A stretch of DNA of 64,000 nt. Origin: an uncultured Oscillospiraceae bacterium (lineage in GTDB: Bacteria > Bacillota > Clostridia > Oscillospirales > Oscillospiraceae). The stretch covers positions 1 through 64,000 of the forward strand of contig CANQMW010000001.1 of assembly GCA_947625045.1 (NCBI GenBank), written 5' to 3'. Positions 1 to 64,000 of this stretch are shown here, one piece after another (within the stretch, counting starts at the first letter, position 1; every line of letters begins with the position of its first letter). The notes below the pieces were generated by a model. The model was given only the letters and a program-made list of their open reading frames with translations. It was not told the DNA's origin and made no database searches. Both the position numbers and the translations under genes were made by a program.

Positions 1-378
1 TCCCCCGTGTGGAAGGGCAACGACGCGGGGAAGTTCACCGTGGCCGGGGACACCAGCAAGACCAACGCGGGCACCTATTACGCCCAGTTCACCCCCACGG
101 CCAACTACATGTGGAGCGACAACGACGGCAGCGAGATGCGCAAGGCCAAGTGGGTCATCGCCAAGCAGGGCGTCACCCTGCCCACCCAGAGCGGGACGCT
201 GACCTACAACGAGGGGGCCCGGTCCCCCGTGTGGAAGGGCAACGACGCGGGGAAGTTCACCGTGGCCGGGGACACCAGCAAGACCAACGCGGGCACCTAC
301 TACGCCCAGTTCACCCCCACGGCCAACTATATGTGGAGCGACAACAGCGGCAGCGAGATGCGCAAAGCCTCCTGGGTC
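1..378 (+). repeat. Tandem 222-bp coding repeat (Ig-like modules)
   Basis: The sequence from base 1 recurs from base 223 with only a few third-position and conservative changes, for example DNDGSE against DNSGSE. The second copy breaks down near base 378. The array probably continues left of the window. Confidence 0.9.
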
Positions 379-1437
379 ATCAACAAGGCCGCGGGGAGCC
401 TGTCCATCTCTCCCAAGACCCTCTCCCTGAACGTCGGCACGAAGAGCGCCGTCATTACCGTCAACCGGGCGGGGAACGGCGCCATCTCCGCCGTGTCCAG
501 CCAGACCGGCACCGCCTCCACGTCCATCAGCGGCAACAAGATCACGGTCACGGGCCTCAAGACCGGCAGCGCCGTCATCACCGTGAACGTGGCGGCGGGC
601 ACCAACCACACGGCGCCAACGGCGGTCACCTGCTCGGTGAGCGTGACGCTGCCCGTCAGCACCCTCAACTCCAACACCTGGGCCGTGATAAAACAGGCGT
701 CCGACGCCAATCAGGGCGCCAACTACTGGAAGGTGGGCGACAAGAAGAACATCAAGATCAACGGCAAGGTAGGCAACACGACCTTCTCCAACCTCTCCAT
801 CGACGTGTTCATCCTGGGCTTCAACCACAATTCCGCCAAGGAGGGCGCCAACAAGATACACTTCGCCCTGGGCAAGATCAATGACAAGCTGGTGGGCCTG
901 GTGGACAGCCAGTACAACAATACGACTTCCGACAACGGGTGCTTCACTATGAACACCAGCAGCACAAACACCGGCGGCTGGCAGAGCTCCCACATGCGGA
1001 CGGTCATCCTTGGCGGCGACAAGGCCCCGGCCAGCGCGGCGGCGAACACCCTTCTGGCGGCGCTGCCGTCGGACCTGAAAGCCGTCATCAAGCCCGTTAC
1101 CAAGTACACGGACAACAAGGGCGGCGGCAACAACAACGCGGGGAACGTGACCGCCACCACGGACTACCTGTGGCTGCTGGCAGAGTTCGAGATACAGGGC
1201 GCCCGGAGCTACGCCAACAGCACGGAACAGGCGAACCAGCTCCAGTACGACTACTTCAAGGCCAGCAACCCGAAGATCGTATACAAGCACAGTGCGACGA
1301 ATGACGCCGCCTGTGCGTGGCTCCGCTCGCCGTATTACGACTACAGCCACACCTTCTGCATTGTCAACACGGACGGGTCTGCCACCAACACCCTCGCCTA
1401 CTATTCCCTCGCGATGCTGGCCGGCTTTGCCGCCTAA
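1..1437 (+). CDS. DGR target protein: Ig-like repeats plus C-type-lectin-like variable domain (5' end outside window)
   Basis: The reading frame is open from base 1, so the true start lies upstream. The first ~125 visible residues are one whole and one partial copy of a 74-residue Ig-like/MBG-type repeat (period 222 bp), followed by a second bacterial Ig-like segment around residues 130-215. The last ~260 residues resemble the DUF6273/C-type-lectin-like fold used by DGR targets in gut Firmicutes, ending in the WLRSP and VNTDGS motifs. The last ~40 residues are the variable repeat, which matches a template copy at 2234-2357 except at adenine positions. The gene lies directly before avd and the RT. 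I infer a tail or surface ligand-binding protein diversified by mutagenic retrohoming. No signal peptide can be judged because the N-terminus is missing. Confidence 0.9.
   Translation, partial: SPVWKGNDAGKFTVAGDTSKTNAGTYYAQFTPTANYMWSDNDGSEMRKAKWVIAKQGVTLPTQSGTLTYNEGARSPVWKGNDAGKFTVAGDTSKTNAGTYYAQFTPTANYMWSDNSGSEMRKASWVINKAAGSLSISPKTLSLNVGTKSAVITVNRAGNGAISAVSSQTGTASTSISGNKITVTGLKTGSAVITVNVAAGTNHTAPTAVTCSVSVTLPVSTLNSNTWAVIKQASDANQGANYWKVGDKKNIKINGKVGNTTFSNLSIDVFILGFNHNSAKEGANKIHFALGKINDKLVGLVDSQYNNTTSDNGCFTMNTSSTNTGGWQSSHMRTVILGGDKAPASAAANTLLAALPSDLKAVIKPVTKYTDNKGGGNNNAGNVTATTDYLWLLAEFEIQGARSYANSTEQANQLQYDYFKASNPKIVYKHSATNDAACAWLRSPYYDYSHTFCIVNTDGSATNTLAYYSLAMLAGFAA
1305..1428 (+). repeat. DGR variable repeat (VR)
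   Basis: This 124-bp block aligns without gaps to the template at 2234-2357 (offset 929). By hand count, 15 positions differ. All 15 are adenines in the template, out of 34 adenines, and none of the 90 non-adenine positions differ. In protein terms 12 of 14 template Asn codons have changed, to Cys, Tyr, Asp, Tyr, His, Thr, Ile, Thr, Thr, Leu, Tyr and Tyr. The 3' end (TCGCGATGCTGGCCGG and on) is nearly invariant and is the likely initiation-of-mutagenic-homing (IMH) region. It ends three codons before the stop of the target gene. Confidence 0.97.
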
Positions 1438-1461
1438 TCCAGCGAAGCGATCCAAAGAAAT

Positions 1462-1538
1462 CCAGCCGCGAAAGCGGCGGGGAAGAGACTGCGAGCAAAA
1501 AAACAGCGCGGCCCCAGCTGAAAAGCCCCGGGCCGCGC
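1462..1538 (+). other. Hairpins downstream of VR (possible retrohoming cruciform)
   Basis: A GCCGC-GAAA-GCGGC hairpin (1465-1478, extendable past one mismatch) lies about 37 bp after the VR. A 9-bp GC-rich hairpin follows (arms 1506-1514 and 1530-1538, 15-nt loop) without a T tract. Known DGRs carry a stem with a four-base GAAA-like loop shortly downstream of the VR that aids retrohoming. The tetraloop matches, though the spacing here is longer. A role as target cruciform is inferred. Confidence 0.45.
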
Positions 1539-1564
1539 GCCTGCCTGGCCCGGGCGGGAGCCCT

Positions 1565-1708
1565 GGCAACCTGCACAAAGACCCGCGGCGAAAAACGGCG
1601 GCGGTTTTCCGACCGAAGTTTTACGCGCGCGGGTAGGTTTTTCCTACCATGGTAGGTATCTCCCCCCTATAGTCCCCCCATTTTCCCACATTCGTCATTT
1701 TGCCGAAG
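1565..1708 (+). repeat. Leader module, copy 1 (upstream of avd)
   Basis: The module contains a perfect CCTACCATGGTAGG palindrome (1643-1656), a CCCCCCTATAGTCCCCCCA box (~1662-1680) and a quasi-palindrome TTCGTCATTTTGCCGAA (~1691-1707) that runs into the avd ribosome site. A direct partial copy lies at 15056-15143 and an inverted copy at 15194-15334. TATAGT could be a -10 element, but no good -35 is seen. Probably promoter or leader DNA of the avd/TR/RT transcript. Confidence 0.6.
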
Positions 1709-1719
1709 GAGCCTGCAGC

Positions 1720-2181
1720 ATGTCGGTCCTCAAAGAAAAGCGCACCACCAGCAAGGCGGAGTTCGTGAACGTGGCAAACCAGATATACGTGGAGACCGTC
1801 ACATTCCTGACCCGGCTTTCCGCCCGGTATTCCCGGCTCATTGCAGAGCCGACGGCGGACCTGGCCGGGGACGTGATGGACTACGCGGAGAAGGCCAACG
1901 CCACCTTCCCGGACGACGAGCAGAAGCGGAGCAAGCGGCGGGATTACCTGCTGACCGCCAACGCCTCCCTCAGTGCTTTGGACGTGCGGCTCACCCACTG
2001 TTACATGATCCTTGCCATGAATCCCCAGGGCGCTTTTACCAACGGCAAGGGGGAGCACGTGGACAAGAGCGACGCCACGCGGAAGCTCGACAATATGGCC
2101 CAGTCCCTGGGGGAGCTCATAGACCAGGAGGAGAGGCTTTTGCGCGGCCAGATCAATAAGCTGACCGAAGAAAAGAAATAA
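1720..2181 (+). CDS. avd: Avd-like DGR accessory variability protein
   Basis: A 153-residue, mostly helical, strongly charged protein sitting between the VR gene and the TR, where Avd is found in many DGRs. Avd proteins form pentameric four-helix bundles that bind the RT and the template RNA and are needed for retrohoming. The central basic segment KRSKRRDYLLTANASLSALD (about residues 68-87) has the Arg/Lys-rich helix expected for nucleic-acid contact. It is somewhat longer than the typical ~125 residues because of a hydrophilic C-terminal extension. The start is chosen at ATG 1720 after AAGGAG. The call rests on helical pattern and position, not on diagnostic residues. Confidence 0.78.
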   Translation: MSVLKEKRTTSKAEFVNVANQIYVETVTFLTRLSARYSRLIAEPTADLAGDVMDYAEKANATFPDDEQKRSKRRDYLLTANASLSALDVRLTHCYMILAMNPQGAFTNGKGEHVDKSDATRKLDNMAQSLGELIDQEERLLRGQINKLTEEKK

Positions 2182-2592
2182 GTTCAAAAGCGGTGTATCT
2201 CTGATAACGCCCGGCCGTGCTGGGCGGCGTGCGCGCCGCCAATGCGTGGCTCCGCTCGCCGAATTACAACAACAGCAACAACTTCTGCAATGTCAACACG
2301 GACGGGTCTGCCAACAACAACAACGCCAACAATTCCCTCGCGATGCTGGCCGGATTTTGCATTGCCGGGTCACACGGAGTAGCCGAAAGGTGAAAGACGA
2401 CCCTTGCAAAAGGAGAGATACTTCCGGGGCGAGAGCCCGAAACTGACCGCTGATGCTCCTGCACGGACGCTGCTTGCATGGCGGGGGATGTGCCTTACCC
2501 CGTTTCATGTGCCGGAGCAAAGCAGTCTGGACGGCACCCTACAAGAGGCTGTACGGCGGTCGAATAACTCATTTTTTGGGGAGGCGGAAAGC
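2182..2592 (+). ncRNA. DGR template RNA region (TR plus flanking spacers)
   Basis: This 411-bp interval between avd and the RT has no credible gene. It holds the template repeat, a ~50-nt upstream spacer and a ~235-nt downstream spacer. In the Bordetella phage DGR the RNA used for cDNA synthesis spans the end of avd, the TR and a ~140-nt spacer, so this block is the expected template RNA. Exact RNA ends cannot be seen. An open frame from TTG 2404 runs into the RT frame but has no start context. Confidence 0.7.
2234..2357 (+). repeat. DGR template repeat (TR)
   Basis: This is the adenine-rich partner of the VR at 1305-1428. It is built largely of AAC/AAT codons in the VR reading frame (14 Asn codons), the usual design for maximum amino-acid diversity when A is randomised without making stop codons. 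Identity ends at 2357, where TTTGC in the TR and TTTGCC context in the VR diverge. Confidence 0.97.
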
Positions 2593-3750
2593 ATGACGAG
2601 CGAGGAGCGCCGGGAAGGGCGATACCAGCGCCGTCAGGCCGCCCGCCGGCGGCGGCGCGAGGCCCGGTGCGAGGCGCTGGGCTCCCTGGAGGACGTTTTC
2701 AGCTACAGGCGGATGTTCTTCTACGGGAAGAAGTGCTGCAACGGCGTCCGCTGGAAGCAGAGCACCCAAAACTTTGAGCTTCACCTTTTCTCGGGAACGG
2801 CTGTCCGGCGGAGGAAGATCCTGCGGCGGCAATACCGCGCCAAGCGCTGCATCCACTTCATCATTCAGGAGCGGGGCAAGACCCGCCCCATCGACGCGCC
2901 CCACATCACGGACCGGCAGATACACAAACTGTTCTGCAATGAGGTCCTTATCCCCCTGTACACCCCCGCCATGATCCATGACAACGGGGCCAGCCGCAAG
3001 GGAATGGGCCTGCACTACCAGTACAGGCGCCTGGCCGATCAACTGCGGTGGCATTACCGGCGGTACGGACGGACCGGCGGCGTGGCCACGCTGGATCTAA
3101 AGCAGTTCTTCCCGGGCGCGCCCCGGTGGGTCATCTTCCAGCGCCACGCCCGGTATATCACCAACGGGGACCTGCGCCAGCTCGCGGACCGGATCGTGGA
3201 CCAGGCGCCGGCCACGGCCCCGGGCCGGGGTATGCCCCTTGGCCTGGAGCCCAGCCAGCAGGAGATGGTAAGCCTGCCGTCGTCGGTGGATAACTGGCTG
3301 AAATGCCAGGTAGGCGCTCACTGTGCAGGGCACTACATGGACGACTATGTGATAATCATGCCGGATGTGGAACGGCTGAAAGCCGTGGTCCGGGAGATGG
3401 TCCGCCGGTTCGAGGCTATGGGGATCCGGGTCAACAAGCGCAAGTGCAAGATCACGCCCCTGACGGAGCCGTTCCGGTTCTGCAAGGCACGGTTCACACT
3501 GACGGAGAGCGGGCGCGTCATCATCAACGGCAGCCGGGACGGGATAAAGCGGGCCCGCCGGAAGCTGAAAATGTTTCATCGGGAGGTGGAGGCCGGCCGG
3601 CGGAGCCTGGCGGGCGTCCACGACTTCATGAACAGCCACGAGGCTTACTACAGGAACTTCAACGACCACGGCCGTCTGCTGCGGCTGCGGCGGCTACATC
3701 ATGCTATTTTTGGAGGTGCATCATGTACAGAGTTATCAAAGACGGCGTAA
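2593..3750 (+). CDS. DGR reverse transcriptase
   Basis: A 385-residue retron/group-II-like RT of the DGR class that makes adenine-mutagenised cDNA from the TR RNA. Visible motifs, numbered from ATG 2593: LDLKQFF (167-173) carries the first metal-binding Asp, GLEPSQ (217-222) matches the DGR-specific (I/V/L)GxxxSQ form of RT motif 4, and YMDD (248-251) is the catalytic box. There is a basic N-terminus and a basic thumb. I chose ATG 2593 because GGGAGGCGG lies 7 nt upstream. The longer frame from TTG 2404 would run through the template RNA spacer. The 3' end overlaps the next gene by 28 nt. Confidence 0.95.
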   Translation: MTSEERREGRYQRRQAARRRRREARCEALGSLEDVFSYRRMFFYGKKCCNGVRWKQSTQNFELHLFSGTAVRRRKILRRQYRAKRCIHFIIQERGKTRPIDAPHITDRQIHKLFCNEVLIPLYTPAMIHDNGASRKGMGLHYQYRRLADQLRWHYRRYGRTGGVATLDLKQFFPGAPRWVIFQRHARYITNGDLRQLADRIVDQAPATAPGRGMPLGLEPSQQEMVSLPSSVDNWLKCQVGAHCAGHYMDDYVIIMPDVERLKAVVREMVRRFEAMGIRVNKRKCKITPLTEPFRFCKARFTLTESGRVIINGSRDGIKRARRKLKMFHREVEAGRRSLAGVHDFMNSHEAYYRNFNDHGRLLRLRRLHHAIFGGASCTELSKTA

Positions 3751-4337
3751 ATATCGGGATGACGGAGAGCCCGACGTACATCACCCGGGCTGACAACGGC
3801 TGCTTCATCCTGTGCCAGGAGTTCGAGGCCAAGGGCATAGCCTTTGAGGGCACGCCCTATCACCTTTTGGGCCGGGAGCCCATGGAGGGGGCGGAGGACG
3901 TACTTCTGGAGGCCACGGACGCCGGGGCGGAGATCGTCAAGACCAACACCGCCGGCGGGATCGTGTTCGTCACCATGGCGGAGGCCGGGAACATCGACGC
4001 CACCACCGCCGCGGAGCACGCGGAGCTGTTCGCCGAGTGGGCTTACCCTGTGGCCTACAAGACCGGACAGATCAGGCGGTACAACGGGAAGCTGTACAAG
4101 TGCGTGCAGGATCACACTTCTCAGGCCGATTGGACGCCGGACGCCGCCGTGAGCCTGTGGAGCGTCACCGCGGACCCGGCGGAGGAGTGGCCGGAATGGT
4201 CCCAGCCCGTCGGCGCCCACGATGCCTACGCCAAGGGCGACAAGGTGAGCTGCGACGGGAAGCACTGGCAGAGCAACACGGACAACAACGTGTGGAAGCC
4301 CGGCGTCTACGGCTGGGACGACGTGACGGAGGAATAA
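3723..4337 (+). CDS. Phage tail-associated protein with carbohydrate-binding-like modules
   Basis: A 204-residue protein starting at ATG 3723 after GGAGGTG. The N-terminal ~100 residues are of unknown type. The C-terminal half carries two Trp-rich segments (QIRRYNGKLYKCVQDHTSQ, then KVSCDGKHWQSNTDNNVWKP) resembling CBM5/12-like chitin-binding modules that are common on phage tail fibres and lysins. Position after the DGR and before the lysis module fits a tail accessory or receptor-contact protein. Specific ligand unknown. Confidence 0.6.
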   Translation: MYRVIKDGVNIGMTESPTYITRADNGCFILCQEFEAKGIAFEGTPYHLLGREPMEGAEDVLLEATDAGAEIVKTNTAGGIVFVTMAEAGNIDATTAAEHAELFAEWAYPVAYKTGQIRRYNGKLYKCVQDHTSQADWTPDAAVSLWSVTADPAEEWPEWSQPVGAHDAYAKGDKVSCDGKHWQSNTDNNVWKPGVYGWDDVTEE

Positions 4338-4340
4338 GCC

Positions 4341-4751
4341 GTGGAGCACCGTTACATTGCCCGGAAGCGCGCCCGGTTCAACGCCATATGCGGCCCGGTC
4401 AACATCCCCTTCGGCACCGCCGTGGAGGAGTTGGCCGGCTTTCTCTCCCTGGGGCCGGACAGGCCGCTGTGCGACCCGGCCAGCCAGAACGGCGAATACT
4501 TCTGCGCCGACGACGACGGCCGGGGCCGGGAGCGGGCCAGTCTTATCAACGCCATCCTCGCCCGGCTGCAAAAGCGGGACAAGCAGTATCAGGCCCGGTG
4601 GGACAAGATATGGCGGTCCGCGCTGTGCGCCCGATACCGCCGGCCGGACATAGACGACAGGTGGCTTTGGGGCCACGCCTTCTTCTGCGCCCCGGTGGAG
4701 GACCTGGCGCAGATAGCGGGCCTTATCGGCGCGGCGCCCGGGAGGGGATGA
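4341..4751 (+). CDS. Phage hypothetical protein
   Basis: A 136-residue protein starting at GTG 4341, placed by the GGAGG in the end of the preceding gene (3-nt gap). It is rich in Arg, Trp and Asp and has no signal peptide or membrane segment. It sits in a tight run of small phage genes between the tail protein and the holin. No recognised family. Confidence 0.65.
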   Translation: MEHRYIARKRARFNAICGPVNIPFGTAVEELAGFLSLGPDRPLCDPASQNGEYFCADDDGRGRERASLINAILARLQKRDKQYQARWDKIWRSALCARYRRPDIDDRWLWGHAFFCAPVEDLAQIAGLIGAAPGRG

Positions 4752-4755
4752 CGCC

Positions 4756-4959
4756 GTGGGAAACCTGCAAATGATCGAGGGGCTATGCTCTATATGCGAG
4801 GAGCTGGCCCGCCTGGTGCGGGTGATGGCGGAGCACCTGGCGCAGCTTGGGGACACTTCCATGTCTGACGAGATCGCCGCAGCGGACGCCCGGTACAGGG
4901 CGGTCCTGGGGTTAGACGACGCCCCGGGAAATTCTGAACAGGGGGATGGCAGGAGATGA
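4756..4959 (+). CDS. Small phage hypothetical protein
   Basis: A 67-residue protein starting at GTG 4756 after GGAGGGG. It is largely helical (residues 1-50) with Cys at 11 and 14, and overlaps the holin start by 4 nt, which suggests translational coupling. Position before the holin suggests a tail or lysis accessory role, but nothing in the sequence shows a function. Confidence 0.6.
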   Translation: MGNLQMIEGLCSICEELARLVRVMAEHLAQLGDTSMSDEIAAADARYRAVLGLDDAPGNSEQGDGRR

Positions 4960-5390
4960 AAAACGCGATCTGTACTGCCGCCGGCGTGATCGGCGGCGCC
5001 ATAGCATCACTTTTTGGAGGATGGGACACCGCATTGACAACGCTTATCATCTGCATGGCGATAGACTACGTTTCCGGTCTGGTCGTCGCCGGGGTGTTCC
5101 ACACATCCAAGAAAAGCGAGAACGGGGCCCTGGAGAGCCGGGCCGGATGGAAGGGGCTATGCCGTAAGGGTATGACCCTGTTGATCGTCCTCATTGCCTG
5201 CCGCCTGGACCTGCTGGCCGGGACCAACTACATACGGGACAGCGTGGTTATAGGCTTCGTAGCCAACGAGGTAATATCCATCGTGGAGAACGCCGGGCTT
5301 ATGGGTCTGCCGCTCCCCGCGGCCATCACCAAAGCAATAGACATCCTTACAGCGAAAACGACCAAACACGACAACGGCGGCGACGAATGA
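4956..5390 (+). CDS. Phage holin (TcdE/Cph1-like)
   Basis: A 144-residue membrane protein with the layout of the toxin secretion/phage lysis holin family: an N-terminal Gly/Ala-rich segment, a hydrophobic segment around LTTLIICMAIDYVSGLVVAG (28-47), a basic stretch with KSENGALESRAGWKGL, then further hydrophobic helices and a hydrophilic tail. It forms membrane lesions that release the endolysin encoded at 5946. ATG 4956 follows AGGAG inside the preceding gene. Confidence 0.88.
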   Translation: MKNAICTAAGVIGGAIASLFGGWDTALTTLIICMAIDYVSGLVVAGVFHTSKKSENGALESRAGWKGLCRKGMTLLIVLIACRLDLLAGTNYIRDSVVIGFVANEVISIVENAGLMGLPLPAAITKAIDILTAKTTKHDNGGDE

Positions 5391-5423
5391 GCGCCGTTGA
5401 AATTTTTTTAGGAGGAAAACCCA

Positions 5424-5885
5424 ATGAAAAAGATTCTCTTCACCCTCTGCATCCTGGTCCTGGCCATGTGCATGTTCGCCTGCCTGTGCCTGCCGGCCTT
5501 TGCCGCTGAGGCATCCGAGCCGCCGGCCGACACCCCGGCGCCTGTCTACACCGCCGAGCCCAGCGCCACGCCCGAGGCCACCCCGGCTCCCGAACCTTCC
5601 GGCGGCGACACTCCCAGTCTGGACCCCGGCGACATCGGCACCTGCACCGCTATCACTATTATTTGTTTTTTGATCGGCATGGCGGTAAAGGCCAGTCCTC
5701 TGGATAACAAATGGGTGCCCATCATCGTGGGCGCGGCCGGCGGCATCATCGGCGCCCTGGCTCTCTGGTTTATGCCCGGCTTCCCGGCGAAGGACATTAT
5801 ATCTGCCATTGGCGTCGGCGTCCTCTCCGGCCTGGCTGCCGTAGGCGTTCACCAGATCGGCAAGCAGCTCTCCGGCAACACGTAA
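5424..5885 (+). CDS. Second holin-like membrane protein with signal peptide and Pro-rich linker
   Basis: A 153-residue protein. Residues 1-28 are a classical signal peptide ending at AFA. Residues ~29-70 form a Pro/Thr/Glu-rich linker. The C-terminal ~80 residues have two hydrophobic helices with the DNKWVPIIVG...GLAAVGVHQIGKQL pattern of phage holin family proteins (Phage_holin_5-like). A cleavable signal peptide plus linker on a holin-like domain is unusual and would place the linker outside the cell. Start ATG 5424 follows TTAGGAGG. Confidence 0.7.
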   Translation: MKKILFTLCILVLAMCMFACLCLPAFAAEASEPPADTPAPVYTAEPSATPEATPAPEPSGGDTPSLDPGDIGTCTAITIICFLIGMAVKASPLDNKWVPIIVGAAGGIIGALALWFMPGFPAKDIISAIGVGVLSGLAAVGVHQIGKQLSGNT

Positions 5886-5893
5886 TCAAACCT

Positions 5894-5931
5894 GCCCGCG
5901 TGGACATATCGCCCACGCGGGCGCATTTTTT
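5894..5931 (+). terminator. Rho-independent terminator after holin genes
   Basis: A 10-bp stem GCCCGCGTGG/CCACGCGGGC with a 9-nt loop, followed after GCA by six T residues. It lies 9 nt after the stop at 5885 and just before the endolysin, so it may partly uncouple the two. Confidence 0.85.
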
Positions 5932-5945
5932 GGGAGGTGACTCAC

Positions 5946-6788
5946 ATGGCGACGGCAAAACAGGTCCTTGCCGCAGGCGAGGCGCTGGCCGGCGAGAACG
6001 AAGCCATAACAGGGGCCAACAACACCACCGTCAATAAAGAGGCTGGTCTTGTCGGCACCGCCTACTGCGGCGGCTTTGTGAAGTACGCGCAGAAGCACGC
6101 CGGCTCCACGCTGCTGGACGGATGCAGTAACCCGTGGTATGTCCCGACGCTCCACAGCTTTATGAAGGCCATGGGGTGGCCCCAGGTCAAGACCCCGCAG
6201 CCCGGCGACATCTTCATCGAGGGCGACGACATGCACACCGGCTACTGCGACGAGTATATAGGCAACGGCTACATGCTGACGCTGGAGGGCAACTACGGCC
6301 ACGTCAAAGCGTCGAAGGCCGACGCCAGAAACGGCACCGGCGCCTTCTATGAGGGCATCGGCTTCCGCAAGACATCCATATCCGGTTTTATCTTCTTCCG
6401 CCCGCCCTACGACGAGAACGGGAAGGAGCCGGGCCCCACCCCGGAACCGGTCAAGAGCCCCGCCGAGTATGTGAAGGACTGGCAGCGCTGGCTTGGCGTC
6501 ACCGCCGACGGCGTGCCCGGGGCCAAGACGGCGGATGCGAACTTCGCAAAAATGTTCGTCGCCCTTGTAAAGGCGCACCCGGCGCAGATCCTCCAGACCG
6601 GCGACTTCATCATGTGCATACAGGGTATGCTTTACGCCGCCGGGTATGACGCGGGCGGGCTGGACGGGGAGTTCGGTTATAGCATGAAAACCGCGGTCAA
6701 GAAATTCCAGAAGGCCAAGGGCCTGGAGGACGACGGCGTTGTAGGCGCCGATACCATGGCCGCCCTGATCGACGGTGCTTTCAAATGA
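5946..6788 (+). CDS. Phage endolysin: CHAP-type amidase/peptidase with peptidoglycan-binding domain
   Basis: A 280-residue cell-wall hydrolase that would digest host peptidoglycan at lysis. Residues 1-160 form a CHAP/NlpC-like domain, with the candidate nucleophile Cys41 in YCGGFVKYA and candidate His97 in DDMHTGY. A Pro-rich linker (EPGPTPEPVK) follows, then a PG_binding_1 domain with DGEFGYSMKTAVKKFQKAKG near the C-terminus. There is no signal peptide, so export depends on the upstream holin(s). ATG 5946 is preferred over GTG 5937 because GGGAGGTGA lies just before it. Confidence 0.85.
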   Translation: MATAKQVLAAGEALAGENEAITGANNTTVNKEAGLVGTAYCGGFVKYAQKHAGSTLLDGCSNPWYVPTLHSFMKAMGWPQVKTPQPGDIFIEGDDMHTGYCDEYIGNGYMLTLEGNYGHVKASKADARNGTGAFYEGIGFRKTSISGFIFFRPPYDENGKEPGPTPEPVKSPAEYVKDWQRWLGVTADGVPGAKTADANFAKMFVALVKAHPAQILQTGDFIMCIQGMLYAAGYDAGGLDGEFGYSMKTAVKKFQKAKGLEDDGVVGADTMAALIDGAFK

Positions 6789-7063
6789 ACAGGAACGACA
6801 AGGCGGTATTCATCCTTGCCACGCTGTTCATCCTGTCCCTGCTTTACCTGATGGCCGTGAACCCTCAGAACGCCCCGGACCCTACACCTGCCCCGGACCC
6901 TACCCCGGTGCAGGGGCGGGCCGCCTGGGACGACATGGACGCGGCACAGCTATCATGGGTGATCGAAGGAATACAGGAGCGTATGAGCGACCTTGCCGAC
7001 GATCTCCACTACGCCCAGCACCTGCAACGTCAGAAATACCTTGAAGATTCTGGCGCCCAGTAA
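6785..7063 (+). CDS. Small single-pass membrane protein of the lysis cassette
   Basis: A 92-residue protein with one membrane segment (about residues 8-25), a DPTPAPDPTP linker and a hydrophilic helical C-terminus. It overlaps the endolysin stop (ATGA), implying coupling. The layout resembles phage spanin-like or Rz-like small lysis proteins, but hosts of this type lack an outer membrane, so the role is unknown. Confidence 0.65.
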   Translation: MNRNDKAVFILATLFILSLLYLMAVNPQNAPDPTPAPDPTPVQGRAAWDDMDAAQLSWVIEGIQERMSDLADDLHYAQHLQRQKYLEDSGAQ

Positions 7064-7211
7064 ACCGGGCGCCATCATCGGTCAAGGTATTTCTTCCTTC
7101 TTCCCGCGCGACCCGCTGCGCTGGGCTCGCGTGGGAGCCCTGGCAAAGCGAACACTCTTGACGGAATGCCCATTGTTGGGAGGCAACCTTTTGTTGGGAG
7201 TTGAAAGCAAG

Positions 7212-7245
7212 AGCCCCGGTGTGATCCACCGGGGCTTACTTTTTG
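7212..7245 (+). terminator. Rho-independent terminator after lysis module
   Basis: A 10-bp perfect stem AGCCCCGGTG/CACCGGGGCT with a 5-nt loop, followed by TACTTTTT. It separates the lysis genes from the recombinase. Confidence 0.85.
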
Positions 7246-7284
7246 GCCCTTACTACTTGTCATAATATTAAGGAGTGAAAACAC

Positions 7285-7917
7285 ATGAAATTGGTACAGC
7301 CCATCCGGGATCTTGAAGTGCTCCAGCGGTGCTTCGAGATCGCCCGGGAACATGACCGCCACCGCAAGACCGGGGAAGTATGCTGGGAACTGATACTGCT
7401 GGTGGGGCTCAACACGTCGGTCCGGGTGTCGGATTTCCGGCGGTTCAAGGTGGGGGACCTGCGGGGCCGGGACTACGCTCAGATACAGGCGAAAAAGACC
7501 GGCAAAGAGGCCCGCATTCTTATAAACCCCACGGCGAGGAAGGAGATCAACCGGCTCTTGGCAGGCCGGCGGCCGGACGAGTATATATTCCAGAGCCGGG
7601 AAAAGGACAGCATAACCCATAAGCCCCGGCCCATCTCCCGGCAGCGCTGTTATCAGATCATCAACCGCATAGCCCGGCAGGCGGGCGTGGAGGAGCGGAT
7701 CGGGTGCCATACCCTGCGTAAAACCTTCGGCTACCACTACTATCAGACCACCGGCGATGTCGTCAGCTTGCAAAGGATCCTGGGCCATTCCTTCCAGCGG
7801 GAGACCCTGGTGTACATCGGCGTGGTGCAGGAGAACATCGACGAGAGCATGATGAAGATGAACATGCTCACCGGCCGGCGGCTCCCCCGTGAGGCGCGCC
7901 AGGCGACACATATATAA
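7285..7917 (+). CDS. Short tyrosine recombinase (catalytic domain only)
   Basis: A 210-residue tyrosine recombinase/integrase that breaks and rejoins DNA at specific sites. The catalytic set is visible: Arg in SVRVSDFRRF, the HTLRKTFGYH box (HxxR), LGHSF and the nucleophile Tyr in LVYIGV. Phage integrases usually run 300-400 residues, and the N-terminal arm- and core-binding domains are missing here, so this may be a Xer-like resolvase. ATG 7285 follows AAGGAGTG. Confidence 0.85.
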   Translation: MKLVQPIRDLEVLQRCFEIAREHDRHRKTGEVCWELILLVGLNTSVRVSDFRRFKVGDLRGRDYAQIQAKKTGKEARILINPTARKEINRLLAGRRPDEYIFQSREKDSITHKPRPISRQRCYQIINRIARQAGVEERIGCHTLRKTFGYHYYQTTGDVVSLQRILGHSFQRETLVYIGVVQENIDESMMKMNMLTGRRLPREARQATHI

Positions 7918-7937
7918 TATATAGGGGAGGACATACC

Positions 7938-8147
7938 ATGAAGAAGAGAAAACTGAACGTGGAGGAGAATACCAAGCTGGCCCGGGCGGCCGGCAAGACC
8001 CGCCATCAGACCGGGTATCACAAGAAGATCAAGAACCCCTCGACCAACTACGTGGGGGACGTGCATAAGGCTTTCTGTAAGCGGTGCATGGCCTACAACA
8101 AGCGGTGCCCGCTGGGCCCCGGCAAAATGAGCACCTGTTCCCTGTAA
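7938..8147 (+). CDS. Small basic Cys-containing protein
   Basis: A 69-residue Lys-rich protein 20 nt after the recombinase with a good GGGGAGG site. The C-terminal half has four Cys (CKRC, then two more), compatible with a small zinc-binding fold. Probably co-transcribed with the recombinase. No family recognised. Confidence 0.6.
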   Translation: MKKRKLNVEENTKLARAAGKTRHQTGYHKKIKNPSTNYVGDVHKAFCKRCMAYNKRCPLGPGKMSTCSL

Positions 8148-8152
8148 AAGAC

Positions 8153-8185
8153 GGCCCTCGGAACGCTCCGGGGGCCGCTATTTTT
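8153..8185 (+). terminator. Terminator of the + strand phage genes
   Basis: A 9-bp stem (GGCCCTCGG/CCGGGGGCC, one G-T pair) with a 6-nt loop, then GCTATTTTT. It follows the stop at 8147. Confidence 0.8.
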
Positions 8186-8454
8186 ATGCCCATTTGTCCC
8201 AGTCTAGGGGCGTTTATTTTACATATTAAGGCATGGTAAAACACAGTTGGGGCGAAAACCGTCAAAGCCCTGATACGCTGGGAAAAACCGGGCCCATATG
8301 TGTTTAACACAACCTCCTATTATGAATAACTCAGGATAGGGGCGGCGGGAGCTCTGGTAAGGACATCCATGCCCCTGCCAAAATGGACCTGTCCGTATGT
8401 TTTCGCGGCGTCACGAAAACATGTTGGCGGCGCCACCAAATTGATCCGGCATAG
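8186..8454. other. Convergent intergenic stretch without a gene
   Basis: No credible gene. It contains a GTGTTTAACAC palindrome (~8300) and a hairpin with 9-bp perfect arms ATGTTTTCG/CGAAAACAT at 8397-8422. It lies between the last + gene and the end of the - operon, near the recombinase, so an attachment or resolution site is possible but not shown. Confidence 0.4.
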
Positions 8455-8487
8455 AAAAACAGCCCGCAGGAAGGACCTGCAAGCTGT
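8455..8487 (-). terminator. Terminator of the - strand operon
   Basis: Read on the - strand: ACAGC, internal loop, GCAGG, TCCTT loop, CCTGC, internal loop, GCTGT, then TTTTT. It lies ~40 nt after the last gene of the operon. Confidence 0.75.
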
Positions 8488-8491
8488 CTCA

Positions 8492-8531
8492 AATGATCCG
8501 GCGGCGTTGCCCGGAATGATCCGGCGGCGTC
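8492..8531 (-). repeat. Two copies of a short ACGCCGCCRGATCATT motif
   Basis: Copies at 8492-8508 and 8515-8531. The second includes the stop codon of the 48-residue gene. Related copies at 10411-10427 and 11812-11828 lie just 3' of two hammerhead ribozymes in front of ribosome sites. Confidence 0.6.
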
Positions 8532-8676
8532 ACCGGCGGCGGCCGACGCGCCACACCACGTCCACGCCGTGCCCCTCGTCACGCGGGGGCTTGGCAGCGC
8601 TGTCACCCCCGCGGCATATGCCGTAGACGATCAGCGCCACGCCAATGACGGCCAGTAGAATAAATATAATAAGCAT
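8530..8676 (-). CDS. 48-residue single-pass membrane protein
   Basis: A small protein beginning MLIIFILLAVIGVALIVYG: one membrane helix, then a basic/acidic cytoplasmic tail ending in RRR. Start ATG 8676 lies one base after the TAA of the upstream regulator, and its GGAGG is formed by the end of that gene, so translation is coupled. Short, but start signal and hydrophobic pattern are convincing. Function unknown. Confidence 0.6.
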   Translation of the reverse strand: MLIIFILLAVIGVALIVYGICRGGDSAAKPPRDEGHGVDVVWRVGRRR

Positions 8677-8677
8677 G

Positions 8678-8884
8678 TTATCCTCCGTTCCGTGATATAT
8701 CCTCTCGGATAAGGCGCTTGATATAGCTCTGAGCGTTTTTTTCTTTTCCGATCCGGTCCAATATATCAGCGTCGGTTTTTAGGTTGAACTTCAATCCTAC
8801 GTGGCGTGTGTTTTCCACGTCGTACCGCGATTTTGAGGCATTGCGCGCCCGGCGGGCTTCCTCTTCGGTATTATAGATACGCAT
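8678..8884 (-). CDS. Ribbon-helix-helix (Arc/CopG-like) DNA-binding protein
   Basis: A 68-residue basic protein with the pattern of an RHH repressor: a short strand segment (HVGLKFNLKTD), then two helices (DADILDRIGK and AQSYIKRLIREDIS). Such proteins bind palindromic operators as dimers of dimers. It has its own promoter at 8923-8951, whose -10 region is an AT palindrome, so autoregulation is likely. It may also act on the 13-bp inverted repeat at 14544-14588. ATG 8884 follows AAAGGAG. Confidence 0.7.
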   Translation of the reverse strand: MRIYNTEEEARRARNASKSRYDVENTRHVGLKFNLKTDADILDRIGKEKNAQSYIKRLIREDISRNGG

Positions 8885-8922
8885 GGTGCTGGCTCCTTTC
8901 GGTATTACCCATAATATATAAT

Positions 8923-8951
8923 ATATTAAAACTTCCCCGCGCTGCTGTCAA
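8923..8951 (-). promoter_or_regulatory. Promoter of the RHH gene
   Basis: Reading on the - strand: TTGACA (8951-8946), 17-bp spacer, TAATAT (8928-8923). The sequence from the -10 into the leader is a near-perfect AT palindrome (AATATATTATATATTAT), a plausible operator. Confidence 0.75.
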
Positions 8952-9074
8952 TCCGCGGCCGGCGGATTTTTGCGATTTTCCGCCCAGGGCGGCCCAGGCC
9001 GATGCCCCGGGCGTGGTGCCCGGGGCGGGGGGCGCGGGCCCAGGCCGGCCCAGGTCGGACCGGCCCGGGCGCCG

Positions 9075-10391
9075 TTACTGCTGGGCCGCCTGCTCGGCGA
9101 ACTGTTCCGGCGTCATGGCGTCCGCCTCCTCCGGGTCCAGCTCGGCAGCGGGCTCCGCGGCGGGCTGCTCGGCGGCCTTCTCAGGGGATTTATACCAGGT
9201 CCCGTCGTTCCATTCGGTGACGCCGATATACCAATTACCGGACCAGGGGCGTTTTATCGGTTTCCTGACAAAGGGTTTTTCATCCCCGGTCTGGAGCGTG
9301 ACGCTCTTTTCCGTGGCCCGGATGATCTTAAACGTGACCTCCTCAAAGACGCGCTTTTCCTTGTTCCAGCGGCGGCATGTGAAGGATTCCCCCACTTTGA
9401 AGGGGTGAGTCTCCGGCGCTCTCTCGCAGGGCGTCACGCTCTTGATCTCGGCATAGGCGCAGGCGAACACGGATCCCCCTATAAACTTGACCATGACGTT
9501 TTTAGGGCCGCAGGAGATGACCTCGCCGGGGCCGTACTTCTGAATATCCACGCGGTAGCCGGGCTTTACGTTCTCGGCGGAAAATTGGACGCCTCCCAGG
9601 TTATCAAGAGCCTCTTGATAATATCCCAGCTCGTCTAACAGGACCTCCAGGCGCTCCGTATCGGCGTCGATCTGCTTTTGCAGGTCCTCCGGGGACAGGG
9701 TGACGGCCCAGCCGTATTTATCGCGGGGCTCCCCGCCGGCGGCGATGGTCTCAAGATAGCTTTCATACTCCTTGATCCGGCCGCCCACCTTGCGGATGCC
9801 GCTTTCTCTCTCTTTGATACGGCGCATGATAAATCCCTTGTCCTGCAGCTCCTTGGCCGCGGCGGTGGTCCGGGCGGTGGCGGCGCGCTCTTTCCAGTAT
9901 TCGGACCGGCGCAGCTCGTCAAAGCCTTTTTCATAGGCCGCAAACATCTTCTCGCGGCGGCGGGTAAAGGCCCGGCCGGCGGCGCTGTCAATGTTCGGTT
10001 GGGTGAAAAATGCCGTGTCGCCCTTTTCGTGCATGGCGTTTATAGGCGCCTGCAGCCTTTCGCCTTTCCTCTCGGCGGCCTCGGCCCGGCCCTCGTACCG
10101 GTCCGCGCGGCGCTCAGCGCGCTCTTGCTTCCGGGCTTGCTGCTCGGCAAAAGACAGCCTCTCGCCCTCCGTCCCGGCGTCCTCCAGGCCGATGCTCTCC
10201 GCAACCTTCCGGGCATAGTACAGGTTCGGTTCCTTGGCGCGGCTGATCCAGCAGCCGGACCGGCGCCCCCACAAGAAATTGCTTTTGATCTCGGATTTCT
10301 GCGCGTCGGTCAGGGCGGCATAGGTGGATTTTTCAAAGTGCAGCTCCAGTTTGCCCGTTTCCTTGTTCAGGATGAAATAATTTTCGCTCAT
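9075..10391 (-). CDS. DUF3560 domain protein
   Basis: A 438-residue protein found on phages and conjugative elements. Residues ~75-125 are the charged ERAERRADRYEGRAEAAERK segment typical of DUF3560, followed by a coiled-coil-rich middle (~140-270) and a C-terminal half with two small beta-rich segments that resemble YdfB/KOW-like modules of mobile elements. The extreme C-terminus (ADAMTPEQFAEQAAQQ) matches the ends of two neighbouring proteins. ATG 10391 follows AAAAGGAG and lies 42 nt after the predicted cleavage site of a hammerhead ribozyme. Biochemical role unknown. Confidence 0.75.
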   Translation of the reverse strand: MSENYFILNKETGKLELHFEKSTYAALTDAQKSEIKSNFLWGRRSGCWISRAKEPNLYYARKVAESIGLEDAGTEGERLSFAEQQARKQERAERRADRYEGRAEAAERKGERLQAPINAMHEKGDTAFFTQPNIDSAAGRAFTRRREKMFAAYEKGFDELRRSEYWKERAATARTTAAAKELQDKGFIMRRIKERESGIRKVGGRIKEYESYLETIAAGGEPRDKYGWAVTLSPEDLQKQIDADTERLEVLLDELGYYQEALDNLGGVQFSAENVKPGYRVDIQKYGPGEVISCGPKNVMVKFIGGSVFACAYAEIKSVTPCERAPETHPFKVGESFTCRRWNKEKRVFEEVTFKIIRATEKSVTLQTGDEKPFVRKPIKRPWSGNWYIGVTEWNDGTWYKSPEKAAEQPAAEPAAELDPEEADAMTPEQFAEQAAQQ

Positions 10392-10432
10392 GGTGTTGGC
10401 TCCTTTTCAGAATGATTTTGCGGCGTTGGTCT

Positions 10433-10488
10433 CCCGCGACGGCCCGGGGCCGTTTCGGGCCGTGACCGGCGGCCCATCGTCAGGCGGG
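10433..10488 (-). ncRNA. Type I hammerhead ribozyme, copy 1
   Basis: Read 5'-3' on the - strand: stem I CCCGC, core CTGACGA, one extra T, stem II GGGCCG/CGGCCC with loop CCGGTCA, core GAAA, stem III CGGCC/GGCCG with a 3-nt loop, then TC, then stem I GCGGG. The cleavage triplet is GTC, and the predicted cut falls between 10438 and 10437. All core bases of the hammerhead consensus (CTGANGA, GAAA, NTH) are present. The TGA of the core is the stop codon of the upstream gene. Confidence 0.9.
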
Positions 10489-10878
10489 CAGGTTATTTAT
10501 AAATTCCTCCGGGTTCATCACCGGGCTCACGGCGGGCAGCGCGGCGGGCTTTGCCGGCGCCGGCTTGGTCTGCTCCGGCTTGGCCGCGGCGGCCGGGGTG
10601 GGATTTTTCCGGGGCCTTCCCCGGGGCCGCTTTGGGGCGGCCGGGTCCGGGGCGGGATTTTTCCGGGGCCGCCCGGGCCCGCGCTTGGGCTCAGCCGGTG
10701 TGGCAGCTTTGGCCGGCGGGGCGGGCTTGGATGATGCGGCGGGCTCCCGGCGGGGCGGCGTCTGCTTCTTTGGCGCTTCGTTTTCGCCGCCGGCAACAAG
10801 CGCCAGGATGAAACAGGCCGCCAGGAACAGGACCGCAACAAGGGGATTTGAATATATCAAGAATAAAAGCTCTGTCAT
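10480..10878 (-). CDS. Membrane-anchored protein with two AT-hook motifs
   Basis: A 132-residue protein. Residues ~3-31 are one membrane helix. The rest is a Pro/Ala/Lys-rich disordered tail with two AT-hook-like motifs (KRGPGRPRKNP and KRPRGRPRKNP) that bind AT-rich minor grooves in other proteins. It ends in VMNPEEFINNLPA, related to neighbours' C-termini. This suggests tethering element DNA to the membrane, which is inference. Start ATG 10878 is chosen for GGGAGG upstream. The stop codon lies inside the next hammerhead core. Confidence 0.65.
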   Translation of the reverse strand: MTELLFLIYSNPLVAVLFLAACFILALVAGGENEAPKKQTPPRREPAASSKPAPPAKAATPAEPKRGPGRPRKNPAPDPAAPKRPRGRPRKNPTPAAAAKPEQTKPAPAKPAALPAVSPVMNPEEFINNLPA

Positions 10879-10893
10879 GTTGATACCTCCCAT

Positions 10894-11793
10894 TCAGGCC
10901 GCCAGCGCGGCGGCAAATTCCTCCGGGGTCATGGCGTCCCGGGCCGCCAGTTCCTCAAACTGCTCGGGGGTCAGCTCGGCGGCGGCCTCCGCCTCGGCCG
11001 GCGCGGGGTCCGGGGCATATACTCCGGGCGCAATGTCCGCTTCCTTACGGACAGGCAGTAACAGGGCGTCCCCGGCGGCGTCAATGACGTAGATGCGGCG
11101 GCCGGCCGGGCTGGGGCTCGCGTTGTAATACCATTTCCCGGCGGGGAAAAGCTGGAGAAGATCACGCAGGCAGGACACCTCCGCGGCGGGCTTTCCGGGG
11201 CCGAAGTCATACGGGCGGTTTTCCCGGCATTGCCTGTTCAGCGCGGCGCGAATCTTTAAATCTGCTTCGGTGGGCGGCGTCAGCGGCTCCAGGCCGTTCA
11301 TGTCTCCCATGGCGGCGGCCACGTTCAGGGGGTCAAGCGGTTTCCCAACTTCCACGCCAGATATAACACGGTTAAACCGGTAAAGGCGGTAGCCGTCCGT
11401 GGCGCACATCTTCCCCGTGGGGGCGTCGATCCATGCGGATCGATAGTCCGGGCGGTTTCTCAGGTGCTTTTCCTTGAAGAGCCGATTGATAACAAGAGCT
11501 GCTTTCCGGTCCTCTTTGCTTTCCGGGGTGTTCTTCCTGTTGTACTTGGCCCATGCTGCCTGTATGGATTTCACGCGCTTATGCTCGGCGGCGTTCTTCG
11601 CGTACCTTCCCAGCGTCGGCATTGCCTCGGATATGCGCTTTACGGTCTCGGCGTTGCCGGGGCGGTGCTCGTTCTCCTGCAATAGTTTAAACATCGCCTT
11701 CACGTTGGCGGCCGGGGCAATAGCAAGCCACTCCGGCGTAAAGCTGAGATATCCTGTGCCGTGCTCCACGGTGATAAGGTCAGAGTTGCACAG
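10894..11793 (-). CDS. Hypothetical element protein with probable CTG start
   Basis: A ~299-residue soluble protein of unknown family: mixed alpha/beta N-terminal half (residues 1-150), a middle with GKMCATDGYRLYRFNR, and an acidic Ala/Pro/Glu-rich tail ending in two TPEQF/TPEEF motifs. No ATG or GTG is well placed. AGGAGCCAACAC is followed by CTG at 11793 where three sister genes have the same leader followed by ATG, so CTG is the likely start (TTG 11811 lies before the ribosome site). It follows hammerhead copy 2. Confidence 0.6.
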   Translation of the reverse strand: MCNSDLITVEHGTGYLSFTPEWLAIAPAANVKAMFKLLQENEHRPGNAETVKRISEAMPTLGRYAKNAAEHKRVKSIQAAWAKYNRKNTPESKEDRKAALVINRLFKEKHLRNRPDYRSAWIDAPTGKMCATDGYRLYRFNRVISGVEVGKPLDPLNVAAAMGDMNGLEPLTPPTEADLKIRAALNRQCRENRPYDFGPGKPAAEVSCLRDLLQLFPAGKWYYNASPSPAGRRIYVIDAAGDALLLPVRKEADIAPGVYAPDPAPAEAEAAAELTPEQFEELAARDAMTPEEFAAALAA

Positions 11794-11832
11794 AGTGTTG
11801 GCTCCTCTCAAAATGATTTGGCGGCGTTGGTT

Positions 11833-11897
11833 TTCCGCGATGATCCCCGGCCGGGGATCGTTTCGGGCCGTGACCGGCGGCCCATCGTCAGGCGGAA
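11833..11897 (-). ncRNA. Type I hammerhead ribozyme, copy 2
   Basis: Stem I TTCCGC/GCGGAA, core CTGACGA, extra T, stem II GGGCCG/CGGCCC with loop CCGGTCA, GAAA, stem III with GATCCCC/GGGGATC, then ATC as cleavage triplet (cut between 11839 and 11838). Stem I pairs differently from the other copies yet stays complementary. The base next to the cleavage triplet is mispaired (C-A), so activity may be reduced. Confidence 0.85.
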
Positions 11898-11910
11898 TAA
11901 TTCGGCGGCG

Positions 11911-12084
11911 TTACTCGTTCTTGCAGCCGGTCAGCTCGTGCCACTGGACAAGGGCGGTTTTTATATTCCCGTGGATCCCTTGCAGGGCCTTCCATTCGTC
12001 CCCGGCGGGGTCTTTGAGAAGTTGCCGGTAGAAAAAATATTTTTCCAGCTCGGACAGGCTGTTAAATACTTCTTGTTCGCTCAT
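11911..12084 (-). CDS. 57-residue hypothetical protein
   Basis: Starts at ATG 12084 after GAGAGGAGG, 15 nt downstream of the preceding gene. Sequence begins MSEQEVFNSLSELEKYFFYR and ends with WHELTGCKNE. It is soluble, probably helical, with many aromatic residues. No family recognised, but the clear start signal and fit between its neighbours support it as a gene. Confidence 0.6.
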   Translation of the reverse strand: MSEQEVFNSLSELEKYFFYRQLLKDPAGDEWKALQGIHGNIKTALVQWHELTGCKNE

Positions 12085-12099
12085 GGTTCCGGCCTCCTC

Positions 12100-12807
12100 T
12101 CAGGCGTACAGGGCGCGCAGCTCGCCGGACAGGGCCACGGCGGCCCGGTGCGCCTTGCAGGTCAGTTTCTTGTTGTAGCTGTTCATGGCCTTGGAGAAGT
12201 AAAAGCCGGCCTTCTCCAGGGCCGCGGCCGCGGCGGCCGTGGGGGCGGCGTCAAAGATGACGCGGGTCCGGCTCGTTTCGGCGTCGAAGAAGATCCGCCA
12301 GCCGTTGCCGGTGATCGTCTGGCCAATGAAATCTTTGGCCGGCGCGGGCGCGGTCTGGGTGGTGGTCTCCTGGACCGTTTCGGCAGCGGGCTCCGCCTCG
12401 GCGGCGTATTCGTTGCGCTGTACGGCGATGATGTGCCCGGCGGCCGTGGTGGTGGCGGTGTAGCCTTCCGGGATCGTCTCGCGCTCCTCGGCCGGCGCGG
12501 GGGCGGTCTCCTGGGCGGGCGCCTCGGTGGTGGTCTCCTGAACCGTTTCGGCGGCGGGCTCGGCCTCGGTGGCCACTTCGGCGGCCTGGGCGGCCTCAGC
12601 CTCGTGGGCGGCCTTCTCAGCCTGGGCGGCCGCCAGTGCGGCGGCGTGGTCGGCGTGGTCCTGGGGGAATCTGACGCGCTGCACTTCCTTGGATCCGGGG
12701 ACGGTCACGAAGGCCATAACAGCGCCCGTCTTGGTGATGCTGTATGCGGCCGGGTAGGTCTTGCCGGCGACGGTGATAGAATCGGCGGTAAAAGTGAAGT
12801 TAGACAT
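12100..12807 (-). CDS. Hypothetical element protein with repeated Glu/Ala/Thr linkers
   Basis: A 235-residue protein starting at ATG 12807 after AAGGAG. It begins with a compact ~60-residue N-terminal domain (MSNFTFTADSITVAGKTYPA), followed by a long acidic Ala-rich linker that contains two near-identical AAETVQETTT blocks. The ~75-residue C-terminal domain carries GWRIFFDAETSRTRVIFDA and a Lys/Arg-rich end. The modular layout is common on conjugative elements and phages. The longer upstream frame (to ~12936) lacks a ribosome site. Function unknown. Confidence 0.6.
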   Translation of the reverse strand: MSNFTFTADSITVAGKTYPAAYSITKTGAVMAFVTVPGSKEVQRVRFPQDHADHAAALAAAQAEKAAHEAEAAQAAEVATEAEPAAETVQETTTEAPAQETAPAPAEERETIPEGYTATTTAAGHIIAVQRNEYAAEAEPAAETVQETTTQTAPAPAKDFIGQTITGNGWRIFFDAETSRTRVIFDAAPTAAAAAALEKAGFYFSKAMNSYNKKLTCKAHRAAVALSGELRALYA

Positions 12808-12818
12808 GTTATTCTCCT

Positions 12819-12839
12819 TGCCCTTTACCCTGGGCGGCG
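12819..12839 (-). repeat. CCAGGGTAAAGGGCA leader motif, copy 1
   Basis: Short hairpin (GCCC, 8-nt loop, GGGC) just upstream of the ribosome site of the gene at 12100-12807. Same motif at 13842-13862 and 14514-14535. Confidence 0.6.
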
Positions 12840-12932
12840 GGTATATATTCGTTTTGCCCTGCTGGGCTGGGGCTGGGCCGCTTTGACCGGTGCGGCCCGG
12901 CTTGGGTGTCCGGCGGGAATGGTCCCGGGGCG

Positions 12933-13829
12933 TCATGCCTCAGCGGGTTTATCATCCCGAATATCAAGTATCATCTTTACGGCCTTTTCCGCCCGGGCGG
13001 CGGCGCTGATTATCATGCGTTTATCATTCTTCAACGCCTGCAGCCAGCTTTGAACATAGGCGGCGGAATTGGTAAAGCTTTGGGGGGTCTCCAGGCCCAG
13101 CGCGTGCAGGATGGACGCGCTGCCGATCTCGGCTGTCAGTTCCTCTTTGCTGTAGCTCTCGGAGCCGAATGCCGCCAGTCCGCCGGCCGTGTTCAACCGG
13201 TTCAGGCGCGTTTTGTGGCCGGTGCTGTGTGTGGCCTCGTGAAACGCTGTCCCGTAATACTCGGCCGTATCGGTGAACTGCTCCCGCAAGGGGAGATGGA
13301 TTAAATCCCGGGCGGGGCTGTAGTAGGCCTCGTCAGATATGACCTGCTCAAAAGTGATGCCCTCGCGCTTGATGTAGCCGGTAAACGCTGCCTCGGCGGC
13401 GTCGTCGGTGGCGGGGCCGGCTGCCTCGGGCGCCTTGTCCCACTTCGGCGCTATGCCTTCGGTGTCGTCGATATGAAACACCTGGAAATAACGCAGGACC
13501 GGCAAATTGATGTAGACCGGATCCCCGCCGGCGTCAATGACCGGCTGCCCGGCGTCGTCGGTCTCGGGCTTGCGGTAGACCTTCCAGAATACCACAAACC
13601 GGGCCTTGGCGCCCTTCTTCACCTTCCCGCCGGCGTCCTTCACCTGATTGAACGTCAGATATTCGCCCGGGCGGTCAAGGATCATTTGGTTAAGCAGGGA
13701 ATAGGGCCGGCCGGTGCTGTGAGATATTGCCCCGTCGGGGCGGCCGCTCCAGGGCTTGCGCCAAGGGATAATGCCGGTCTCCAGTTGGGATATAATGCGG
13801 TTGGCTATTTCGGTATACAGGTCCTTCAT
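12933..13829 (-). CDS. ArdC-like antirestriction protein (ssDNA-binding plus zincin-like domain)
   Basis: A 298-residue protein. Residues 1-125 are the ArdC N-terminal domain (DUF1738, ssDNA binding) with IIPWRKPW and YSLLNQMIL. Residues ~150-290 are a zincin-like metallopeptidase domain with AFHEATHSTGH (HExxH zinc site) and YSKEELTAEIGS. ArdC proteins travel with conjugative plasmids and phages and protect incoming DNA from restriction or act on the host after entry. It lies between hammerhead copy 3 and the 235-residue gene. ATG 13829 has the shared AGGAGCCAACACC leader. Confidence 0.88.
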   Translation of the reverse strand: MKDLYTEIANRIISQLETGIIPWRKPWSGRPDGAISHSTGRPYSLLNQMILDRPGEYLTFNQVKDAGGKVKKGAKARFVVFWKVYRKPETDDAGQPVIDAGGDPVYINLPVLRYFQVFHIDDTEGIAPKWDKAPEAAGPATDDAAEAAFTGYIKREGITFEQVISDEAYYSPARDLIHLPLREQFTDTAEYYGTAFHEATHSTGHKTRLNRLNTAGGLAAFGSESYSKEELTAEIGSASILHALGLETPQSFTNSAAYVQSWLQALKNDKRMIISAAARAEKAVKMILDIRDDKPAEA

Positions 13830-13841
13830 GGTGTTGGCTCC

Positions 13842-13862
13842 TGCCCTTTACCCTGGGCGCCG
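13842..13862 (-). repeat. CCAGGGTAAAGGGCA leader motif, copy 2
   Basis: Immediately upstream of the ArdC ribosome site and downstream of hammerhead copy 3. Confidence 0.6.
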
Positions 13863-13885
13863 GGTCAATATTTGTGGTGCGGTCT

Positions 13886-13940
13886 CCCGCGACGCCTTGC
13901 GGCGTTTCGGCCCGTGACCGGCGGGCCATCGTCAGGCGGG
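13886..13940 (-). ncRNA. Type I hammerhead ribozyme, copy 3
   Basis: Stem I CCCGC/GCGGG, core CTGACGA, extra T, stem II GGCCCG/CGGGCC with loop CCGGTCA, GAAA, stem III CGCC-GCAA-GGCG, cleavage triplet GTC with the cut between 13891 and 13890. Stem II differs from copies 1 and 2 by paired changes on both arms, which is direct covariation support. Confidence 0.92.
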
Positions 13941-13969
13941 GAATTAAAGCGGCGTTTCAAGGTCCTCGA

Positions 13970-14122
13970 TCATTTGTTCAGTGCCTCCCAGATTATCAAG
14001 TATTCCGCGTAGCTGTCCGCGCAGATGTTCGCGGCGTCGTTCTTTGCTTCCTCGGTCTGTCCGTTGCGCTTGGCATATTCCCGGGCGGCGGTGATTTTCT
14101 CGGAGATGTTCAGTTCCTTCAT
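13970..14122 (-). CDS. 50-residue hypothetical protein
   Basis: Starts at ATG 14122 (MKELNISEKITAAREYAKRN) after AAAGGATCG. It is helical and charged, without membrane segment, and sits between hammerhead copies 4 and 3. A longer frame running through the upstream ribozyme is an artefact. Function unknown. Confidence 0.6.
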   Translation of the reverse strand: MKELNISEKITAAREYAKRNGQTEEAKNDAANICADSYAEYLIIWEALNK

Positions 14123-14168
14123 TTGTTCGATCCTTTCCGGCCTGGCGGCCTGTTTTGCTGGGCGGTCT

Positions 14169-14229
14169 CCCGCGACGATCCCGGCGGGGATCGTTTCGGC
14201 CCGTGACCGGCGGGCCATCATCAGGCGGG
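14169..14229 (-). ncRNA. Type I hammerhead ribozyme, copy 4
   Basis: Stem I CCCGC/GCGGG, core CTGATGA (the canonical form), extra T, stem II GGCCCG/CGGGCC with loop CCGGTCA, GAAA, stem III CGATCCC/GGGATCG with a 4-nt loop, cleavage triplet GTC, cut between 14174 and 14173. It is the best-paired of the four. Confidence 0.93.
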
Positions 14230-14239
14230 GCGCTGGGGA

Positions 14240-14500
14240 TCAGTTTTCGATGTCATAGCACCTGCGAATAACGCTGTTAGACAGAATATACATGATGTTC
14301 GCGACCGTCTGTCCCTCGCTGTGGCGGTTGATGTCGTCGGCTACGCGGTAGATTATTTCCGGCGTGGGGGCTGGATGGTCTCTAACGATGTCAAACATCT
14401 TGCCGTAGTCCTCGTCGTCACCCTCTGTGTAGAGATTCTCACGGATGCACATCTTCCGCACGTCTATAGTGCTCCAGTGGGTTTTTTCTATGATTTTCAT
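14240..14500 (-). CDS. 86-residue hypothetical protein, first gene of the - operon
   Basis: Starts at ATG 14500 after GAAAGGA. It has an acidic middle (TEGDDEDYGKMFDIVRDHP) and a helical C-terminus. It is the first gene behind the promoter at 14566-14594. Early position and small size suggest a regulatory or early-lysogeny protein, but there is no recognisable motif. Confidence 0.6.
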   Translation of the reverse strand: MKIIEKTHWSTIDVRKMCIRENLYTEGDDEDYGKMFDIVRDHPAPTPEIIYRVADDINRHSEGQTVANIMYILSNSVIRRCYDIEN

Positions 14501-14513
14501 GCCGTTTCCTTTC

Positions 14514-14535
14514 TGCCCTTTTACCCTGGGCGCCG
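14514..14535 (-). repeat. CCAGGGTAAAGGGCA leader motif, copy 3
   Basis: Lies between the operon promoter and the first ribosome site. One extra A in the loop compared with the other two copies. Confidence 0.6.
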
Positions 14536-14543
14536 GGCTTGTT

Positions 14544-14594
14544 TTCGGTTTTACCGACTATCGTCATTATAGCGACGGTAAAACCGAATTTCAA
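14544..14594 (-). promoter_or_regulatory. Operon promoter with 13-bp inverted-repeat operator
   Basis: On the - strand: TTGAAA (14594-14589), 17-bp spacer, TATAAT (14571-14566). A perfect 13-bp inverted repeat (arms 14544-14556 and 14576-14588, TTCGGTTTTACCG) has one arm in the spacer and the other just past the -10, so a bound repressor would block RNA polymerase. It probably drives the whole ArdC/DUF3560 operon. Confidence 0.88.
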
Positions 14595-14700
14595 GCCCCT
14601 TTTGTGAAAAAATTTTGCCGGCCGCTGTTACCCCCTACGGGGGTAAAATTTTTTGATTTTTCCGATAATAGCCCCCTGCGCCGGCTGTGCCTGGGCCCCG

Positions 14701-14988
14701 GCTGCGCCAGCGTTGCCAATGCTACCGGCCCGGCCGATGGTCCCGGGCGGCCGCTCTCAGTCCGCGCACGTATACGCACGCGCCCGGGCATGGTCCCGGC
14801 CAGCCTGGACGCGCTGCCGATCTGCAGCGGCCCGGCCGAAGGGCCCGCGCCTGAGTCCGATGATCCCGGGCCCGGGCAGGGCCGCGCCAGTGTGGCCAAT
14901 GCTGCCGGCCCGGCCGATGATCCCGGGCGGCCGCTCCCGGTCCGCGCACGCATACGCACGCGCCCGGGCATGGTCCCGGCCCGGCCCG
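14701..14988. repeat. Two direct copies of a ~108-bp GC-rich repeat, 180 bp apart
   Basis: Copies at 14701-14808 and 14881-14988 agree at most positions, each with a CGCACG(T/C)ATACGCACGCGC segment and a CCCGGGCATGGTCCCGG inverted repeat. No credible gene. It sits upstream of the - operon promoter. Such a block could be a replication or transfer origin or a packaging site. None is shown. Confidence 0.75.
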
Positions 14989-15055
14989 GTGCGGACGCTT
15001 GGCATCTTGCATAAAAGGCGATGGCCGGCCGGGCGGGGGAAATTTTTGCCGAGGA

Positions 15056-15143
15056 TTTACGCGCCCGGTCTAGTCTTTCTTACCACGTAGGTTTCTCCCC
15101 CCTATAGTCCCCCCATTTTTCGGCATTCGTCACTTTGCCGAAT
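15056..15143 (+). repeat. Leader module, copy 2 (direct)
   Basis: Matches 1619-1708 with the same order of TTTACGCGC, TACCA(C/T), CCCCCCTATAGTCCCCCCA and TTCGTCACTTTGCCGAA. TTACCA and TATAGT here are spaced by 17 bp. No gene follows. Confidence 0.7.
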
Positions 15144-15193
15144 GATCCCCGCTGACTAATCCGGGCCCAGGTCCCGCCGTCCGTCGGTGGTCT

Positions 15194-15334
15194 TTCGTCA
15201 TTTTGCCGAAGGGGCAAAAGTGGGGGGACTATAGGGGGGATTATAGCTACATCCCCCGTATACCTGTACCGCGCAAAAAACTTCGGTCCGACGGCCGGCC
15301 CTCGTCGGCGCTGTCGCTCTTTGTGCAGCTTGCC
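15194..15334 (-). repeat. Leader module, copy 3 (inverted)
   Basis: On the - strand it carries GGCAAGCTGCACAAAG, GACCGAAGTTTT and the CCCCCCTATAGTCCCCCCA box in the same order as 1565-1680, then the TTCG...CGAA quasi-palindrome. It faces copy 2 head to head across ~50 bp. Confidence 0.65.
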
Positions 15335-16105
15335 ACCACGGCAGGCGGCCTGCGTCACGGCCTGCGCCGGGCTGCAGCTGGAGCGCGGCGGCGGGCCGCG
15401 TTCCGGCCCGGTCCGGTCCGCTGGGAAGTATTGCTCTTGATCGGCGGCGGCTGCTCCGCCCCGGGCGGGCGGATGCGGGCGGCGCCCAGGTGGGCCAGGC
15501 CGGGCAGACCTGGAGCGGCTTGCATGAGGGGCGGCCCAAGTCCAGCGCCGGCGGCGGTCTCGGCGGCTGCTGCTGGCGCTGCTATCCATCAGCGGCACCA
15601 CCACGGCAGCCACGGCACACGCGCGTCATCCCATCACGCGCCCCCGCGCGCTCCGTGGATGCGCCGCCTTATGGCGGCGCGGATCCGCGCGCACCACGCG
15701 CGCCCGTTTTCTTGAACGCCCGCGCGCGTAGGTACTGTGCGCGCGTAGCGCGAACTTCGCGGGCGCTGGGAGCCCGGGAATTGCCTAGTTTTTATATTTT
15801 TTTATTTAATTTCATTCATCTTCCCAGACCCGGCTCTCGCGCCCGCGCGCCCGCGCGCGAACAAATAAAGCGGCCGGTGCTGTTCGTGTCTTTCGACGGA
15901 GGACGGGTGGTGAAATTTCGGCCTCCAGCTTTTTCATCTTCGGGTGTTCTGAGGGGGCTGAAATTTATCACACTTTTTAGCACACTTGAACGGCAACAAA
16001 CGGCAACATACGGCAAGATGGTATTGGAGAAAAAGAAGGCGGCGGCCCGTCGATCATCACGATCTCCGGGCCGCCGTCAGCGTTCCTCTCTATGAAATTC
16101 TTGAA
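15335..16105. other. Non-coding right end of the element
   Basis: Open frames here lack ribosome sites and consist of GC-rich low-complexity sequence. Seen in it: a GCGCGC-rich stretch (15690-15860) and three tandem decamers ACGGCAACAA/ACGGCAACAT/ACGGCAAGAT at 15990-16019, shortly before the tRNA cluster. The element boundary probably lies between here and 16105. No matching att repeat was found in the window. Confidence 0.45.
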
Positions 16106-16149
16106 AAATAAAAAGTGCCGGAAAGCCCGTAATTTCGGGACTTTCCGGC
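16106..16149 (-). terminator. Terminator of the tRNA cluster
   Basis: On the - strand: a 13-bp stem (GCCGGAAAG plus CCCG, one bulge) with a 6-nt loop, then a run of T residues (ACTTTTTATTTTT). It follows tRNA-Lys directly. Confidence 0.85.
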
Positions 16150-16225
16150 TGGTGACCTAGCGGGGACTCGAACCCCGGACCCACTGCTTAAAAGGCAGTT
16201 GCTCTACCGCCTGAGCTACTAAGTC
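16150..16225 (-). tRNA. tRNA-Lys (TTT)
   Basis: 76 nt with acceptor GACTTAG/CTAGGTC, D arm GCTCAGGCGGTAGAGC, anticodon loop CTTTTAA, T arm with TTCGAGT and encoded CCA. Last tRNA of the transcript. Confidence 0.95.
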
Positions 16226-16229
16226 ATAC

Positions 16230-16303
16230 TGGCAGGGACGGCGGGATTCGAACCCACTATATCAGAGTCAAAGTCTGGTGTGTTACCTTTACACTACATC
16301 CCT
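16230..16303 (-). tRNA. tRNA-Gln (TTG)
   Basis: 74 nt, acceptor AGGGATG/CGTCCCT, anticodon loop CTTTGAC, T loop TTCGAAT, encoded CCA. The first pair of the anticodon stem is C-A, otherwise regular. Confidence 0.93.
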
Positions 16304-16370
16304 ATGGATGCCGCCATCCGTGATAAAAGAAAATAGGCTGTCCGGCTGGACCGGGCAGCCTATTGAAAAA

Positions 16371-16448
16371 TGGGGTGGGAGATGGGACTCGAACCCACGA
16401 CACCCGGAACCACAATCCGGTACTCTAACCAACTGAGCTACACCCACC
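16371..16448 (-). tRNA. tRNA-His (GTG)
   Basis: 78 nt including the extra G at -1 opposite C73 that marks tRNA-His. Anticodon loop TTGTGGT, T loop TTCGAGT, encoded CCA. Confidence 0.94.
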
Positions 16449-16460
16449 ACATAATTACCA

Positions 16461-16537
16461 TGGCACGCCAGAAGGGATTCGAACCCCTGGCCTACTGCTT
16501 AGAAGGCAGTTGCTCTATCCACCTGAGCTACTGGCGC
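16461..16537 (-). tRNA. tRNA-Arg (TCT)
   Basis: 77 nt, acceptor GCGCCAG/CTGGCGT, anticodon loop CTTCTAA, T loop TTCGAAT, encoded CCA. Confidence 0.94.
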
Positions 16538-16555
16538 ATATTTTCCAGCCCCGGC

Positions 16556-16630
16556 TGGAGCGGGCGATGGGAATCGAACCCACGTCCCCAGCTTGGAAGG
16601 CTGGTGCACTAGCCGTTGTGCTACGCCCGC
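16556..16630 (-). tRNA. tRNA-Gly (TCC)
   Basis: 75 nt, acceptor GCGGGCG/CGCCCGC, anticodon loop CTTCCAA, T loop TTCGATT, encoded CCA. First tRNA of the transcript. Confidence 0.94.
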
Positions 16631-16687
16631 AAGCCAGGAGATTTTACCATCTCGCGGGGAAAAAGTCAATAGCGCCGGGGGCAAAAG

Positions 16688-17827
16688 CTAAAATTTTTCC
16701 TCGCCGGCGGGGACCGGGGCGTCGTCCTCCTTGCGCAGGATGTGGATGACGCCGGTGTCGTCCAGGCTCTTCATGATGGCGCAGGCCAGGGGCAGGCCAA
16801 GAAGGCCGATGCCGCCGAAGAGCTTCGTGCCAACCAGCATGGCCATCAGCGTCACCAGCGGGTGCAGGCCCACCTGGTGGCCCACCACACGGGGCTCGAT
16901 GAACTGGCGCAGGACGGTGATGACGATGTACATGGCGATGAGGCCCAGGCCTTTGGCGATGGAGCCGGACAGCAGATTGATTACCGCCCAGGGCATCAGG
17001 AAAAAGCCGGCGCCTATGATGGGGAAGATGTCGAATATGGCGATGATGGCCGCCACCAGTACGGCGTTTTCCTGCCGGAGGATGAGAAAGCCAACCAGCA
17101 GCTCGCAGAAGGTGATGCACATGATGATGCCATAGCTGCGGCCGTACTTTTTTAGCACTTGGATGAAGGTCTCCTTCGTCTTCACCACCACGTGGCGGGT
17201 CCGGTCGGGCATCTGCCGCAGGAGGAAAGCGGTCATCCGGCTGAAGTCCACGGTCATGAACACCGTGGCGATGATACAGATGAGGATGGACAAAAGCCTG
17301 CCCGGCACCTGGGTGACCCAGCCGGAGACCAGGCCCACGGCCTGAAGGGAGAAATTGCTCACGGCGGAGCTTAAAGAGTTGATGACGTTGTCGAAAGCGG
17401 ACTGGACCACCGAGATGGCGTCCGGGTCCAGCCGGGCCACAAAGTCCTGGGCCCGGGTGGTGGCGGTCTGCAGGGCGGGGAGGATGGTGTCCCTGTAGAG
17501 GGTGGGCAGCCACACAACCAGGTCCTGGACCCAGGAGACGATGTTCACCGTCACAACCACCAGCAGGCCCCCCACGATGCCGAAGAACAGCAGCAGGCAC
17601 AGAAATACGGAGAAGGAGTGCTTTATATGGCACTTCACCGTCATCCAGCGGATGATGGGCGTCATGGCCCAGGAGAACAGGAACGCCAGGAAGAACGGCC
17701 ATATGAGCCCCAGCAGGTAGCGGGTGACGAAGACCACGATGCCCAGCACGATGGCCCAATAGACGGCGTTGATGATGAATTTTTTCCGGCGGTCCATATC
17801 GGCCACAGCCTTCGCCCCCTTTCCCAT
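16688..17827 (-). CDS. AI-2E/YtvI family polytopic membrane protein
   Basis: A ~379-residue protein with about eight membrane helices: two N-terminal pairs (residues ~18-60 and 70-95), a soluble middle (~100-190) and a C-terminal block with the family motif VLRQFIEPRVVGHQVGLHPL. The family includes E. coli TqsA/PerM and the sporulation protein YtvI of Bacillus. With spoIIR next door the YtvI-like role is favoured, but substrate and role are not shown. Start is uncertain: ATG 17827 has GGGGAG almost touching it, and ATG 17797 has no site. Confidence 0.85.
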   Translation of the reverse strand: MGKGAKAVADMDRRKKFIINAVYWAIVLGIVVFVTRYLLGLIWPFFLAFLFSWAMTPIIRWMTVKCHIKHSFSVFLCLLLFFGIVGGLLVVVTVNIVSWVQDLVVWLPTLYRDTILPALQTATTRAQDFVARLDPDAISVVQSAFDNVINSLSSAVSNFSLQAVGLVSGWVTQVPGRLLSILICIIATVFMTVDFSRMTAFLLRQMPDRTRHVVVKTKETFIQVLKKYGRSYGIIMCITFCELLVGFLILRQENAVLVAAIIAIFDIFPIIGAGFFLMPWAVINLLSGSIAKGLGLIAMYIVITVLRQFIEPRVVGHQVGLHPLVTLMAMLVGTKLFGGIGLLGLPLACAIMKSLDDTGVIHILRKEDDAPVPAGEEKF

Positions 17828-17919
17828 CTCCCCGTGAGCTTACCCGCGAAACGTAAAGAAAGCGGTCAGGGAAACGGTAAAATTCTCCTTATTCAGCATA
17901 GCACCGGGCGGGGGGAATG

Positions 17920-18504
17920 TCAATGAAAAAGGCCGGCCAGGGCGTCCCACCACTCCAGCACCCGGAAGCGGATGAGGTACCCGGGCCCGTCCCGGGTGAT
18001 GAGCCCGGCGGCGTCCTCGGGAAGCAGCGCGAAGGCGTCCGTCACCGGCTCCGCCAGCGCCTCGGTGCATAGGGGCGGGAACACCACACACCACCAGTTG
18101 CGGCCTTCGCCCGCGCCCAGAATGATGCGCAGGGACAGATATTCCCCCGCGGGCAGGGAGAAAGACCCATAATCCCGGGTGGGGTAGTGCTCCGGGCCCA
18201 GCTCCATGGTTATATCGTCTCCCAGGGCCTCGATGTCGGTTTGATGAGATAGTATTATGTTAACTGCTTCCTCCCGGCTCTCACATCCCGCGAGAGCGGG
18301 GGAGAGGATGGCCAGCACCTCATCCCGCACGGCCAGCTTTTCCGCCTGGTCGGCGTCCGCGTCGGACCGGGCGATCACATGCAGACGCACCAGGTCCGAG
18401 GCCAGCTCCTTCTGGGCATCCGACGCCCACGCCCCGGCGGCGAACAGCACGCACAGGGCGATGAGCCCCGCCAGCTCCCAGTGCTTCAATTTCGTTTTTT
18501 GCAT
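17920..18504 (-). CDS. spoIIR: Stage II sporulation protein R
   Basis: A 194-residue exported protein. In Bacillus, SpoIIR is made in the forespore under sigma-F and secreted to the intermembrane space, where it triggers SpoIIGA to process pro-sigma-E in the mother cell. Visible features are an N-terminal membrane/signal segment (LAGLIALCVLFAAGAWA), LVRLHVIARSDADADQAEKL, HYPTRDYGSFSLPAGEY and GRNWWCVVFPPLC, all typical of the family. It marks the host as a spore-former. The ribosome site is weak and lies inside the hairpin at 18513-18535. Confidence 0.93.
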   Translation of the reverse strand: MQKTKLKHWELAGLIALCVLFAAGAWASDAQKELASDLVRLHVIARSDADADQAEKLAVRDEVLAILSPALAGCESREEAVNIILSHQTDIEALGDDITMELGPEHYPTRDYGSFSLPAGEYLSLRIILGAGEGRNWWCVVFPPLCTEALAEPVTDAFALLPEDAAGLITRDGPGYLIRFRVLEWWDALAGLFH

Positions 18505-18512
18505 AAAAATAT

Positions 18513-18535
18513 CACCGACCATATTCTGGTCGGTG
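18513..18535 (-). terminator. Hairpin between ispE and spoIIR
   Basis: A 9-bp perfect stem CACCGACCA/TGGTCGGTG with a 5-nt loop, followed on the - strand by ATATTTTTA. It could terminate ispE transcription and also occlude the weak spoIIR ribosome site 9 nt further on. Confidence 0.65.
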
Positions 18536-18554
18536 ACGGGGATTTTTAAACGGC

Positions 18555-19400
18555 TCAGGGCGTATAGGGGCGTGTCAGCCAGCACTCCTTATAGCGCTGG
18601 GAGAGGGTGTCATAGGCGGCGTTTGCCGCACTGTCATCGTCAAAAAGGCCGAACACGGCGCTGCCGCTGCCGGTCATGGCCGCGCCCAGGGCGCCCATGT
18701 CGGTAAGGGCCCGCTTGATGGCGAACACCTCCTGCTGCCGGCGGTCCAGCACGTCCTCAAACACGTTGTAGACCCGCCGGGCCGCGCCGGGCAGGTCCCC
18801 GGATGCCAGGGCCGAGAGCATCCCGGCGGTGTCGGGCCGCAGGCGGCTTTTTCGGCTGTCGATGCGGCCGAAGAGCTCCGGGGTGGCGATGGAGAAGGCG
18901 GGCTTGCAGATGACGACGGCGCAGTCGGGGAGCGGGGCAATGGGCGTGAGCTTTTCCCCCCGGCCCTCGGCGAGGGCCGCCCCCTCCATCACGCAAAAGG
19001 GCACGTCGCTGCCCACCCGCAGGCCGAAGGCGCAGAGGTCGGGAACGCTCATGCCCCGGCCGGTGAGCTCATTCAGCGCCCGCAGGACCGCCGCCGCGTC
19101 GGCGGAGCCGCCCCCCAGCCCGGCGCATACGGGGGTGCGCTTGGTGACGGCGATATCGGCTCCCAGGCCGGTGCCGTCCAGAAAGAGCAGGGCGGCCTTC
19201 AAAGCCAGGTTCCGCCCGTCGGCGGGCAGATAGCTCTGGCCCGGGTCCAGGGAGAAGGCGCCATTCCGGGTGAGCTCCACGGTGAGGTCGTCGCCGAACT
19301 CCACCGTCTGCATGACCATGCGCAGGTCATGGTAGCCGTCGGGGGTCTTTCCCAGCACGTCCAGAGTCAGATTCAGTTTTGCATGGGCTTTTACGTTCAT
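18555..19400 (-). CDS. ispE: 4-diphosphocytidyl-2-C-methyl-D-erythritol kinase
   Basis: A 281-residue GHMP-family kinase that phosphorylates CDP-methylerythritol in the MEP route to isoprenoids. Visible are the N-terminal KAHAKLNLTLDVLGKTPDGYHDL block with catalytic Lys, and the ATP-binding glycine loop PVCAGLGGGSADAAAVLRAL. The C-terminal GHMP motif is GAAMTGSGSAVFGLF. Length is normal. Its ATG overlaps the stop of the upstream phosphoglycerate mutase gene by 4 nt, so the two are coupled. Confidence 0.96.
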   Translation of the reverse strand: MNVKAHAKLNLTLDVLGKTPDGYHDLRMVMQTVEFGDDLTVELTRNGAFSLDPGQSYLPADGRNLALKAALLFLDGTGLGADIAVTKRTPVCAGLGGGSADAAAVLRALNELTGRGMSVPDLCAFGLRVGSDVPFCVMEGAALAEGRGEKLTPIAPLPDCAVVICKPAFSIATPELFGRIDSRKSRLRPDTAGMLSALASGDLPGAARRVYNVFEDVLDRRQQEVFAIKRALTDMGALGAAMTGSGSAVFGLFDDDSAANAAYDTLSQRYKECWLTRPYTP

Positions 19401-20635
19401 TTTTCAAAAAGCATGTCCAGCAGCGCGGTGCCCTCGGGAACGAACAGGCCCGTCTTCAGGCCGTTGGCCTCGGTGTAGCTTAGGCCGGAGCAGGTCTGCT
19501 CCCGGCTGTCGTAGAGAAGGAAGGGGACCGGATCGCCGTCATGGGCCCGGTTGGAGGTGAGGGTCTTGTGGTCTGAGAGCATCAGAATGCGGAAGGGCTC
19601 GCCGGTGGAGCGGAGGTATTCCACGATGGGGGCTGTCTCCCGGCTATCCAGCCACTGGATGGACTGTATCTTCCCCGGGGTGTCCCCGTTATGGGTGCAC
19701 TCGTCGGGGGCCTCGATGTGCAGCGCGGCGAAGTCGCAGCGGGAGAGGATCTCGATGGTTTTTTGGCATTTCCCGTCCCAGTTGGTGTCGATCTCCCCGG
19801 TGGCGCCCTCCACCCAAGGGGTGGGCAGACCGCTGAGGCGCGCGATGCCCCGGACCAGGGGCACGGCGGACACCACCTCGCCGGTGTGGCCGTATTTTTC
19901 GGCAAAGTCCGGCAGTATGGCGGCGGTGCCCTCCGCCCAGAACCATATGCCGTTGGCCGGCATTTTCCCGGCGGCCCGCCGGGCCTCGTTGAGGGGGTGG
20001 CGGTCCAAAAACCGGAAGGCGGCCTCCTGGAGCTTTTCCAGCTTCTCCGCCACCGGGCAGCCGGAGGGGGCCAGGGGCCCGATGACCTCGCCCAGGTGGT
20101 CGTGGGGCGGGATGAGGCTGATGCCCGCTATGTCCGCGTGGTGCATGACGGCGAAGTGGCGGAAGGAGGAACCGGGGTTTATTTCGATGTCGTACTCCTT
20201 CGCCAGGGCGGCGAACTCCGGGCTTTCCCACAGGTCCGTTACCAGCTTATCGGAGGTCTCTCCGTCGATGGACCCGGCGCTGTGGGAGAGGATGCGCCGC
20301 TCGGCATAGGGCTTGTCGCGGTCCTCCAGGGTCACCATATTGCACCGGCAGGCCATGTCCCCATCGGAGAGGGCTATGCCCTGAGCCGCGGCCTCCAGGG
20401 GTCCCCGGCCGTGGTAGTATTCCAGGGGGGAGGCGCCGAAGATGGACATGATGGCGGTGGCGCTGCCCGGCTCGAATTCCTTGGGGCAGTTGACGGTGCT
20501 GCCCAGAATGCCCTTGCGGGCAAGGTCGTCGATGACGGGCTTGTCCGCGACCTCCAAAGGGGTCTTGTCGCCCAGGGCGGGCACGGGGTTATCCGCCATG
20601 CCGTCGCCTATGATCAAAAGGTACTTCATTCCCAT
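19397..20635 (-). CDS. Cofactor-independent phosphoglycerate mutase family protein
   Basis: A 412-residue alkaline-phosphatase-superfamily metalloenzyme of the ApgM type (archaeal-like 2,3-BPG-independent phosphoglycerate mutase, also annotated as putative homoserine kinase). Metal site motifs: LLIIGDGMADNP at the N-terminus, GSATAIMSIFG with the catalytic Ser/Thr region, HIEAPDECTHNGD and LSDHKTL. It interconverts 2- and 3-phosphoglycerate in glycolysis if the main assignment holds. Upstream gene of the ispE pair. Confidence 0.88.
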   Translation of the reverse strand: MGMKYLLIIGDGMADNPVPALGDKTPLEVADKPVIDDLARKGILGSTVNCPKEFEPGSATAIMSIFGASPLEYYHGRGPLEAAAQGIALSDGDMACRCNMVTLEDRDKPYAERRILSHSAGSIDGETSDKLVTDLWESPEFAALAKEYDIEINPGSSFRHFAVMHHADIAGISLIPPHDHLGEVIGPLAPSGCPVAEKLEKLQEAAFRFLDRHPLNEARRAAGKMPANGIWFWAEGTAAILPDFAEKYGHTGEVVSAVPLVRGIARLSGLPTPWVEGATGEIDTNWDGKCQKTIEILSRCDFAALHIEAPDECTHNGDTPGKIQSIQWLDSRETAPIVEYLRSTGEPFRILMLSDHKTLTSNRAHDGDPVPFLLYDSREQTCSGLSYTEANGLKTGLFVPEGTALLDMLFEK

Positions 20636-20691
20636 GCTCCTTGAAAAAGTTTTTCCCTATTGTAGCATGATTTATCCGCCGGGGCAACGGC

Positions 20692-20720
20692 AAAAATCCC
20701 GCCGTCACTGGACGGCGGGA
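20692..20720 (-). terminator. Terminator after the DUF1622 gene
   Basis: A 10-bp perfect stem TCCCGCCGTC/GACGGCGGGA with a 4-nt loop, then TTTTT on the - strand. Confidence 0.88.
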
Positions 20721-20736
20721 TATGTGTACTGTATTT

Positions 20737-21153
20737 TTATGTATCGGTGACGGTCTCGGCCTCTTTTGCGGTCTCATCGTCTTTTTTATGGTGCCGCTCC
20801 GGCATCTTGCCGCCATTGTACATGGCCTCGATCTTGGCCTCCTTGGTGATCTCCCAGTAGATCATGGCGGCCACGAGGCCCCGCAGGAGGATGATGGCGA
20901 AGATGCTGACCAGCTCCCGGGTCTCGGTGGCAATGACCGTGCGCAGGACCTCACCGCCCATCTTGAAGGCCAGGGCCAGCAGAATGCCCTGGGAGATGGT
21001 AGTGCGCACGTCCGGCCGCCTGCGCAGCCATTTATACATGCTGACGATGGCGGTGACCAGCAGGACCACTGTACCGAAAAACTCCAGCACAAGGATGCCC
21101 CACTCCACCAGCAGGTGGAACTTGCCGTCAGCCAATGCCAGAAGATTCGCCAT
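20737..21153 (-). CDS. DUF1622 family membrane protein
   Basis: A 138-residue protein with three hydrophobic segments (residues ~18-38, ~55-75, ~80-100) and a hydrophilic, Glu/Lys/Thr-rich tail. The middle pattern (GILLALAFKMGGEVLRTVIA) is characteristic of DUF1622, a family of unknown function. Single gene with its own terminator. Confidence 0.82.
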   Translation of the reverse strand: MANLLALADGKFHLLVEWGILVLEFFGTVVLLVTAIVSMYKWLRRRPDVRTTISQGILLALAFKMGGEVLRTVIATETRELVSIFAIILLRGLVAAMIYWEITKEAKIEAMYNGGKMPERHHKKDDETAKEAETVTDT

Positions 21154-21210
21154 GGGCCGTCCCTCGTTTCATGGTATTTTTATTTATTATAACGTATCGT
21201 CAGGGTCCTG

Positions 21211-21615
21211 TCAATCGCCCAGGGCCGCCGCGGCGGCGGAGAGGATGCGTTTGTCGTCGGGATAGGTGAGGGCGGCCAGAGCCTCGTCCTGGGGCAGCCA
21301 CCGGATGGACTCTACCTCCTCCGGCTGGGGCAAGGTGTCCATGCCTGCCGCCTCCGCCAGGAAGAAGATGACCTCCTTCACGCAGCCCTCGTAGGGGCTG
21401 TATTCGATACGCTCCCGGAAGCCGTTCCGGAACGTGACCGCCAGGCCCGTCTCCTCCCGTATCTCCCGGCGGGCGGTGTCATGCTCCGCCTCTCCGGGCT
21501 CCACATGGCCCTTGCACAGGCTGGTGTGGCCCTTTCGCATGTGTTCGATGAGCCAGAGTTCCTCGCCGTTTTGCCGGACGAATATCGCCGCCCCGCAGCT
21601 TTTTTCGTGTATCAT
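21211..21615 (-). CDS. NUDIX hydrolase
   Basis: A 134-residue protein with a full NUDIX box GHVEPGEAEHDTARREIREETGL split over residues ~35-57, which binds divalent metal and hydrolyses nucleoside diphosphate-linked substrates. Context and length resemble bis(5'-nucleosyl)-tetraphosphatase or MutT-like enzymes. The substrate cannot be told from sequence. Likely co-transcribed with the GNAT gene 46 nt upstream. Confidence 0.9.
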   Translation of the reverse strand: MIHEKSCGAAIFVRQNGEELWLIEHMRKGHTSLCKGHVEPGEAEHDTARREIREETGLAVTFRNGFRERIEYSPYEGCVKEVIFFLAEAAGMDTLPQPEEVESIRWLPQDEALAALTYPDDKRILSAAAAALGD

Positions 21616-21661
21616 GGCGCCTCCAGATTTATGTAAATAATGTTATGTAGCCTAAATTATG

Positions 21662-22210
21662 TTAATTTAACGGAAGGTACATGTATATCAGCTTGCACAT
21701 GGTCCCGTCGCTCTGGCGGATGCCGTCGGGCAGTTCGCCCCAGGGGCGGAAGCCCATCTTCTCGTAGAGGCCCCGGCCCCTATCGTTGCCCTCGACGTAG
21801 TCCAGCTCCAGCTGGGTCACGCCCCGCGCCCGGGCCGCGGCGATGAGCTCGGTGAACATAGCGGTGCCGATGCCCCGGTCCCAGTATTTCTGCCGCAGGG
21901 CAATGGCCAGGGAGGCGCGGTGGCGGTTCTTGGCATGGGGCTTAAAGGTGATCTGGCAGTTGCCGGCGATCAGGCCGTCCATCTCGCAGGCGATCATCAG
22001 CTGGTCGGGGGAGGCGAGGGCGTTTTCTATCCACGCCCGCTCCCCGTCCAGGGTGGGCTCGGGGTCCATGGGGCCGGACAGGAGAAACTCCGTCTCGGTA
22101 CGGACGGCGTTGAAAAAGTCCAGCACGGCGGCCGCATCCTCCGGCATAGGGGAGCGGAACAGGGCGGCGGAGCCGTCCTTCAGCGTCACGGTCTTTGATT
22201 CGTATTGCAT
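21662..22210 (-). CDS. GNAT family N-acetyltransferase
   Basis: A 182-residue acetyl-CoA-dependent acetyltransferase. The fold signature is visible as a beta strand LIAGNCQITFK, the acetyl-CoA loop QKYWDRGIGTAMFTELIAAA (Q/RxxGxG/A form) and the C-terminal YEKMGFRPWGELP. Acceptor substrate unknown. ATG 22210 follows GGGAGG. A longer frame runs into the MITE-like repeat upstream and is rejected. Confidence 0.88.
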   Translation of the reverse strand: MQYESKTVTLKDGSAALFRSPMPEDAAAVLDFFNAVRTETEFLLSGPMDPEPTLDGERAWIENALASPDQLMIACEMDGLIAGNCQITFKPHAKNRHRASLAIALRQKYWDRGIGTAMFTELIAAARARGVTQLELDYVEGNDRGRGLYEKMGFRPWGELPDGIRQSDGTMCKLIYMYLPLN

Positions 22211-22238
22211 AGCGGGTACCTCCCACGGGATTCGGGAT

Positions 22239-22409
22239 AAAGCCTCCCCTGTGCAAGGGGAGGTGCCGAGCGAAGAAAACTTCCCAAGCCTCCCCTGTGC
22301 AAGGGGAGGGGGACCGCACGAAGTGCGGTGGAGGGGTTGTAACCGTCCGTAACGCGACAATCCCTCAGTCAGCGCTTCGCGCTGCCAGCCCCCTTTGCAC
22401 AAGGGGGCC
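22239..22409 (-). repeat. Dispersed MITE-like palindromic repeat, copy 1
   Basis: Begins with two tandem copies of the end hairpin CCTCCCCTGTGCAAGGGGAGG and ends with CCCCCTTTGCACAAGGGGG. Internal blocks (GGTGGAGGGGTTGTA, CAATCCCTCAGTCA) match the copy at 54107-54232 in opposite orientation. No coding capacity. Confidence 0.8.
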
Positions 22410-22419
22410 TCTATAAGGA

Positions 22420-22450
22420 AAGGGGCGCGGTGGTGACCACCGCGCCCCTT
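22420..22450 (-). terminator. Terminator of rplJL
   Basis: Two 15-bp perfectly complementary arms around a single central base (AAGGGGCGCGGTGGT and its complement), followed by TTTCCTTATA on the - strand. It lies 20 nt after the rplL stop. Confidence 0.85.
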
Positions 22451-22469
22451 GGCATGTGAAGAAAAACTC

Positions 22470-22844
22470 TTACTTGAGTTCCACTTTCGCGCCCACGTCC
22501 TCGAGACGCTTCTTCAGCTCCTCGGCCTCTTCCTTGGAGACCTGCTCCTTGATGACGGCGGGGATGCCCTCCACCTTCGCCTTGGCCTCGGCCAGGCCCA
22601 GGTTGGTGATAGCGCGGACTTCCTTGATGACCTTGATCTTCTCAGCGCCGAAGTCGGTCATAACGACATCGAACTCGGTCTTCTCTTCCACGGCGGGGCC
22701 GGCGGCGGCAGCGGCGGGAGCGGCCACGGCAGCGGCGGCGGAGACGCCGAACACGTCTTCGATCTCATGTACGAGCTCGGCCAGGTCCAGAACGGACATA
22801 GCCTTGATCTCTTCGATCAGAGCAGTAACTTTTTCGCTAGCCAT
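22470..22844 (-). CDS. rplL: 50S ribosomal protein L7/L12
   Basis: A 124-residue stalk protein that recruits elongation and initiation GTPases to the ribosome. It shows the N-terminal dimerisation helices ([20 protein letters not shown]), an Ala-rich hinge, and the C-terminal domain with [21 protein letters not shown]. Normal length. It follows rplJ by 42 nt, in the standard pair. Confidence 0.98.
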
Positions 22845-22886
22845 TTTTATTTTCCTCCAAATTATTTTTGTAAGTGGTGTGCCGTC

Positions 22887-23507
22887 TTACTCGGCGGCGG
22901 GAGCCTCGGCAGGGGCCTCGGCTGCGGGTGCGCTCGCGGCTTCCTCAGCGGGAGCCTCGGCGGCGGGAGCGGCCTCCTCGGCGGGGGCGGCTTCAGCAGC
23001 GGCGGGAGCGCCGCCGCCCTGCTCGACGACCTGTCCCAGGGCCACGGCCAGGGACGTGATGGGCGCCAGCATGGTGCCAAGGACCTTGGAATACAGCGCG
23101 TCGCGGTTGGGGATGGGGGCGAGCTCCGCCACCTCGGCGTCGGTCAGGACCTTTCCGTCCACGAACACGCCCTTGATGGTGAAGAAGTCGTTCATCTTCC
23201 CGGCGAACTCGGTCACATCATGGATGGCGACCAGGGGATCCTCGGCGCTGGTGGCCAGGCTGGTGGTGCCGTTCAGGTGCTCGTCCAGGCCGGACAGGCC
23301 CGCGTTATCCAGGGCCAGGCGGGTCAGGGTGTTCTTCACCACGGTGTACTCTACGCCCTTCGAGCGAAGGTCGCGGCGAAGCTCCGTGTCCTGCGCCACG
23401 TTGATGCCCTTGTAGTCCACCAGAAGACCGCCCTTGGCCTCCTGGAGGCGCTTGGTCAGCTCCGCCACGATGGCCTGCTTCTCGGTCAATACTGCTTTGC
23501 TGGGCAT
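22887..23507 (-). CDS. rplJ: 50S ribosomal protein L10 with long acidic Ala/Pro tail
   Basis: A 206-residue L10, which anchors the L7/L12 stalk to 23S rRNA and represses its own operon. The core is recognisable from MPSKAVLTEKQAIVAELTKR and GGLLVDYKGINVAQDTELRR through to LGTMLAPITSLAVALGQVVE. Typical bacterial L10 is ~165-175 residues. Here a ~40-residue Ala/Glu/Pro low-complexity tail follows the core. ATG 23507 follows AGGAGGTG. Confidence 0.97.
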   Translation of the reverse strand: MPSKAVLTEKQAIVAELTKRLQEAKGGLLVDYKGINVAQDTELRRDLRSKGVEYTVVKNTLTRLALDNAGLSGLDEHLNGTTSLATSAEDPLVAIHDVTEFAGKMNDFFTIKGVFVDGKVLTDAEVAELAPIPNRDALYSKVLGTMLAPITSLAVALGQVVEQGGGAPAAAEAAPAEEAAPAAEAPAEEAASAPAAEAPAEAPAAE

Positions 23508-23645
23508 TGGTTGGTTTTCACCTCCTGAAAAAGAAAAATGTCCTTGTCCAAAGAGACAACGACACATAGCATCACATGATCCTATTTGACGTTCTCGGCG
23601 GGACTTGCGCCCACGAGGGGCCGCCTGCTGTCTTTGAACGGCTGT
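23508..23645 (-). promoter_or_regulatory. Putative L10 leader (autoregulatory mRNA structure)
   Basis: The ~140 nt before rplJ lacks a gene. On the - strand it holds AAAGACAGCAGGCGGCCCC...CCCGCCGAGAACG, then TTGTCTCTTTGGACAAGGACA close to the ribosome site, which resembles the L10(L12)4-binding leader of Firmicutes rplJL operons. The consensus was matched from memory, so the call is tentative. Confidence 0.55.
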
Positions 23646-23708
23646 TATATTACCAGAACATGCCGCCAAAGTCAAGTATTAATTTATTTTTAAGAGGCCC
23701 GTCTCCGC

Positions 23709-23737
23709 TTGCCTTTGAAACTTATCACCGCTATAAT
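23709..23737 (+). promoter_or_regulatory. Promoter of the exported YcdB-like gene
   Basis: TTGCCT (23709-23714), 17-bp spacer, TATAAT (23732-23737), 70 nt before the ATG at 23807. It diverges from the rplJ leader. Confidence 0.65.
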
Positions 23738-23806
23738 GGAGGCGGGAACTTTTCGCCCGGCGGAACGTCGGATAGGCAAGAGCGATACGCGAAAGGAGCT
23801 GTTTCT

Positions 23807-25993
23807 ATGAAGCGTTTACTATCCATCCTCCTGGCCCTGTGCCTTGTATTGAGCCTTGGCGTATCCGCCCTGGGGGCGGAGGGCATTGACACCGGCATGC
23901 TCACCCCCGGCGTGGACGCGCCGGAGGTGGCCCAGGTATCGGACGTGACCGCGGACGCGGCCCTGGCGGAGCTCACCGCCCAGGTCAAAAAGACCCTGGG
24001 CGTGGACGACGATTACACCGGCTTTTACAGCGACTATAACGACAGCCTGACGCCCCGGTGGAGCCTGAACTGGACGGACGACGCCCGGCAGCTCACCTGC
24101 GAGGTCACCCCTGAGGGGAAGATCGTCAGCGTCTCCTACTGGGCGGACGGCGCCCAGCGGCGGGACTTCTTCAACGGCTTCGACCCGGCCTTCCCGGCTC
24201 TGAGCGCCGATGAGGCGGCGGAGCAGGCGGAGGCCTGGTATGAAAAGCTCTTCACCGGCAAAGAGACCGGCCGGACCCTGTCCAGCCGCATGTACCTGGG
24301 CGCCGACGGCACCCACCGGTTCTACGGCGGGGTGGACCTGAACGGCCTGCCCAGCCCCATCAGCTTCTCCCTGTCCCTGGGCGGAGAGGGGCTTGAGTCC
24401 TTCTACCGGTCCGACAGCTATATGGGCTATGTGGGCATCGTGCCGGACCCCACGCCCGCCGCGGCGGAAGCTGACGCGGCGAAGGCCCTGGCGGACGCCT
24501 TGGCATTGGAGGCCTGGTATGTCTCCGACGGGGAGGGCGGCGCCATGCTGCGGTATATGCCCGTGGGGCCCCGGACCGTGGCGGACGCTCAGACCGGCGA
24601 GGCGGTGGATATGGACGCGCTCTATGCCGCTGTGGGCGGCACCGCTGGGGAGAACGGCATGGCCATGGACGGCGCCGCGGCGCTGGCGGAGCCAGCAGCC
24701 GGGGGCCTTGGCCTGACCCAGGTGGAGCTCTCCTCCATCGAGAATTACGCCGACGTGCTGGACCAGGCGGCCCTGGACGAGGCGCTGCGGGCCCTGCCCG
24801 GCCTGGGGCTGGAGGGCTTCATGGCGGAGCGGTGCTCCTATTCCATGAGCGGGGACGAGGACGGAGAAGTCACCGCCGACCTGCGCTATACCGCCCCCAT
24901 GACGGCGGACCGGCTCTACGGCTATGATCAGGCGGCCTATGACCAGGCTGTGGCCGCGGGGCAGGACCTGACCATCTACAAATATGTCACCATGGACGCA
25001 AAGACGGGAAAGCTTTTGAGCCTCTACACCAACTATCCCCTGTGGCAGGAGGACAGCACCGTGACTGCCGACCGGGAGGCCCAGACCGCCGCTGCGGAGG
25101 CATTTCTGGCGGCTGCCGCGCCGGAGGAGGCGCCGGAGACAGCCTTGTGCACCCTCCGGGGCTATGAGGAGAAGGAGGAGATCGTCTTCGCCCAGGTCCA
25201 TGAGGGCTACTTCTATCCGGCCAACTGCCTGCGGGTGACGGTGGATCCCGCCGGCGGCACGGTGGAGGGCTTCAGCCGGGCGTGGGAGGACGTGACCTTC
25301 GGCTCAGCGGACGCCGTCAGCGCCGAGGAGGCCCTGGAGGCCTATGAAGACGCCCTGGACGTAACATTGGGCTACGTGGCCTGGCCCCTGGACTTGGCCA
25401 GGGAGGAGAACAGCCTGTACGCCAGCTATCAGATGTGGGGCTACACCTACGTGGAGGAGCTGCGCCTGGCCTACTACTATGGAAACCTCTCCGACGTGGA
25501 GGCGGTGGACGCCGTCACCGGCGAGGCCATCGTGAACGAGGAGCCCGAGGGCGTATATGCCTATGACGACCTGGAAGGCGTGCCCCAGGCGGATATGATC
25601 GCCGCCCTGGGCGAGGCCGGCGTGGGCTTCGACGGGGAGAGTTTCCAGCCGGATCAGGCCCTCACATACAGGGACGCTGTGGTGCTCCTCCTGCGGGCCG
25701 GGGGCAGCCATATCTCCGCCCGGGACGACGGCGCGCTCCTGGACCAGGCCTGGTATCAGGGCCTGGTGGCAGAGAAGAACTGGGACCCCGACGGGGAGAT
25801 GACCGGAGAAGACTTTATAAAAATGCTCCTGGGCGCCAGCCGGTACGGCGACGGGGCGGCGCTCTTGGAGGAGAGCGGCCAGGACGGCTTCGCCCTGGTG
25901 GCCGGGGCCCTGGGCATGGCGCCGGATGCGCCGGAGGATACGCTCACCCGGGCGGAGGCGGCGGAGATGCTGTACGCCTTCATGAGCCGGTGA
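23807..25993 (+). CDS. Exported YcdB/PepSY-like protein with C-terminal SLH-type region
   Basis: A 728-residue protein with signal peptide MKRLLSILLALCLVLSLGVS ending at ALGA. The long middle consists of repeated YcdB/YcdC-PepSY-like units with conserved ARRDFF/WYEKLFTG and TADLRYTAPM style segments. The last ~130 residues look like degenerate S-layer homology motifs (FQPDQALTYRDAVVLLLRAG and LTRAEAAEMLYAFMSR), which would bind it to secondary cell-wall polymers. Acidic overall. Surface location is well supported, function unknown. Confidence 0.75.
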   Translation: MKRLLSILLALCLVLSLGVSALGAEGIDTGMLTPGVDAPEVAQVSDVTADAALAELTAQVKKTLGVDDDYTGFYSDYNDSLTPRWSLNWTDDARQLTCEVTPEGKIVSVSYWADGAQRRDFFNGFDPAFPALSADEAAEQAEAWYEKLFTGKETGRTLSSRMYLGADGTHRFYGGVDLNGLPSPISFSLSLGGEGLESFYRSDSYMGYVGIVPDPTPAAAEADAAKALADALALEAWYVSDGEGGAMLRYMPVGPRTVADAQTGEAVDMDALYAAVGGTAGENGMAMDGAAALAEPAAGGLGLTQVELSSIENYADVLDQAALDEALRALPGLGLEGFMAERCSYSMSGDEDGEVTADLRYTAPMTADRLYGYDQAAYDQAVAAGQDLTIYKYVTMDAKTGKLLSLYTNYPLWQEDSTVTADREAQTAAAEAFLAAAAPEEAPETALCTLRGYEEKEEIVFAQVHEGYFYPANCLRVTVDPAGGTVEGFSRAWEDVTFGSADAVSAEEALEAYEDALDVTLGYVAWPLDLAREENSLYASYQMWGYTYVEELRLAYYYGNLSDVEAVDAVTGEAIVNEEPEGVYAYDDLEGVPQADMIAALGEAGVGFDGESFQPDQALTYRDAVVLLLRAGGSHISARDDGALLDQAWYQGLVAEKNWDPDGEMTGEDFIKMLLGASRYGDGAALLEESGQDGFALVAGALGMAPDAPEDTLTRAEAAEMLYAFMSR

Positions 25994-26078
25994 CGGCAGG
26001 AATTGTAACTTTTCAGATGACAAGTTGTGTGCTATACTGTGGCAGAAATCCCGCAGGAGAGCAAAAGAAAGGCATGAT

Positions 26079-26948
26079 ATGAAAAAGACAGTGAGCATCG
26101 TTTTGGCGCTTGTTATGGCGTTTGCCCTTTGCGTTCCCGCCCTGGCGGCGGGGGAGAGCCCCGTGCGGCTGGTCCGGGCGGAGATATACGACTCCGGCAA
26201 GCTCTTCCAGACCGTGGAGATGACCTATGACGACGCCGGCCGGCTGCGCCAGCGGCACCAGGTGACCTATCCCGACGAGCAGATGAGCGTCGACAATGTC
26301 ACCGACTACGACGAGGAGGGCCACGTGACCGTGGACACCAACGTCTACTATGCGGACGGCGCCGCGGCCCAGCAGTCCACGGTGACCTCCACCTATAACG
26401 AGGAGGGCTACATCGCCCAGGACGTCACCGAGGCGCTGGTCAACGGCGAGACCATGACCAGCACGGTGACCTATGAATATGAATACGCCCCCAACGGCTA
26501 TCCCGCGTCCATATTGCAGAAGCAGGACGGGGAGGAATTCCAGCGCCGGGTCTATACCTACGACGAGAAGGACAGGGTCACCACCATCGACAACCAGATG
26601 CTCCAGTACGGCTGGTCCTATGTGAACGAGTATACTTATGACGACCAGGACCGGCTCATCGCCAACCTGGTCACCTTCTCCAACGGCGCCCCCTCCAACT
26701 ACTGGGAGTACAGCTATGACGAGGACCAGTACTTCCAGCTGCGCTACAGCATGTTCTATCAGGACGGGGCCCTGAAGCCCGACGGCATCAACTTCTATGC
26801 CGAGATCCCCGCAAGTGACGGCCAGCCGGGCCTTTCCTTCGGTCTGACCGGCGCGCCCGCCTTTACCTATGACGAGGCCGGATACATGATCATGGCCGAC
26901 GCCGGAAACGGCAGCTATATCCAGTTCACCTACGAGCCCGCCGCCTGA
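26079..26948 (+). CDS. Exported YD-repeat-like protein
   Basis: A 289-residue protein with signal peptide MKKTVSIVLALVMAFALCVP ending at ALAA. The mature part is made of short repeats of the form YDxxGRL, YDEEGHV, YNEEGYI, YDEKDRV, YDDQDRL spaced ~20-45 residues apart, as in YD/RHS-type beta-repeat proteins. No catalytic residues seen. Probably a cell-surface structural or binding protein. ATG 26079 follows AGAAAGG; an upstream in-frame start at ~26025 would disrupt the signal peptide. Confidence 0.7.
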   Translation: MKKTVSIVLALVMAFALCVPALAAGESPVRLVRAEIYDSGKLFQTVEMTYDDAGRLRQRHQVTYPDEQMSVDNVTDYDEEGHVTVDTNVYYADGAAAQQSTVTSTYNEEGYIAQDVTEALVNGETMTSTVTYEYEYAPNGYPASILQKQDGEEFQRRVYTYDEKDRVTTIDNQMLQYGWSYVNEYTYDDQDRLIANLVTFSNGAPSNYWEYSYDEDQYFQLRYSMFYQDGALKPDGINFYAEIPASDGQPGLSFGLTGAPAFTYDEAGYMIMADAGNGSYIQFTYEPAA

Positions 26949-26962
26949 CACAAAGCAAGATG

Positions 26963-26990
26963 AGACCGCCCCGGAAAGGGGCGGTCTTTT
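26963..26990 (+). terminator. Rho-independent terminator
   Basis: A 10-bp perfect stem AGACCGCCCC/GGGGCGGTCT with a 5-nt loop followed by TTTT. Confidence 0.88.
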
Positions 26991-27132
26991 ACTAAAATTC
27001 CGGCAATATTATGTAAATTGTAACCGCTTTTTGATGAATGGCCCGGCGGGGCATGCTATAATAGACATAATTCAGTGATAAACAATGGATAGACAGAACG
27101 TTCCGGCGGGGCCGGAGGGGAGTGGGTGACCG

Positions 27133-29715
27133 ATGAAGAGAAAAGCCATATGCTTTCTTCTGGCGGCGCTGATGACGCTGGGCGCGGCAGGACCGGCCTA
27201 TGCCGTCGGGGTGCCGGAGGAGACAGTGCCCCCTGTGGAAACAGAGATGCCCGCGGAGACGGAGGCACCGGCAGAGACGGAGGCGCCCGTCGAAACAGAA
27301 GTGCCTGCAGAGACAGAGGAGCCTGTCGAAACAGAAGTGCCTGTGGAGACGGAGCCGCCCGCTGAAACGGAGGCGCCCGTCGAAACGGAAACACCCCTGG
27401 GGACAGAAGCGCCCGTGGAGACGGAGGTGCCTGCCGCAACGGAAGCGCCCGCCATGACGGATGCGCCGGAACCGGCGGCGGCTCGGGACATCCCCCTGTG
27501 GGTGGAGGACCCGGATTGGTCCATCCAGGACTGGACGGCCGGCGGGAAGAAGTACGCCATGGTGATGTACGATAACCAGACCGTGCCCTCCGGGTCGGTG
27601 ATCACCATGAAGGTCCGGACCGGCCACGAGGTGACGGTGGATGGCGGCACCCTGCGGTATATCACCCAGACCCCCGATGAGAAGGGCTGCCGGATGGCGC
27701 AGATCCTTGTGGATGCCGAGGCCACACACCTGTATGTGCACGTCTACGAAGAGGACAAGGACGTGATGCGCCCGACTATCCAGTATGAGAACAATGAGGC
27801 CAAGGACCTGATCCTCTACACCGGCAAGATACGCAATCTCCCCGAGGACGGGCAGTTCCCCGTCTATGTGAAGCAGGGGGCCCGCTTGAAAGTGGAGGGG
27901 GGCTCTGTGCAGTATCTGGGCCCGTCCGACGCCCAGACCGGCTACTCCCTCTATCTGGCTACGGTGGATCCGGACGCGGAGACCGTCACCGTCACCGCTG
28001 ACACGGAGGGGGCCGTGACCCTGCATATCTCCGACGCCTCCGGCAAGGCTGTGGTCCGCCTGGACGCGGATACTCCGGGCGCCGGCCAAAAGCTGGCCGA
28101 CGGGTATACCTTCACCGACCGTATCCTCGTGGAGGTGCGGCGGCCGGCGGGGTACCTGACCGTGGCTACGGCGGACTGTGAGACCTATGACCACGTTACC
28201 GTTATCCCTGACCAGCAGACCGAGATGTACGACCTGATGTACCTGTCGGATACGGACTGGGACGGCGAGGTGACTGTTTCCGTCGTGCCCACCGTGAAGG
28301 TCTCCCTGGAGATACCCGAAGGGTACCCCGGGGAAGAGGCGTACCCAGTCGTAAAATACAATATGGACGGCAGTACATGGGATAACGCTTATAACAGCGA
28401 GGTCCCGGCGGGAAGCCAGGTGCAGATCTCCGTCCATAAGGACTATGTCCTGACAGCGGAGGACGGTGGTCTGGACGGGGCATCCGACTGGTATGAGGGC
28501 AAATATCACTTATATGAGCTGACTGCCCCGGAGAGCGGCGAGCTTGCGGCAAGAATAACCGAGGATACGGACAGTCCCTTCACGGACGTGTCCTCCGCCG
28601 ACTGGTTTTATAAGAGCGTGGTCGAGGCCCATCAGGCGGGCATCGTCACCGGCATGACCGAGGACACCTTCGAGCCCATGGGTACAGCCAGCCGGGCCCA
28701 GACCGTCACCATGCTCCATCGCATGGCGGGCACGCCCGCCCCGGCGGGGAGTGCCTCCTTCGGGGACCTGACCCAGGAGTACTACAAAAAAGCGGTGGCC
28801 TGGGCGGCCAGTGAGGGTGTGGTCACCGGCGTGAGCTCCACGGCCTTTGACCCGGACAGCAATGTGACCCGGGAGCAGCTGGCGGTGATGCTCTACCGGA
28901 TGACGGGCTCCCCGACGGTCTCCAGCGACAGACTGGGGGAGTACAAGGACGGCGGGGACGTGGACGGCTACGCCCGCCAGGGCATGCGCTGGGCGCTGGA
29001 AAGAGGCATCATGGAGGGTGACACCGACGGCACTCTGCGTCCCACAGGATCTGCCACAAGAGCGGAGGTATGCACCATGCTCATGCGATATATAGACGCC
29101 GGGCTCACCTGGCAGCCCAGGCCCGAGAGCGGCTGGGTGAAGGAGCTGAAGGCCGCGGCGGAGACCGACCAGCTGCTGATCGTGGCGGCGGAGGGCACGA
29201 CCTGCTCTGTCACGGCCTATGAAAGGAGCGGCGACGTCTGGTCCCGGGCGCTGGAGACGGAGGGTTACGTGGGCGCCAGCGGTGTTGGAAAGGCCTCCGA
29301 GGGGGACGACAAGACCCCCGTCGGAAAGTACAGGTTCATCAAGGCCTTCGGCATCCTGGACGACCCGGGCTGCGCCATCCCCTACACGAAGGTGGACGAC
29401 AGTCACTACTGGGTGGACGACAGTGCCTCCAGGTACTACAACCAGTTCGTGTCCGCCGACGAGGTGGAGCCGGACTGGACCCACGCGGAGCATCTGGCGG
29501 CCGTGGGCGCGCCCTACAACTATGTGCTTGCCCTGGACTACAACAGCGCTCGCGTCCCCGGCGAGGGCTCGGCCATCTTCCTGCACTGTTCCAGCGGCGA
29601 GCCCACACTGGGCTGCGTGGCCATTCCGGAGGAGGACATGGCGAAAGTGATGCAGTGGGTGAAAGCCAGCTGCATCGTGATCGTCGACAGCCCCGAGGGC
29701 GTGAAGAACTACTGA
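27133..29715 (+). CDS. Cell-wall protein with PET repeats, three SLH domains and L,D-transpeptidase domain
   Basis: An 860-residue exported protein. Signal peptide at residues 1-25. Residues ~27-115 are a Glu/Thr/Pro repeat (ETEAPVETEVP units). A mid region of unknown fold follows (~120-480). Three SLH domains (~483-652, FTDVSSADWFYKSVVEAHQA first) anchor to the wall. The C-terminal YkuD-like L,D-transpeptidase domain (~665-858) has His818 and Cys828 in HCSSGEPTLGCVAIP. L,D-transpeptidases make 3-3 peptidoglycan cross-links or attach proteins. TATAAT lies at 27057-27062 with a poor -35. Confidence 0.85.
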   Translation: MKRKAICFLLAALMTLGAAGPAYAVGVPEETVPPVETEMPAETEAPAETEAPVETEVPAETEEPVETEVPVETEPPAETEAPVETETPLGTEAPVETEVPAATEAPAMTDAPEPAAARDIPLWVEDPDWSIQDWTAGGKKYAMVMYDNQTVPSGSVITMKVRTGHEVTVDGGTLRYITQTPDEKGCRMAQILVDAEATHLYVHVYEEDKDVMRPTIQYENNEAKDLILYTGKIRNLPEDGQFPVYVKQGARLKVEGGSVQYLGPSDAQTGYSLYLATVDPDAETVTVTADTEGAVTLHISDASGKAVVRLDADTPGAGQKLADGYTFTDRILVEVRRPAGYLTVATADCETYDHVTVIPDQQTEMYDLMYLSDTDWDGEVTVSVVPTVKVSLEIPEGYPGEEAYPVVKYNMDGSTWDNAYNSEVPAGSQVQISVHKDYVLTAEDGGLDGASDWYEGKYHLYELTAPESGELAARITEDTDSPFTDVSSADWFYKSVVEAHQAGIVTGMTEDTFEPMGTASRAQTVTMLHRMAGTPAPAGSASFGDLTQEYYKKAVAWAASEGVVTGVSSTAFDPDSNVTREQLAVMLYRMTGSPTVSSDRLGEYKDGGDVDGYARQGMRWALERGIMEGDTDGTLRPTGSATRAEVCTMLMRYIDAGLTWQPRPESGWVKELKAAAETDQLLIVAAEGTTCSVTAYERSGDVWSRALETEGYVGASGVGKASEGDDKTPVGKYRFIKAFGILDDPGCAIPYTKVDDSHYWVDDSASRYYNQFVSADEVEPDWTHAEHLAAVGAPYNYVLALDYNSARVPGEGSAIFLHCSSGEPTLGCVAIPEEDMAKVMQWVKASCIVIVDSPEGVKNY

Positions 29716-29730
29716 CACAACGCGGCACCT

Positions 29731-29759
29731 AAGGCGGGACGGAAACGCCCCGCCTTTTT
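29731..29759 (+). terminator. Rho-independent terminator
   Basis: Stem AAGGCGGG/CCCGCCTT with a 9-10-nt loop followed by TTTTT, 16 nt after the stop. Confidence 0.85.
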
Positions 29760-29883
29760 GCCTCTTTTCAAGGGGTAAAGCTTGTGTTATAATACAGTGT
29801 TGTGTATATGGCCGCCCTGGCGGCCTTCAAAAAACGATATCCGGCGGCGGGCCCGGCCCGCTGCTTTGAGAAAGGCGCTATCC

Positions 29884-32664
29884 ATGATCCTGGACAAGAT
29901 TTTCGGCAGCCACTCGGCCCGCGAGGTGAAAAAGCTCCGTCCCCTGGCGGACAAGATCGTGGCCCTGGAGGACGAATATAAGGCCCTGACCGATGAACAG
30001 CTCAAGGCCAAGACAGCCCAATTCAAGGCCCGCCTCGCGGCGGGGGAGACCACCGACGACATCCTTCCCGAGGCCTTCGCCACCGTGCGGGAGGCGGCGG
30101 ACCGGGTGCTGGGCATGCGGCCGTTCTACGTGCAGCTTCTGGGCGGCATCGTCCTGCATCAGGGGCGCATCGCCGAGATGAAGACCGGCGAGGGCAAGAC
30201 CCTTGTGGCCGTGCTGCCCAGCTACCTGAACGCCCTGGAGGGCAAGGGCGTGCACATCGTCACCGTGAACGACTACCTGGCCCGGCGCGACTCGGAGTGG
30301 ATGGGCAAGGTCCATCGTTTCCTGGGCCTGGAGGTGGGCCTCATCGTCCACGGCCTCACCCGGGAGGAGCGGCAGAAGGCCTATAACGCCGACATCACCT
30401 ACGGCACCAACAACGAGCTGGGCTTCGACTACCTGCGGGACAACATGGCCCTCTACAAGCGGGACATGGTCCAGCGGGGCCATTTCTTCGCCATCGTGGA
30501 CGAGGTGGACTCCATCCTCATCGACGAGGCCCGCACCCCCCTCATCATCTCCGGCCAGGGGGATGAGAGCACCGACATGTACCGCCAGGTGGACGACTTC
30601 GTCTGCCGCCTGCGCAAGGGCACGGTGGTGGCCGTGGAGGAGAAGGAGGAGTTCGAGGAGGCGGATGAAAACGCCGACTACCTGGTGGACGAGAAAGCCC
30701 GCACCGCCACCCTGACCGCCAACGGCATCGCCAAGGCGGAGCAGTACTTCGGCGTGGAGAACCTGTCCGACCTGGAGAACACCACCCTGACCCACCACAT
30801 CAACCAGGCCATCAAGGCCCACGGCGTCATGAAGCGGGATATCGACTACGTTGTGAAGGACAACGAGGTCATCATCGTGGACGAGTTCACCGGCCGGCTC
30901 ATGCTGGGCCGCCGGTATTCCGAGGGCCTGCATCAGGCTATCGAGGCCAAGGAGCGGGTGGAGGTCCAGCGGGAGAACAAGACCCTGGCCACCATCACCT
31001 TCCAGAACTATTTCCGCCTTTATGAAAAGCTCTCCGGCATGACGGGCACCGCCCTCACCGAGGAGGAGGAATTCACCTCCATCTACAACCTGGACATCAT
31101 CGAGGTGCCTACCAACAAGCCGGTCATCCGCATTGACAGCCCCGACGTAGTGTACAAAAACGAGGCGGGGAAGAACCGGGCCATCATCCGCCAGATCATC
31201 GAGTGCCATGAAAAGGGCCAGCCGGTGCTGGTGGGCACGGTGAGCATCGAGAAAAGCGAATACCTCTCCGGCCTCCTGAAGCGCCAGGGCGTGCCCCACA
31301 ACGTGCTGAACGCCAAGCACCATGAAAAGGAAGCGGAGATCGTGGCCCAGGCAGGCAAGCTGGGGGCGGTCACCATCGCCACCAACATGGCCGGCCGCGG
31401 CACGGATATCATGCTGGGCGGCAACGCCGAGTACCTGGCCCGGCAGGACCTGAAAAAGGCCGGGTTCGACGAGGAGGTCATCGCCGAGGCCACGGGCTTT
31501 GCCGACACCGACGACGAGACCATCCTGGAAGCCCGGAAGATGTTCGCCGAGCGCCAGGCAGAGCACAAGAAGGTCACCTCCGCCGAGGCCGAGCAGGTCC
31601 GGGCGGCGGGCGGCCTGTTCATCCTGGGCACCGAGCGCCATGAGGCCCGGCGCATCGACAACCAGCTCCGGGGCCGTTCCGGCCGCCAGGGCGACCCGGG
31701 CCAGAGCCGGTTCTTCATTGCCATGACCGACGACGTGATGCGCCTGTTCGGCTCCCAGCGGATCATGGGCATGATGGAGACACTGGGCCTGGACGAGGAC
31801 ACCCCCATCGACCAGAAGATGCTCTCCAACGCCATCGAGCAGGCCCAGAAGACCGTGGAGAGCCGGAACTTCCAGGCCCGGAAGAACACCCTGGAATACG
31901 ACGACGTGATGAACGTGCAGCGGAACATCATCTACGAACAGCGCCGGAAGGTGCTGGACGGGGAGGATATCCGCGGGTATGTGCACAATATGATCGAGGA
32001 CGTGATACGCTCCGATGTGTCCGACGGCCTGGGCCACACCGGCCATCCCGAGAGCGCCGAGCAGCTGGAGGAGATGCTGGAGCCCTTCTACCAGACCTTC
32101 CTGACCCGGGGCCAGATCGCTGTGCCCGAGCAGGGCCTGTCCGCCCTGACCGTGGACGCCCTCAGCGAAAAGCTCCTGGCCATCGCCGACCAGGTCTACG
32201 CCCGCCGGGAGCAGGAGTTCGGCCTCATGCCCGACGGCACGCCCCTCATGCGGGAGCTGGAGCGGGTGGTCATGCTCCGGGTGGTGGACGAGTACTGGAT
32301 GGACCACATCGATGCCATGGACGACCTGCGCCAGGGCATCGGCCTGCGGGCCTATGGGAACGTGAAGCCCGTGGACGCCTACAAGCAGGAGGGCTTCGAG
32401 ATGTTCGAGGCCATGATCAACGGCATCAAGGCCGAGGTGGTCCGGCGCATCTTCACCGTCCGGGTCCGCAAGGAGCAGACCATCGAGCGCAAGGCCGCCG
32501 CCAAGGCCAACGTCAACAACGTGGGCGGCGACAGCTCCGCCAAGCGCCAGCCCATCAAAAAGATCAAAAAGCCCGGCCGCAACGACCCCTGCCCCTGCGG
32601 CAAGTGGAAGGCCGACGGCAGCCGACCGCTCAAATATAAAGAGTGCTGCGGCCGCAATGAGTGA
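29884..32664 (+). CDS. secA: Preprotein translocase ATPase SecA
   Basis: A 926-residue motor that drives unfolded preproteins through SecYEG (secY is at 45417). The N-terminal nucleotide-binding domain has [14 protein letters not shown] (Walker A) and [17 protein letters not shown] (DEAD-like Walker B). The preprotein cross-linking domain and the NBD2 motif [13 protein letters not shown] follow, then a C-terminal zinc-binding SEC-C motif (CPCGKWK...CC). ATG 29884 gives the usual N-terminus. A longer frame from 29782 is rejected because it adds unrelated sequence. Confidence 0.98.
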
Positions 32665-33442
32665 TATGGCCGCGGAGATACTGCAAAGCAAGCTCCTGAC
32701 CTGCCCCCATGGGTTTTCCACCCGGCGGGGTGGGGTGAGTAAGGGCATATTTGAGAGCCTCAATCTGAGCGCTACCCGGGGCGACGCGTTTGAAAACGTC
32801 CGGGAGAACTGGCGGCGCTTCGGCGCCGCGGCAGGCATCGGCACCGCCCGGTTCGTCCATGGCCGCCAGGTCCACGGCGTCACCGTGCGCATCGCCCACA
32901 GGGAGGACGCCCATTCCATCGGCGAGCCGGCCCCGTGGGATGGGGCGGACGGGTACGTGACGGCGGAGAAGGGCCTGCCTCTTGCGGTGTTCACCGCCGA
33001 CTGCACGCCCCTTCTCATGCTGGACCCCGCTGCCGGGGTCATCGCCGCGGTCCACTGCGGCTGGCGCAGCACGGTGGCGGACATTGAGAAAAATGCCGTG
33101 GAGGCCATGGTCTCCCTGGGGGCGGACCCCTGGCATATCCGCGCCGCCATCGGCCCCGGCATCCGGCGGTGCTGTTTTCAGACCGGGCCGGAGGTGCCCC
33201 AGGCCATAGAGAAGCTTCTGAATGGAGAAACCGAGGGCCTTTATGGCCCCGACGAGCGGGAAGCGGGCAAATACCGGGTGGACCTGCCCGGCGCCGTGCA
33301 CAGAAGGCTCCTGCAGCTGGGCCTTTCGGAGGAGAATATCGACGAGCTGGGGGTGTGCACTATGTGCCATCCCGACCGGTTCTGGTCCCACCGCTCCATG
33401 GGGGCGGACCGGGGCTCCCAGGCCAATCTGATCATGCTATGA
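32657..33442 (+). CDS. pgeF: Peptidoglycan editing factor/polyphenol oxidase family (YfiH, LACC1-like)
   Basis: A 261-residue Cu/Zn-binding family protein. Motifs include [41 protein letters not shown] and [12 protein letters not shown], with the conserved His/Cys/His metal set. Family members act on purine nucleosides (LACC1-like) and in E. coli clip wrongly placed residues from cell-wall precursors. It overlaps the secA end by 8 nt and the next lipoprotein gene by 4 nt. Confidence 0.93.
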
Positions 33443-35043
33443 GACCTTTTTTGAAGAAAACCATATGCCTGCTGCTGGCCGGGGCGCTTGCCCTGAGCGT
33501 CGCCGGGTGCGACCTGCACATGGAGATGCCGGTGGAGGTATCCGAATCGGCCGAGGCCTCGCCCACCCCCGCCCCGGCGGAGGGCCAGAGCATCGGCCAG
33601 GCCCTGGCGGACACCTATAAGGCGGACCATATCTTCTCCCTCAACTGCGTGGACGGAGAGTCCTTCAACCCCTATACCACCAACAGCCACTGGAACAAGG
33701 TGGTGAGCATGCTCATGTATGAGACGCTGGTGAACGCGGACAGCTCCTTCGAGGCGCAGCCCAACCTGGTGACCAGCTGGCAGACCGAGGACGGCATGCA
33801 CTGGACGTTTTACGTGGACACCTCCCGGAAGTTCCACTCCGGCGGCCATATGACCGGCTCCGACGCCGTGGCCACCATCGACCAGGCCCGGTACAGCGAC
33901 CGGTACGCCAAGCGCTTCGCCAACGTCACCAGCGTCGGCTACCTGGACGAGGAGAGCTTCACCGTCACCCTCAGCCAGCCCAACTGGCGGTTTTATGAGC
34001 TTCTCACCATCCCCTGCGTGGAGAGCGGCAGCGGCTACTCCAGCCTCCCCTCCGGCACGGGGCCCTATAAGCTCAACAGCCGGGGCAACGCCCTGGACCT
34101 GGACCCCAACTACCCCGGCGCCGGGGCCATGAGCCTGAAGACCATACATCTAAAAAAATATGTGGCCTCGGAGGATATCCTCCAGGCCTTTGAGGACTCC
34201 TACCTGGACCTGGTGACCAACAATCCCATGGACATGTCCAGCCTGGGCTACTCCACGTCCAACATCATAAAATATGTGGACACCACCAACCTGCACTATG
34301 TGGGCTACAACGCCATGAGCCCTATCTTCGGCCAGGGCATATACCGCTCCATCGTCACCTACGCCATCGACCGGGCCACTATCGTCTCCGGCGCCATGCA
34401 GGGCTCGGCGGAGGTGGCAGAGCTGCCCATCCACCCCAGCAGCGCCCTGTACCCCAAGTCCATCGCCCGGACCCTGGGGTATTCCCGGGACAGCCTGGAC
34501 ATCGCCCTGCAGAACCTGGGAGCCACGGATGTGGACTACGACGGGGTCATCGAGCTGGGAGGCATCCCCGCCAACGTGATATTCCTGGTCTGCTCCGACA
34601 GCCCGGCCAAGCTGGCCGCCGCCCGGCAGATCGCCGGTGTGCTCCGGGACATCGGCTTCAACGTGACCATGCGGGAGCTCAATTCCGCCGACTTCGACGC
34701 GGCGCTGAAGGACGGGGGCTACGACCTATATTACGCCGAGGTGAAGATATGCAACGACTGGGACCTGTCCCAGCTGGTTACCCCCGGCGGCAGCCTCAAT
34801 TTCGGCGGCATCTCCGATCCCAACCTGACCGGATACATCCAGGCCTTCCTGGGCTCCACCGGGGACAACCTGGCGATCAGCACGGAAAATCTCTACCAGT
34901 ACATCGCCCAGACCGCCCCCATCACCGCCGTGTGCTTCGAGAAGACCCAGGTGCTCTACCACCGGGGCGTATTGAGCACCATCAGCCCCAACCAGGACAA
35001 CTTCTTCGTGGACATCCGGGATTGGAAAGTGGACTTGGACTAA
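33439..35043 (+). CDS. Family 5 extracellular solute-binding lipoprotein
   Basis: A 534-residue peptide/nickel-type substrate-binding protein. Lipoprotein signal with lipobox SVAGC (Cys at ~23) then a Pro-rich linker. The family 5 pattern follows: YETLVNADSSFEAQPNLVTSW, WTFYVDTSRKFHSGGHMTGSDAV and later VTYAIDRATIVSGAMQG. No permease or ATPase genes are next to it, so the partner transporter is elsewhere. ATGA overlap with pgeF. Confidence 0.9.
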   Translation: MRPFLKKTICLLLAGALALSVAGCDLHMEMPVEVSESAEASPTPAPAEGQSIGQALADTYKADHIFSLNCVDGESFNPYTTNSHWNKVVSMLMYETLVNADSSFEAQPNLVTSWQTEDGMHWTFYVDTSRKFHSGGHMTGSDAVATIDQARYSDRYAKRFANVTSVGYLDEESFTVTLSQPNWRFYELLTIPCVESGSGYSSLPSGTGPYKLNSRGNALDLDPNYPGAGAMSLKTIHLKKYVASEDILQAFEDSYLDLVTNNPMDMSSLGYSTSNIIKYVDTTNLHYVGYNAMSPIFGQGIYRSIVTYAIDRATIVSGAMQGSAEVAELPIHPSSALYPKSIARTLGYSRDSLDIALQNLGATDVDYDGVIELGGIPANVIFLVCSDSPAKLAAARQIAGVLRDIGFNVTMRELNSADFDAALKDGGYDLYYAEVKICNDWDLSQLVTPGGSLNFGGISDPNLTGYIQAFLGSTGDNLAISTENLYQYIAQTAPITAVCFEKTQVLYHRGVLSTISPNQDNFFVDIRDWKVDLD

Positions 35044-35111
35044 GGGATACTACATATTATAAATATGAGCCGCCCCAGGGCGGAGAGATATAGAAAACGG
35101 GGGATAGACCT

Positions 35112-35498
35112 ATGACTGACCGGGAGCTTCTCAACAAGGCGCGGGAGGCCGCGCAGAACGCCTATGTGCCCTATTCCCACTTTCCCGTGGGGGCCGCGCT
35201 GGAGTGCGCCGACGGGACGGTGTACACCGGCTGCAACGTGGAGAACGGCGCCTTGGGCTCCACCATATGCGCCGAACGCACCGCCGTGGTGAAGGCCGTC
35301 AGCGAGGGCCGGCGCAAGTTCGTCCGCATCGCCATTTATGGAGAAGGGGAGAACTACTGCATGCCCTGCGGCGCCTGCCGGCAGGTGCTCAGCGAATTCG
35401 TGGGCCAGGGGGATATGGAGGTACTTTGCACCCGCTCCGGCGGCCGGTATGTGTCCTATAGGCTGAGCCAGCTCATGCCCCATCCCTTCGAGCTCTGA
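35112..35498 (+). CDS. cdd: Cytidine deaminase
   Basis: A 128-residue zinc enzyme that deaminates cytidine and deoxycytidine in pyrimidine salvage. Catalytic motifs CNVENGALGSTICAERTA (active Glu and first zinc ligand) and MPCGACRQ (two zinc Cys) are intact. Typical length for the small homotetrameric type. Confidence 0.97.
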   Translation: MTDRELLNKAREAAQNAYVPYSHFPVGAALECADGTVYTGCNVENGALGSTICAERTAVVKAVSEGRRKFVRIAIYGEGENYCMPCGACRQVLSEFVGQGDMEVLCTRSGGRYVSYRLSQLMPHPFEL

Positions 35499-35526
35499 AT
35501 ATTCAAAAATTTTTTCATAAATTGGA

Positions 35527-35556
35527 AAATCCCCCTTGACGTAAAGGGGGATTTTT
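35527..35556 (+). terminator. Terminator of cdd overlapping the next promoter
   Basis: An 11-bp perfect stem AAATCCCCCTT/AAGGGGGATTT with a 6-nt loop, then TT. Confidence 0.88.
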
Positions 35557-35564
35557 GTTATAGT
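35536..35564 (+). promoter_or_regulatory. Main promoter of the ribosomal protein operon
   Basis: TTGACG (35536-35541), 17-bp spacer, TATAGT (35559-35564). The -35 box is part of the cdd terminator loop and stem. Confidence 0.8.
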
Positions 35565-35841
35565 ACAAAAGCGCGCTGCTCCGGCGGGAGCATTGCGCCA
35601 TGCGATGAACCGGGAGATTGCGCCGACGGGCGGGAACTTCCGGGGAGCAGTCCGGGGGCCGGAAGGCCCTGGAATCGGACGGAACGGTCAAGCTGTACCG
35701 CGTATATCGCCTGAGAGAAAAACACCGGCGGAGCCGGTATGTTTTTTGGGGCAGGGTCTGATACGCACGGAACAGTGTACAGATTTGACCGGCAGCCGTG
35801 CGGGAATACGTAAAACTCGTACAAAACAATGGAGGAAAACA
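35565..35841 (+). promoter_or_regulatory. Long rpsJ leader with attenuator-like hairpin
   Basis: About 270 nt of untranslated leader. At 35724-35747 a 6-bp hairpin ACCGGC/GCCGGT with a 3-nt loop is followed closely by six T residues, which looks like an intrinsic terminator inside the leader. No good ORF. This may be an attenuation control region. Confidence 0.55.
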
Positions 35842-36156
35842 ATGGCAACCAACAAGAAAATGATCCGCATCCGCCTGAAGGCCTATGACCACCAGCTGAT
35901 CGACAAGGCCGCCGAGACCATCGTGGAGACCGCCAAGCGCACTGAGGCCCGGGTTTCCGGCCCCATCCCCCTGCCCACGAGGAAGGAGGTCGTCACCATC
36001 CTGCGCGCCGTCCACAAAGATAAGGACAGCCGTGAGCAGTTCGAGCGCCGCACCCACAAGCGCCTCATCGACATCATGAACCCCACCCAGAAGACGGTGG
36101 AGGCCCTGATGAGCCTGGAGCTGCCCGCCGGTGTGGAGATCGAGATCAAGCTGTAA
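35842..36156 (+). CDS. rpsJ: 30S ribosomal protein S10
   Basis: 104 residues, full length, with [20 protein letters not shown] and [16 protein letters not shown]. It is part of the 30S head and, as NusE, of antitermination complexes. First gene of the super-operon. ATG 35842 follows GGAGG; the longer upstream frame is leader. Confidence 0.98.
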
Positions 36157-36266
36157 GGCACACATTTTAATTTAGTAAGCAAACCCGCAAGTCTGCATGA
36201 GCAGACGGGTCATGTTGCGCGGCCGCCGTTACCGGCCGAACAACCAATAACCGAAGGAGGAAAGCA

Positions 36267-36989
36267 ATGAATAAAGCCATCATTGGCAAGAAGGTCGGGA
36301 TGACCCAGATCTTCGACGAGACGGGCAAGGTCGTTCCCGTCACGGTCATCGAGGCCGGCCCCTGCGTGGTCGCCCAGAAGAAGACCGTGGAGAAGGAAGG
36401 CTACGACGCCGTCCAGCTGGGCTTTGAGGACATCGCCCAGAAGAAGCTCACCAAGCCCGAGAAGGGCCACCTGGAGAAAGCCGGCGTGGAGCCGAAGAAG
36501 CACCTGCACGAGTTCAAGCTGGACAACGCCGCCGAGATGAACGTGGGTGACGTGCTGAAGGCGGACGTGTTCGCCGAGGGCGACCACGTGGACGTCACCG
36601 GCGTCAGCAAGGGCAAGGGTTACGCCGGCGTCATCAAGCGCTGGGGCGCCCAGCGCACCCCCACCAGCCACGGCGGCGGCCCGGTCCACCGGCACGCCGG
36701 CTCCATGGGCTCGTCCACCGATCCCTCCCGCATCTTCAAGGGCAAGATCGGCGCCGGCCACATGGGCGTGGAGCAGGTCACCGTCCAGAACCTGGACGTG
36801 GTGAAGGTGGATCCCGAGATGAACATGATCGTCCTGCGGGGCGCGGTCCCCGGGCCCAAGGGCGGCATCGTCTACATCAAGTCCACTGTCAAGAAGATCG
36901 TTGAGAAGCACGCGGCGGCCGGCGTCAGCGTCAACCCCCAGAAGCAGTCCGGGCGCAACCCCCAGAAGGCCTCTGCGCGTAGCCATTAA
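36267..36989 (+). CDS. rplC: 50S ribosomal protein L3
   Basis: 240 residues. KAIIGKKVGMTQIFDETGK at the start and the conserved loop with GGGPVHRHAGSMG confirm L3, which nucleates 50S assembly near the peptidyl-transferase centre. The Lys/Ser/Arg-rich C-terminal tail is slightly longer than usual. Confidence 0.98.
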   Translation: MNKAIIGKKVGMTQIFDETGKVVPVTVIEAGPCVVAQKKTVEKEGYDAVQLGFEDIAQKKLTKPEKGHLEKAGVEPKKHLHEFKLDNAAEMNVGDVLKADVFAEGDHVDVTGVSKGKGYAGVIKRWGAQRTPTSHGGGPVHRHAGSMGSSTDPSRIFKGKIGAGHMGVEQVTVQNLDVVKVDPEMNMIVLRGAVPGPKGGIVYIKSTVKKIVEKHAAAGVSVNPQKQSGRNPQKASARSH

Positions 36990-37007
36990 TGGAAAGGAGA
37001 GATCGAA

Positions 37008-37631
37008 ATGCCTAAAGCGAAATTGGTCGATATGGCCGGCAAGCAGATCGGCGAGTACGAGCTCTCCGAGGCCGTGTTCGGTCTGGAACCCAACGCATCC
37101 GTTCTGCATGACAGCGTAGTGAACTACCTCGCCAACCAGCGGCAGGGCACCCAGAGCGCCCTGACCAAGGGTGAGGTCTCCTACACAACCAAGAAGCCCT
37201 GGCGGCAGAAGGGCACCGGCCGTGCCCGCGCCGGCTATGCCGGCTCCCCCGTGTGGCGTCACGGCGGCGTGGCCTTTGCGCCCAAGCCCCGGGATTACAG
37301 CTACCGCCTGAACAAGAAGGCCAAGCGCCTGGCCCTCAAGAGCGCTCTGTCCAGCAAGGCGGCCGACGACGCCATCATCGTGGTGGACGGCCTGCACATG
37401 GACGAGATCAAGACCAAGACCTTCCAGAAGTTCCTGGGCGCCGCCGGTGTGGCCGGCAAGGCCCTGGTCATCACGGAGAACGTGGATGAGAACGTGCTGA
37501 AGTCCGCCCGCAACATCGCCGGCGTCAACGTCACCACCGCCACCATCCTCTCCCCGTACACGGTCCTCTGCGGCGGCACCCTTGTGGTGGACAAAGCGGC
37601 GGTCCAGAAAATCGAGGAGGTGTTTGCCTGA
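37008..37631 (+). CDS. rplD: 50S ribosomal protein L4
   Basis: 207 residues, normal length, with the KPWRQKGTGRARAGYAGSP exit-tunnel loop. In other bacteria L4 represses the S10 operon. Overlaps rplW start by one base (TGATG). Confidence 0.97.
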   Translation: MPKAKLVDMAGKQIGEYELSEAVFGLEPNASVLHDSVVNYLANQRQGTQSALTKGEVSYTTKKPWRQKGTGRARAGYAGSPVWRHGGVAFAPKPRDYSYRLNKKAKRLALKSALSSKAADDAIIVVDGLHMDEIKTKTFQKFLGAAGVAGKALVITENVDENVLKSARNIAGVNVTTATILSPYTVLCGGTLVVDKAAVQKIEEVFA

Positions 37632-37927
37632 TGAAGTCCGCTTATGACGTGATCATCAGCCCGGTCATCACCGAGCAGTCCATGGAGGACCAGGACATCA
37701 AGAAGTATGCCTTCAAGGTCGCCAGGGACGCCAACAAGATCGAGATCAAGAAGGCCATCGAGGAGATCTTCGGCGTGACCGTCATCAAGGTCACCACCAC
37801 CCACATGCGCGGCAAGAACCGCCAGCAGGGCCGCTTCCCCGCGGGGAAGAGCGCCAGCTGGAAGAAGGCCGTCGTGAAGCTCTCCGCCGACTCGAAGAAC
37901 ATTGAGATCTTCGACAGCATGGCGTAA
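37631..37927 (+). CDS. rplW: 50S ribosomal protein L23
   Basis: 98 residues, with [20 protein letters not shown] at the start. It lines the tunnel exit and contacts trigger factor and SRP. Confidence 0.97.
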
Positions 37928-37941
37928 GGGAGGAAGAAGAC

Positions 37942-38778
37942 ATGGCTATCAAAACTTATAAGCCCGTTACGCCGTCCCGCCGGCATATGACCGTCTCCGG
38001 GTTCGAGGGCGTGGAGAAGCACGTTCGCTCCGAGCGCAGCCTCACCGAGACCGTCAAGAAGCACGCCGGCCGCAACAGCTACGGCCGCATCACCGTCCGC
38101 CACCACGGCGGCGGCAACAAGCAGAAGTACCGCGTCATCGACTGGAAGCGCTCCCGGGAGGGCGAGGCCGCTACCGTCCAGCGCCTGGAGTACGACCCCA
38201 ACCGCTCCGCGTTCATCGCGCTGCTCCAGTATCCTGACGGCGAGAAGGCCTATATCCTGGCTCCCGCCGGTCTGGCCGCGGGCGACACCGTGGAGGCCGG
38301 CCCCGCCGCCGACATCAAGCCCGGCAACTGCCTGCCTCTGGCCAACATCCCCGTGGGTACTGTCATCCACAACATCGAGATGTACCCCGGCAAGGGCGCC
38401 CAGCTGGTCCGTGCGGCCGGCAACGCCGCCCAGCTGATGGCGAAGGAAGGCAACATGGCCACCATCCGCATGCCCTCCGGCGAGATGCGCAAGATCCGCC
38501 TGGAGTGCAAGGCCACCGTGGGTCAGGTCGGCAACCCCGACCACGCCAATGTGGCCATCGGCAAGGCCGGCCGCAAGCGCCACATGGGCTGGCGGCCCAC
38601 CGTCCGCGGTTCCGTCATGAACCCGGTGGACCACCCCCACGGCGGCGGCGAGGGCAAGGCGCCCGTCGGCCGTCCCGGTCCTGTGACCCCCTGGGGCAAG
38701 CCCACTCTCGGCTACAAGACGCGCAAGAAGAAGAACGCTTCCGACAAGTTCATCGTCAAGCGCCGCAACGCCAAATAA
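37942..38778 (+). CDS. rplB: 50S ribosomal protein L2
   Basis: 278 residues. [18 protein letters not shown] and the C-terminal [20 protein letters not shown] with the functionally important His near the peptidyl-transferase centre are intact. Confidence 0.98.
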
Positions 38779-38790
38779 GGAGGGAAGAAC

Positions 38791-39063
38791 ATGTCAAGAA
38801 GCATCAAGAAAGGTCCGTTCGCCGCTCCCGAGCTGTTGAAGCGCGTGGACGAGCTGAACAAGACGGGCGAAAAGAAGGTCCTGAAGACCTGGAGCCGCGC
38901 TTCCACCATTTTCCCGTCCTTCGTCGGTCACACCATCGCCGTCCACGACGGCCGCCGGCATGTCCCCGTGTATGTCACCGAGGATATGGTTGGCCACAAG
39001 CTGGGCGAGTTTGCTCCCACGCGTACCTTCCGGGGCCACGCGGGCAGCAAGACGACCAAGTAA
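38791..39063 (+). CDS. rpsS: 30S ribosomal protein S19
   Basis: 90 residues, begins [20 protein letters not shown] and contains [16 protein letters not shown]. 30S head protein that contacts S13 and tRNA. Confidence 0.98.
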
Positions 39064-39075
39064 GGGGGAACTGAC

Positions 39076-39411
39076 ATGGAAGCAACTGCGAAAGCGAAAT
39101 ATGTCCGCATTTCTCCCCGCAAGGCGCAGATCGTGTGCGAGCTCATCAAGGGCAAGGACACCAAGTACGCCGAGGCGATCCTCCGGAACACCCCGAAGGC
39201 CGCCAGCGAGCCGCTGCTGAAGCTCCTCAAGAGCGCCTGCGCCAACGCGGAGAACAATAACGAGATGGACCCCGACAACCTGGTGATCACCGAGTGCATC
39301 GCCACGGCGGGCCCCATCCTCAAGCGCGGCCAGCCCCGTGCCCACGGCCGCATGTTCCGCATCAACAAGCGCACCAGCCACCTCACCATGACCGTGGCTG
39401 AGAAAGAGTAA
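39076..39411 (+). CDS. rplV: 50S ribosomal protein L22
   Basis: 111 residues, with AKAKYVRISPRKAQIVCELI and the tunnel beta-hairpin region GQPRAHGRMFRINKRTSHLT. Confidence 0.97.
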   Translation: MEATAKAKYVRISPRKAQIVCELIKGKDTKYAEAILRNTPKAASEPLLKLLKSACANAENNNEMDPDNLVITECIATAGPILKRGQPRAHGRMFRINKRTSHLTMTVAEKE

Positions 39412-39426
39412 GGGAGGAGGCAGAAT

Positions 39427-40341
39427 ATGGGACAGAAAGTTCATCCCCACGGTATGCGCGTGGGCGTCATCAAGGATTGGGATTCCCGCTGGTATGCCCG
39501 TGCCGATAAGGTGGGCGACCTGTTGGTGGAAGACTACAAGATCCGCAACTACCTGAAGAAGACCCTCTATTCCGCCGGCGTTCCCACCATCGAGATAGAG
39601 CGCGACAGCACCAAGGTCCGCATCTTCATCCACTGCTCCCGTCCCGGCGTCGTGATCGGCAAGGGCGGCGCGGAGATCGAGCGCATCCGCCTCGAGGTGG
39701 AGAAGATGATCGGCAAGCCCGTGGCCCTGTCCATCGTGGAGGTCCGCACTCCCGACACCAACGCCCAGCTGGTGGCCGAGAACATCGCTGCCCAGCTTGA
39801 GAAGCGCATCGGCTTCCGCCGGGCCATGAAGAACGCCATCGGCCGCGCCATGCGCATGGGCGCCAAGGGCATCAAGGTCATGTGCGCCGGCCGTCTGGGC
39901 GGTGCCGAGATCGCCCGCTCCGAGAGCTATCACGAGGGCACTATCCCCCTGCAGACCATCCGTGCCGACATCGACTACGGCTTCGCTGAGGCGGCCACCA
40001 CCTACGGCCGCATCGGCGTGAAGGTCTGGATCTACAAGGGCGAGGTCCTCACCACCACCCTGCGCACCACCCCCCGGGTCATGGATATGAACCGTCGGGA
40101 CGACCGCCGGCGTGACCGCCGGGACGGCCGGGGCCGCGACCGCCGGGATGGCCGGCCGGGCGGCTATAACCGCGACAACCGCGGCGGCCAGGGCGGTTAC
40201 AACCGGGGCGGTCAGGGCGGCTATAACCGCGACAACCGCCAGGGCGGCTACAACCGTGACGGCGCCCGTCCCGCGGGTCCCCGTCCCGCCGCTCCCCGTG
40301 CGGCAGCTCCTGCCGCTCCCAAGGAAGGAGGCAACGCATAA
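39427..40341 (+). CDS. rpsC: 30S ribosomal protein S3 with an RGG/GYNR-rich C-terminal extension
   Basis: 304 residues. Residues 1-~220 are a normal S3: type II KH domain with [20 protein letters not shown], then the S3 C-terminal domain with [12 protein letters not shown] and [11 protein letters not shown]. It is followed by ~84 extra residues made of [11 protein letters not shown], four GYNR units and an Ala/Pro end. The extension has the composition of RNA-binding RGG regions. Typical S3 is ~210-235 residues. The stop overlaps the rplP ATG. Confidence 0.97.
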
Positions 40342-40790
40342 TGCTGATGCCTAAACGTGTGAAATACCGCCGCGTCCAGCGCGGCCGTATGCGGGGCAAG
40401 GCCTCCCGCGGCAATTTCGTCGCCTACGGCGATTACGGCATGGTGGCTACCGAGCCCTGCTGGATCACCGCCAACCAGATCGAGGCCGCCCGTGTGGCCA
40501 TCAACCGTTACCTGAAGCGCGGCGGACAGGTCTGGATCAAGATCTTCCCCGATAAGCCTGTTACGAAGAAGCCGGCTGAGACCCGTATGGGTTCCGGTAA
40601 GGGCGCTCCGGAGTTCTGGGTCGCTGTGGTCAAACCTGGCCGCGTGCTGTTCGAGATCGCCGGTGTGGACGAGGCCACGGCCCGCGAGGCCATCCGCCTT
40701 GCCAGCCACAAGCTGCCCTGCAAGACCAAATTCATCGCCCGCGAGGGTGTCGCGGCCGAGGAGACTGGAGGCGAAGCAGATGAAGGCTGA
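40341..40790 (+). CDS. rplP: 50S ribosomal protein L16
   Basis: 149 residues, begins [20 protein letters not shown] and contains [20 protein letters not shown] and [20 protein letters not shown]. It sits at the A site of the 50S. Overlaps rpmC by 11 nt. Confidence 0.98.
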
Positions 40791-40971
40791 AGAGATACGC
40801 TCCCTGTCTGTGTCCGAGCTGGAGGGTAAGCTCGCTGAGCTCAAGAAAGACCTTTTCATGCTCCGCATGCAGCATGCCACCAATCATCTTGACAACCCCC
40901 TGAAGATCCCCGCTGTCCGCCGGGACATCGCCCGGGTGAAGACAGTCATCCGCGAGAAGAAGGAGGCCTGA
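40780..40971 (+). CDS. rpmC: 50S ribosomal protein L29
   Basis: 63 residues, starting at ATG 40780 ([20 protein letters not shown]). Helical hairpin at the tunnel exit. A longer frame upstream overlaps rplP and is rejected. Confidence 0.97.
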
Positions 40972-40973
40972 AG

Positions 40974-41237
40974 ATGAGCGAAGTAAGGACCAGCAGCCGC
41001 AAGACCCGCGTTGGCAAGGTCGTGTCCGACAAGATGGACAAGACCGTTGTCGTCATCGTGGAGGACCGCGTGGCACATAAGCAGTATAACAAGATCATCG
41101 GACGCACCTACCGCCTGAAGGCCCACGACGAGAATAACGAGTGCGGCATCGGCGACCGCGTGCGCGTGATGGAGACCCGCCCCCTCAGCCGTGACAAGCG
41201 CTGGCGCGTGGTGGAGATCATCGAAAAAGCGAAGTAA
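40974..41237 (+). CDS. rpsQ: 30S ribosomal protein S17
   Basis: 87 residues, with [20 protein letters not shown] and [20 protein letters not shown]. Primary 16S-binding OB-fold protein. Confidence 0.97.
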
Positions 41238-41249
41238 GGAGGCGTCGAA

Positions 41250-41618
41250 ATGATACAGGCTGAATCTTATTTGAAAGTAGCCGACAACACCGGCGCCAAG
41301 GAGATCAAGACCATCCGCGTGCTGGGCGGCTCCCGCCGCAAGTACGGCAACATCGGCGACGTCATCGTGGCCTCCGTGCGGAAGGCCGCCCCCGGCGGCA
41401 CCGTGAAGAAGGGCGACGTGGTCAAGGCCGTCATCGTGCGCACCGCCTCCGGCGTGCGCCGCGCCGACGGCACCTACGTCCGCTTCGATGAGAATGCCGC
41501 CGTGCTGATCCGCGAGGATGGCAACCCCACCGGCACCCGTATCTTTGGGCCGGTCGCCCGTGAGCTGCGCGACAAGGATTACATGAAGATCCTGTCCCTG
41601 GCTCCGGAAGTGATTTAA
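41250..41618 (+). CDS. rplN: 50S ribosomal protein L14
   Basis: 122 residues, begins [20 protein letters not shown] and contains [20 protein letters not shown]. First gene of the spc part of the operon. Confidence 0.98.
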
Positions 41619-41631
41619 GGAGGCGGTCGGA

Positions 41632-41937
41632 ATGGAAATTCGCAAAGACGATACCGTCATCGTCCTGTCCGGCAAGGACAAGGGCAAGAAGGGCAAGGTC
41701 CTGCGTGCCGACCCCAAGGACGGCAAGGTGATCGTGGCCGGCGTCAACGTGGCCAGCCGTCACCGCAAGCCCCGTTCCCAGCAGGAAGAGGGCGGCATCA
41801 TCAAGATGGAGACCCCCATCTACGCCTGCAAGGTGCAGGTCGTCTGCCCCAAGTGCGGCAAGGCCACCCGCGTGGCCCACGCCGAGAAATCCGGCAAGAG
41901 CGTCCGCGTCTGCAAGAAGTGCGGCGCCGAGCTGTAA
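41632..41937 (+). CDS. rplX: 50S ribosomal protein L24
   Basis: 101 residues. KOW start ([20 protein letters not shown]) and a C-terminal pair of CxxC motifs ([10 protein letters not shown] and CKKCGAEL) that form a zinc ribbon. Confidence 0.97.
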
Positions 41938-41950
41938 GGAGGGTGAGGAA

Positions 41951-42490
41951 ATGGCCAGATTGAAAGAAATGTATGTCAAAGAGGTCGCTCCCGCCCTCAT
42001 GCAGAAGTTCCAGTACAAATCCTCCATGCAGATCCCCCGCCTGGACAAGATCGTTGTGTCCGTGGGCTGCGGCGACTGCAAGGACAACGCCAAGGCCCTT
42101 GACAACGTCATCAAGGAGATCACCGCTCTGACCGGCCAGAAGGCCGTGGCCACCACCGCCCGCAAGTCCATCGCCAACTTCAAGCTGCGCGAGGGCATGA
42201 AGGTGGGCGTGAAGGTCACCCTCCGCCAGGAGCGCATGTGGGAGTTTCTGGACCGCCTGTTCAACGTGGCCCTGCCCCGTGTCCGTGACTTCCGGGGCAT
42301 CAGCCCCGACGCCTTCGACGGCCGCGGCAACTACTCCCTGGGCCTGAAGGAGCAGATCATCTTCCCGGAGATCGACTACGACAAGATCGAGAAGCTCCGC
42401 GGCATGAACATCGCCATCTGCACCACGGCCAAGACCGACGAAGAGGCCCGCGAGTTCCTGCGCCTCATGGGCGCGCCGTTCGCCGGCTAA
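41951..42490 (+). CDS. rplE: 50S ribosomal protein L5
   Basis: 179 residues with [20 protein letters not shown] and [20 protein letters not shown]. Binds 5S rRNA and contacts the P-site tRNA. Confidence 0.98.
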
Positions 42491-42504
42491 GGAGGAGAAA
42501 CGTA

Positions 42505-42690
42505 ATGGCTAAACTTTCTATGAAGCTCAAGCAGCAGGCTCCGGCGAAGTATTCCACCCGGAAGTACAACCGCTGCAAGATCTGCGGCCGTCCCCACGCC
42601 TATCTGCGCAACTACGGCATCTGCCGTATCTGCTTCCGCAACCTGGCCTACAAGGGCCAGATCCCCGGCGTGCGCAAGGCTTCCTGGTAA
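42505..42690 (+). CDS. rpsZ: 30S ribosomal protein S14, zinc type
   Basis: 61 residues, the short zinc-binding form ([20 protein letters not shown]). Its presence fits a Firmicute. Confidence 0.97.
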
Positions 42691-42889
42691 AGGGAGAGGG
42701 ACCCGCGCCCCGTCCCCAGGGCCGGAATTTTCCGGCCCTGGGAACAGACATGTTTTACGGTATCACGCCCCGGAGGGGTCCGGGGCAGGATATAACCCCG
42801 TGAAAGGCCGAGCTTCAATCGCGTATTGACCCGGGACCTCACGGGCGCCACCGCGAAAGCGGTAACTCTTCAATGAAGGAGGATCATCC
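42691..42889 (+). promoter_or_regulatory. 199-nt structured spacer inside the spc operon
   Basis: All other gaps in this operon are ~10-110 nt. This one holds a strong CCAGGGCCGGAA/TTCCGGCCCTGG hairpin (~42717-42741), a CCCCGGAGGGGTCCGGGG hairpin (~42768-42785) and ACCGCGAAAGCGGT just before the rpsH ribosome site. No ORF. It may be a protein-binding control RNA. Confidence 0.6.
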
Positions 42890-43288
42890 ATGCAGATCAC
42901 TGACCCCATCGCAGATATGCTGACCCGCATCCGCAACGCCGGAACGGCCAAGCATGAGACCGTGGACGTGCCCGCGTCCAAAATGAAGAAGGCCATCGCC
43001 GATATACTCCTCAACGAGGGCTATATCAAGGGCTATCAGCTCGTTGACGACGGCACCCAGGGCGTCATCCGCATCACCCTCAAGTACCTTCCCGGCAAGG
43101 AGAAGGCCATCACCGGCCTGCGCCGCGTGTCCAAGCCCGGTCTCCGGGTCTATGCCGGGGCCGACGAGCTCCCTCGCGTGCTGCGGGGCCTGGGCATCGC
43201 CATCATCTCCACCTCCAAGGGCATCATGACCGACAAGGAAGCCCGCAAGCTCCATGTCGGCGGCGAAGTCCTGGCGTTTGTATGGTAA
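42890..43288 (+). CDS. rpsH: 30S ribosomal protein S8
   Basis: 132 residues, with [18 protein letters not shown] and [20 protein letters not shown]. In E. coli S8 represses the spc operon by binding its mRNA. Preceded here by the structured 199-nt spacer. Confidence 0.98.
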
Positions 43289-43301
43289 GGAGGTAGTTGG
43301 A

Positions 43302-43844
43302 ATGTCTAGAATCGGCAGAGCTCCCATTACCGTTCCCGCCGGCGTTGAGATCAAGGTCGGCCAGGGCAACGAAGTCACCGTGAAGGGCCCCAAGGGCACC
43401 CTCACCCAGACGCTGGACCCCAACATGACCATCGAGGTCGAGGGCAGCGTCGTTCATGTCAAGCGTCCCGACGACGAGGCTATGAGCCGCTCCATCCACG
43501 GCCTGACCCGCACCCTGCTCAACAACATGGTGGTGGGCGTGACCGAGGGCTTCTCCAAGACTCTGGAGATCAACGGCGTGGGCTACCGTGCCGCCAAGGA
43601 GGGCAAGAACCTGGTCATGAACCTGGGCTACAGCCATCAGGTCACCGTCCCCGATACCGAGGACATCACCACTGAGGTGCCCAACCCCAACCAGGTCATC
43701 GTCAAGGGTATCGACAAACAGAAGGTCGGCCAGTTTGCGGCCGATGTCCGCGGCAAGCGTCCTCCCGAGCCTTACAAGGGCAAGGGCATCAAGTACGCCG
43801 ACGAGGTCATCATCCGCAAGGAAGGCAAGACCGGCGCGAAATAA
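43302..43844 (+). CDS. rplF: 50S ribosomal protein L6
   Basis: 180 residues starting at ATG 43302 ([20 protein letters not shown]), with [20 protein letters not shown] and [20 protein letters not shown]. Confidence 0.98.
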
Positions 43845-43859
43845 GGGAGGTGTGCTTTA

Positions 43860-44219
43860 ATGGTTTCAAGACCCGATACGAAGGCAAAGCGTGACAGACG
43901 TCACTATCGGCTGCGCTTCAAGATCAAAGGCACGCCCGAGCGTCCCCGTCTGTGCGTGTTCCGTAGCGAGAAACACATTTATGCCCAGGTCATCGACGAC
44001 GTGGCCGGCAAGACTCTTGCCGCCGCGGGCAGCAATGAGAAGGGCTTCGAGGGCGTCGGCTCCAACCAGGAGGCCGCCAAGAAGGTGGGCCAGATGGTGG
44101 CCGAGCGTGCCATTAGCAACGGCATCGAGACCGTGGTCTTCGACCGCGGAGGCTATGTTTACCACGGCCGCGTCCAGGCCCTGGCCGAGGGCGCCCGTGA
44201 GGGCGGCCTGAAATTCTGA
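43860..44219 (+). CDS. rplR: 50S ribosomal protein L18
   Basis: 119 residues with [20 protein letters not shown] and [20 protein letters not shown]. 5S rRNA-binding protein. Confidence 0.98.
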
Positions 44220-44235
44220 GGGAGGAGGAAACGAA

Positions 44236-44763
44236 ATGGCATATCAGAACGATCGGCGGCCCCGCCGCAGAGAGGAGCAGGAAGCTCCCGAATTCGTGGA
44301 AAAAGTAGTTTCCCTCAACCGTGTCGCCAAGACCGTCAAGGGCGGCCGCATCATGCGCTTCGCGGCGCTGTGCGTCGTCGGCGACGGCAAGGGCCGCGTG
44401 GGTTATGGCACCGGCAAGGCGAACGAGGTGTCCGAGGCCATCCGCAAGGGCCTGGAGGACGCCAAGAAGAACCTGACCAACATCACCCTGTCCGGCACCA
44501 CCATCCCCCATGAGGTCATCGGTGAGTTCGGCGCCGGCCGCGTCATCCTGAAGCCCGCCGCCCCCGGTACCGGCATCATCGCCGGCTCTGCGGTCCGCGC
44601 GGTCATGGAGGCCGCCGGTATCTCCGACATCCGTGCCAAGTGCCTGCGCAGCAACAACCCCGGCAACGTGGTGGCAGCCACCATGACCGGCCTGATGAGC
44701 CTGCGCGACGCCCAGCAGGTGGGTGCCGTCCGCGGCAAGACCCCCGCCGAGATCCTGGGTTAA
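44236..44763 (+). CDS. rpsE: 30S ribosomal protein S5
   Basis: 175 residues with [20 protein letters not shown] and [20 protein letters not shown]. Decoding-fidelity protein. Confidence 0.98.
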
Positions 44764-44776
44764 GGAGGCGCGCATC

Positions 44777-44959
44777 ATGGAAAAGAAACTGAAGATCGAG
44801 CTCGTAAAGAGCCTGAACGGCCGTCACGACAAGCACATCGCGACCGCCGCATCCCTGGGCCTGCACAAGATCGGCCAGTCCACCGTGCAGCCCGATAACC
44901 CCCAGACCCGCGGCAAGATCGCCCAGATCGGCTATCTTGTGAAGGTCACGGAAGAATAA
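44777..44959 (+). CDS. rpmD: 50S ribosomal protein L30
   Basis: 60 residues, ATG 44777 after AAGGAGG (MEKKLKIELVKSLNGRHDKH). Confidence 0.97.
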   Translation: MEKKLKIELVKSLNGRHDKHIATAASLGLHKIGQSTVQPDNPQTRGKIAQIGYLVKVTEE

Positions 44960-44971
44960 GGAGGGGCAAAA

Positions 44972-45415
44972 ATGGAAATTCATGAACTTTCCCCCGCTCC
45001 CGGCAGCCGCAAGGCGGCCTGGCGCAAGGGTCGGGGCCATTCCTCCGGCAACGGCAAGACCGCCGGCCGGGGCCACAAGGGACAGAACGCCCGCTCCGGC
45101 GGCGGCGTCCGTGTGGGCTTCGAGGGCGGCCAGATGCCTCTGGCCCGCCGCATCCCCAAGCGTGGCTTCAACAACATCTTTGCCAAGCCTTTGGAATCCG
45201 TCAATGTGAGCGTGCTGAACGACCGCTTCCCCGACGGCGCGGAGATCGACGCCCAGGCTCTTCTGGACGCCGGCGTACTCTCCAAGTGCCAGTACGGTGT
45301 CAAGATCCTCGGCAACGGGGACCTGACCAAGAAGCTCACCGTCCGTGCCACGGCCTTCTCCGCGTCTGCCAAAGAAAAGATAGAGGCCGCCGGCGGAAAG
45401 GCTGAGGTGGTGTGA
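44972..45415 (+). CDS. rplO: 50S ribosomal protein L15
   Basis: 147 residues with the glycine-rich [20 protein letters not shown] region and [12 protein letters not shown]. Stops 1 nt before the secY GTG. Confidence 0.98.
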
Positions 45416-45416
45416 A

Positions 45417-46700
45417 GTGTTTAAGACGTTTGCAAACGCCTGGAGGATAGTTGAGATCCGCAAGAAGATCCTCTTCACGCTGTTCATCATCCTCCTGTAC
45501 CGGGTGGGCAACGCCGTGCCCGTGCCCTTCGTCAACGTGGCATACCTGCAGGAGTATTTCCGCTCCCTGGAGAACACGGTCCTGGGCCTGTATAACGTCA
45601 TGAGCGGCGGCGCCTTCTCCCAGGCGACCATCTTTGCCCTGAGCATCCAGCCCTATATCAACAGCTCCATCATCATCCAGCTGCTCTGCGTGGCCATCCC
45701 GGCCCTGGAGCGGCTGAGCAAAGAGGGCGGCGAAGAGGGCCGGAAGAAGATCGCCTCCATCACCCGTTACGCCACCGTGGGCATCGCTCTTCTGCAGGGC
45801 TTCGCCTACTATATGCTGATCAAGACCAACAATCTGCTGACTGCCGACGGCACCGGCATCTGGGCGGCCATCGTCATCATCGCCACCTTCTGCGCCGGCT
45901 CCGCCCTGATCATGTGGCTGGGCGAGCAGATCACCGAGTTCGGCATCGGCAACGGCATCTCCATCATCCTGTTCGCCAGCATCGTCAGCCGTTTCCCCTC
46001 CAGCATCATCGCCACCATCTCCGGCGTGTCCGGCGGTTCTGTGGCCTGGTGGGCGGCCGCGCTGACCTTCCTGGGCGCCATCGCGATCATCATCCTGATC
46101 GTGTTCGTGAATGATGCAGAGCGCCGCATACCGGTGCAGTACTCCAAGCGCGTCGTGGGCCGGAAGATGTACGGCGGCCAGAGCACCCACCTTCCCATGA
46201 AGGTGAACATGTCCGGCGTCATGCCCATCATCTTCGCCCAGTCCATCGCCACGCTGCCCGGCACGCTGGTGCAGCTGTTCGGCTGGAACGGCAGCTTTGC
46301 CCGGTATATCTCCAGCCAGAAGACCTGGACGTTCGTCATCGTCTACGCGCTGCTGATCGTCTTCTTCGGCTACTTCTATTCCACTATCCAGTTCAACCCC
46401 ATCGAGATCAGCAACAACCTGCGCAAGAACGGCGGCTTCATCCCCGGCTACCGCCCGGGCAAGCCTACCAGCGAGTTCATCCAGAAGGTGCTCAATAAGA
46501 TCACCCTGTTTGGCTCTCTGTACCTGTGCATCATCGCCGCCGTGCCCTATATCGTGAGCATGTATTCTAACACCGCCTCCAACCTGGGCATCTCCCTGGG
46601 CGGCACCTCCATCATCATCGTGGTGGGCGTCGCGCTGGAGACCGTGCAGGCGCTGGAGAGCCAGATGCTCATGCGCCACTACAAGGGCTTCCTTGAGTAA
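45417..46700 (+). CDS. secY: Preprotein translocase channel SecY
   Basis: 427 residues with ten membrane helices, starting at GTG 45417 (MFKTFANAWRIVEIRKKILF). The plug and lateral gate region (NVMSGGAFSQATIFALSIQP), ASNLGISLGGTSIIIVVGVA and the cytoplasmic loop RRIPVQYSKRVVG are typical. Forms the channel served by SecA. The start is coupled to rplO. Confidence 0.98.
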   Translation: MFKTFANAWRIVEIRKKILFTLFIILLYRVGNAVPVPFVNVAYLQEYFRSLENTVLGLYNVMSGGAFSQATIFALSIQPYINSSIIIQLLCVAIPALERLSKEGGEEGRKKIASITRYATVGIALLQGFAYYMLIKTNNLLTADGTGIWAAIVIIATFCAGSALIMWLGEQITEFGIGNGISIILFASIVSRFPSSIIATISGVSGGSVAWWAAALTFLGAIAIIILIVFVNDAERRIPVQYSKRVVGRKMYGGQSTHLPMKVNMSGVMPIIFAQSIATLPGTLVQLFGWNGSFARYISSQKTWTFVIVYALLIVFFGYFYSTIQFNPIEISNNLRKNGGFIPGYRPGKPTSEFIQKVLNKITLFGSLYLCIIAAVPYIVSMYSNTASNLGISLGGTSIIIVVGVALETVQALESQMLMRHYKGFLE

Positions 46701-46718
46701 GAGGGAGGGCGCTCGAAT

Positions 46719-47351
46719 ATGAAGATCATCATGCTCGGCGCCCCCGGCGCGGGGAAGGGGACCCAGGCGGAGATACTGTCCAAAAAGCTTGGCATCCCCA
46801 CCATCTCCACCGGCAACATCCTCCGGGCGGCCGTGAAGGCCGGCACCCCCGTGGGCCTGAAGGCCAAGTCCTTCATGGACGCGGGCAAGCTCGTCCCGGA
46901 CGACGTCATCATCGGCATCCTGGCCGAGGCCCTGCAGGGGCCGGAGTGCGCCAAGGGCTATATCCTGGACGGCGTGCCCCGCACCATCCCCCAGGCCGAG
47001 GCCATGGAGGCCCAGGGCGTGGACATCGACGTCGCCCTGGACCTGGCCGTGGAGGACAGCGCCATCGTGGAGCGGATGGGCGGCCGGCGGGTATGCCCCG
47101 CCTGCGGCGCCACCTACCACATCGTGAACAATCCACCCAAGACCGAGGGCGTGTGCGACAAGTGCGGCGCGGACCTTATCATCCGCGCGGACGACGCCCC
47201 CGAGACCGTGCTCGACCGGCTGCGCACCTATCATGAGCAGACGGAACCCCTGCTGGCCTTCTACCGTGAGAGAGGAAAGCTCAAAACCGTGGAAAACAAG
47301 CCCTCCATTGAGGAGAACACGGCGGAGATCATGAAGGCACTGGGTATATGA
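46719..47351 (+). CDS. adk: Adenylate kinase
   Basis: 210 residues. P-loop GAPGAGKGTQAEIL, then the LID with a zinc ribbon of four Cys (CPACGATYH...CDKCG), as in Gram-positive Adk. Interconverts ATP + AMP and 2 ADP. Overlaps the map start by 4 nt. Confidence 0.98.
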   Translation: MKIIMLGAPGAGKGTQAEILSKKLGIPTISTGNILRAAVKAGTPVGLKAKSFMDAGKLVPDDVIIGILAEALQGPECAKGYILDGVPRTIPQAEAMEAQGVDIDVALDLAVEDSAIVERMGGRRVCPACGATYHIVNNPPKTEGVCDKCGADLIIRADDAPETVLDRLRTYHEQTEPLLAFYRERGKLKTVENKPSIEENTAEIMKALGI

Positions 47352-48109
47352 GCAATATCATCATCAAATCTCCACGGGAGATCGAGATCATGCGTCAGGC
47401 GGGGAGAATTACCGCGGCTGCCCGGACTTTGGCCCGGGAAATGGTGATCCCCGGCATGACCACGGCCGAGATCGACCGGGAGGTGAAGCACTTTATCGTC
47501 AAGAGCGGCGCCAAGCCCACGTTCCTGGGCTACGGCGGGTTTCCCGCCAGCGTGTGCCTCTCCGTGAACGATGAGGTGATCCACGGCATCCCCGGCCACC
47601 GCGTCATACACGAGGGCGACATCGTCTCCGTGGACGTGGGGGCCACCTGGAAGGGCTATGTGGGCGACTGTGCCGGCACCTACGTTGCAGGCAAGGGCAC
47701 AGAGGCGGCGAAAAACCTCATCGCCGTCACGCGCCAGAGCTTTTTCGAGGGGATCAAACAGGCCCGTGCGGGAAGCCGCGTAGGCGACATATCCCACGCT
47801 GTTCAGACATATGTTGAACAAAATGGCTGTTCGGTGGTAAGGGAGTATGTGGGCCACGGCGTGGGCAGCCAGATGCACGAGGCTCCGGAGGTACCGAACT
47901 TCGGCAGAGCCGGACATGGTCCCACCCTGGTAAAGGGCATGACCATCGCGGTGGAGCCGATGGTGAACGCGGGCACATGGCAGGTGAAGGTCCTGGACGA
48001 CGGCTGGACCGTCAAGACCCTGGACGGGAGCCTGTCCGCCCACTACGAGAACACCATCCTCATCACCGACGGCGAGCCAGAGATCCTCACATGGGTGGAG
48101 GACCTCTGA
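47348..48109 (+). CDS. map: Methionine aminopeptidase type I
   Basis: 253 residues. Removes N-terminal Met from nascent proteins. Metal ligands visible in NDEVIHGIPGHR, VSVDVGATWKGYVGDCAGT, VGHGVGSQMHEAPEVPNFG and AVEPMV. Confidence 0.97.
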   Translation: MSNIIIKSPREIEIMRQAGRITAAARTLAREMVIPGMTTAEIDREVKHFIVKSGAKPTFLGYGGFPASVCLSVNDEVIHGIPGHRVIHEGDIVSVDVGATWKGYVGDCAGTYVAGKGTEAAKNLIAVTRQSFFEGIKQARAGSRVGDISHAVQTYVEQNGCSVVREYVGHGVGSQMHEAPEVPNFGRAGHGPTLVKGMTIAVEPMVNAGTWQVKVLDDGWTVKTLDGSLSAHYENTILITDGEPEILTWVEDL

Positions 48110-48110
48110 A

Positions 48111-48386
48111 ATGAGAACGCCCGCGCCTTACGACGTGGTCGTGTCCCTGGCGGGACACGACAGGGGAAAGCTCTTTCAGGTCATTGCCGCCCAGGACGGA
48201 AGGCTCCTGGTCTGCGACGGTCGGAACCGCAAACTGGAAGACCCAAAACTCAAAAGCCCCAAGCATGTGCGCATCGTGGCCACAGGCGGCAGCGCCCCGG
48301 CCACGGACAAGGACATCCGGCAGACATTGGCACAGACGGCCCAAGCGGCCGCAGCGAAGGAGGGAAAGCTTCTTGGCGAAGGATGA
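48111..48386 (+). CDS. KOW-domain RNA-binding protein (L14e/L6e/L27e-like)
   Basis: 91 residues, with a single KOW motif ([20 protein letters not shown]) and a helical C-terminus. A small protein of this kind often sits between map and infA in Clostridia. Presumed RNA or ribosome binding. It overlaps infA by 14 nt. Confidence 0.85.
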
Positions 48387-48591
48387 CGTTATCGAACTGG
48401 AAGGCACGGTAGTCGAGGCCCTGCCCAACACCATGTTCCAGGTGGACATCGGCGGCGGGCACACGATCCTGGCCCACATCTCCGGCAAGCTGCGGATGAA
48501 CTTCATCCGCATCCTCCCCGGCGATAAAGTCACGGTGCAGATGTCGCCCTACGACCTCACCCGGGGCCGTATCACCTGGCGCACCAAGTAA
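48373..48591 (+). CDS. infA: Translation initiation factor IF-1 (TTG start)
   Basis: 72 residues. OB-fold protein that occupies the A site during initiation. Sequence [20 protein letters not shown] and [19 protein letters not shown]. The start is TTG 48373 with AAGGAGGG 6-7 nt upstream; no ATG lies in frame near it. E. coli IF-1 has 72 residues with ATG, so the rare start may lower expression. Confidence 0.97.
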
Positions 48592-48624
48592 ACTGATCGC
48601 GTACTTTTTAAGGAGGCTTATAAC

Positions 48625-48738
48625 ATGAAAGTCAGACCCAGCGTCAAGCCCATGTGCGAGAAATGCAAGATCATCAAGCGCCATGGCCGGGTCATGGTGA
48701 TCTGCTCCAACCCGAAGCACAAGCAGAGACAGGGTTGA
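48625..48738 (+). CDS. rpmJ: 50S ribosomal protein L36
   Basis: 37 residues, [20 protein letters not shown] at the start, zinc-binding CxxC type. Standard position between infA and rpsM. Confidence 0.97.
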
Positions 48739-48773
48739 GAACCTATCTTTGAAGAAAGGACTGATCGAGAAAA

Positions 48774-49142
48774 ATGGCACGAATCGCCGGCGTTGACCTG
48801 CCGAAGGACAAGCGTGTGGAGATAGGTCTGACCTATGTCTACGGCATTGGCAGGACATCCGCAAAGAAAATACTGGAAGAGACCGGGATCGACCCCGACA
48901 CCCGCGTGAAGGACCTCACCGAGGCGGACGAGGCCAAGCTCCGTGAGTGCATCGACAAGGAATTCGTGGTGGAGGGCGACCTTCGCCGTCAGAACGCCCT
49001 TGACATCAAGCGGCTGATGGAGATCGGCTCCTACCGGGGCACCCGTCACCGCAAGGGCCTGCCCGTGCGCGGCCAGCGGACCAAGACCAACGCCCGCACC
49101 CGCAAGGGCCCCAAGCGCACCATCGCCAATAAGAAGAAGTAA
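48774..49142 (+). CDS. rpsM: 30S ribosomal protein S13
   Basis: 122 residues with [20 protein letters not shown] and [20 protein letters not shown]. Forms inter-subunit bridges. Confidence 0.98.
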
Positions 49143-49157
49143 GGAGGGAAGAGATCA

Positions 49158-49565
49158 ATGGCAGCAGCTACTCAAAAAGGCAAGAAAGCCGTTCGCACCC
49201 GCCGCAGAGAGCGGAAGAACATCGAGAAGGGCCAGGTCCATATCAGCTCTTCCTTCAACAACACCATGGTCACCGTGACCGATACCAACGGCAACGCCCT
49301 CAGCTGGGCCAGCGCCGGCGGCATGGGTTTCCGGGGCAGCCGGAAGTCCACTCCCTTCGCGGCCTCTACCGCCGCGGAGACCGCGGCCCGCGCCGCCATG
49401 GAGCACGGCCTGAAGACCGTGGAAGTGTTCGTCAAGGGCCCCGGCAGCGGCCGTGAAGCCGCCATCCGCGCCCTGCAGACCGCCGGCCTGGAGGTCACCA
49501 TGATCAAGGACGTCACCCCCATCGCTCACAATGGCTGCCGTCCGCCCAAGCGCCGCCGCGTCTGA
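49158..49565 (+). CDS. rpsK: 30S ribosomal protein S11
   Basis: 135 residues with [20 protein letters not shown] and the C-terminal [18 protein letters not shown]. Confidence 0.98.
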
Positions 49566-49586
49566 TGTAAGGGAGGAACGAATAAT

Positions 49587-50213
49587 ATGGCAAGATATAC
49601 GAATGCGGTGTGCCGCCTGTGCCGCCGCGAGAACCAGAAGCTCTTTCTGAAGGGCGACCGGTGCTACACGGACAAGTGCTCCATCGCCGTTCGCTCCTAT
49701 CCCCCCGGGATGCATGGCCAGGGCCGGAGCAAGACCTCTGAGTACGGCATGCAGCTGCGTGAGAAGCAGAAGGCCAAGCGTTACTACGGCGTGCTGGAAG
49801 CCCAGTTCCGCAAGTATTTCGACATGGCCGAGCGCCGTCCCGGCCAGGCCGGCGAGAACCTGCTCAGCATCCTGGAGTCCCGGCTGGACAACGTGGTCTA
49901 CCGGCTCGGCTTCGCCATGAGCCGTCCCGAGGCCCGTCAGCTGGTGACCCACGGCCACTTCACTGTCAACGGCCGCAAGGTGGACATCCCCAGCTTCCTG
50001 GTAAAACCCGGTATGGTGATCTCTGTCAAACCCTCCAGCCGCGACCTGGATAAGATCAAGGCCAACATCGAGGCCAACGCGTCCCGTCAGCCGCCCAAGT
50101 GGCTGGACTATGACGCCGGCAACATGCTCGCAAAAGTCACCGGCGTCCCCGCCAAGGAGGACATCGACCTGCCCATCGAGGAGCACCTGATCGTCGAGCT
50201 GTATTCCAAGTAA
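49587..50213 (+). CDS. rpsD: 30S ribosomal protein S4
   Basis: 208 residues with zinc-type N-terminus ([18 protein letters not shown]) and the S4 RNA-binding domain ([20 protein letters not shown]). Followed by a 71-nt gap before rpoA. Confidence 0.98.
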
Positions 50214-50284
50214 GCCCTCACAAGTTGGTAAGCTGAAAACCGCGTGACGCTTTTAGCGTACATTTTAAGGAGGGTATCGAACGC

Positions 50285-51238
50285 ATGATAGAGATCGAGA
50301 AGCCGCGCATCGAATGTGTGGAAAGTCCGACCGACGAGAGCTACGGGAAGTTCGTCGTGGAGCCGCTGGAGCGGGGCTACGGCACGACCCTTGGCAACTC
50401 CCTGCGGCGGGTGCTCCTGAGCTCCCTGCCCGGCACGGCGGTCACCACCATCAAGATCGCCGGCGTCCAGCATGAGTTCTCCACGATCCCCGGCGTCAAG
50501 GAAGACGTCACCGAGATCGTCCTGAACATCAAAAACCTCATTGCCAGTCTCCATCGCGACGGCCCCAAGACCGTTTATATCGAGGCGGACGGCGAGTGCG
50601 AGGTGACGGCGGCCGACATCAAAGCGGACGGCGAGGTGGAGATCCTGAACCCGGAGCTGCACATCGCCACCCTGGGCCCCGACGCCAGCCTCAACATGGA
50701 GCTGACCATCTCCCACGGCCGCGGCTATGTGCCCGCGGAGAAGAATAAGCCCGCCCAGGCCGTGGCGGGGACCATCCCCGTCGACTCCATATATACCCCG
50801 GTCCTGAAGGTGAACTACGCTGTGGAGAACACCCGCGTGGGCAACCAGACGGACTACGACAAGCTGACGCTGGAGGTCTGGACCGACCGCACCATCAGCC
50901 CCCGGGACGCCGTGAGCCTGGGCGCGAAGATCCTTTGCGACCACTTCACGCTGTTCACCGACCTGAGCCAGAGCCTGAGCATGGGCTCCACTGTGGTGGA
51001 GAAGACCGAGGCCGTGAAGGACAAGGTCATGGAGATGACCATCGAGGAGCTGGACCTGAGCGTGCGCAGCTTCAACTGCCTGAAACGCGCAAACATCAAC
51101 ACGGTGGAGGACCTGGTATCCAGGACCCAGGACGAGATGATCAAGGTGCGCAACCTTGGCCGCAAGAGCCTGGAGGAGGTCATCCAGAAGCTGGCTATGA
51201 TGGGCCTGAGCCTGGCCAGCGACGATGACAGTAAGTGA
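50285..51238 (+). CDS. rpoA: RNA polymerase alpha subunit
   Basis: 317 residues. N-terminal dimerisation domain ([20 protein letters not shown]) and C-terminal domain ([20 protein letters not shown]) that binds UP elements and activators. Confidence 0.98.
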
Positions 51239-51273
51239 TATCCACCGACACTCACTTTTGGAGGTAAACGAAA

Positions 51274-51615
51274 ATGCCCGGAACCCGCAAGCTGGGTAAG
51301 CCGACAGCTGCCCGTATGGCTATGCTCCGCCAGCAGGTCACCGACCTTCTGGCCACCGGCCGCATGGAGACCACCGTCACCCGCGCCAAGGAGATCCGTC
51401 CCCTGGCCGAGCGCATGATCACCCTGGGAAAGAAGAAGGGCCTGGCCAACTACCGCCTGGCGCTGAAGTTCCTCACCCGGGAGGACGTGGCGAAGAAGGT
51501 CTTCGACGATCTGGCCGTGAAGTATGCCGACCGCAACGGCGGCTATACCCGCATCACCCGCACCGGCACCCGCCGGGGCGACGCCGCCGAGATGGCCGTC
51601 ATCGAGCTGGTGTGA
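51274..51615 (+). CDS. rplQ: 50S ribosomal protein L17
   Basis: 113 residues, [20 protein letters not shown] and TRIVKAKE-like [20 protein letters not shown]. Last gene of the super-operon. Confidence 0.98.
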
Positions 51616-51629
51616 CGCCGTAAAGCGCA

Positions 51630-51661
51630 AATGCCCCCTGCCTTTCTAGGCAGGGGGCATT
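51630..51661. terminator. Bidirectional terminator between rplQ and the ABC genes
   Basis: A 13-bp perfect stem around TTTCTA (ATGCCCCCTGCC and complement) between two convergent genes, with a weak A/T tract on each side. Confidence 0.8.
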
Positions 51662-51682
51662 AATTATACCTTTATATAGCGT

Positions 51683-52474
51683 CTACTTCATGTAGTAGGC
51701 AGCAACGATGCTGGAGGCCAGCACGCCGTCCACCTCACCCTTCATCAGCGCCTGGAACAGGCCCTCCGTGTTGGTCTGGTAGATGACGGAGCCCAGGCTC
51801 TGGACGAATTTCTCGTTCTGATAGAGGACCCGCTCGTCCGCCACGGTGACGCCCAGATCCTTGCCCTTCAGGCCGGAGCGGCGGCGGATATGGCTGCCGT
51901 AGCGGGCCACCAGTACGTACCGGCTGGAGAGATAGGCCGGGGACACGTCCATGTTGTCGGTGATAGCGGCGCTGGACACGGCCATGGCGATGTCGATGTT
52001 GCCCGCGTTCAGCTCGATCTCCGCGTTGGCGATGCTGATGGGGTAGAAGGTGATGTTCCAGCTGAGGTAGTTGCAGATCTGGCCGATCAGGTCCACGTCG
52101 AAGCCCTCGTAGCCCAGGTTGGACTGGTAGCTCATGGGCATGTTGTCCAGGTCGATTCCCACGATGACCTCCCGGGCGGGCACATTGTCCCAGTAGGGCT
52201 CCATGGCGTCCTGGTCCCCGTCCACGGCAATCAGGTTTTCCCCGAACCACTGTACCGACGCGGCCCGGAGAGTGCTGCTGGCGGCCAGGACCTTCATGGC
52301 CGCGGACACGTAGTCCTTCAGCTTGTCCCCCTTGCGGAAGGCGATATAGTAGTTGCTCTCGCCGCTGTAATCATCGATGACGCGAAAACCACCGCTGCTG
52401 CCGCAGGCGCACACGGGGATGAGCATTACCACACACAGCGCCAGACACAGTGCCGCGCGGAGCTTTTGCCGCAT
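51683..52474 (-). CDS. Amino-acid-type substrate-binding lipoprotein
   Basis: A 263-residue family 3 periplasmic-type binding protein. Lipobox VCAC after a hydrophobic signal, then the SBP_bac_3 pattern: VIVGIDLDNMPMSYQSNLGYEGFDVDL, split over residues ~95-120, and IDIAMAVSSAAITDNMDVSP. The N-terminal ~80 residues are an additional segment not usual for the family. ATG 52474 follows AGGAGG. A terminator separates it from the ABC ATPase upstream, so it may be expressed on its own. Confidence 0.85.
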   Translation of the reverse strand: MRQKLRAALCLALCVVMLIPVCACGSSGGFRVIDDYSGESNYYIAFRKGDKLKDYVSAAMKVLAASSTLRAASVQWFGENLIAVDGDQDAMEPYWDNVPAREVIVGIDLDNMPMSYQSNLGYEGFDVDLIGQICNYLSWNITFYPISIANAEIELNAGNIDIAMAVSSAAITDNMDVSPAYLSSRYVLVARYGSHIRRRSGLKGKDLGVTVADERVLYQNEKFVQSLGSVIYQTNTEGLFQALMKGEVDGVLASSIVAAYYMK

Positions 52475-52492
52475 AAGGGAGACCTCCTTCCA

Positions 52493-52523
52493 GAAAAAAA
52501 GCCGCACATTTTCATGTGCGGCT
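52493..52523 (-). terminator. Terminator after the ABC ATPase
   Basis: A 10-bp perfect stem AGCCGCACAT/ATGTGCGGCT with a 4-nt loop, then a run of seven T on the - strand. Confidence 0.87.
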
Positions 52524-52571
52524 ATTATAATACCCGATACACGGGGGAAAATCAAGGGGAGAAACGTCAAC

Positions 52572-53357
52572 TTAAGACTGATTATAGCCCTCCAGGAACC
52601 GGCGGGTCCGCTCCTGGGCGGGGGCGTCGATGACCTGACGGGGGTCGCCCTGCTCCACCACTACGCCGCCGTCCATGAAGATGACCTGGGTGGACACGTC
52701 CCGGGCGAAGGCCATCTCGTGGGTGACGATGATCATGGTGGTCTGCCGCTCGGCCAGGCCCCGTATGACCCGCAGCACCTCCTGGGTGAGTTCCGGGTCC
52801 AGGGCGGAGGTGGGCTCGTCGAAGCACAGGATGTCCGGCTGCAGGGCCAGGGCCCGGGCGATGGCCACCCGCTGCTGCTGGCCGCCGGAGAGCTGATGGG
52901 GGTAGTTGTCCATTCTATCGGAAAGACCCATCTGCACCAACAGTTGCCGGGCCCTGTCGTCGATCTGGGCATAGAGCTCTTTTTTCTTAGACTTGAAGTC
53001 CGGGTCCTCCTTGGCCAGGAGCTGCCCTGCCAGGGTCGCGTTCTGCAGGGCGGTGTACTGGGGGAACAGGTTGAAGGACTGGAACACCAGCCCGAAGTGG
53101 AGGCGCTTGCGCCGGATCTCCGACTCCCGCTGGGTGGCGGGGTCGGCGGCGTCGAAGATGGTCTCGCCGTTCACGGCGATAGAACCCCCGTCCGGGACCT
53201 CCAGGAAGTTCAGACACCGCAGCAGGGTGGTCTTGCCGGAGCCGGAGGAGCCGATGACGGACACCACCTGCCCCTTCTCCAGGGAGAAGCTGATGCCCTT
53301 CAGGACCTCGGTGCTGCCGAAGCTCTTTCGTATGTCCTTTACGTCCAGAATAGCCAT
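52572..53357 (-). CDS. Polar amino-acid ABC transporter ATP-binding protein
   Basis: A 261-residue GlnQ/ArtP-type ATPase. Walker A GSSGSGKTTLLRCLN, signature LSGGQQQRVAIARALAL, Walker B ILCFDEPTSALDPEL and the switch His in VTHEMAFARD. Powers the permease encoded 13 nt upstream. The linker FKSKKKELYAQIDDRA is slightly longer than in GlnQ. Confidence 0.96.
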   Translation of the reverse strand: MAILDVKDIRKSFGSTEVLKGISFSLEKGQVVSVIGSSGSGKTTLLRCLNFLEVPDGGSIAVNGETIFDAADPATQRESEIRRKRLHFGLVFQSFNLFPQYTALQNATLAGQLLAKEDPDFKSKKKELYAQIDDRARQLLVQMGLSDRMDNYPHQLSGGQQQRVAIARALALQPDILCFDEPTSALDPELTQEVLRVIRGLAERQTTMIIVTHEMAFARDVSTQVIFMDGGVVVEQGDPRQVIDAPAQERTRRFLEGYNQS

Positions 53358-53370
53358 GGCGCCGCCCTCC

Positions 53371-54057
53371 TCAGCGGAAATAGTCCAGCCGCTTTTCCAG
53401 CCGGCTCAGCAGCACCGTGACGATGCCGTTGAAGACGAGGTAATACACGGCGGTGAAGAACATAGGCCATATGGCCCCGGCGATGCCGTGGGAGCCCTTG
53501 AGGAAGGCCTGGCCGGCCCAGATGATCTCCTGCAGGGCGATGATACGGGCCAGGGCGGTGTCCTTTACCAGGGTGATGATCTCGTTGGACATAGGCGGCA
53601 CGATGCGCTTGATGACCTGCAAGAGGGTCACCTTAAAGAATATCTGGGACTTCGTCATGCCCAGCACCAGCCCGGCCTCCTGCTGGCCCACGGGGACGGA
53701 CTGGATGCCGCCCCGGTAGATCTCGGAGAAGTAGCAGGCGTAGTTGAAGATGAACGCGATGGCGGAGGCCAAAAACCGGCCCGCCTCGCCGCTGCCCCAT
53801 ATGTTCTTGCCCAGCACCATGCCGGGGAAGTAGAAGATGATGAGCAGCTGGATCATCAGCGGCGTGCCCCGGACGATCCATACGATCAGACGGGTCAGCC
53901 AGCTCAGGGGCTTGAAGCGGCTCATGGAGCCGAAGGCGATCACCAGCCCCAGGGGGATGGCGCCCAGGCCTGTGACGAAGAAGAGCTTCAGGGTCTGCAG
54001 AAAACCCACGTTCAGCGCTTTGAGCACTACGGGCATCTGCTGGAGGATAAGTTCCAT
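53371..54057 (-). CDS. Polar amino-acid ABC transporter permease
   Basis: A 228-residue HisMQ-type permease with about five membrane helices. N-terminal pattern FLQTLKLFFVTGLGAIPLGL and the EAA loop QEAGLVLGMTKSQIFFKVTL that contacts the ATPase. Substrate class (polar amino acids) from family only. Confidence 0.95.
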   Translation of the reverse strand: MELILQQMPVVLKALNVGFLQTLKLFFVTGLGAIPLGLVIAFGSMSRFKPLSWLTRLIVWIVRGTPLMIQLLIIFYFPGMVLGKNIWGSGEAGRFLASAIAFIFNYACYFSEIYRGGIQSVPVGQQEAGLVLGMTKSQIFFKVTLLQVIKRIVPPMSNEIITLVKDTALARIIALQEIIWAGQAFLKGSHGIAGAIWPMFFTAVYYLVFNGIVTVLLSRLEKRLDYFR

Positions 54058-54106
54058 GAAAGAGACCTCGAATTAATGTTATCATCGCCGTCAGGCGATA
54101 CAAAGA

Positions 54107-54232
54107 AAAGGCTCCCTTGTGCAAAGGGAGCTGTCATGCGGAGCATGACTGAGGGATTGTACCTGTAAGCACAAATACAACCCCTCCGCCTCGCTTCGCT
54201 CGGCACCTCCCCTTGCACAGGGGAGGCTTTGG
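54107..54232 (+). repeat. Dispersed MITE-like palindromic repeat, copy 2
   Basis: Begins AAGGCTCCCTTGTGCAAAGG and ends CCTTGCACAGGGGAGGCTTT, with CATGACTGAGGGATTGTA and ACAACCCCTCCGCC inside, matching 22239-22409 in the opposite orientation. It interrupts the operon between the binding protein and the permease. Confidence 0.82.
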
Positions 54233-54244
54233 GAGCGTCTTATT

Positions 54245-55060
54245 TTACTCCGCGGCGGCCTCGGCCTCAGCTGCCAGAGCGGTCTGGTCCACCAGAGCGG
54301 CCTGCACGCCATAGGTCTCGGCGATCTCCTCCATAGTGCCGTCCTCATAGCAGGCCAGGAAGAACTCGTTCAGAGCCTGGGCCAGGTCGGAGCCCTTGCG
54401 GAAGCCTACGCCGTACTCCTCGCTGTTCAGGTTCACGGTGTTCACCAGATCCTCATAGCTGGTGCCCTCGCCAACCATGGCGGCGGCCATCAGCAGGTCG
54501 ATGACGGCTGCGTCGGAGGTACCGGCGCTGACCTCCAGCAGGGCGTCAGCCTGAGCAAGCACGGGGGTGCAGGTATAGCCAAGGGCCTCCACCTCAGCCT
54601 CGCCGGCGCTGCCGGCCTCCACCGCGAAGACCAGGTCCGCCATGTCCTCGGCGGTCTCATAGTCGGCGGCCTTGTCGGCGGGCAGGACCACGGTCTGGGC
54701 ATTGTTGCAGTAGGCGTTGGAGCACTCCATGGCCGCCATGACCTCGTCGTTGAGGGTCATGCCGTTCCAGACCACGTCGATGGTCTTGGCGTCCAGCTCC
54801 AGGACCTTGTTGTCCCACTCGATCTCGATGAACTCCACGTCCACGCCCAGGCTCTCAGCAAAGGCCTTGGCCAGGTCGGCGTCAAAGCCGATCCACTCGC
54901 CGTTCTCATCCCGGTAGTCCATGGGGTCGAACTCGGTCACGCCTACCACCAGGGTGCCCTTGTCCTGAACATAGGCCATGTCGCTCTCCTCCTCGGCGGC
55001 GAAGACGGGGGTAGTCAGCAGCATCATGAAAGCCAGGGTAAAAGCAAGAAACTTTTTCAT
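54245..55060 (-). CDS. Amino-acid ABC transporter substrate-binding protein
   Basis: A 271-residue family 3 binding protein with signal peptide MKKFLAFTLAFMMLLTTPVF. GTLVVGVTEFDPMDYRDENG, WIGFDADLAKAFAESLGVDV and EVMAAMECSNAYCNNAQTVV match polar amino-acid receptors. No lipobox Cys is seen at the cleavage site, so it may be secreted or retained by another means. First gene of the operon. Confidence 0.92.
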   Translation of the reverse strand: MKKFLAFTLAFMMLLTTPVFAAEEESDMAYVQDKGTLVVGVTEFDPMDYRDENGEWIGFDADLAKAFAESLGVDVEFIEIEWDNKVLELDAKTIDVVWNGMTLNDEVMAAMECSNAYCNNAQTVVLPADKAADYETAEDMADLVFAVEAGSAGEAEVEALGYTCTPVLAQADALLEVSAGTSDAAVIDLLMAAAMVGEGTSYEDLVNTVNLNSEEYGVGFRKGSDLAQALNEFFLACYEDGTMEEIAETYGVQAALVDQTALAAEAEAAAE

Positions 55061-55252
55061 TTTAAATGTCCTCCTGAGAAGTTGTTTTCTTGACTGTTCA
55101 ATATACTACCATATTAGCGAGATGAAGTAAAGAGCTTTTTTGCGGTTTCCCGGATATTTTTACATTTTGTTCACCCATGGAGGGGGAACTGGTATATAAT
55201 TGAGCTACATTGAACAAGTCTGCGCCGGAGTCTGCGGCGCGAGGAGGCTGTC

Positions 55253-55942
55253 ATGGCGAAAAAAGCGCTGATCGTCGAGGACGACGAGAATATATCGGAG
55301 CTGCTGAGGCTGTATCTGGAGCGGGACGGCTTTGAGGTGCTCCAGGCGATGGACGGCGGCCGGGGCGTGGACCTGGCCCGCAGCTCCGAGCCGGACATCG
55401 TGCTGCTGGACATCATGCTGCCGGTAAAGGACGGCTGGCAGGTGTGCCGGGAGATCCGGGGCTTTTCCAAGGCGCCCATCGTGATGCTCACCGCCAAAGG
55501 GGAGACCCGGGACAAGGTGGCGGGCCTGGAGATGGGGGCGGACGACTATATCACAAAGCCCTTTGAGATAAAGGAACTGCTGGCGAGGGTGCACGCGGTG
55601 CTGCGCCGGACGGACGGCCCGGCGGAGGAAAAGCCCCGGCGGCTGGAATTCGACAAGCTCATCATCAACCTGGACTCCTATGAGCTGGTGGTGAACGGCA
55701 ACAAGATCGACACGCCGCCCAAGGAGATGGAGCTGCTGTTTCATCTGGCCAGCGCGCCCAACCGGGTCTACACCCGCAACCAGCTCCTGGACGAGGTGTG
55801 GGGCTTCGACTACTTCGGCGACTCCCGGACCGTGGACGTGCACATCAAGCGCCTGCGGGAAAAATTGGAGGGCGTCTCCGACCAGTGGCGCTTAAAAACG
55901 GTCTGGGGCGTGGGTTATAAATTTGAAGTCGGGGAAGCATAA
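55253..55942 (+). CDS. OmpR/PhoB-family response regulator
   Basis: 229 residues. Receiver domain with phospho-acceptor Asp53 in DIVLLDIMLP and acidic pocket EDD (9-11), then a winged-helix DNA-binding domain (residues ~130-226) with RTVDVHIKRLREKL. Paired with the kinase 4 nt downstream. Target genes are unknown, but the HtrA-like protease next in line suggests envelope stress. Confidence 0.95.
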   Translation: MAKKALIVEDDENISELLRLYLERDGFEVLQAMDGGRGVDLARSSEPDIVLLDIMLPVKDGWQVCREIRGFSKAPIVMLTAKGETRDKVAGLEMGADDYITKPFEIKELLARVHAVLRRTDGPAEEKPRRLEFDKLIINLDSYELVVNGNKIDTPPKEMELLFHLASAPNRVYTRNQLLDEVWGFDYFGDSRTVDVHIKRLREKLEGVSDQWRLKTVWGVGYKFEVGEA

Positions 55943-55945
55943 AAG

Positions 55946-57421
55946 GTGAGACGGAGCGTATTTTTCCGAAGCTTCCTGGTGACCACCACCATGTTCGCGG
56001 TGTGCTTCATCCTCTTCGGCGCCACTATGTTCTTCATGGGCCGGGCCTTTTTAATAAGGGAGAAGCAGGCCAGCCTCTCCGCCACGGCGGCGGAGGTAGG
56101 GCGCTACGCCGAGGCCATGCATACGGAGGAGGAGCTGTCCAGCTGGGAGCTCAGGATGAACCTGGCGGCCATTGCCCAGAGCACAGGAGATCATATCTTT
56201 CTGTGCGACCCCTCCGGCACGGTGGTGTCCAGCTCCGACAGGGACCTGACGGCCGACTATATTGGCCGTCAGGTCCCCCAGACGGTGGTGGATACCCTGG
56301 CCCGGGAGGGGACCTATAAGGGCCTGACGGACCTGGGCGGGTTTTACGAGGGGCGGTATTACGTGGTGGCTCAGCCCCTGGCGGACGAAGACGGGGCCGT
56401 CATCGGCTATGTGTTCGTCAACTACGCCGACTCCGGCTTCTACGGCGCGTGGGGCGGATTCATGCTGCTGTTCGTGGTCATCGCGGCGGGGATGCTGGCG
56501 GTGGCGGTGGCCTTTGAGTATGCCAATACCCGCAGGCTCGCCCGGCCCCTCAACGAGATGGCGGAGGCCGCCCGGCGCTTCGGCCGGGGCGATTACAGCG
56601 CCCGCGTGAGCCCCTACGAGGACGACGACGAGATCGGCACCCTCATTGACGCCTTCAATACCATGGCCGACGGCCTGGAGCGGAACGAGTCCCGCCGCCG
56701 GGAGTTCATCGCCAACGTCTCCCATGAGCTGCGCACCCCCATGACCAGCATCTCCGGCTTTGCCGACGGGCTGCTGGACGGGACCATCCCTCCCTCTGAG
56801 GAGCGAAAATACCTGCAGACCATCTCCTCCGAGTCCAAGCGGCTGGGCCGCCTTGTGCGGAGCATGCTGGACATGTCCCGGCTCCAGGACGGGGACCCGG
56901 CCCGGATGGAGCGGACCTTCGATCTGGGGGAGATGGTGGTCCAGACCCTGCTCAGCTTTGAGGAGCGGGTGGACGCCAAAAAGCTCAACGTGGAGCTGGA
57001 TATGCCCGAGGACGCGCTGCGGGTCAAAGGAGATGTGGACTCTTTGACCCGGGTGGTGTATAATCTTCTGGACAACGCGATAAAATTCGCCTGGGAGGGC
57101 ACGGACCTCTCTGTCAGCGTGTGGAAGGAAAACGGCAAGGCCTATACCGCCGTGCAGGATGTGGGGCCAACTATCCCCGAGGAGGAGCTGGCCCTCATCT
57201 TCGACCGGTTCCACAAGGCCGACAAGTCCCGCAGTCGGGATAAGGACGGCGTGGGCCTGGGATTATATATGGTACGGCAGATCCTGTCCAGCCACGGCCA
57301 GGATATATTCGTCACCAGCAGGGAGGGCGTGACCGTGTTCACGTTCACCCTGGCCCTGGCCGACACGGGCCGGGCCAACAAGGAAGACGCAGACCCGGCG
57401 GGAGCCCGCCGGCCCCGATAA
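55946..57421 (+). CDS. Sensor histidine kinase
   Basis: 491 residues starting at GTG 55946. Membrane helices at ~10-32 and ~165-190 flank an extracellular sensor domain. HAMP domain (~190-245), HisKA with His260 in NVSHELRTPMTSISGF, and HATPase with NLLDNAIKFA and DGVGLGLYMVRQIL. Autophosphorylates and passes phosphate to the preceding regulator. Confidence 0.95.
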   Translation: MRRSVFFRSFLVTTTMFAVCFILFGATMFFMGRAFLIREKQASLSATAAEVGRYAEAMHTEEELSSWELRMNLAAIAQSTGDHIFLCDPSGTVVSSSDRDLTADYIGRQVPQTVVDTLAREGTYKGLTDLGGFYEGRYYVVAQPLADEDGAVIGYVFVNYADSGFYGAWGGFMLLFVVIAAGMLAVAVAFEYANTRRLARPLNEMAEAARRFGRGDYSARVSPYEDDDEIGTLIDAFNTMADGLERNESRRREFIANVSHELRTPMTSISGFADGLLDGTIPPSEERKYLQTISSESKRLGRLVRSMLDMSRLQDGDPARMERTFDLGEMVVQTLLSFEERVDAKKLNVELDMPEDALRVKGDVDSLTRVVYNLLDNAIKFAWEGTDLSVSVWKENGKAYTAVQDVGPTIPEEELALIFDRFHKADKSRSRDKDGVGLGLYMVRQILSSHGQDIFVTSREGVTVFTFTLALADTGRANKEDADPAGARRPR

Positions 57422-57434
57422 GGAGGAGCCCCTG

Positions 57435-58739
57435 ATGGACTATAAGAACAACGCCAACGGCTGGTACACCCCCGCCCCCACCGTGCCCCCGGCCCCGGTC
57501 CGGGACCCGGCGGAGGAGGCCCGGGCCGCCCGGCGCACCCGCCGGACAAAGGTGGCGGCGCTGTGCGTGTGCGCGGTGCTGGTATGCGCGGCGGCGGCCT
57601 TGGCGGCGCTGCACACCGTGACCCGGGCGCGCCAGTGGGGCGCGGCGGAGACGGTCCCCTTTGGGGAGGGCCTTTTCGACTTCGGCGGCTCCGACGCGGA
57701 GCAGTACGATGACTTCCGGGACTATTTTGAAAACTACTTCACCCCCGCCGAGGAGATTGGCATGCCTACAGTATCCGCGGCGGAGGGCATGACCCTGAAG
57801 CTCTGGCCCAGTCAGGGGGAGGAGCTGTCCCTGCAGGAGATATACGAGCAGGTGAGCCCCGCCGTGGTAGGCATCACCGCCCGCATGGACGACTTTGGCT
57901 ACAGCTGGGGCACCGGCGTGGTGTTCGACCCGGAGGGGTATATCATCACCAACACCCATATCCTCCAGGGCTGCTCGGGCGCCACGGTGGAGTTCGCCGA
58001 CGGCAGGTCGTATGAGGCGAAGCTGGTGGGCGCGGACGAGGCCAGCGACATCGCCGTGATCGTGATAGACGCGGAGGAGGAGCTTCCCTATGCCCGGTTC
58101 GGCCGGTCCGGCAGCCTGCGGGTGGGGGACGAGGTGGTGGCCATCGGCAACCCCTTGAGCTCCAACTATTCCGGCACCATGACCAACGGCATCATCTCCG
58201 CCATCGACAGGAACATCTATAACCAGGGCCACACTATGACCATGCTCCAGACCAACGCGGCCCTGAACGAGGGCAATTCCGGCGGACCCCTTATCAACGC
58301 TCGGGGCCAGATCGTGGGCATCACCAACATGAAGATCATGTACGCCTACATGGCCAACGTGGAGGGCATCGGCTTCGCCGTCCCCTCGTCGGTGGTCAAG
58401 GAGGTGGCCGACCAGCTCATGGCCAAGGGCTATGTCTCCGGCGAGCCAACCATCGGCATCATAGCGGGCTCGGTGAGCGGGGAGGCCATGGACCTGTACG
58501 GCCTGCCCGAAGGGGTATATGTGTCCCAGGTCAACGAGGGCTCCGACGCCCTGGAAAAGGGCCTGCAGGAGGGGGATGTGATCACCGCCGTCAACGGCAC
58601 CCACGTCAGCTCCGTGGCGGAGGTGAACTTCATCAAGGACGGCTTCGCCGTGGGCGACAGCCTGACCCTCACCGTCTACCGGGAGGGGGAGACCTTCGAC
58701 CTGGAAGTCGAACTGGTAGATAATGGCGCCGTCCGGTGA
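57435..58739 (+). CDS. HtrA/DegP-like membrane-anchored serine protease with PDZ domain
   Basis: 434 residues. Membrane helix at ~40-60, then a Glu/Asp-rich stalk. Trypsin-like domain with catalytic His175 (ITNTHI), Asp205 (ASDIAV) and Ser282 (GNSGGP). C-terminal PDZ (~340-430) with YVSQVNEGSDALEKGLQEGD. Degrades misfolded exported proteins. Organisation with the two-component system suggests co-regulation, though the gap to the kinase is only 13 nt, so they are probably one operon. Confidence 0.95.
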   Translation: MDYKNNANGWYTPAPTVPPAPVRDPAEEARAARRTRRTKVAALCVCAVLVCAAAALAALHTVTRARQWGAAETVPFGEGLFDFGGSDAEQYDDFRDYFENYFTPAEEIGMPTVSAAEGMTLKLWPSQGEELSLQEIYEQVSPAVVGITARMDDFGYSWGTGVVFDPEGYIITNTHILQGCSGATVEFADGRSYEAKLVGADEASDIAVIVIDAEEELPYARFGRSGSLRVGDEVVAIGNPLSSNYSGTMTNGIISAIDRNIYNQGHTMTMLQTNAALNEGNSGGPLINARGQIVGITNMKIMYAYMANVEGIGFAVPSSVVKEVADQLMAKGYVSGEPTIGIIAGSVSGEAMDLYGLPEGVYVSQVNEGSDALEKGLQEGDVITAVNGTHVSSVAEVNFIKDGFAVGDSLTLTVYREGETFDLEVELVDNGAVR

Positions 58740-58751
58740 GGCGGAAAGACG

Positions 58752-58780
58752 TTGATTTTGTTCCAGCGGTATGGTATAGT
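58752..58780 (+). promoter_or_regulatory. Promoter of the double-glycine peptide gene
   Basis: TTGATT (58752-58757), 17-bp spacer, TATAGT (58775-58780). The leader to the ATG is ~130 nt, long for a small gene. Confidence 0.7.
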
Positions 58781-58910
58781 AAAAACAGGTTAAGGCGGGC
58801 AGAATAAATTTTTCAGAATTTTTGAAATTTCTTTAGCCCTTTTGGGCCGCCCGGCCGTATAAAGAAGTGAAAAACATCCAGCCACTGGAAATTTGAAAGG
58901 AGATACTCCC

Positions 58911-59135
58911 ATGAAGCCCGAAGATAAAAACCAGGACAAAGCTCTGAACGAAGACGAACTGGACGCCGTTGCCGGCGGCCTGTATGGGTCGGCCAAGCCC
59001 GATCCCGCCTCCACCTCGCCTCTGGCCGCATCCGCCGCATCTGTCGCGTCCGCCGCGTCCGCCGCATCCGTCAGCGCCTGCTCCCTGCAGAACGGCAACA
59101 ACGGCGCCGACGTCTGGGCCCAGAACTACAAGTAA
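58911..59135 (+). CDS. Orphan double-glycine-leader peptide (putative bacteriocin or signal precursor)
   Basis: 74 residues with a typical GG leader: LNEDELDAVAGG (12-23) matches the L-x-x-x-E-L-x-x-hydrophobic-x-GG pattern recognised by bacteriocin-type peptidase transporters. The ~51-residue core (after Gly23) is Ala/Ser-rich (SAASVASAASAASVSACS) with one Cys and an NGNNGADVWAQNYK end. No transporter, immunity or modification gene is in the window. ATG 58911 follows AAAGGAG; a longer frame from TTG 58893 is rejected. Confidence 0.6.
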   Translation: MKPEDKNQDKALNEDELDAVAGGLYGSAKPDPASTSPLAASAASVASAASAASVSACSLQNGNNGADVWAQNYK

Positions 59136-59152
59136 ACATCCGCGCAAAACAG

Positions 59153-59179
59153 GGCGGGGCCGTGTGGCCCCGCCTTTTT
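59153..59179 (+). terminator. Rho-independent terminator
   Basis: A 9-bp perfect stem GGCGGGGCC/GGCCCCGCC with a GTGT loop, then TTTTT. Confidence 0.9.
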
Positions 59180-59193
59180 GCCGCTTGTTAAGT

Positions 59194-59469
59194 TTACATA
59201 ATGTGTTCTTCCGGGAAATCGTCCCGGACCCGCATGCCCATATCCTCCCGGGTGCCGGTGGGATACTTGGCGATACCGGTGCTGTCGTATTTGCTGACCA
59301 GCCGGCTCTCCGGGTCCAGCCGCGGGTTCGCCCCTGTGACGTCAGGGCCGTGCCTTCAATCCTGAGAGCTGTTCTGGCTGTTGGAGCCGTTCTTTTTGCT
59401 CTGATCCTGGCTGTTCTGGTTTTTATCCTTGCTGCTGCCGCCGGCGTTTTTCTTGCTGTTCTTGGACAT
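59194..59469 (-). pseudogene. Small gene with an in-frame TGA at codon 38 (disrupted or recoded)
   Basis: Starts at ATG 59469 with a strong GGGAGGTGATG site. The first 37 codons encode a Lys/Asn/Ser/Gln-rich peptide (MSKNSKKNAGGSSKDKNQNS onward). Then TGA (59358-59356). The same frame continues open for 53 more codons with a well-formed, gene-like sequence (ANPRLDPESRLVSKYDSTGI, KYPTGTREDMGMRVRDDFPE) to TAA at 59194-59196. Either a nonsense mutation in a 91-codon gene, a functional 37-residue gene with a decayed tail, or readthrough/recoding. No homologous family recognised with certainty. Confidence 0.6.
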
Positions 59470-59582
59470 GAATCATCACCTCCCGGATAGTATGGCCCGG
59501 CCGGCGCCGGTCCATGCGCGGGGCGGGAAAATTTTTCTTTCCGGCGGCGGCGAAAAAAATGGGGAGAGAGGGGGATTTTTCC

Positions 59583-59611
59583 TTGACAATTCGCCCCTGT
59601 TGACGTTTAAT
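59583..59611 (+). promoter_or_regulatory. Probable ppdK promoter
   Basis: TTGACA (59583-59588), 17-bp spacer, TTTAAT (59606-59611), ~100 nt before the ppdK ATG. A second TTGACG lies inside the spacer. Confidence 0.6.
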
Positions 59612-59712
59612 AATATTGTATTTCTCATAATGGGCGCAGGATGGGCATAGTCCCACCCGCCCCCTGCGAAAGTCAATAAAATACCATAGGTATAAAAGGA
59701 GGAAATCCCAGC

Positions 59713-62334
<2,622 letters not shown>

Positions 62335-62367
62335 GTTACGCGAGCGCACAGCGAATAAACAAAACAG

Positions 62368-62404
62368 CATCCCCGGTCAGCGAAAGCTGGCTGGGGATGT
62401 TTTA
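62368..62404 (+). terminator. ppdK terminator
   Basis: CATCCCC/GGGGATG outer stem with an inner GTCAGC/GCTGGC stem and GAAA loop, then TTTT. Confidence 0.87.
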
Positions 62405-62459
62405 TATCCGTCTTGCCGTGACCCGCCCGGTGTGATACAATGTCCCGGCAGAAAGAGAG

Positions 62460-63188
62460 ATGGTATATGTGATCGGACTGGGAACTGTCCTCAACGCCGC
62501 CGGGATCATTGTGGGCGGCCTCATGGGGATGGCGTTCGGAAAGTTCCTGTCGGAGCGGGTCCAGCAGACTTTGAACATGGCCTGCGGCGTGAGCGTGCTG
62601 TTTCTGGGCATCGCCGGGGCCATGGAGGGGATGCTGTCCATTCAGGACGGGGCCCTCTCCAGCGGCGGGACCATGATGATCGTGGGAAGCCTGGCCCTGG
62701 GCGGTCTGGCGGGAGAGCTCATAAATTTGGAGCGCCTTTTTGAGCGGTTCGGCGAGTGGCTGAAGGTCAGGACCGGCAACGCCAAGGAGCAGCGGTTCGT
62801 GGAGGGGTTCGTCACCGCCTCCCTTACCGTGTGCGTGGGGGCCATGGCCATCGTGGGCGCCATCGAGGACGGCATGTTCGGCGACTGGTCCATCCTGGCC
62901 GCCAAGGCGGTGCTGGACCTGATCATCGTGCTGGTGATGACCTGCTCGCTGGGGAAGGGGTGCATCTTCTCCGCCGTCCCCGTGGCGCTGTGGCAGGGGG
63001 CGGTGACGGCCCTGGCCCGGTTCATCCGGCCCGTCATGACCGACGCAGCGCTTTCCAACCTCTCCACGGTGGGGTCCATCCTCATCTTCTGCGTGGGCCT
63101 CAATCTCGTGTGGGGGAAGAAGATACGGGTGGCGAACCTGCTGCCCGCCGTGGTGTTCGCGGTGGTATTCGCGTTCCTGCCCCTGTGA
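62460..63188 (+). CDS. DUF554 family membrane protein
   Basis: 242 residues with seven or so hydrophobic segments. N-terminus GLGTVLNAAGIIVGGLMGMA and middle VTASLTVCVGAMAIVGAIED are typical of DUF554 (YdfK-like) transporters of unknown substrate. Ribosome site is weak (AGAGAG) and ATG 62460 is the only good start. Confidence 0.85.
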   Translation: MVYVIGLGTVLNAAGIIVGGLMGMAFGKFLSERVQQTLNMACGVSVLFLGIAGAMEGMLSIQDGALSSGGTMMIVGSLALGGLAGELINLERLFERFGEWLKVRTGNAKEQRFVEGFVTASLTVCVGAMAIVGAIEDGMFGDWSILAAKAVLDLIIVLVMTCSLGKGCIFSAVPVALWQGAVTALARFIRPVMTDAALSNLSTVGSILIFCVGLNLVWGKKIRVANLLPAVVFAVVFAFLPL

Positions 63189-63250
63189 GGCGGAAGACCG
63201 GAGGGGTGTGTCCTGCGCAGAAGAACTGACAGATCAAGGAGGAAAATATA

Positions 63251-64000
63251 ATGGTATTTCCCGCGTATTTCTGGGTGCTGTTCGCGGCCGCCATGCTCAT
63301 AAGCGCACTCGGGTTCAAAAAGTTCATCTGGTTCATCTCCCTGGGCTACGGCCTCTCCATTGCCGGGGAGGGGCTGGTGATGTCGGCTCTGTTCGGAAAG
63401 AGCCTGGACGCCGGGACGGCACTGGCCTGCGCCGTCTTCGTCCTGTACGGCTGCCGTCTGGGCGGGTACCTGGCCTGCCGGGAGGCGCTGAGCGCGTCTT
63501 ATAATGAGCATATGGCCGGAGAGGTCAAACAGAACGTCCCCCTTGGCGTGAAGCTCGTCCTATGGGTCGTCTGCGCGATGCTGTATGTGCTGCAGGTGAC
63601 GCCGGTGTTCTACCGGCTGCTGGGCGGCGCCGGTTCCAATGCCTGGACCTATGTCGGCGTCGCGGTGATGCTGGCCGGCGTCGCCCTGGAATCCGCCGCC
63701 GACCTGCAGAAGAGCGTGGCCAAGAAGGCGGACCCCTGGCGGTTCGTGGACAAGGGGCTGTACCGCCTGGTCCGCTGCCCTAACTATCTGGGGGAGCTTC
63801 TGTTCTGGACGGGTGTGGTCCTGTCCGGCATCGGCGGAGTGCACGGCTGGCAGTGGCTGCCGGCTCTTATTGGCTACGCGGGCATCGTCTTCGTCATGTT
63901 CTGCGGCGCCCGCCGGCTGGAGATACGCCAGAACAAGAATTACGGCAGGGACCCGGAGTATCAGAAGTACGTGAAGAGCGTGCCCATCCTGCTGCCCTTC
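63251..64000 (+). CDS. DUF1295/steroid-5-alpha-reductase-like membrane enzyme (3' end outside window)
   Basis: 250 residues visible from ATG 63251 (AGGAGG upstream) with the frame open to the last base. Six or seven membrane helices. C-terminal motifs LYRLVRCPNYLGELLFWTG and RRLEIRQNKNYGRDPEYQKY match the DUF1295/isoprenylcysteine methyltransferase-like superfamily that uses NAD(P)H or SAM on lipid substrates. The last few residues are missing. Confidence 0.8.
   Translation, partial: MVFPAYFWVLFAAAMLISALGFKKFIWFISLGYGLSIAGEGLVMSALFGKSLDAGTALACAVFVLYGCRLGGYLACREALSASYNEHMAGEVKQNVPLGVKLVLWVVCAMLYVLQVTPVFYRLLGGAGSNAWTYVGVAVMLAGVALESAADLQKSVAKKADPWRFVDKGLYRLVRCPNYLGELLFWTGVVLSGIGGVHGWQWLPALIGYAGIVFVMFCGARRLEIRQNKNYGRDPEYQKYVKSVPILLPF

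What the first reader, a model, noticed from the sequence alone, without database searches (positions are those of the whole stretch)
10433..14229. Four type I hammerhead ribozymes in one operon
Four - strand intergenic sequences each show CTGANGA, stem II, GAAA, stem III, GTC or ATC and a closing stem I. Stems I, II and III change sequence between copies but stay paired: stem I CCCGC/GCGGG against TTCCGC/GCGGAA, stem II GGGCCG/CGGCCC against GGCCCG/CGGGCC. That is direct covariation. They would cut the ArdC/DUF3560 mRNA into separate pieces with new 5' ends just ahead of the 50-residue, ArdC, 300-residue and DUF3560 genes. A repeated, self-processing operon of this kind seems little described.
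Basis: partly seen in the sequence, partly recalled or inferred. Interest (0 to 1): 0.92.

Follow-up and report, generated by a model that had tools for sequence, protein, structure and literature searches.

The report
Prophage operon with self-cutting RNAs
A bacterial virus integrated in a gut-type bacterium carries, in front of one gene after another, small RNA segments predicted to cut their own messenger RNA; such operons are known, but here an unexplained RNA element shares their places.

Summary
The four hammerheads are real. A covariance model built from 27 phage hammerheads, none from the window, finds all four (E 8e-19 to 2e-17). Each copy has one extra U between A9 and stem II, a form frequent among phage hits; no Rfam hammerhead model reaches its cut-off on them. 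Each predicted cut lies 45-61 nt before a start codon of one prophage operon that includes ArdC and a DUF3560-like gene. Clustered hammerheads in prophage operons, one beside ardA, were published with cleavage data in 2011 (PMC3088659), so the arrangement is not new.

New here is what shares the slots. Between ArdC and the next gene lies a RAGATH-5 RNA. In related operons the slots flanking ArdC hold type I hammerhead, type II hammerhead, pistol, RAGATH-5 or an element without Rfam match where tested ('X', 14 distinct copies, 42-75 nt before the next ATG). Interchange with proven ribozyme classes suggests that RAGATH-5 and X also cut RNA, which is directly testable. No activity was measured here.

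The parts
14544..14588 (.). probable operon promoter: perfect 13-nt inverted repeat (TTCGGTTTTACCG ... CGGTAAAACCGAA) flanking TATAAT, like a repressor operator
   Evidence: 1 match, shuffles 0; promoter reading by eye
14240..14500 (-). 86-aa ORF, first gene, no Pfam match at E<=0.01
14164..14229 (-). hammerhead 4, predicted cut 14174|14173, 51 nt before the 50-aa ORF
   Evidence: (73.1 bits)
13970..14122 (-). 50-aa ORF, no Pfam match at E<=0.01
13881..13940 (-). hammerhead 3, predicted cut 13891|13890, 61 nt before ArdC
   Evidence: (68.9 bits)
13840..13858 (-). repeated leader motif GCCCAGGGTAAAGGGCAGG (also 12835-12817 and 14531-14513 with 1 and 2 mismatches)
12933..13829 (-). ArdC-type anti-restriction protein (ArdcN + MPTase-PolyVal)
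   Evidence: phrog_7245
12861..12913 (-). RAGATH-5 RNA between ArdC and the 235-aa gene; candidate fifth self-cleaving element with a 5' CCGG / loop CCGG pseudoknot
   Evidence: (53.6 bits, gathering 50)
12100..12807 (-). 235-aa ORF (weak phrog_19458 primase match, E 0.00087)
11911..12084 (-). 57-aa ORF, found again in four related loci (L232, L010, L443, L445)
11829..11896 (-). hammerhead 2, predicted cut 11839|11838 after AUC, C.A mismatch in stem III, 45 nt before the ~299-aa gene
   Evidence: (68.1 bits)
10894..11793 (-). ~299-aa ORF, apparent CTG start where the near-identical relative L443 has ATG
10480..10893 (-). 137-aa ORF; its stop codon lies inside hammerhead 1 (CUGA)
10428..10488 (-). 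hammerhead 1, predicted cut 10438|10437, 46 nt before the DUF3560-like gene
   Evidence: (73.2 bits)
9075..10391 (-). 438-aa protein with a sub-threshold DUF3560 match
   Evidence: 24.8 bits, cut-off 27.2

Best explanation
The four elements are type I hammerhead ribozymes of a phage subtype with one extra U between A9 and stem II and a loop II/3'-flank pseudoknot. They lie in a prophage operon transcribed from about 14560 to 9075. Each cuts its own transcript 45-61 nt before the next gene group. The upstream message would then end in the stem III hairpin with a 2',3'-cyclic phosphate, and the next message would start with a 5'-OH and a short leader with its own ribosome-binding site. One transcript so becomes separate mRNAs whose stability and translation are set gene by gene. 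The RAGATH-5 RNA between ArdC and the 235-aa gene fills the same role at the fifth junction. Shown: sequence, covariation, position, slot exchange in relatives. Inferred: promoter, cleavage, RNA ends, effect on expression, RAGATH-5 activity.
For: All four found by a model made without them, E 8e-19 to 2e-17. Covariation on 27 viral relatives: 19 of 22 pairs changed on both sides, score 0.524 against 0.129 or less when slid (stems I-III were required when rows were chosen, the pseudoknot was not). Pseudoknot of 4 or more bp in 214 of 381 loop/flank combinations, shuffled mean 100, largest 115. Cuts 45-61 nt before start codons. Among 11 operons with ArdC of at least 60% identity (window included), 8 carry a recognised element just upstream of ArdC (type I hammerhead 2, type II 4, pistol 1, X 1) and 8 just downstream (RAGATH-5 2, type I 3, pistol 1, X 2). 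Self-cleavage of this operon type is published (PMC3088659).
Against: No cleavage measured. No Rfam hammerhead model reaches its cut-off on any of the four. The extra core U could slow cleavage; activity of this subtype was not found in the passages read. One copy folds otherwise as a single sequence and one has a mismatch beside the cleavage site. The pseudoknot pairs in 66.7% of cells, its two outer pairs in fewer than half. Window/L443 and L446/L447 are near-duplicates, so slot counts are not 11 independent events, and each slot lacks a recognised element in 3 of 11. One of the three downstream type I hammerheads (L233) has a changed core, CCGACGA.
Confidence: 0.8

Rival explanations
1. The hammerheads are decayed or slow remnants: the extra U, the AUC copy and the start-codon change show relaxed selection, and the structures now act only as mRNA hairpins.
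For: C.A mismatch in copy 2 where relative L443 pairs; CTG start where L443 has ATG; alternative fold of copy 1.
Against: Core and stems are kept in all four and in distant phages with the same U (237 of 417 distinct hits in held loci; share biased by the search patterns), with strong covariation.
Confidence: 0.12
2. The elements are primarily translation-control or protein-binding leader structures, and cleavage is incidental.
For: They sit shortly before a Shine-Dalgarno sequence; a separate leader motif recurs three times in the operon.
Against: Type I hammerhead, type II hammerhead and pistol differ in fold or permutation and share self-cleavage, yet exchange at the same junctions.
Confidence: 0.1
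3. RAGATH-5 and X are not ribozymes but unrelated leader elements that share the intergenic space.
For: No activity is known to me for RAGATH-5 (recalled); a model of X does not hit RAGATH-5; pseudoknot support is modest (one compensatory change in RAGATH-5; in X one changed pair per helix, a number that 306 of 500 shuffles also reach, although cells paired and covariation score exceed all shuffles).
Against: They replace proven ribozyme classes at orthologous junctions with similar spacing to the start codon, and repeat within one operon as hammerheads do (7 X copies; RAGATH-5 three times in one phage, two of them over the cut-off, and twice over it in another).
Confidence: 0.5

Closest known systems
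Clustered hammerhead ribozymes in prophage operons (Perreault et al. 2011, PMC3088659)
   Same: Several hammerheads between genes of one prophage transcript, anti-restriction gene among them, stem I/II pseudoknots; three arrangements cleave in vitro and one in E. coli
   Different: Different genes; here a uniform extra U after A9, and RAGATH-5, pistol and X in orthologous slots
Rfam Hammerhead_II (RF02276)
   Same: Occupies the slot upstream of ArdC in four related operons, 52-56.5 bits
   Different: The window copies are type I (ends in stem I)
Pistol ribozyme (RF02679)
   Same: Occupies slots beside ArdC in L232 and L448; strand order a-b-a'-A-rich linker-b'-hairpin resembles RAGATH-5 and X
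   Different: RAGATH-5 and X lack pistol stem P2 as drawn here, and the pistol model does not match them
RAGATH-5 (RF02685)
   Same: 12913-12861 matches at 53.6 bits over the cut-off of 50
   Different: Rfam's structure as printed has only the hairpin; a pseudoknot is proposed here

Membership tests
Hammerhead ribozyme, type I | core CUGANGA ... GAAA ... UH before the cut | tested here: met
   one extra U after A9
Hammerhead ribozyme, type I | stems I, II, III in type I order with covariation | tested here: met
Hammerhead ribozyme, type I | stem I/II tertiary contact | tested here: met
   pseudoknot, (inner pairs; outer pairs weak)
Hammerhead ribozyme, type I | Rfam hammerhead model at gathering score (detection aid, not a defining feature) | tested here: not met
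   one search also reports no hammerhead in 11 loci, 7 of which hold canonical-core copies by the descriptor (L103, L034, L075, L136, L130, L218, L236), so the miss does not single out this subtype
Hammerhead ribozyme, type I | self-cleavage | not testable with these tools
   needs in vitro transcription
RAGATH-5 (RF02685) | covariance model over gathering score | tested here: met
   53.6 bits against 50
RAGATH-5 as a ribozyme | self-cleavage | not testable with these tools
   inferred from slot exchange only
Element X as RAGATH-5 | match to RF02685 | tested here: not met
   model R2 of X does not hit RAGATH-5 either

The most novel reading that the evidence does not exclude
The intergenic slots of these prophage operons are interchangeable sockets for any RNA that cuts itself. 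By that rule RAGATH-5 and the unlisted element X are self-cleaving ribozymes. Both can be drawn as a pseudoknot of strand order a-b-a'-A-rich linker-b'-CCCA, usually followed by a hairpin, so X may be a divergent or parallel form of RAGATH-5 with a pistol-like layout: a new ribozyme class or superfamily.
Probability: 0.4. Interest if true: 0.82.

Novelty: new member of a known kind. Interest (0 to 1): 0.52.

Why it matters
Bacterial ribozymes are plentiful and the reason for their gene associations was still called unknown in 2023 (PMC10085705, passage). Orthologous operons in which different ribozyme classes replace one another at the same junctions indicate that the selected property is the cut itself, not the fold. 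The same rule nominates two unproven RNAs, RAGATH-5 and X, for a simple cleavage assay. The window gives a compact test case with five junctions in one transcript.

Tried and rejected
A broad TAGAA-plus-pseudoknot scan and a general pseudoknot descriptor were mostly noise; only instances with the tight X layout were kept (14 distinct). L466 and the other new loci gave no further X among the rows printed by the layout parse, and L466 scored E 0.92 with the X model. Weak RAGATH-5 hits in G570, G019 and a third one in G510 were dropped (the G570 stretch looks coding by eye); the third G507 hit, 45.6 bits and below the cut-off, was kept in the alignment. Two RAGATH papers are not held; what I say of them is recalled. 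Left out of the slot count: ten ArdC loci at 47-56% identity, two partial matches (L464, L465) and all loci at 41% or less. Of the ten, one has a type I hammerhead upstream of ArdC (L236) and two have pistols on the other strand (L453, L463); the other seven showed no ribozyme there. L238-L268 were scanned only with the hammerhead script and gave no row in the part of its cut output that I saw.
Full report
OBSERVATION. The core with stem II occurs exactly four times in the window, all on the - strand, and shuffles give none. A hammerhead descriptor finds the same four in the window, and none in 20 random windows of the same dinucleotide make-up. A covariance model (R1) from 27 viral hammerheads, none from the window, scores them 68.1-73.2 bits, E 7.9e-19 to 2.4e-17; the next window hit has E 0.53. 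The tight pattern occurs in 3 of 199 genomes searched among relatives, the own one included.

ANATOMY. Order on the RNA: stem I 5' strand, CUGAYGA, one U, stem II (6 bp) with loop CCGGUCA, GAAA, stem III, UC, cut, stem I 3' strand, then (G)ACC. The loop GGU(C) can pair with the (G)ACC behind stem I. Over 381 distinct loop/flank combinations from relatives, 214 allow 4 or more pairs; shuffling flanks among loops gives a mean of 100 and a maximum of 115. On the 27-row alignment, 19 of 22 pairs change on both sides, with score 0.524 against 0.129 or less for slid partners. All five pseudoknot pairs are among the 19, but the pseudoknot pairs in only 66.7% of cells, and its two outer pairs fail in 14 and 18 of 27 rows. 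Rows were chosen by a script that demanded stems I-III, so only the pseudoknot is free of that selection. The extra U after A9 is present in 237 of 417 distinct hits in held loci, no insert in 173, another letter in 7; several search patterns contained that U, so the share is biased. Insertions of one or two nucleotides beside CUGAnGA are already known (PMC10085705, section 13 read).

RESULTS AGAINST. Rfam reports no hammerhead in the window at gathering. Over 8000-16000 at E<=5 there is one Hammerhead_II alignment, 23 bits, overlapping copy 1; over copies 3 and 4 at E<=10, one of 15 bits. Eleven other loci, seven of them with canonical-core copies by my descriptor, also gave no hammerhead at gathering, so the miss reflects the library rather than this subtype. 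Copy 1 folds otherwise alone (z -0.37); copies 2-4 fold as hammerheads (z -2.05, -1.32, -2.08). Copy 2 has a C.A mismatch next to the cut.

CONTEXT. The genes to the left include phage genes: reverse transcriptase, holin, endolysin, integrase. The operon runs 14500 to 9075 on the - strand, with a perfect inverted repeat around TATAAT at 14544-14588 and a cluster of five tRNAs further upstream. ArdC is firm; the DUF3560 match is below the cut-off. Predicted cuts lie 51, 61, 45 and 46 nt before the 50-aa, ArdC, ~299-aa and DUF3560-like starts. Model R1 finds 12 hammerheads in the whole genome at E<=0.1 (150 of 2151 first-look candidates scored, so 12 may be a lower bound): the four here and eight on three other contigs. 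On two of those contigs they adjoin amidoligase genes.

THE FIFTH ELEMENT. RAGATH-5 lies at 12913-12861 between ArdC and the 235-aa gene; the genome search found no other at E<=0.01 (150 of 2244 candidates scored). Of 24 records searched, it also occurs in sister genome L443, three times in one phage (two over the cut-off) and twice over the cut-off in another; both phages carry an extra-U hammerhead on the same strand nearby. A second batch of 48 viral records had none over the cut-off, so RAGATH-5 is far rarer than the hammerheads.

SLOT EXCHANGE. ArdC relatives were fetched from viral contigs (38 loci) and genomes (23 loci). For the 11 operons (window included) with ArdC of at least 60% identity, the stretch just upstream of ArdC holds type I hammerhead (window, L443), type II hammerhead (L010, L445, L446, L447), pistol (L232) or X (L444); L448 shows nothing recognised, and in L233 and L449 it reads by eye like a promoter. 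The stretch just downstream holds RAGATH-5 (window, L443), type I hammerhead (L232, L233 with core CCGACGA, L445), pistol (L448) or X (L444, L449); L010, L446 and L447 show nothing recognised. Window/L443 and L446/L447 are near-duplicates. Sequence behind the slot (about AACGCC...AAATCATTTTGA...GGAGCCAACACCATG) is much alike whichever element precedes it in several of these loci (by eye).

ELEMENT X. Fourteen distinct copies in four records (L444 seven, L449 three, the L017/L467 record two, L193 two). No Rfam match covers them up to E=5 in the three loci so tested, L444, L449 and L017. Counted from the end of the second pseudoknot strand, the next ATG lies 42-75 nt on, 13 of the 14 within 42-52, behind what looks like a Shine-Dalgarno sequence. 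Layout: 5-bp helix, loop strand pairing beyond an A-rich linker (pseudoknot), then usually CCCA and a hairpin. Each helix has one pair changed on both sides; cells paired (99.2%) and covariation score (0.185) exceed all 500 shuffles, the number of changed pairs does not (306 of 500 reach it). One of 400 genomes of the family has the tight pattern, with seven copies, and of the four viral stretches with it three hold a copy that I accept; L466 was rejected. RAGATH-5 can be drawn with the same strand order, its 5' CCGG pairing with the loop CCGG; one of seven rows changes this to GCGG/CCGC. Models do not link the two, so kinship is a hypothesis.

LITERATURE. Perreault et al. 2011 (PMC3088659; sections 6 and 8 and passages read) describe clustered hammerheads in prophages, in vitro cleavage of three tandem arrangements, cleavage in E. 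coli of one that flanks ardA, and stem I/II pseudoknots. Eckert et al. 2023 (PMC10085705; [quoted passage not shown] The pistol paper (PMC4604425; passages read) gives the pseudoknot and phage association. Passages of PMC11974997 and PMC11507696 concern RAGATH-18 or RAGATH without number. In the held open-licence library, hammerhead with DUF3560 found 0 papers, with ArdC 2 (listing only), and RAGATH 30, of which 20 were listed and none of those titles is on RAGATH-5. That RAGATH-5 is unproven is recalled.

VERDICT. Real, well-supported type I hammerheads in an operon of a published kind; new member of a known kind. The interest lies in the exchange of ribozyme classes at orthologous junctions and in the two unproven elements that this singles out.

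Noticed in passing
L444 7657, 7923, 8904, 9570, 10954, 12021, 12497; L449 8905, 9574, 9959; L017 4274-; L193 11645- and 9780-; L467 11835-: Element X: repeated pseudoknot RNA without Rfam match in the loci tested, each copy shortly before an ATG; it replaces ribozymes beside ArdC in L444 and L449.
   Followed up: partly
own genome contigs C4, C5, C6 (L534 6109, 7071, 7690, 8030; L535 6555-, 5593-; L536 6066): Eight more type I hammerheads elsewhere in the host genome by model R1 (seven re-found by the descriptor script at the places given), several in tandem beside amidoligase genes.
   Followed up: partly
L233 about 8928-8996 and 9649-9718; L446 2692-2760; L536 6066: Hammerheads with core CCGANGA, that is U4 changed to C, otherwise intact; activity would be worth testing.
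   Followed up: no
window 14531-14513, 13858-13840, 12835-12817: Repeated leader motif GCCCAGGGTAAARGGCAGG just before three ribosome-binding sites; a like motif follows one RAGATH-5 in phage G507.
   Followed up: partly
window 11793-11791: Apparent CTG start codon of the ~299-aa gene where the near-identical relative L443 has ATG.
   Followed up: yes
window 14544-14588: Perfect inverted repeat flanking a TATAAT box, likely a repressor-controlled promoter of the operon.
   Followed up: partly
window 2365-2581 and 2404-3750: RT-2 RNA (171.6 bits) at the 5' side of a prophage reverse transcriptase gene.
   Followed up: no
window 35597-35674: S10-Clostridia ribosomal protein leader just over its cut-off (35.6 against 35.1 bits).
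   Followed up: no
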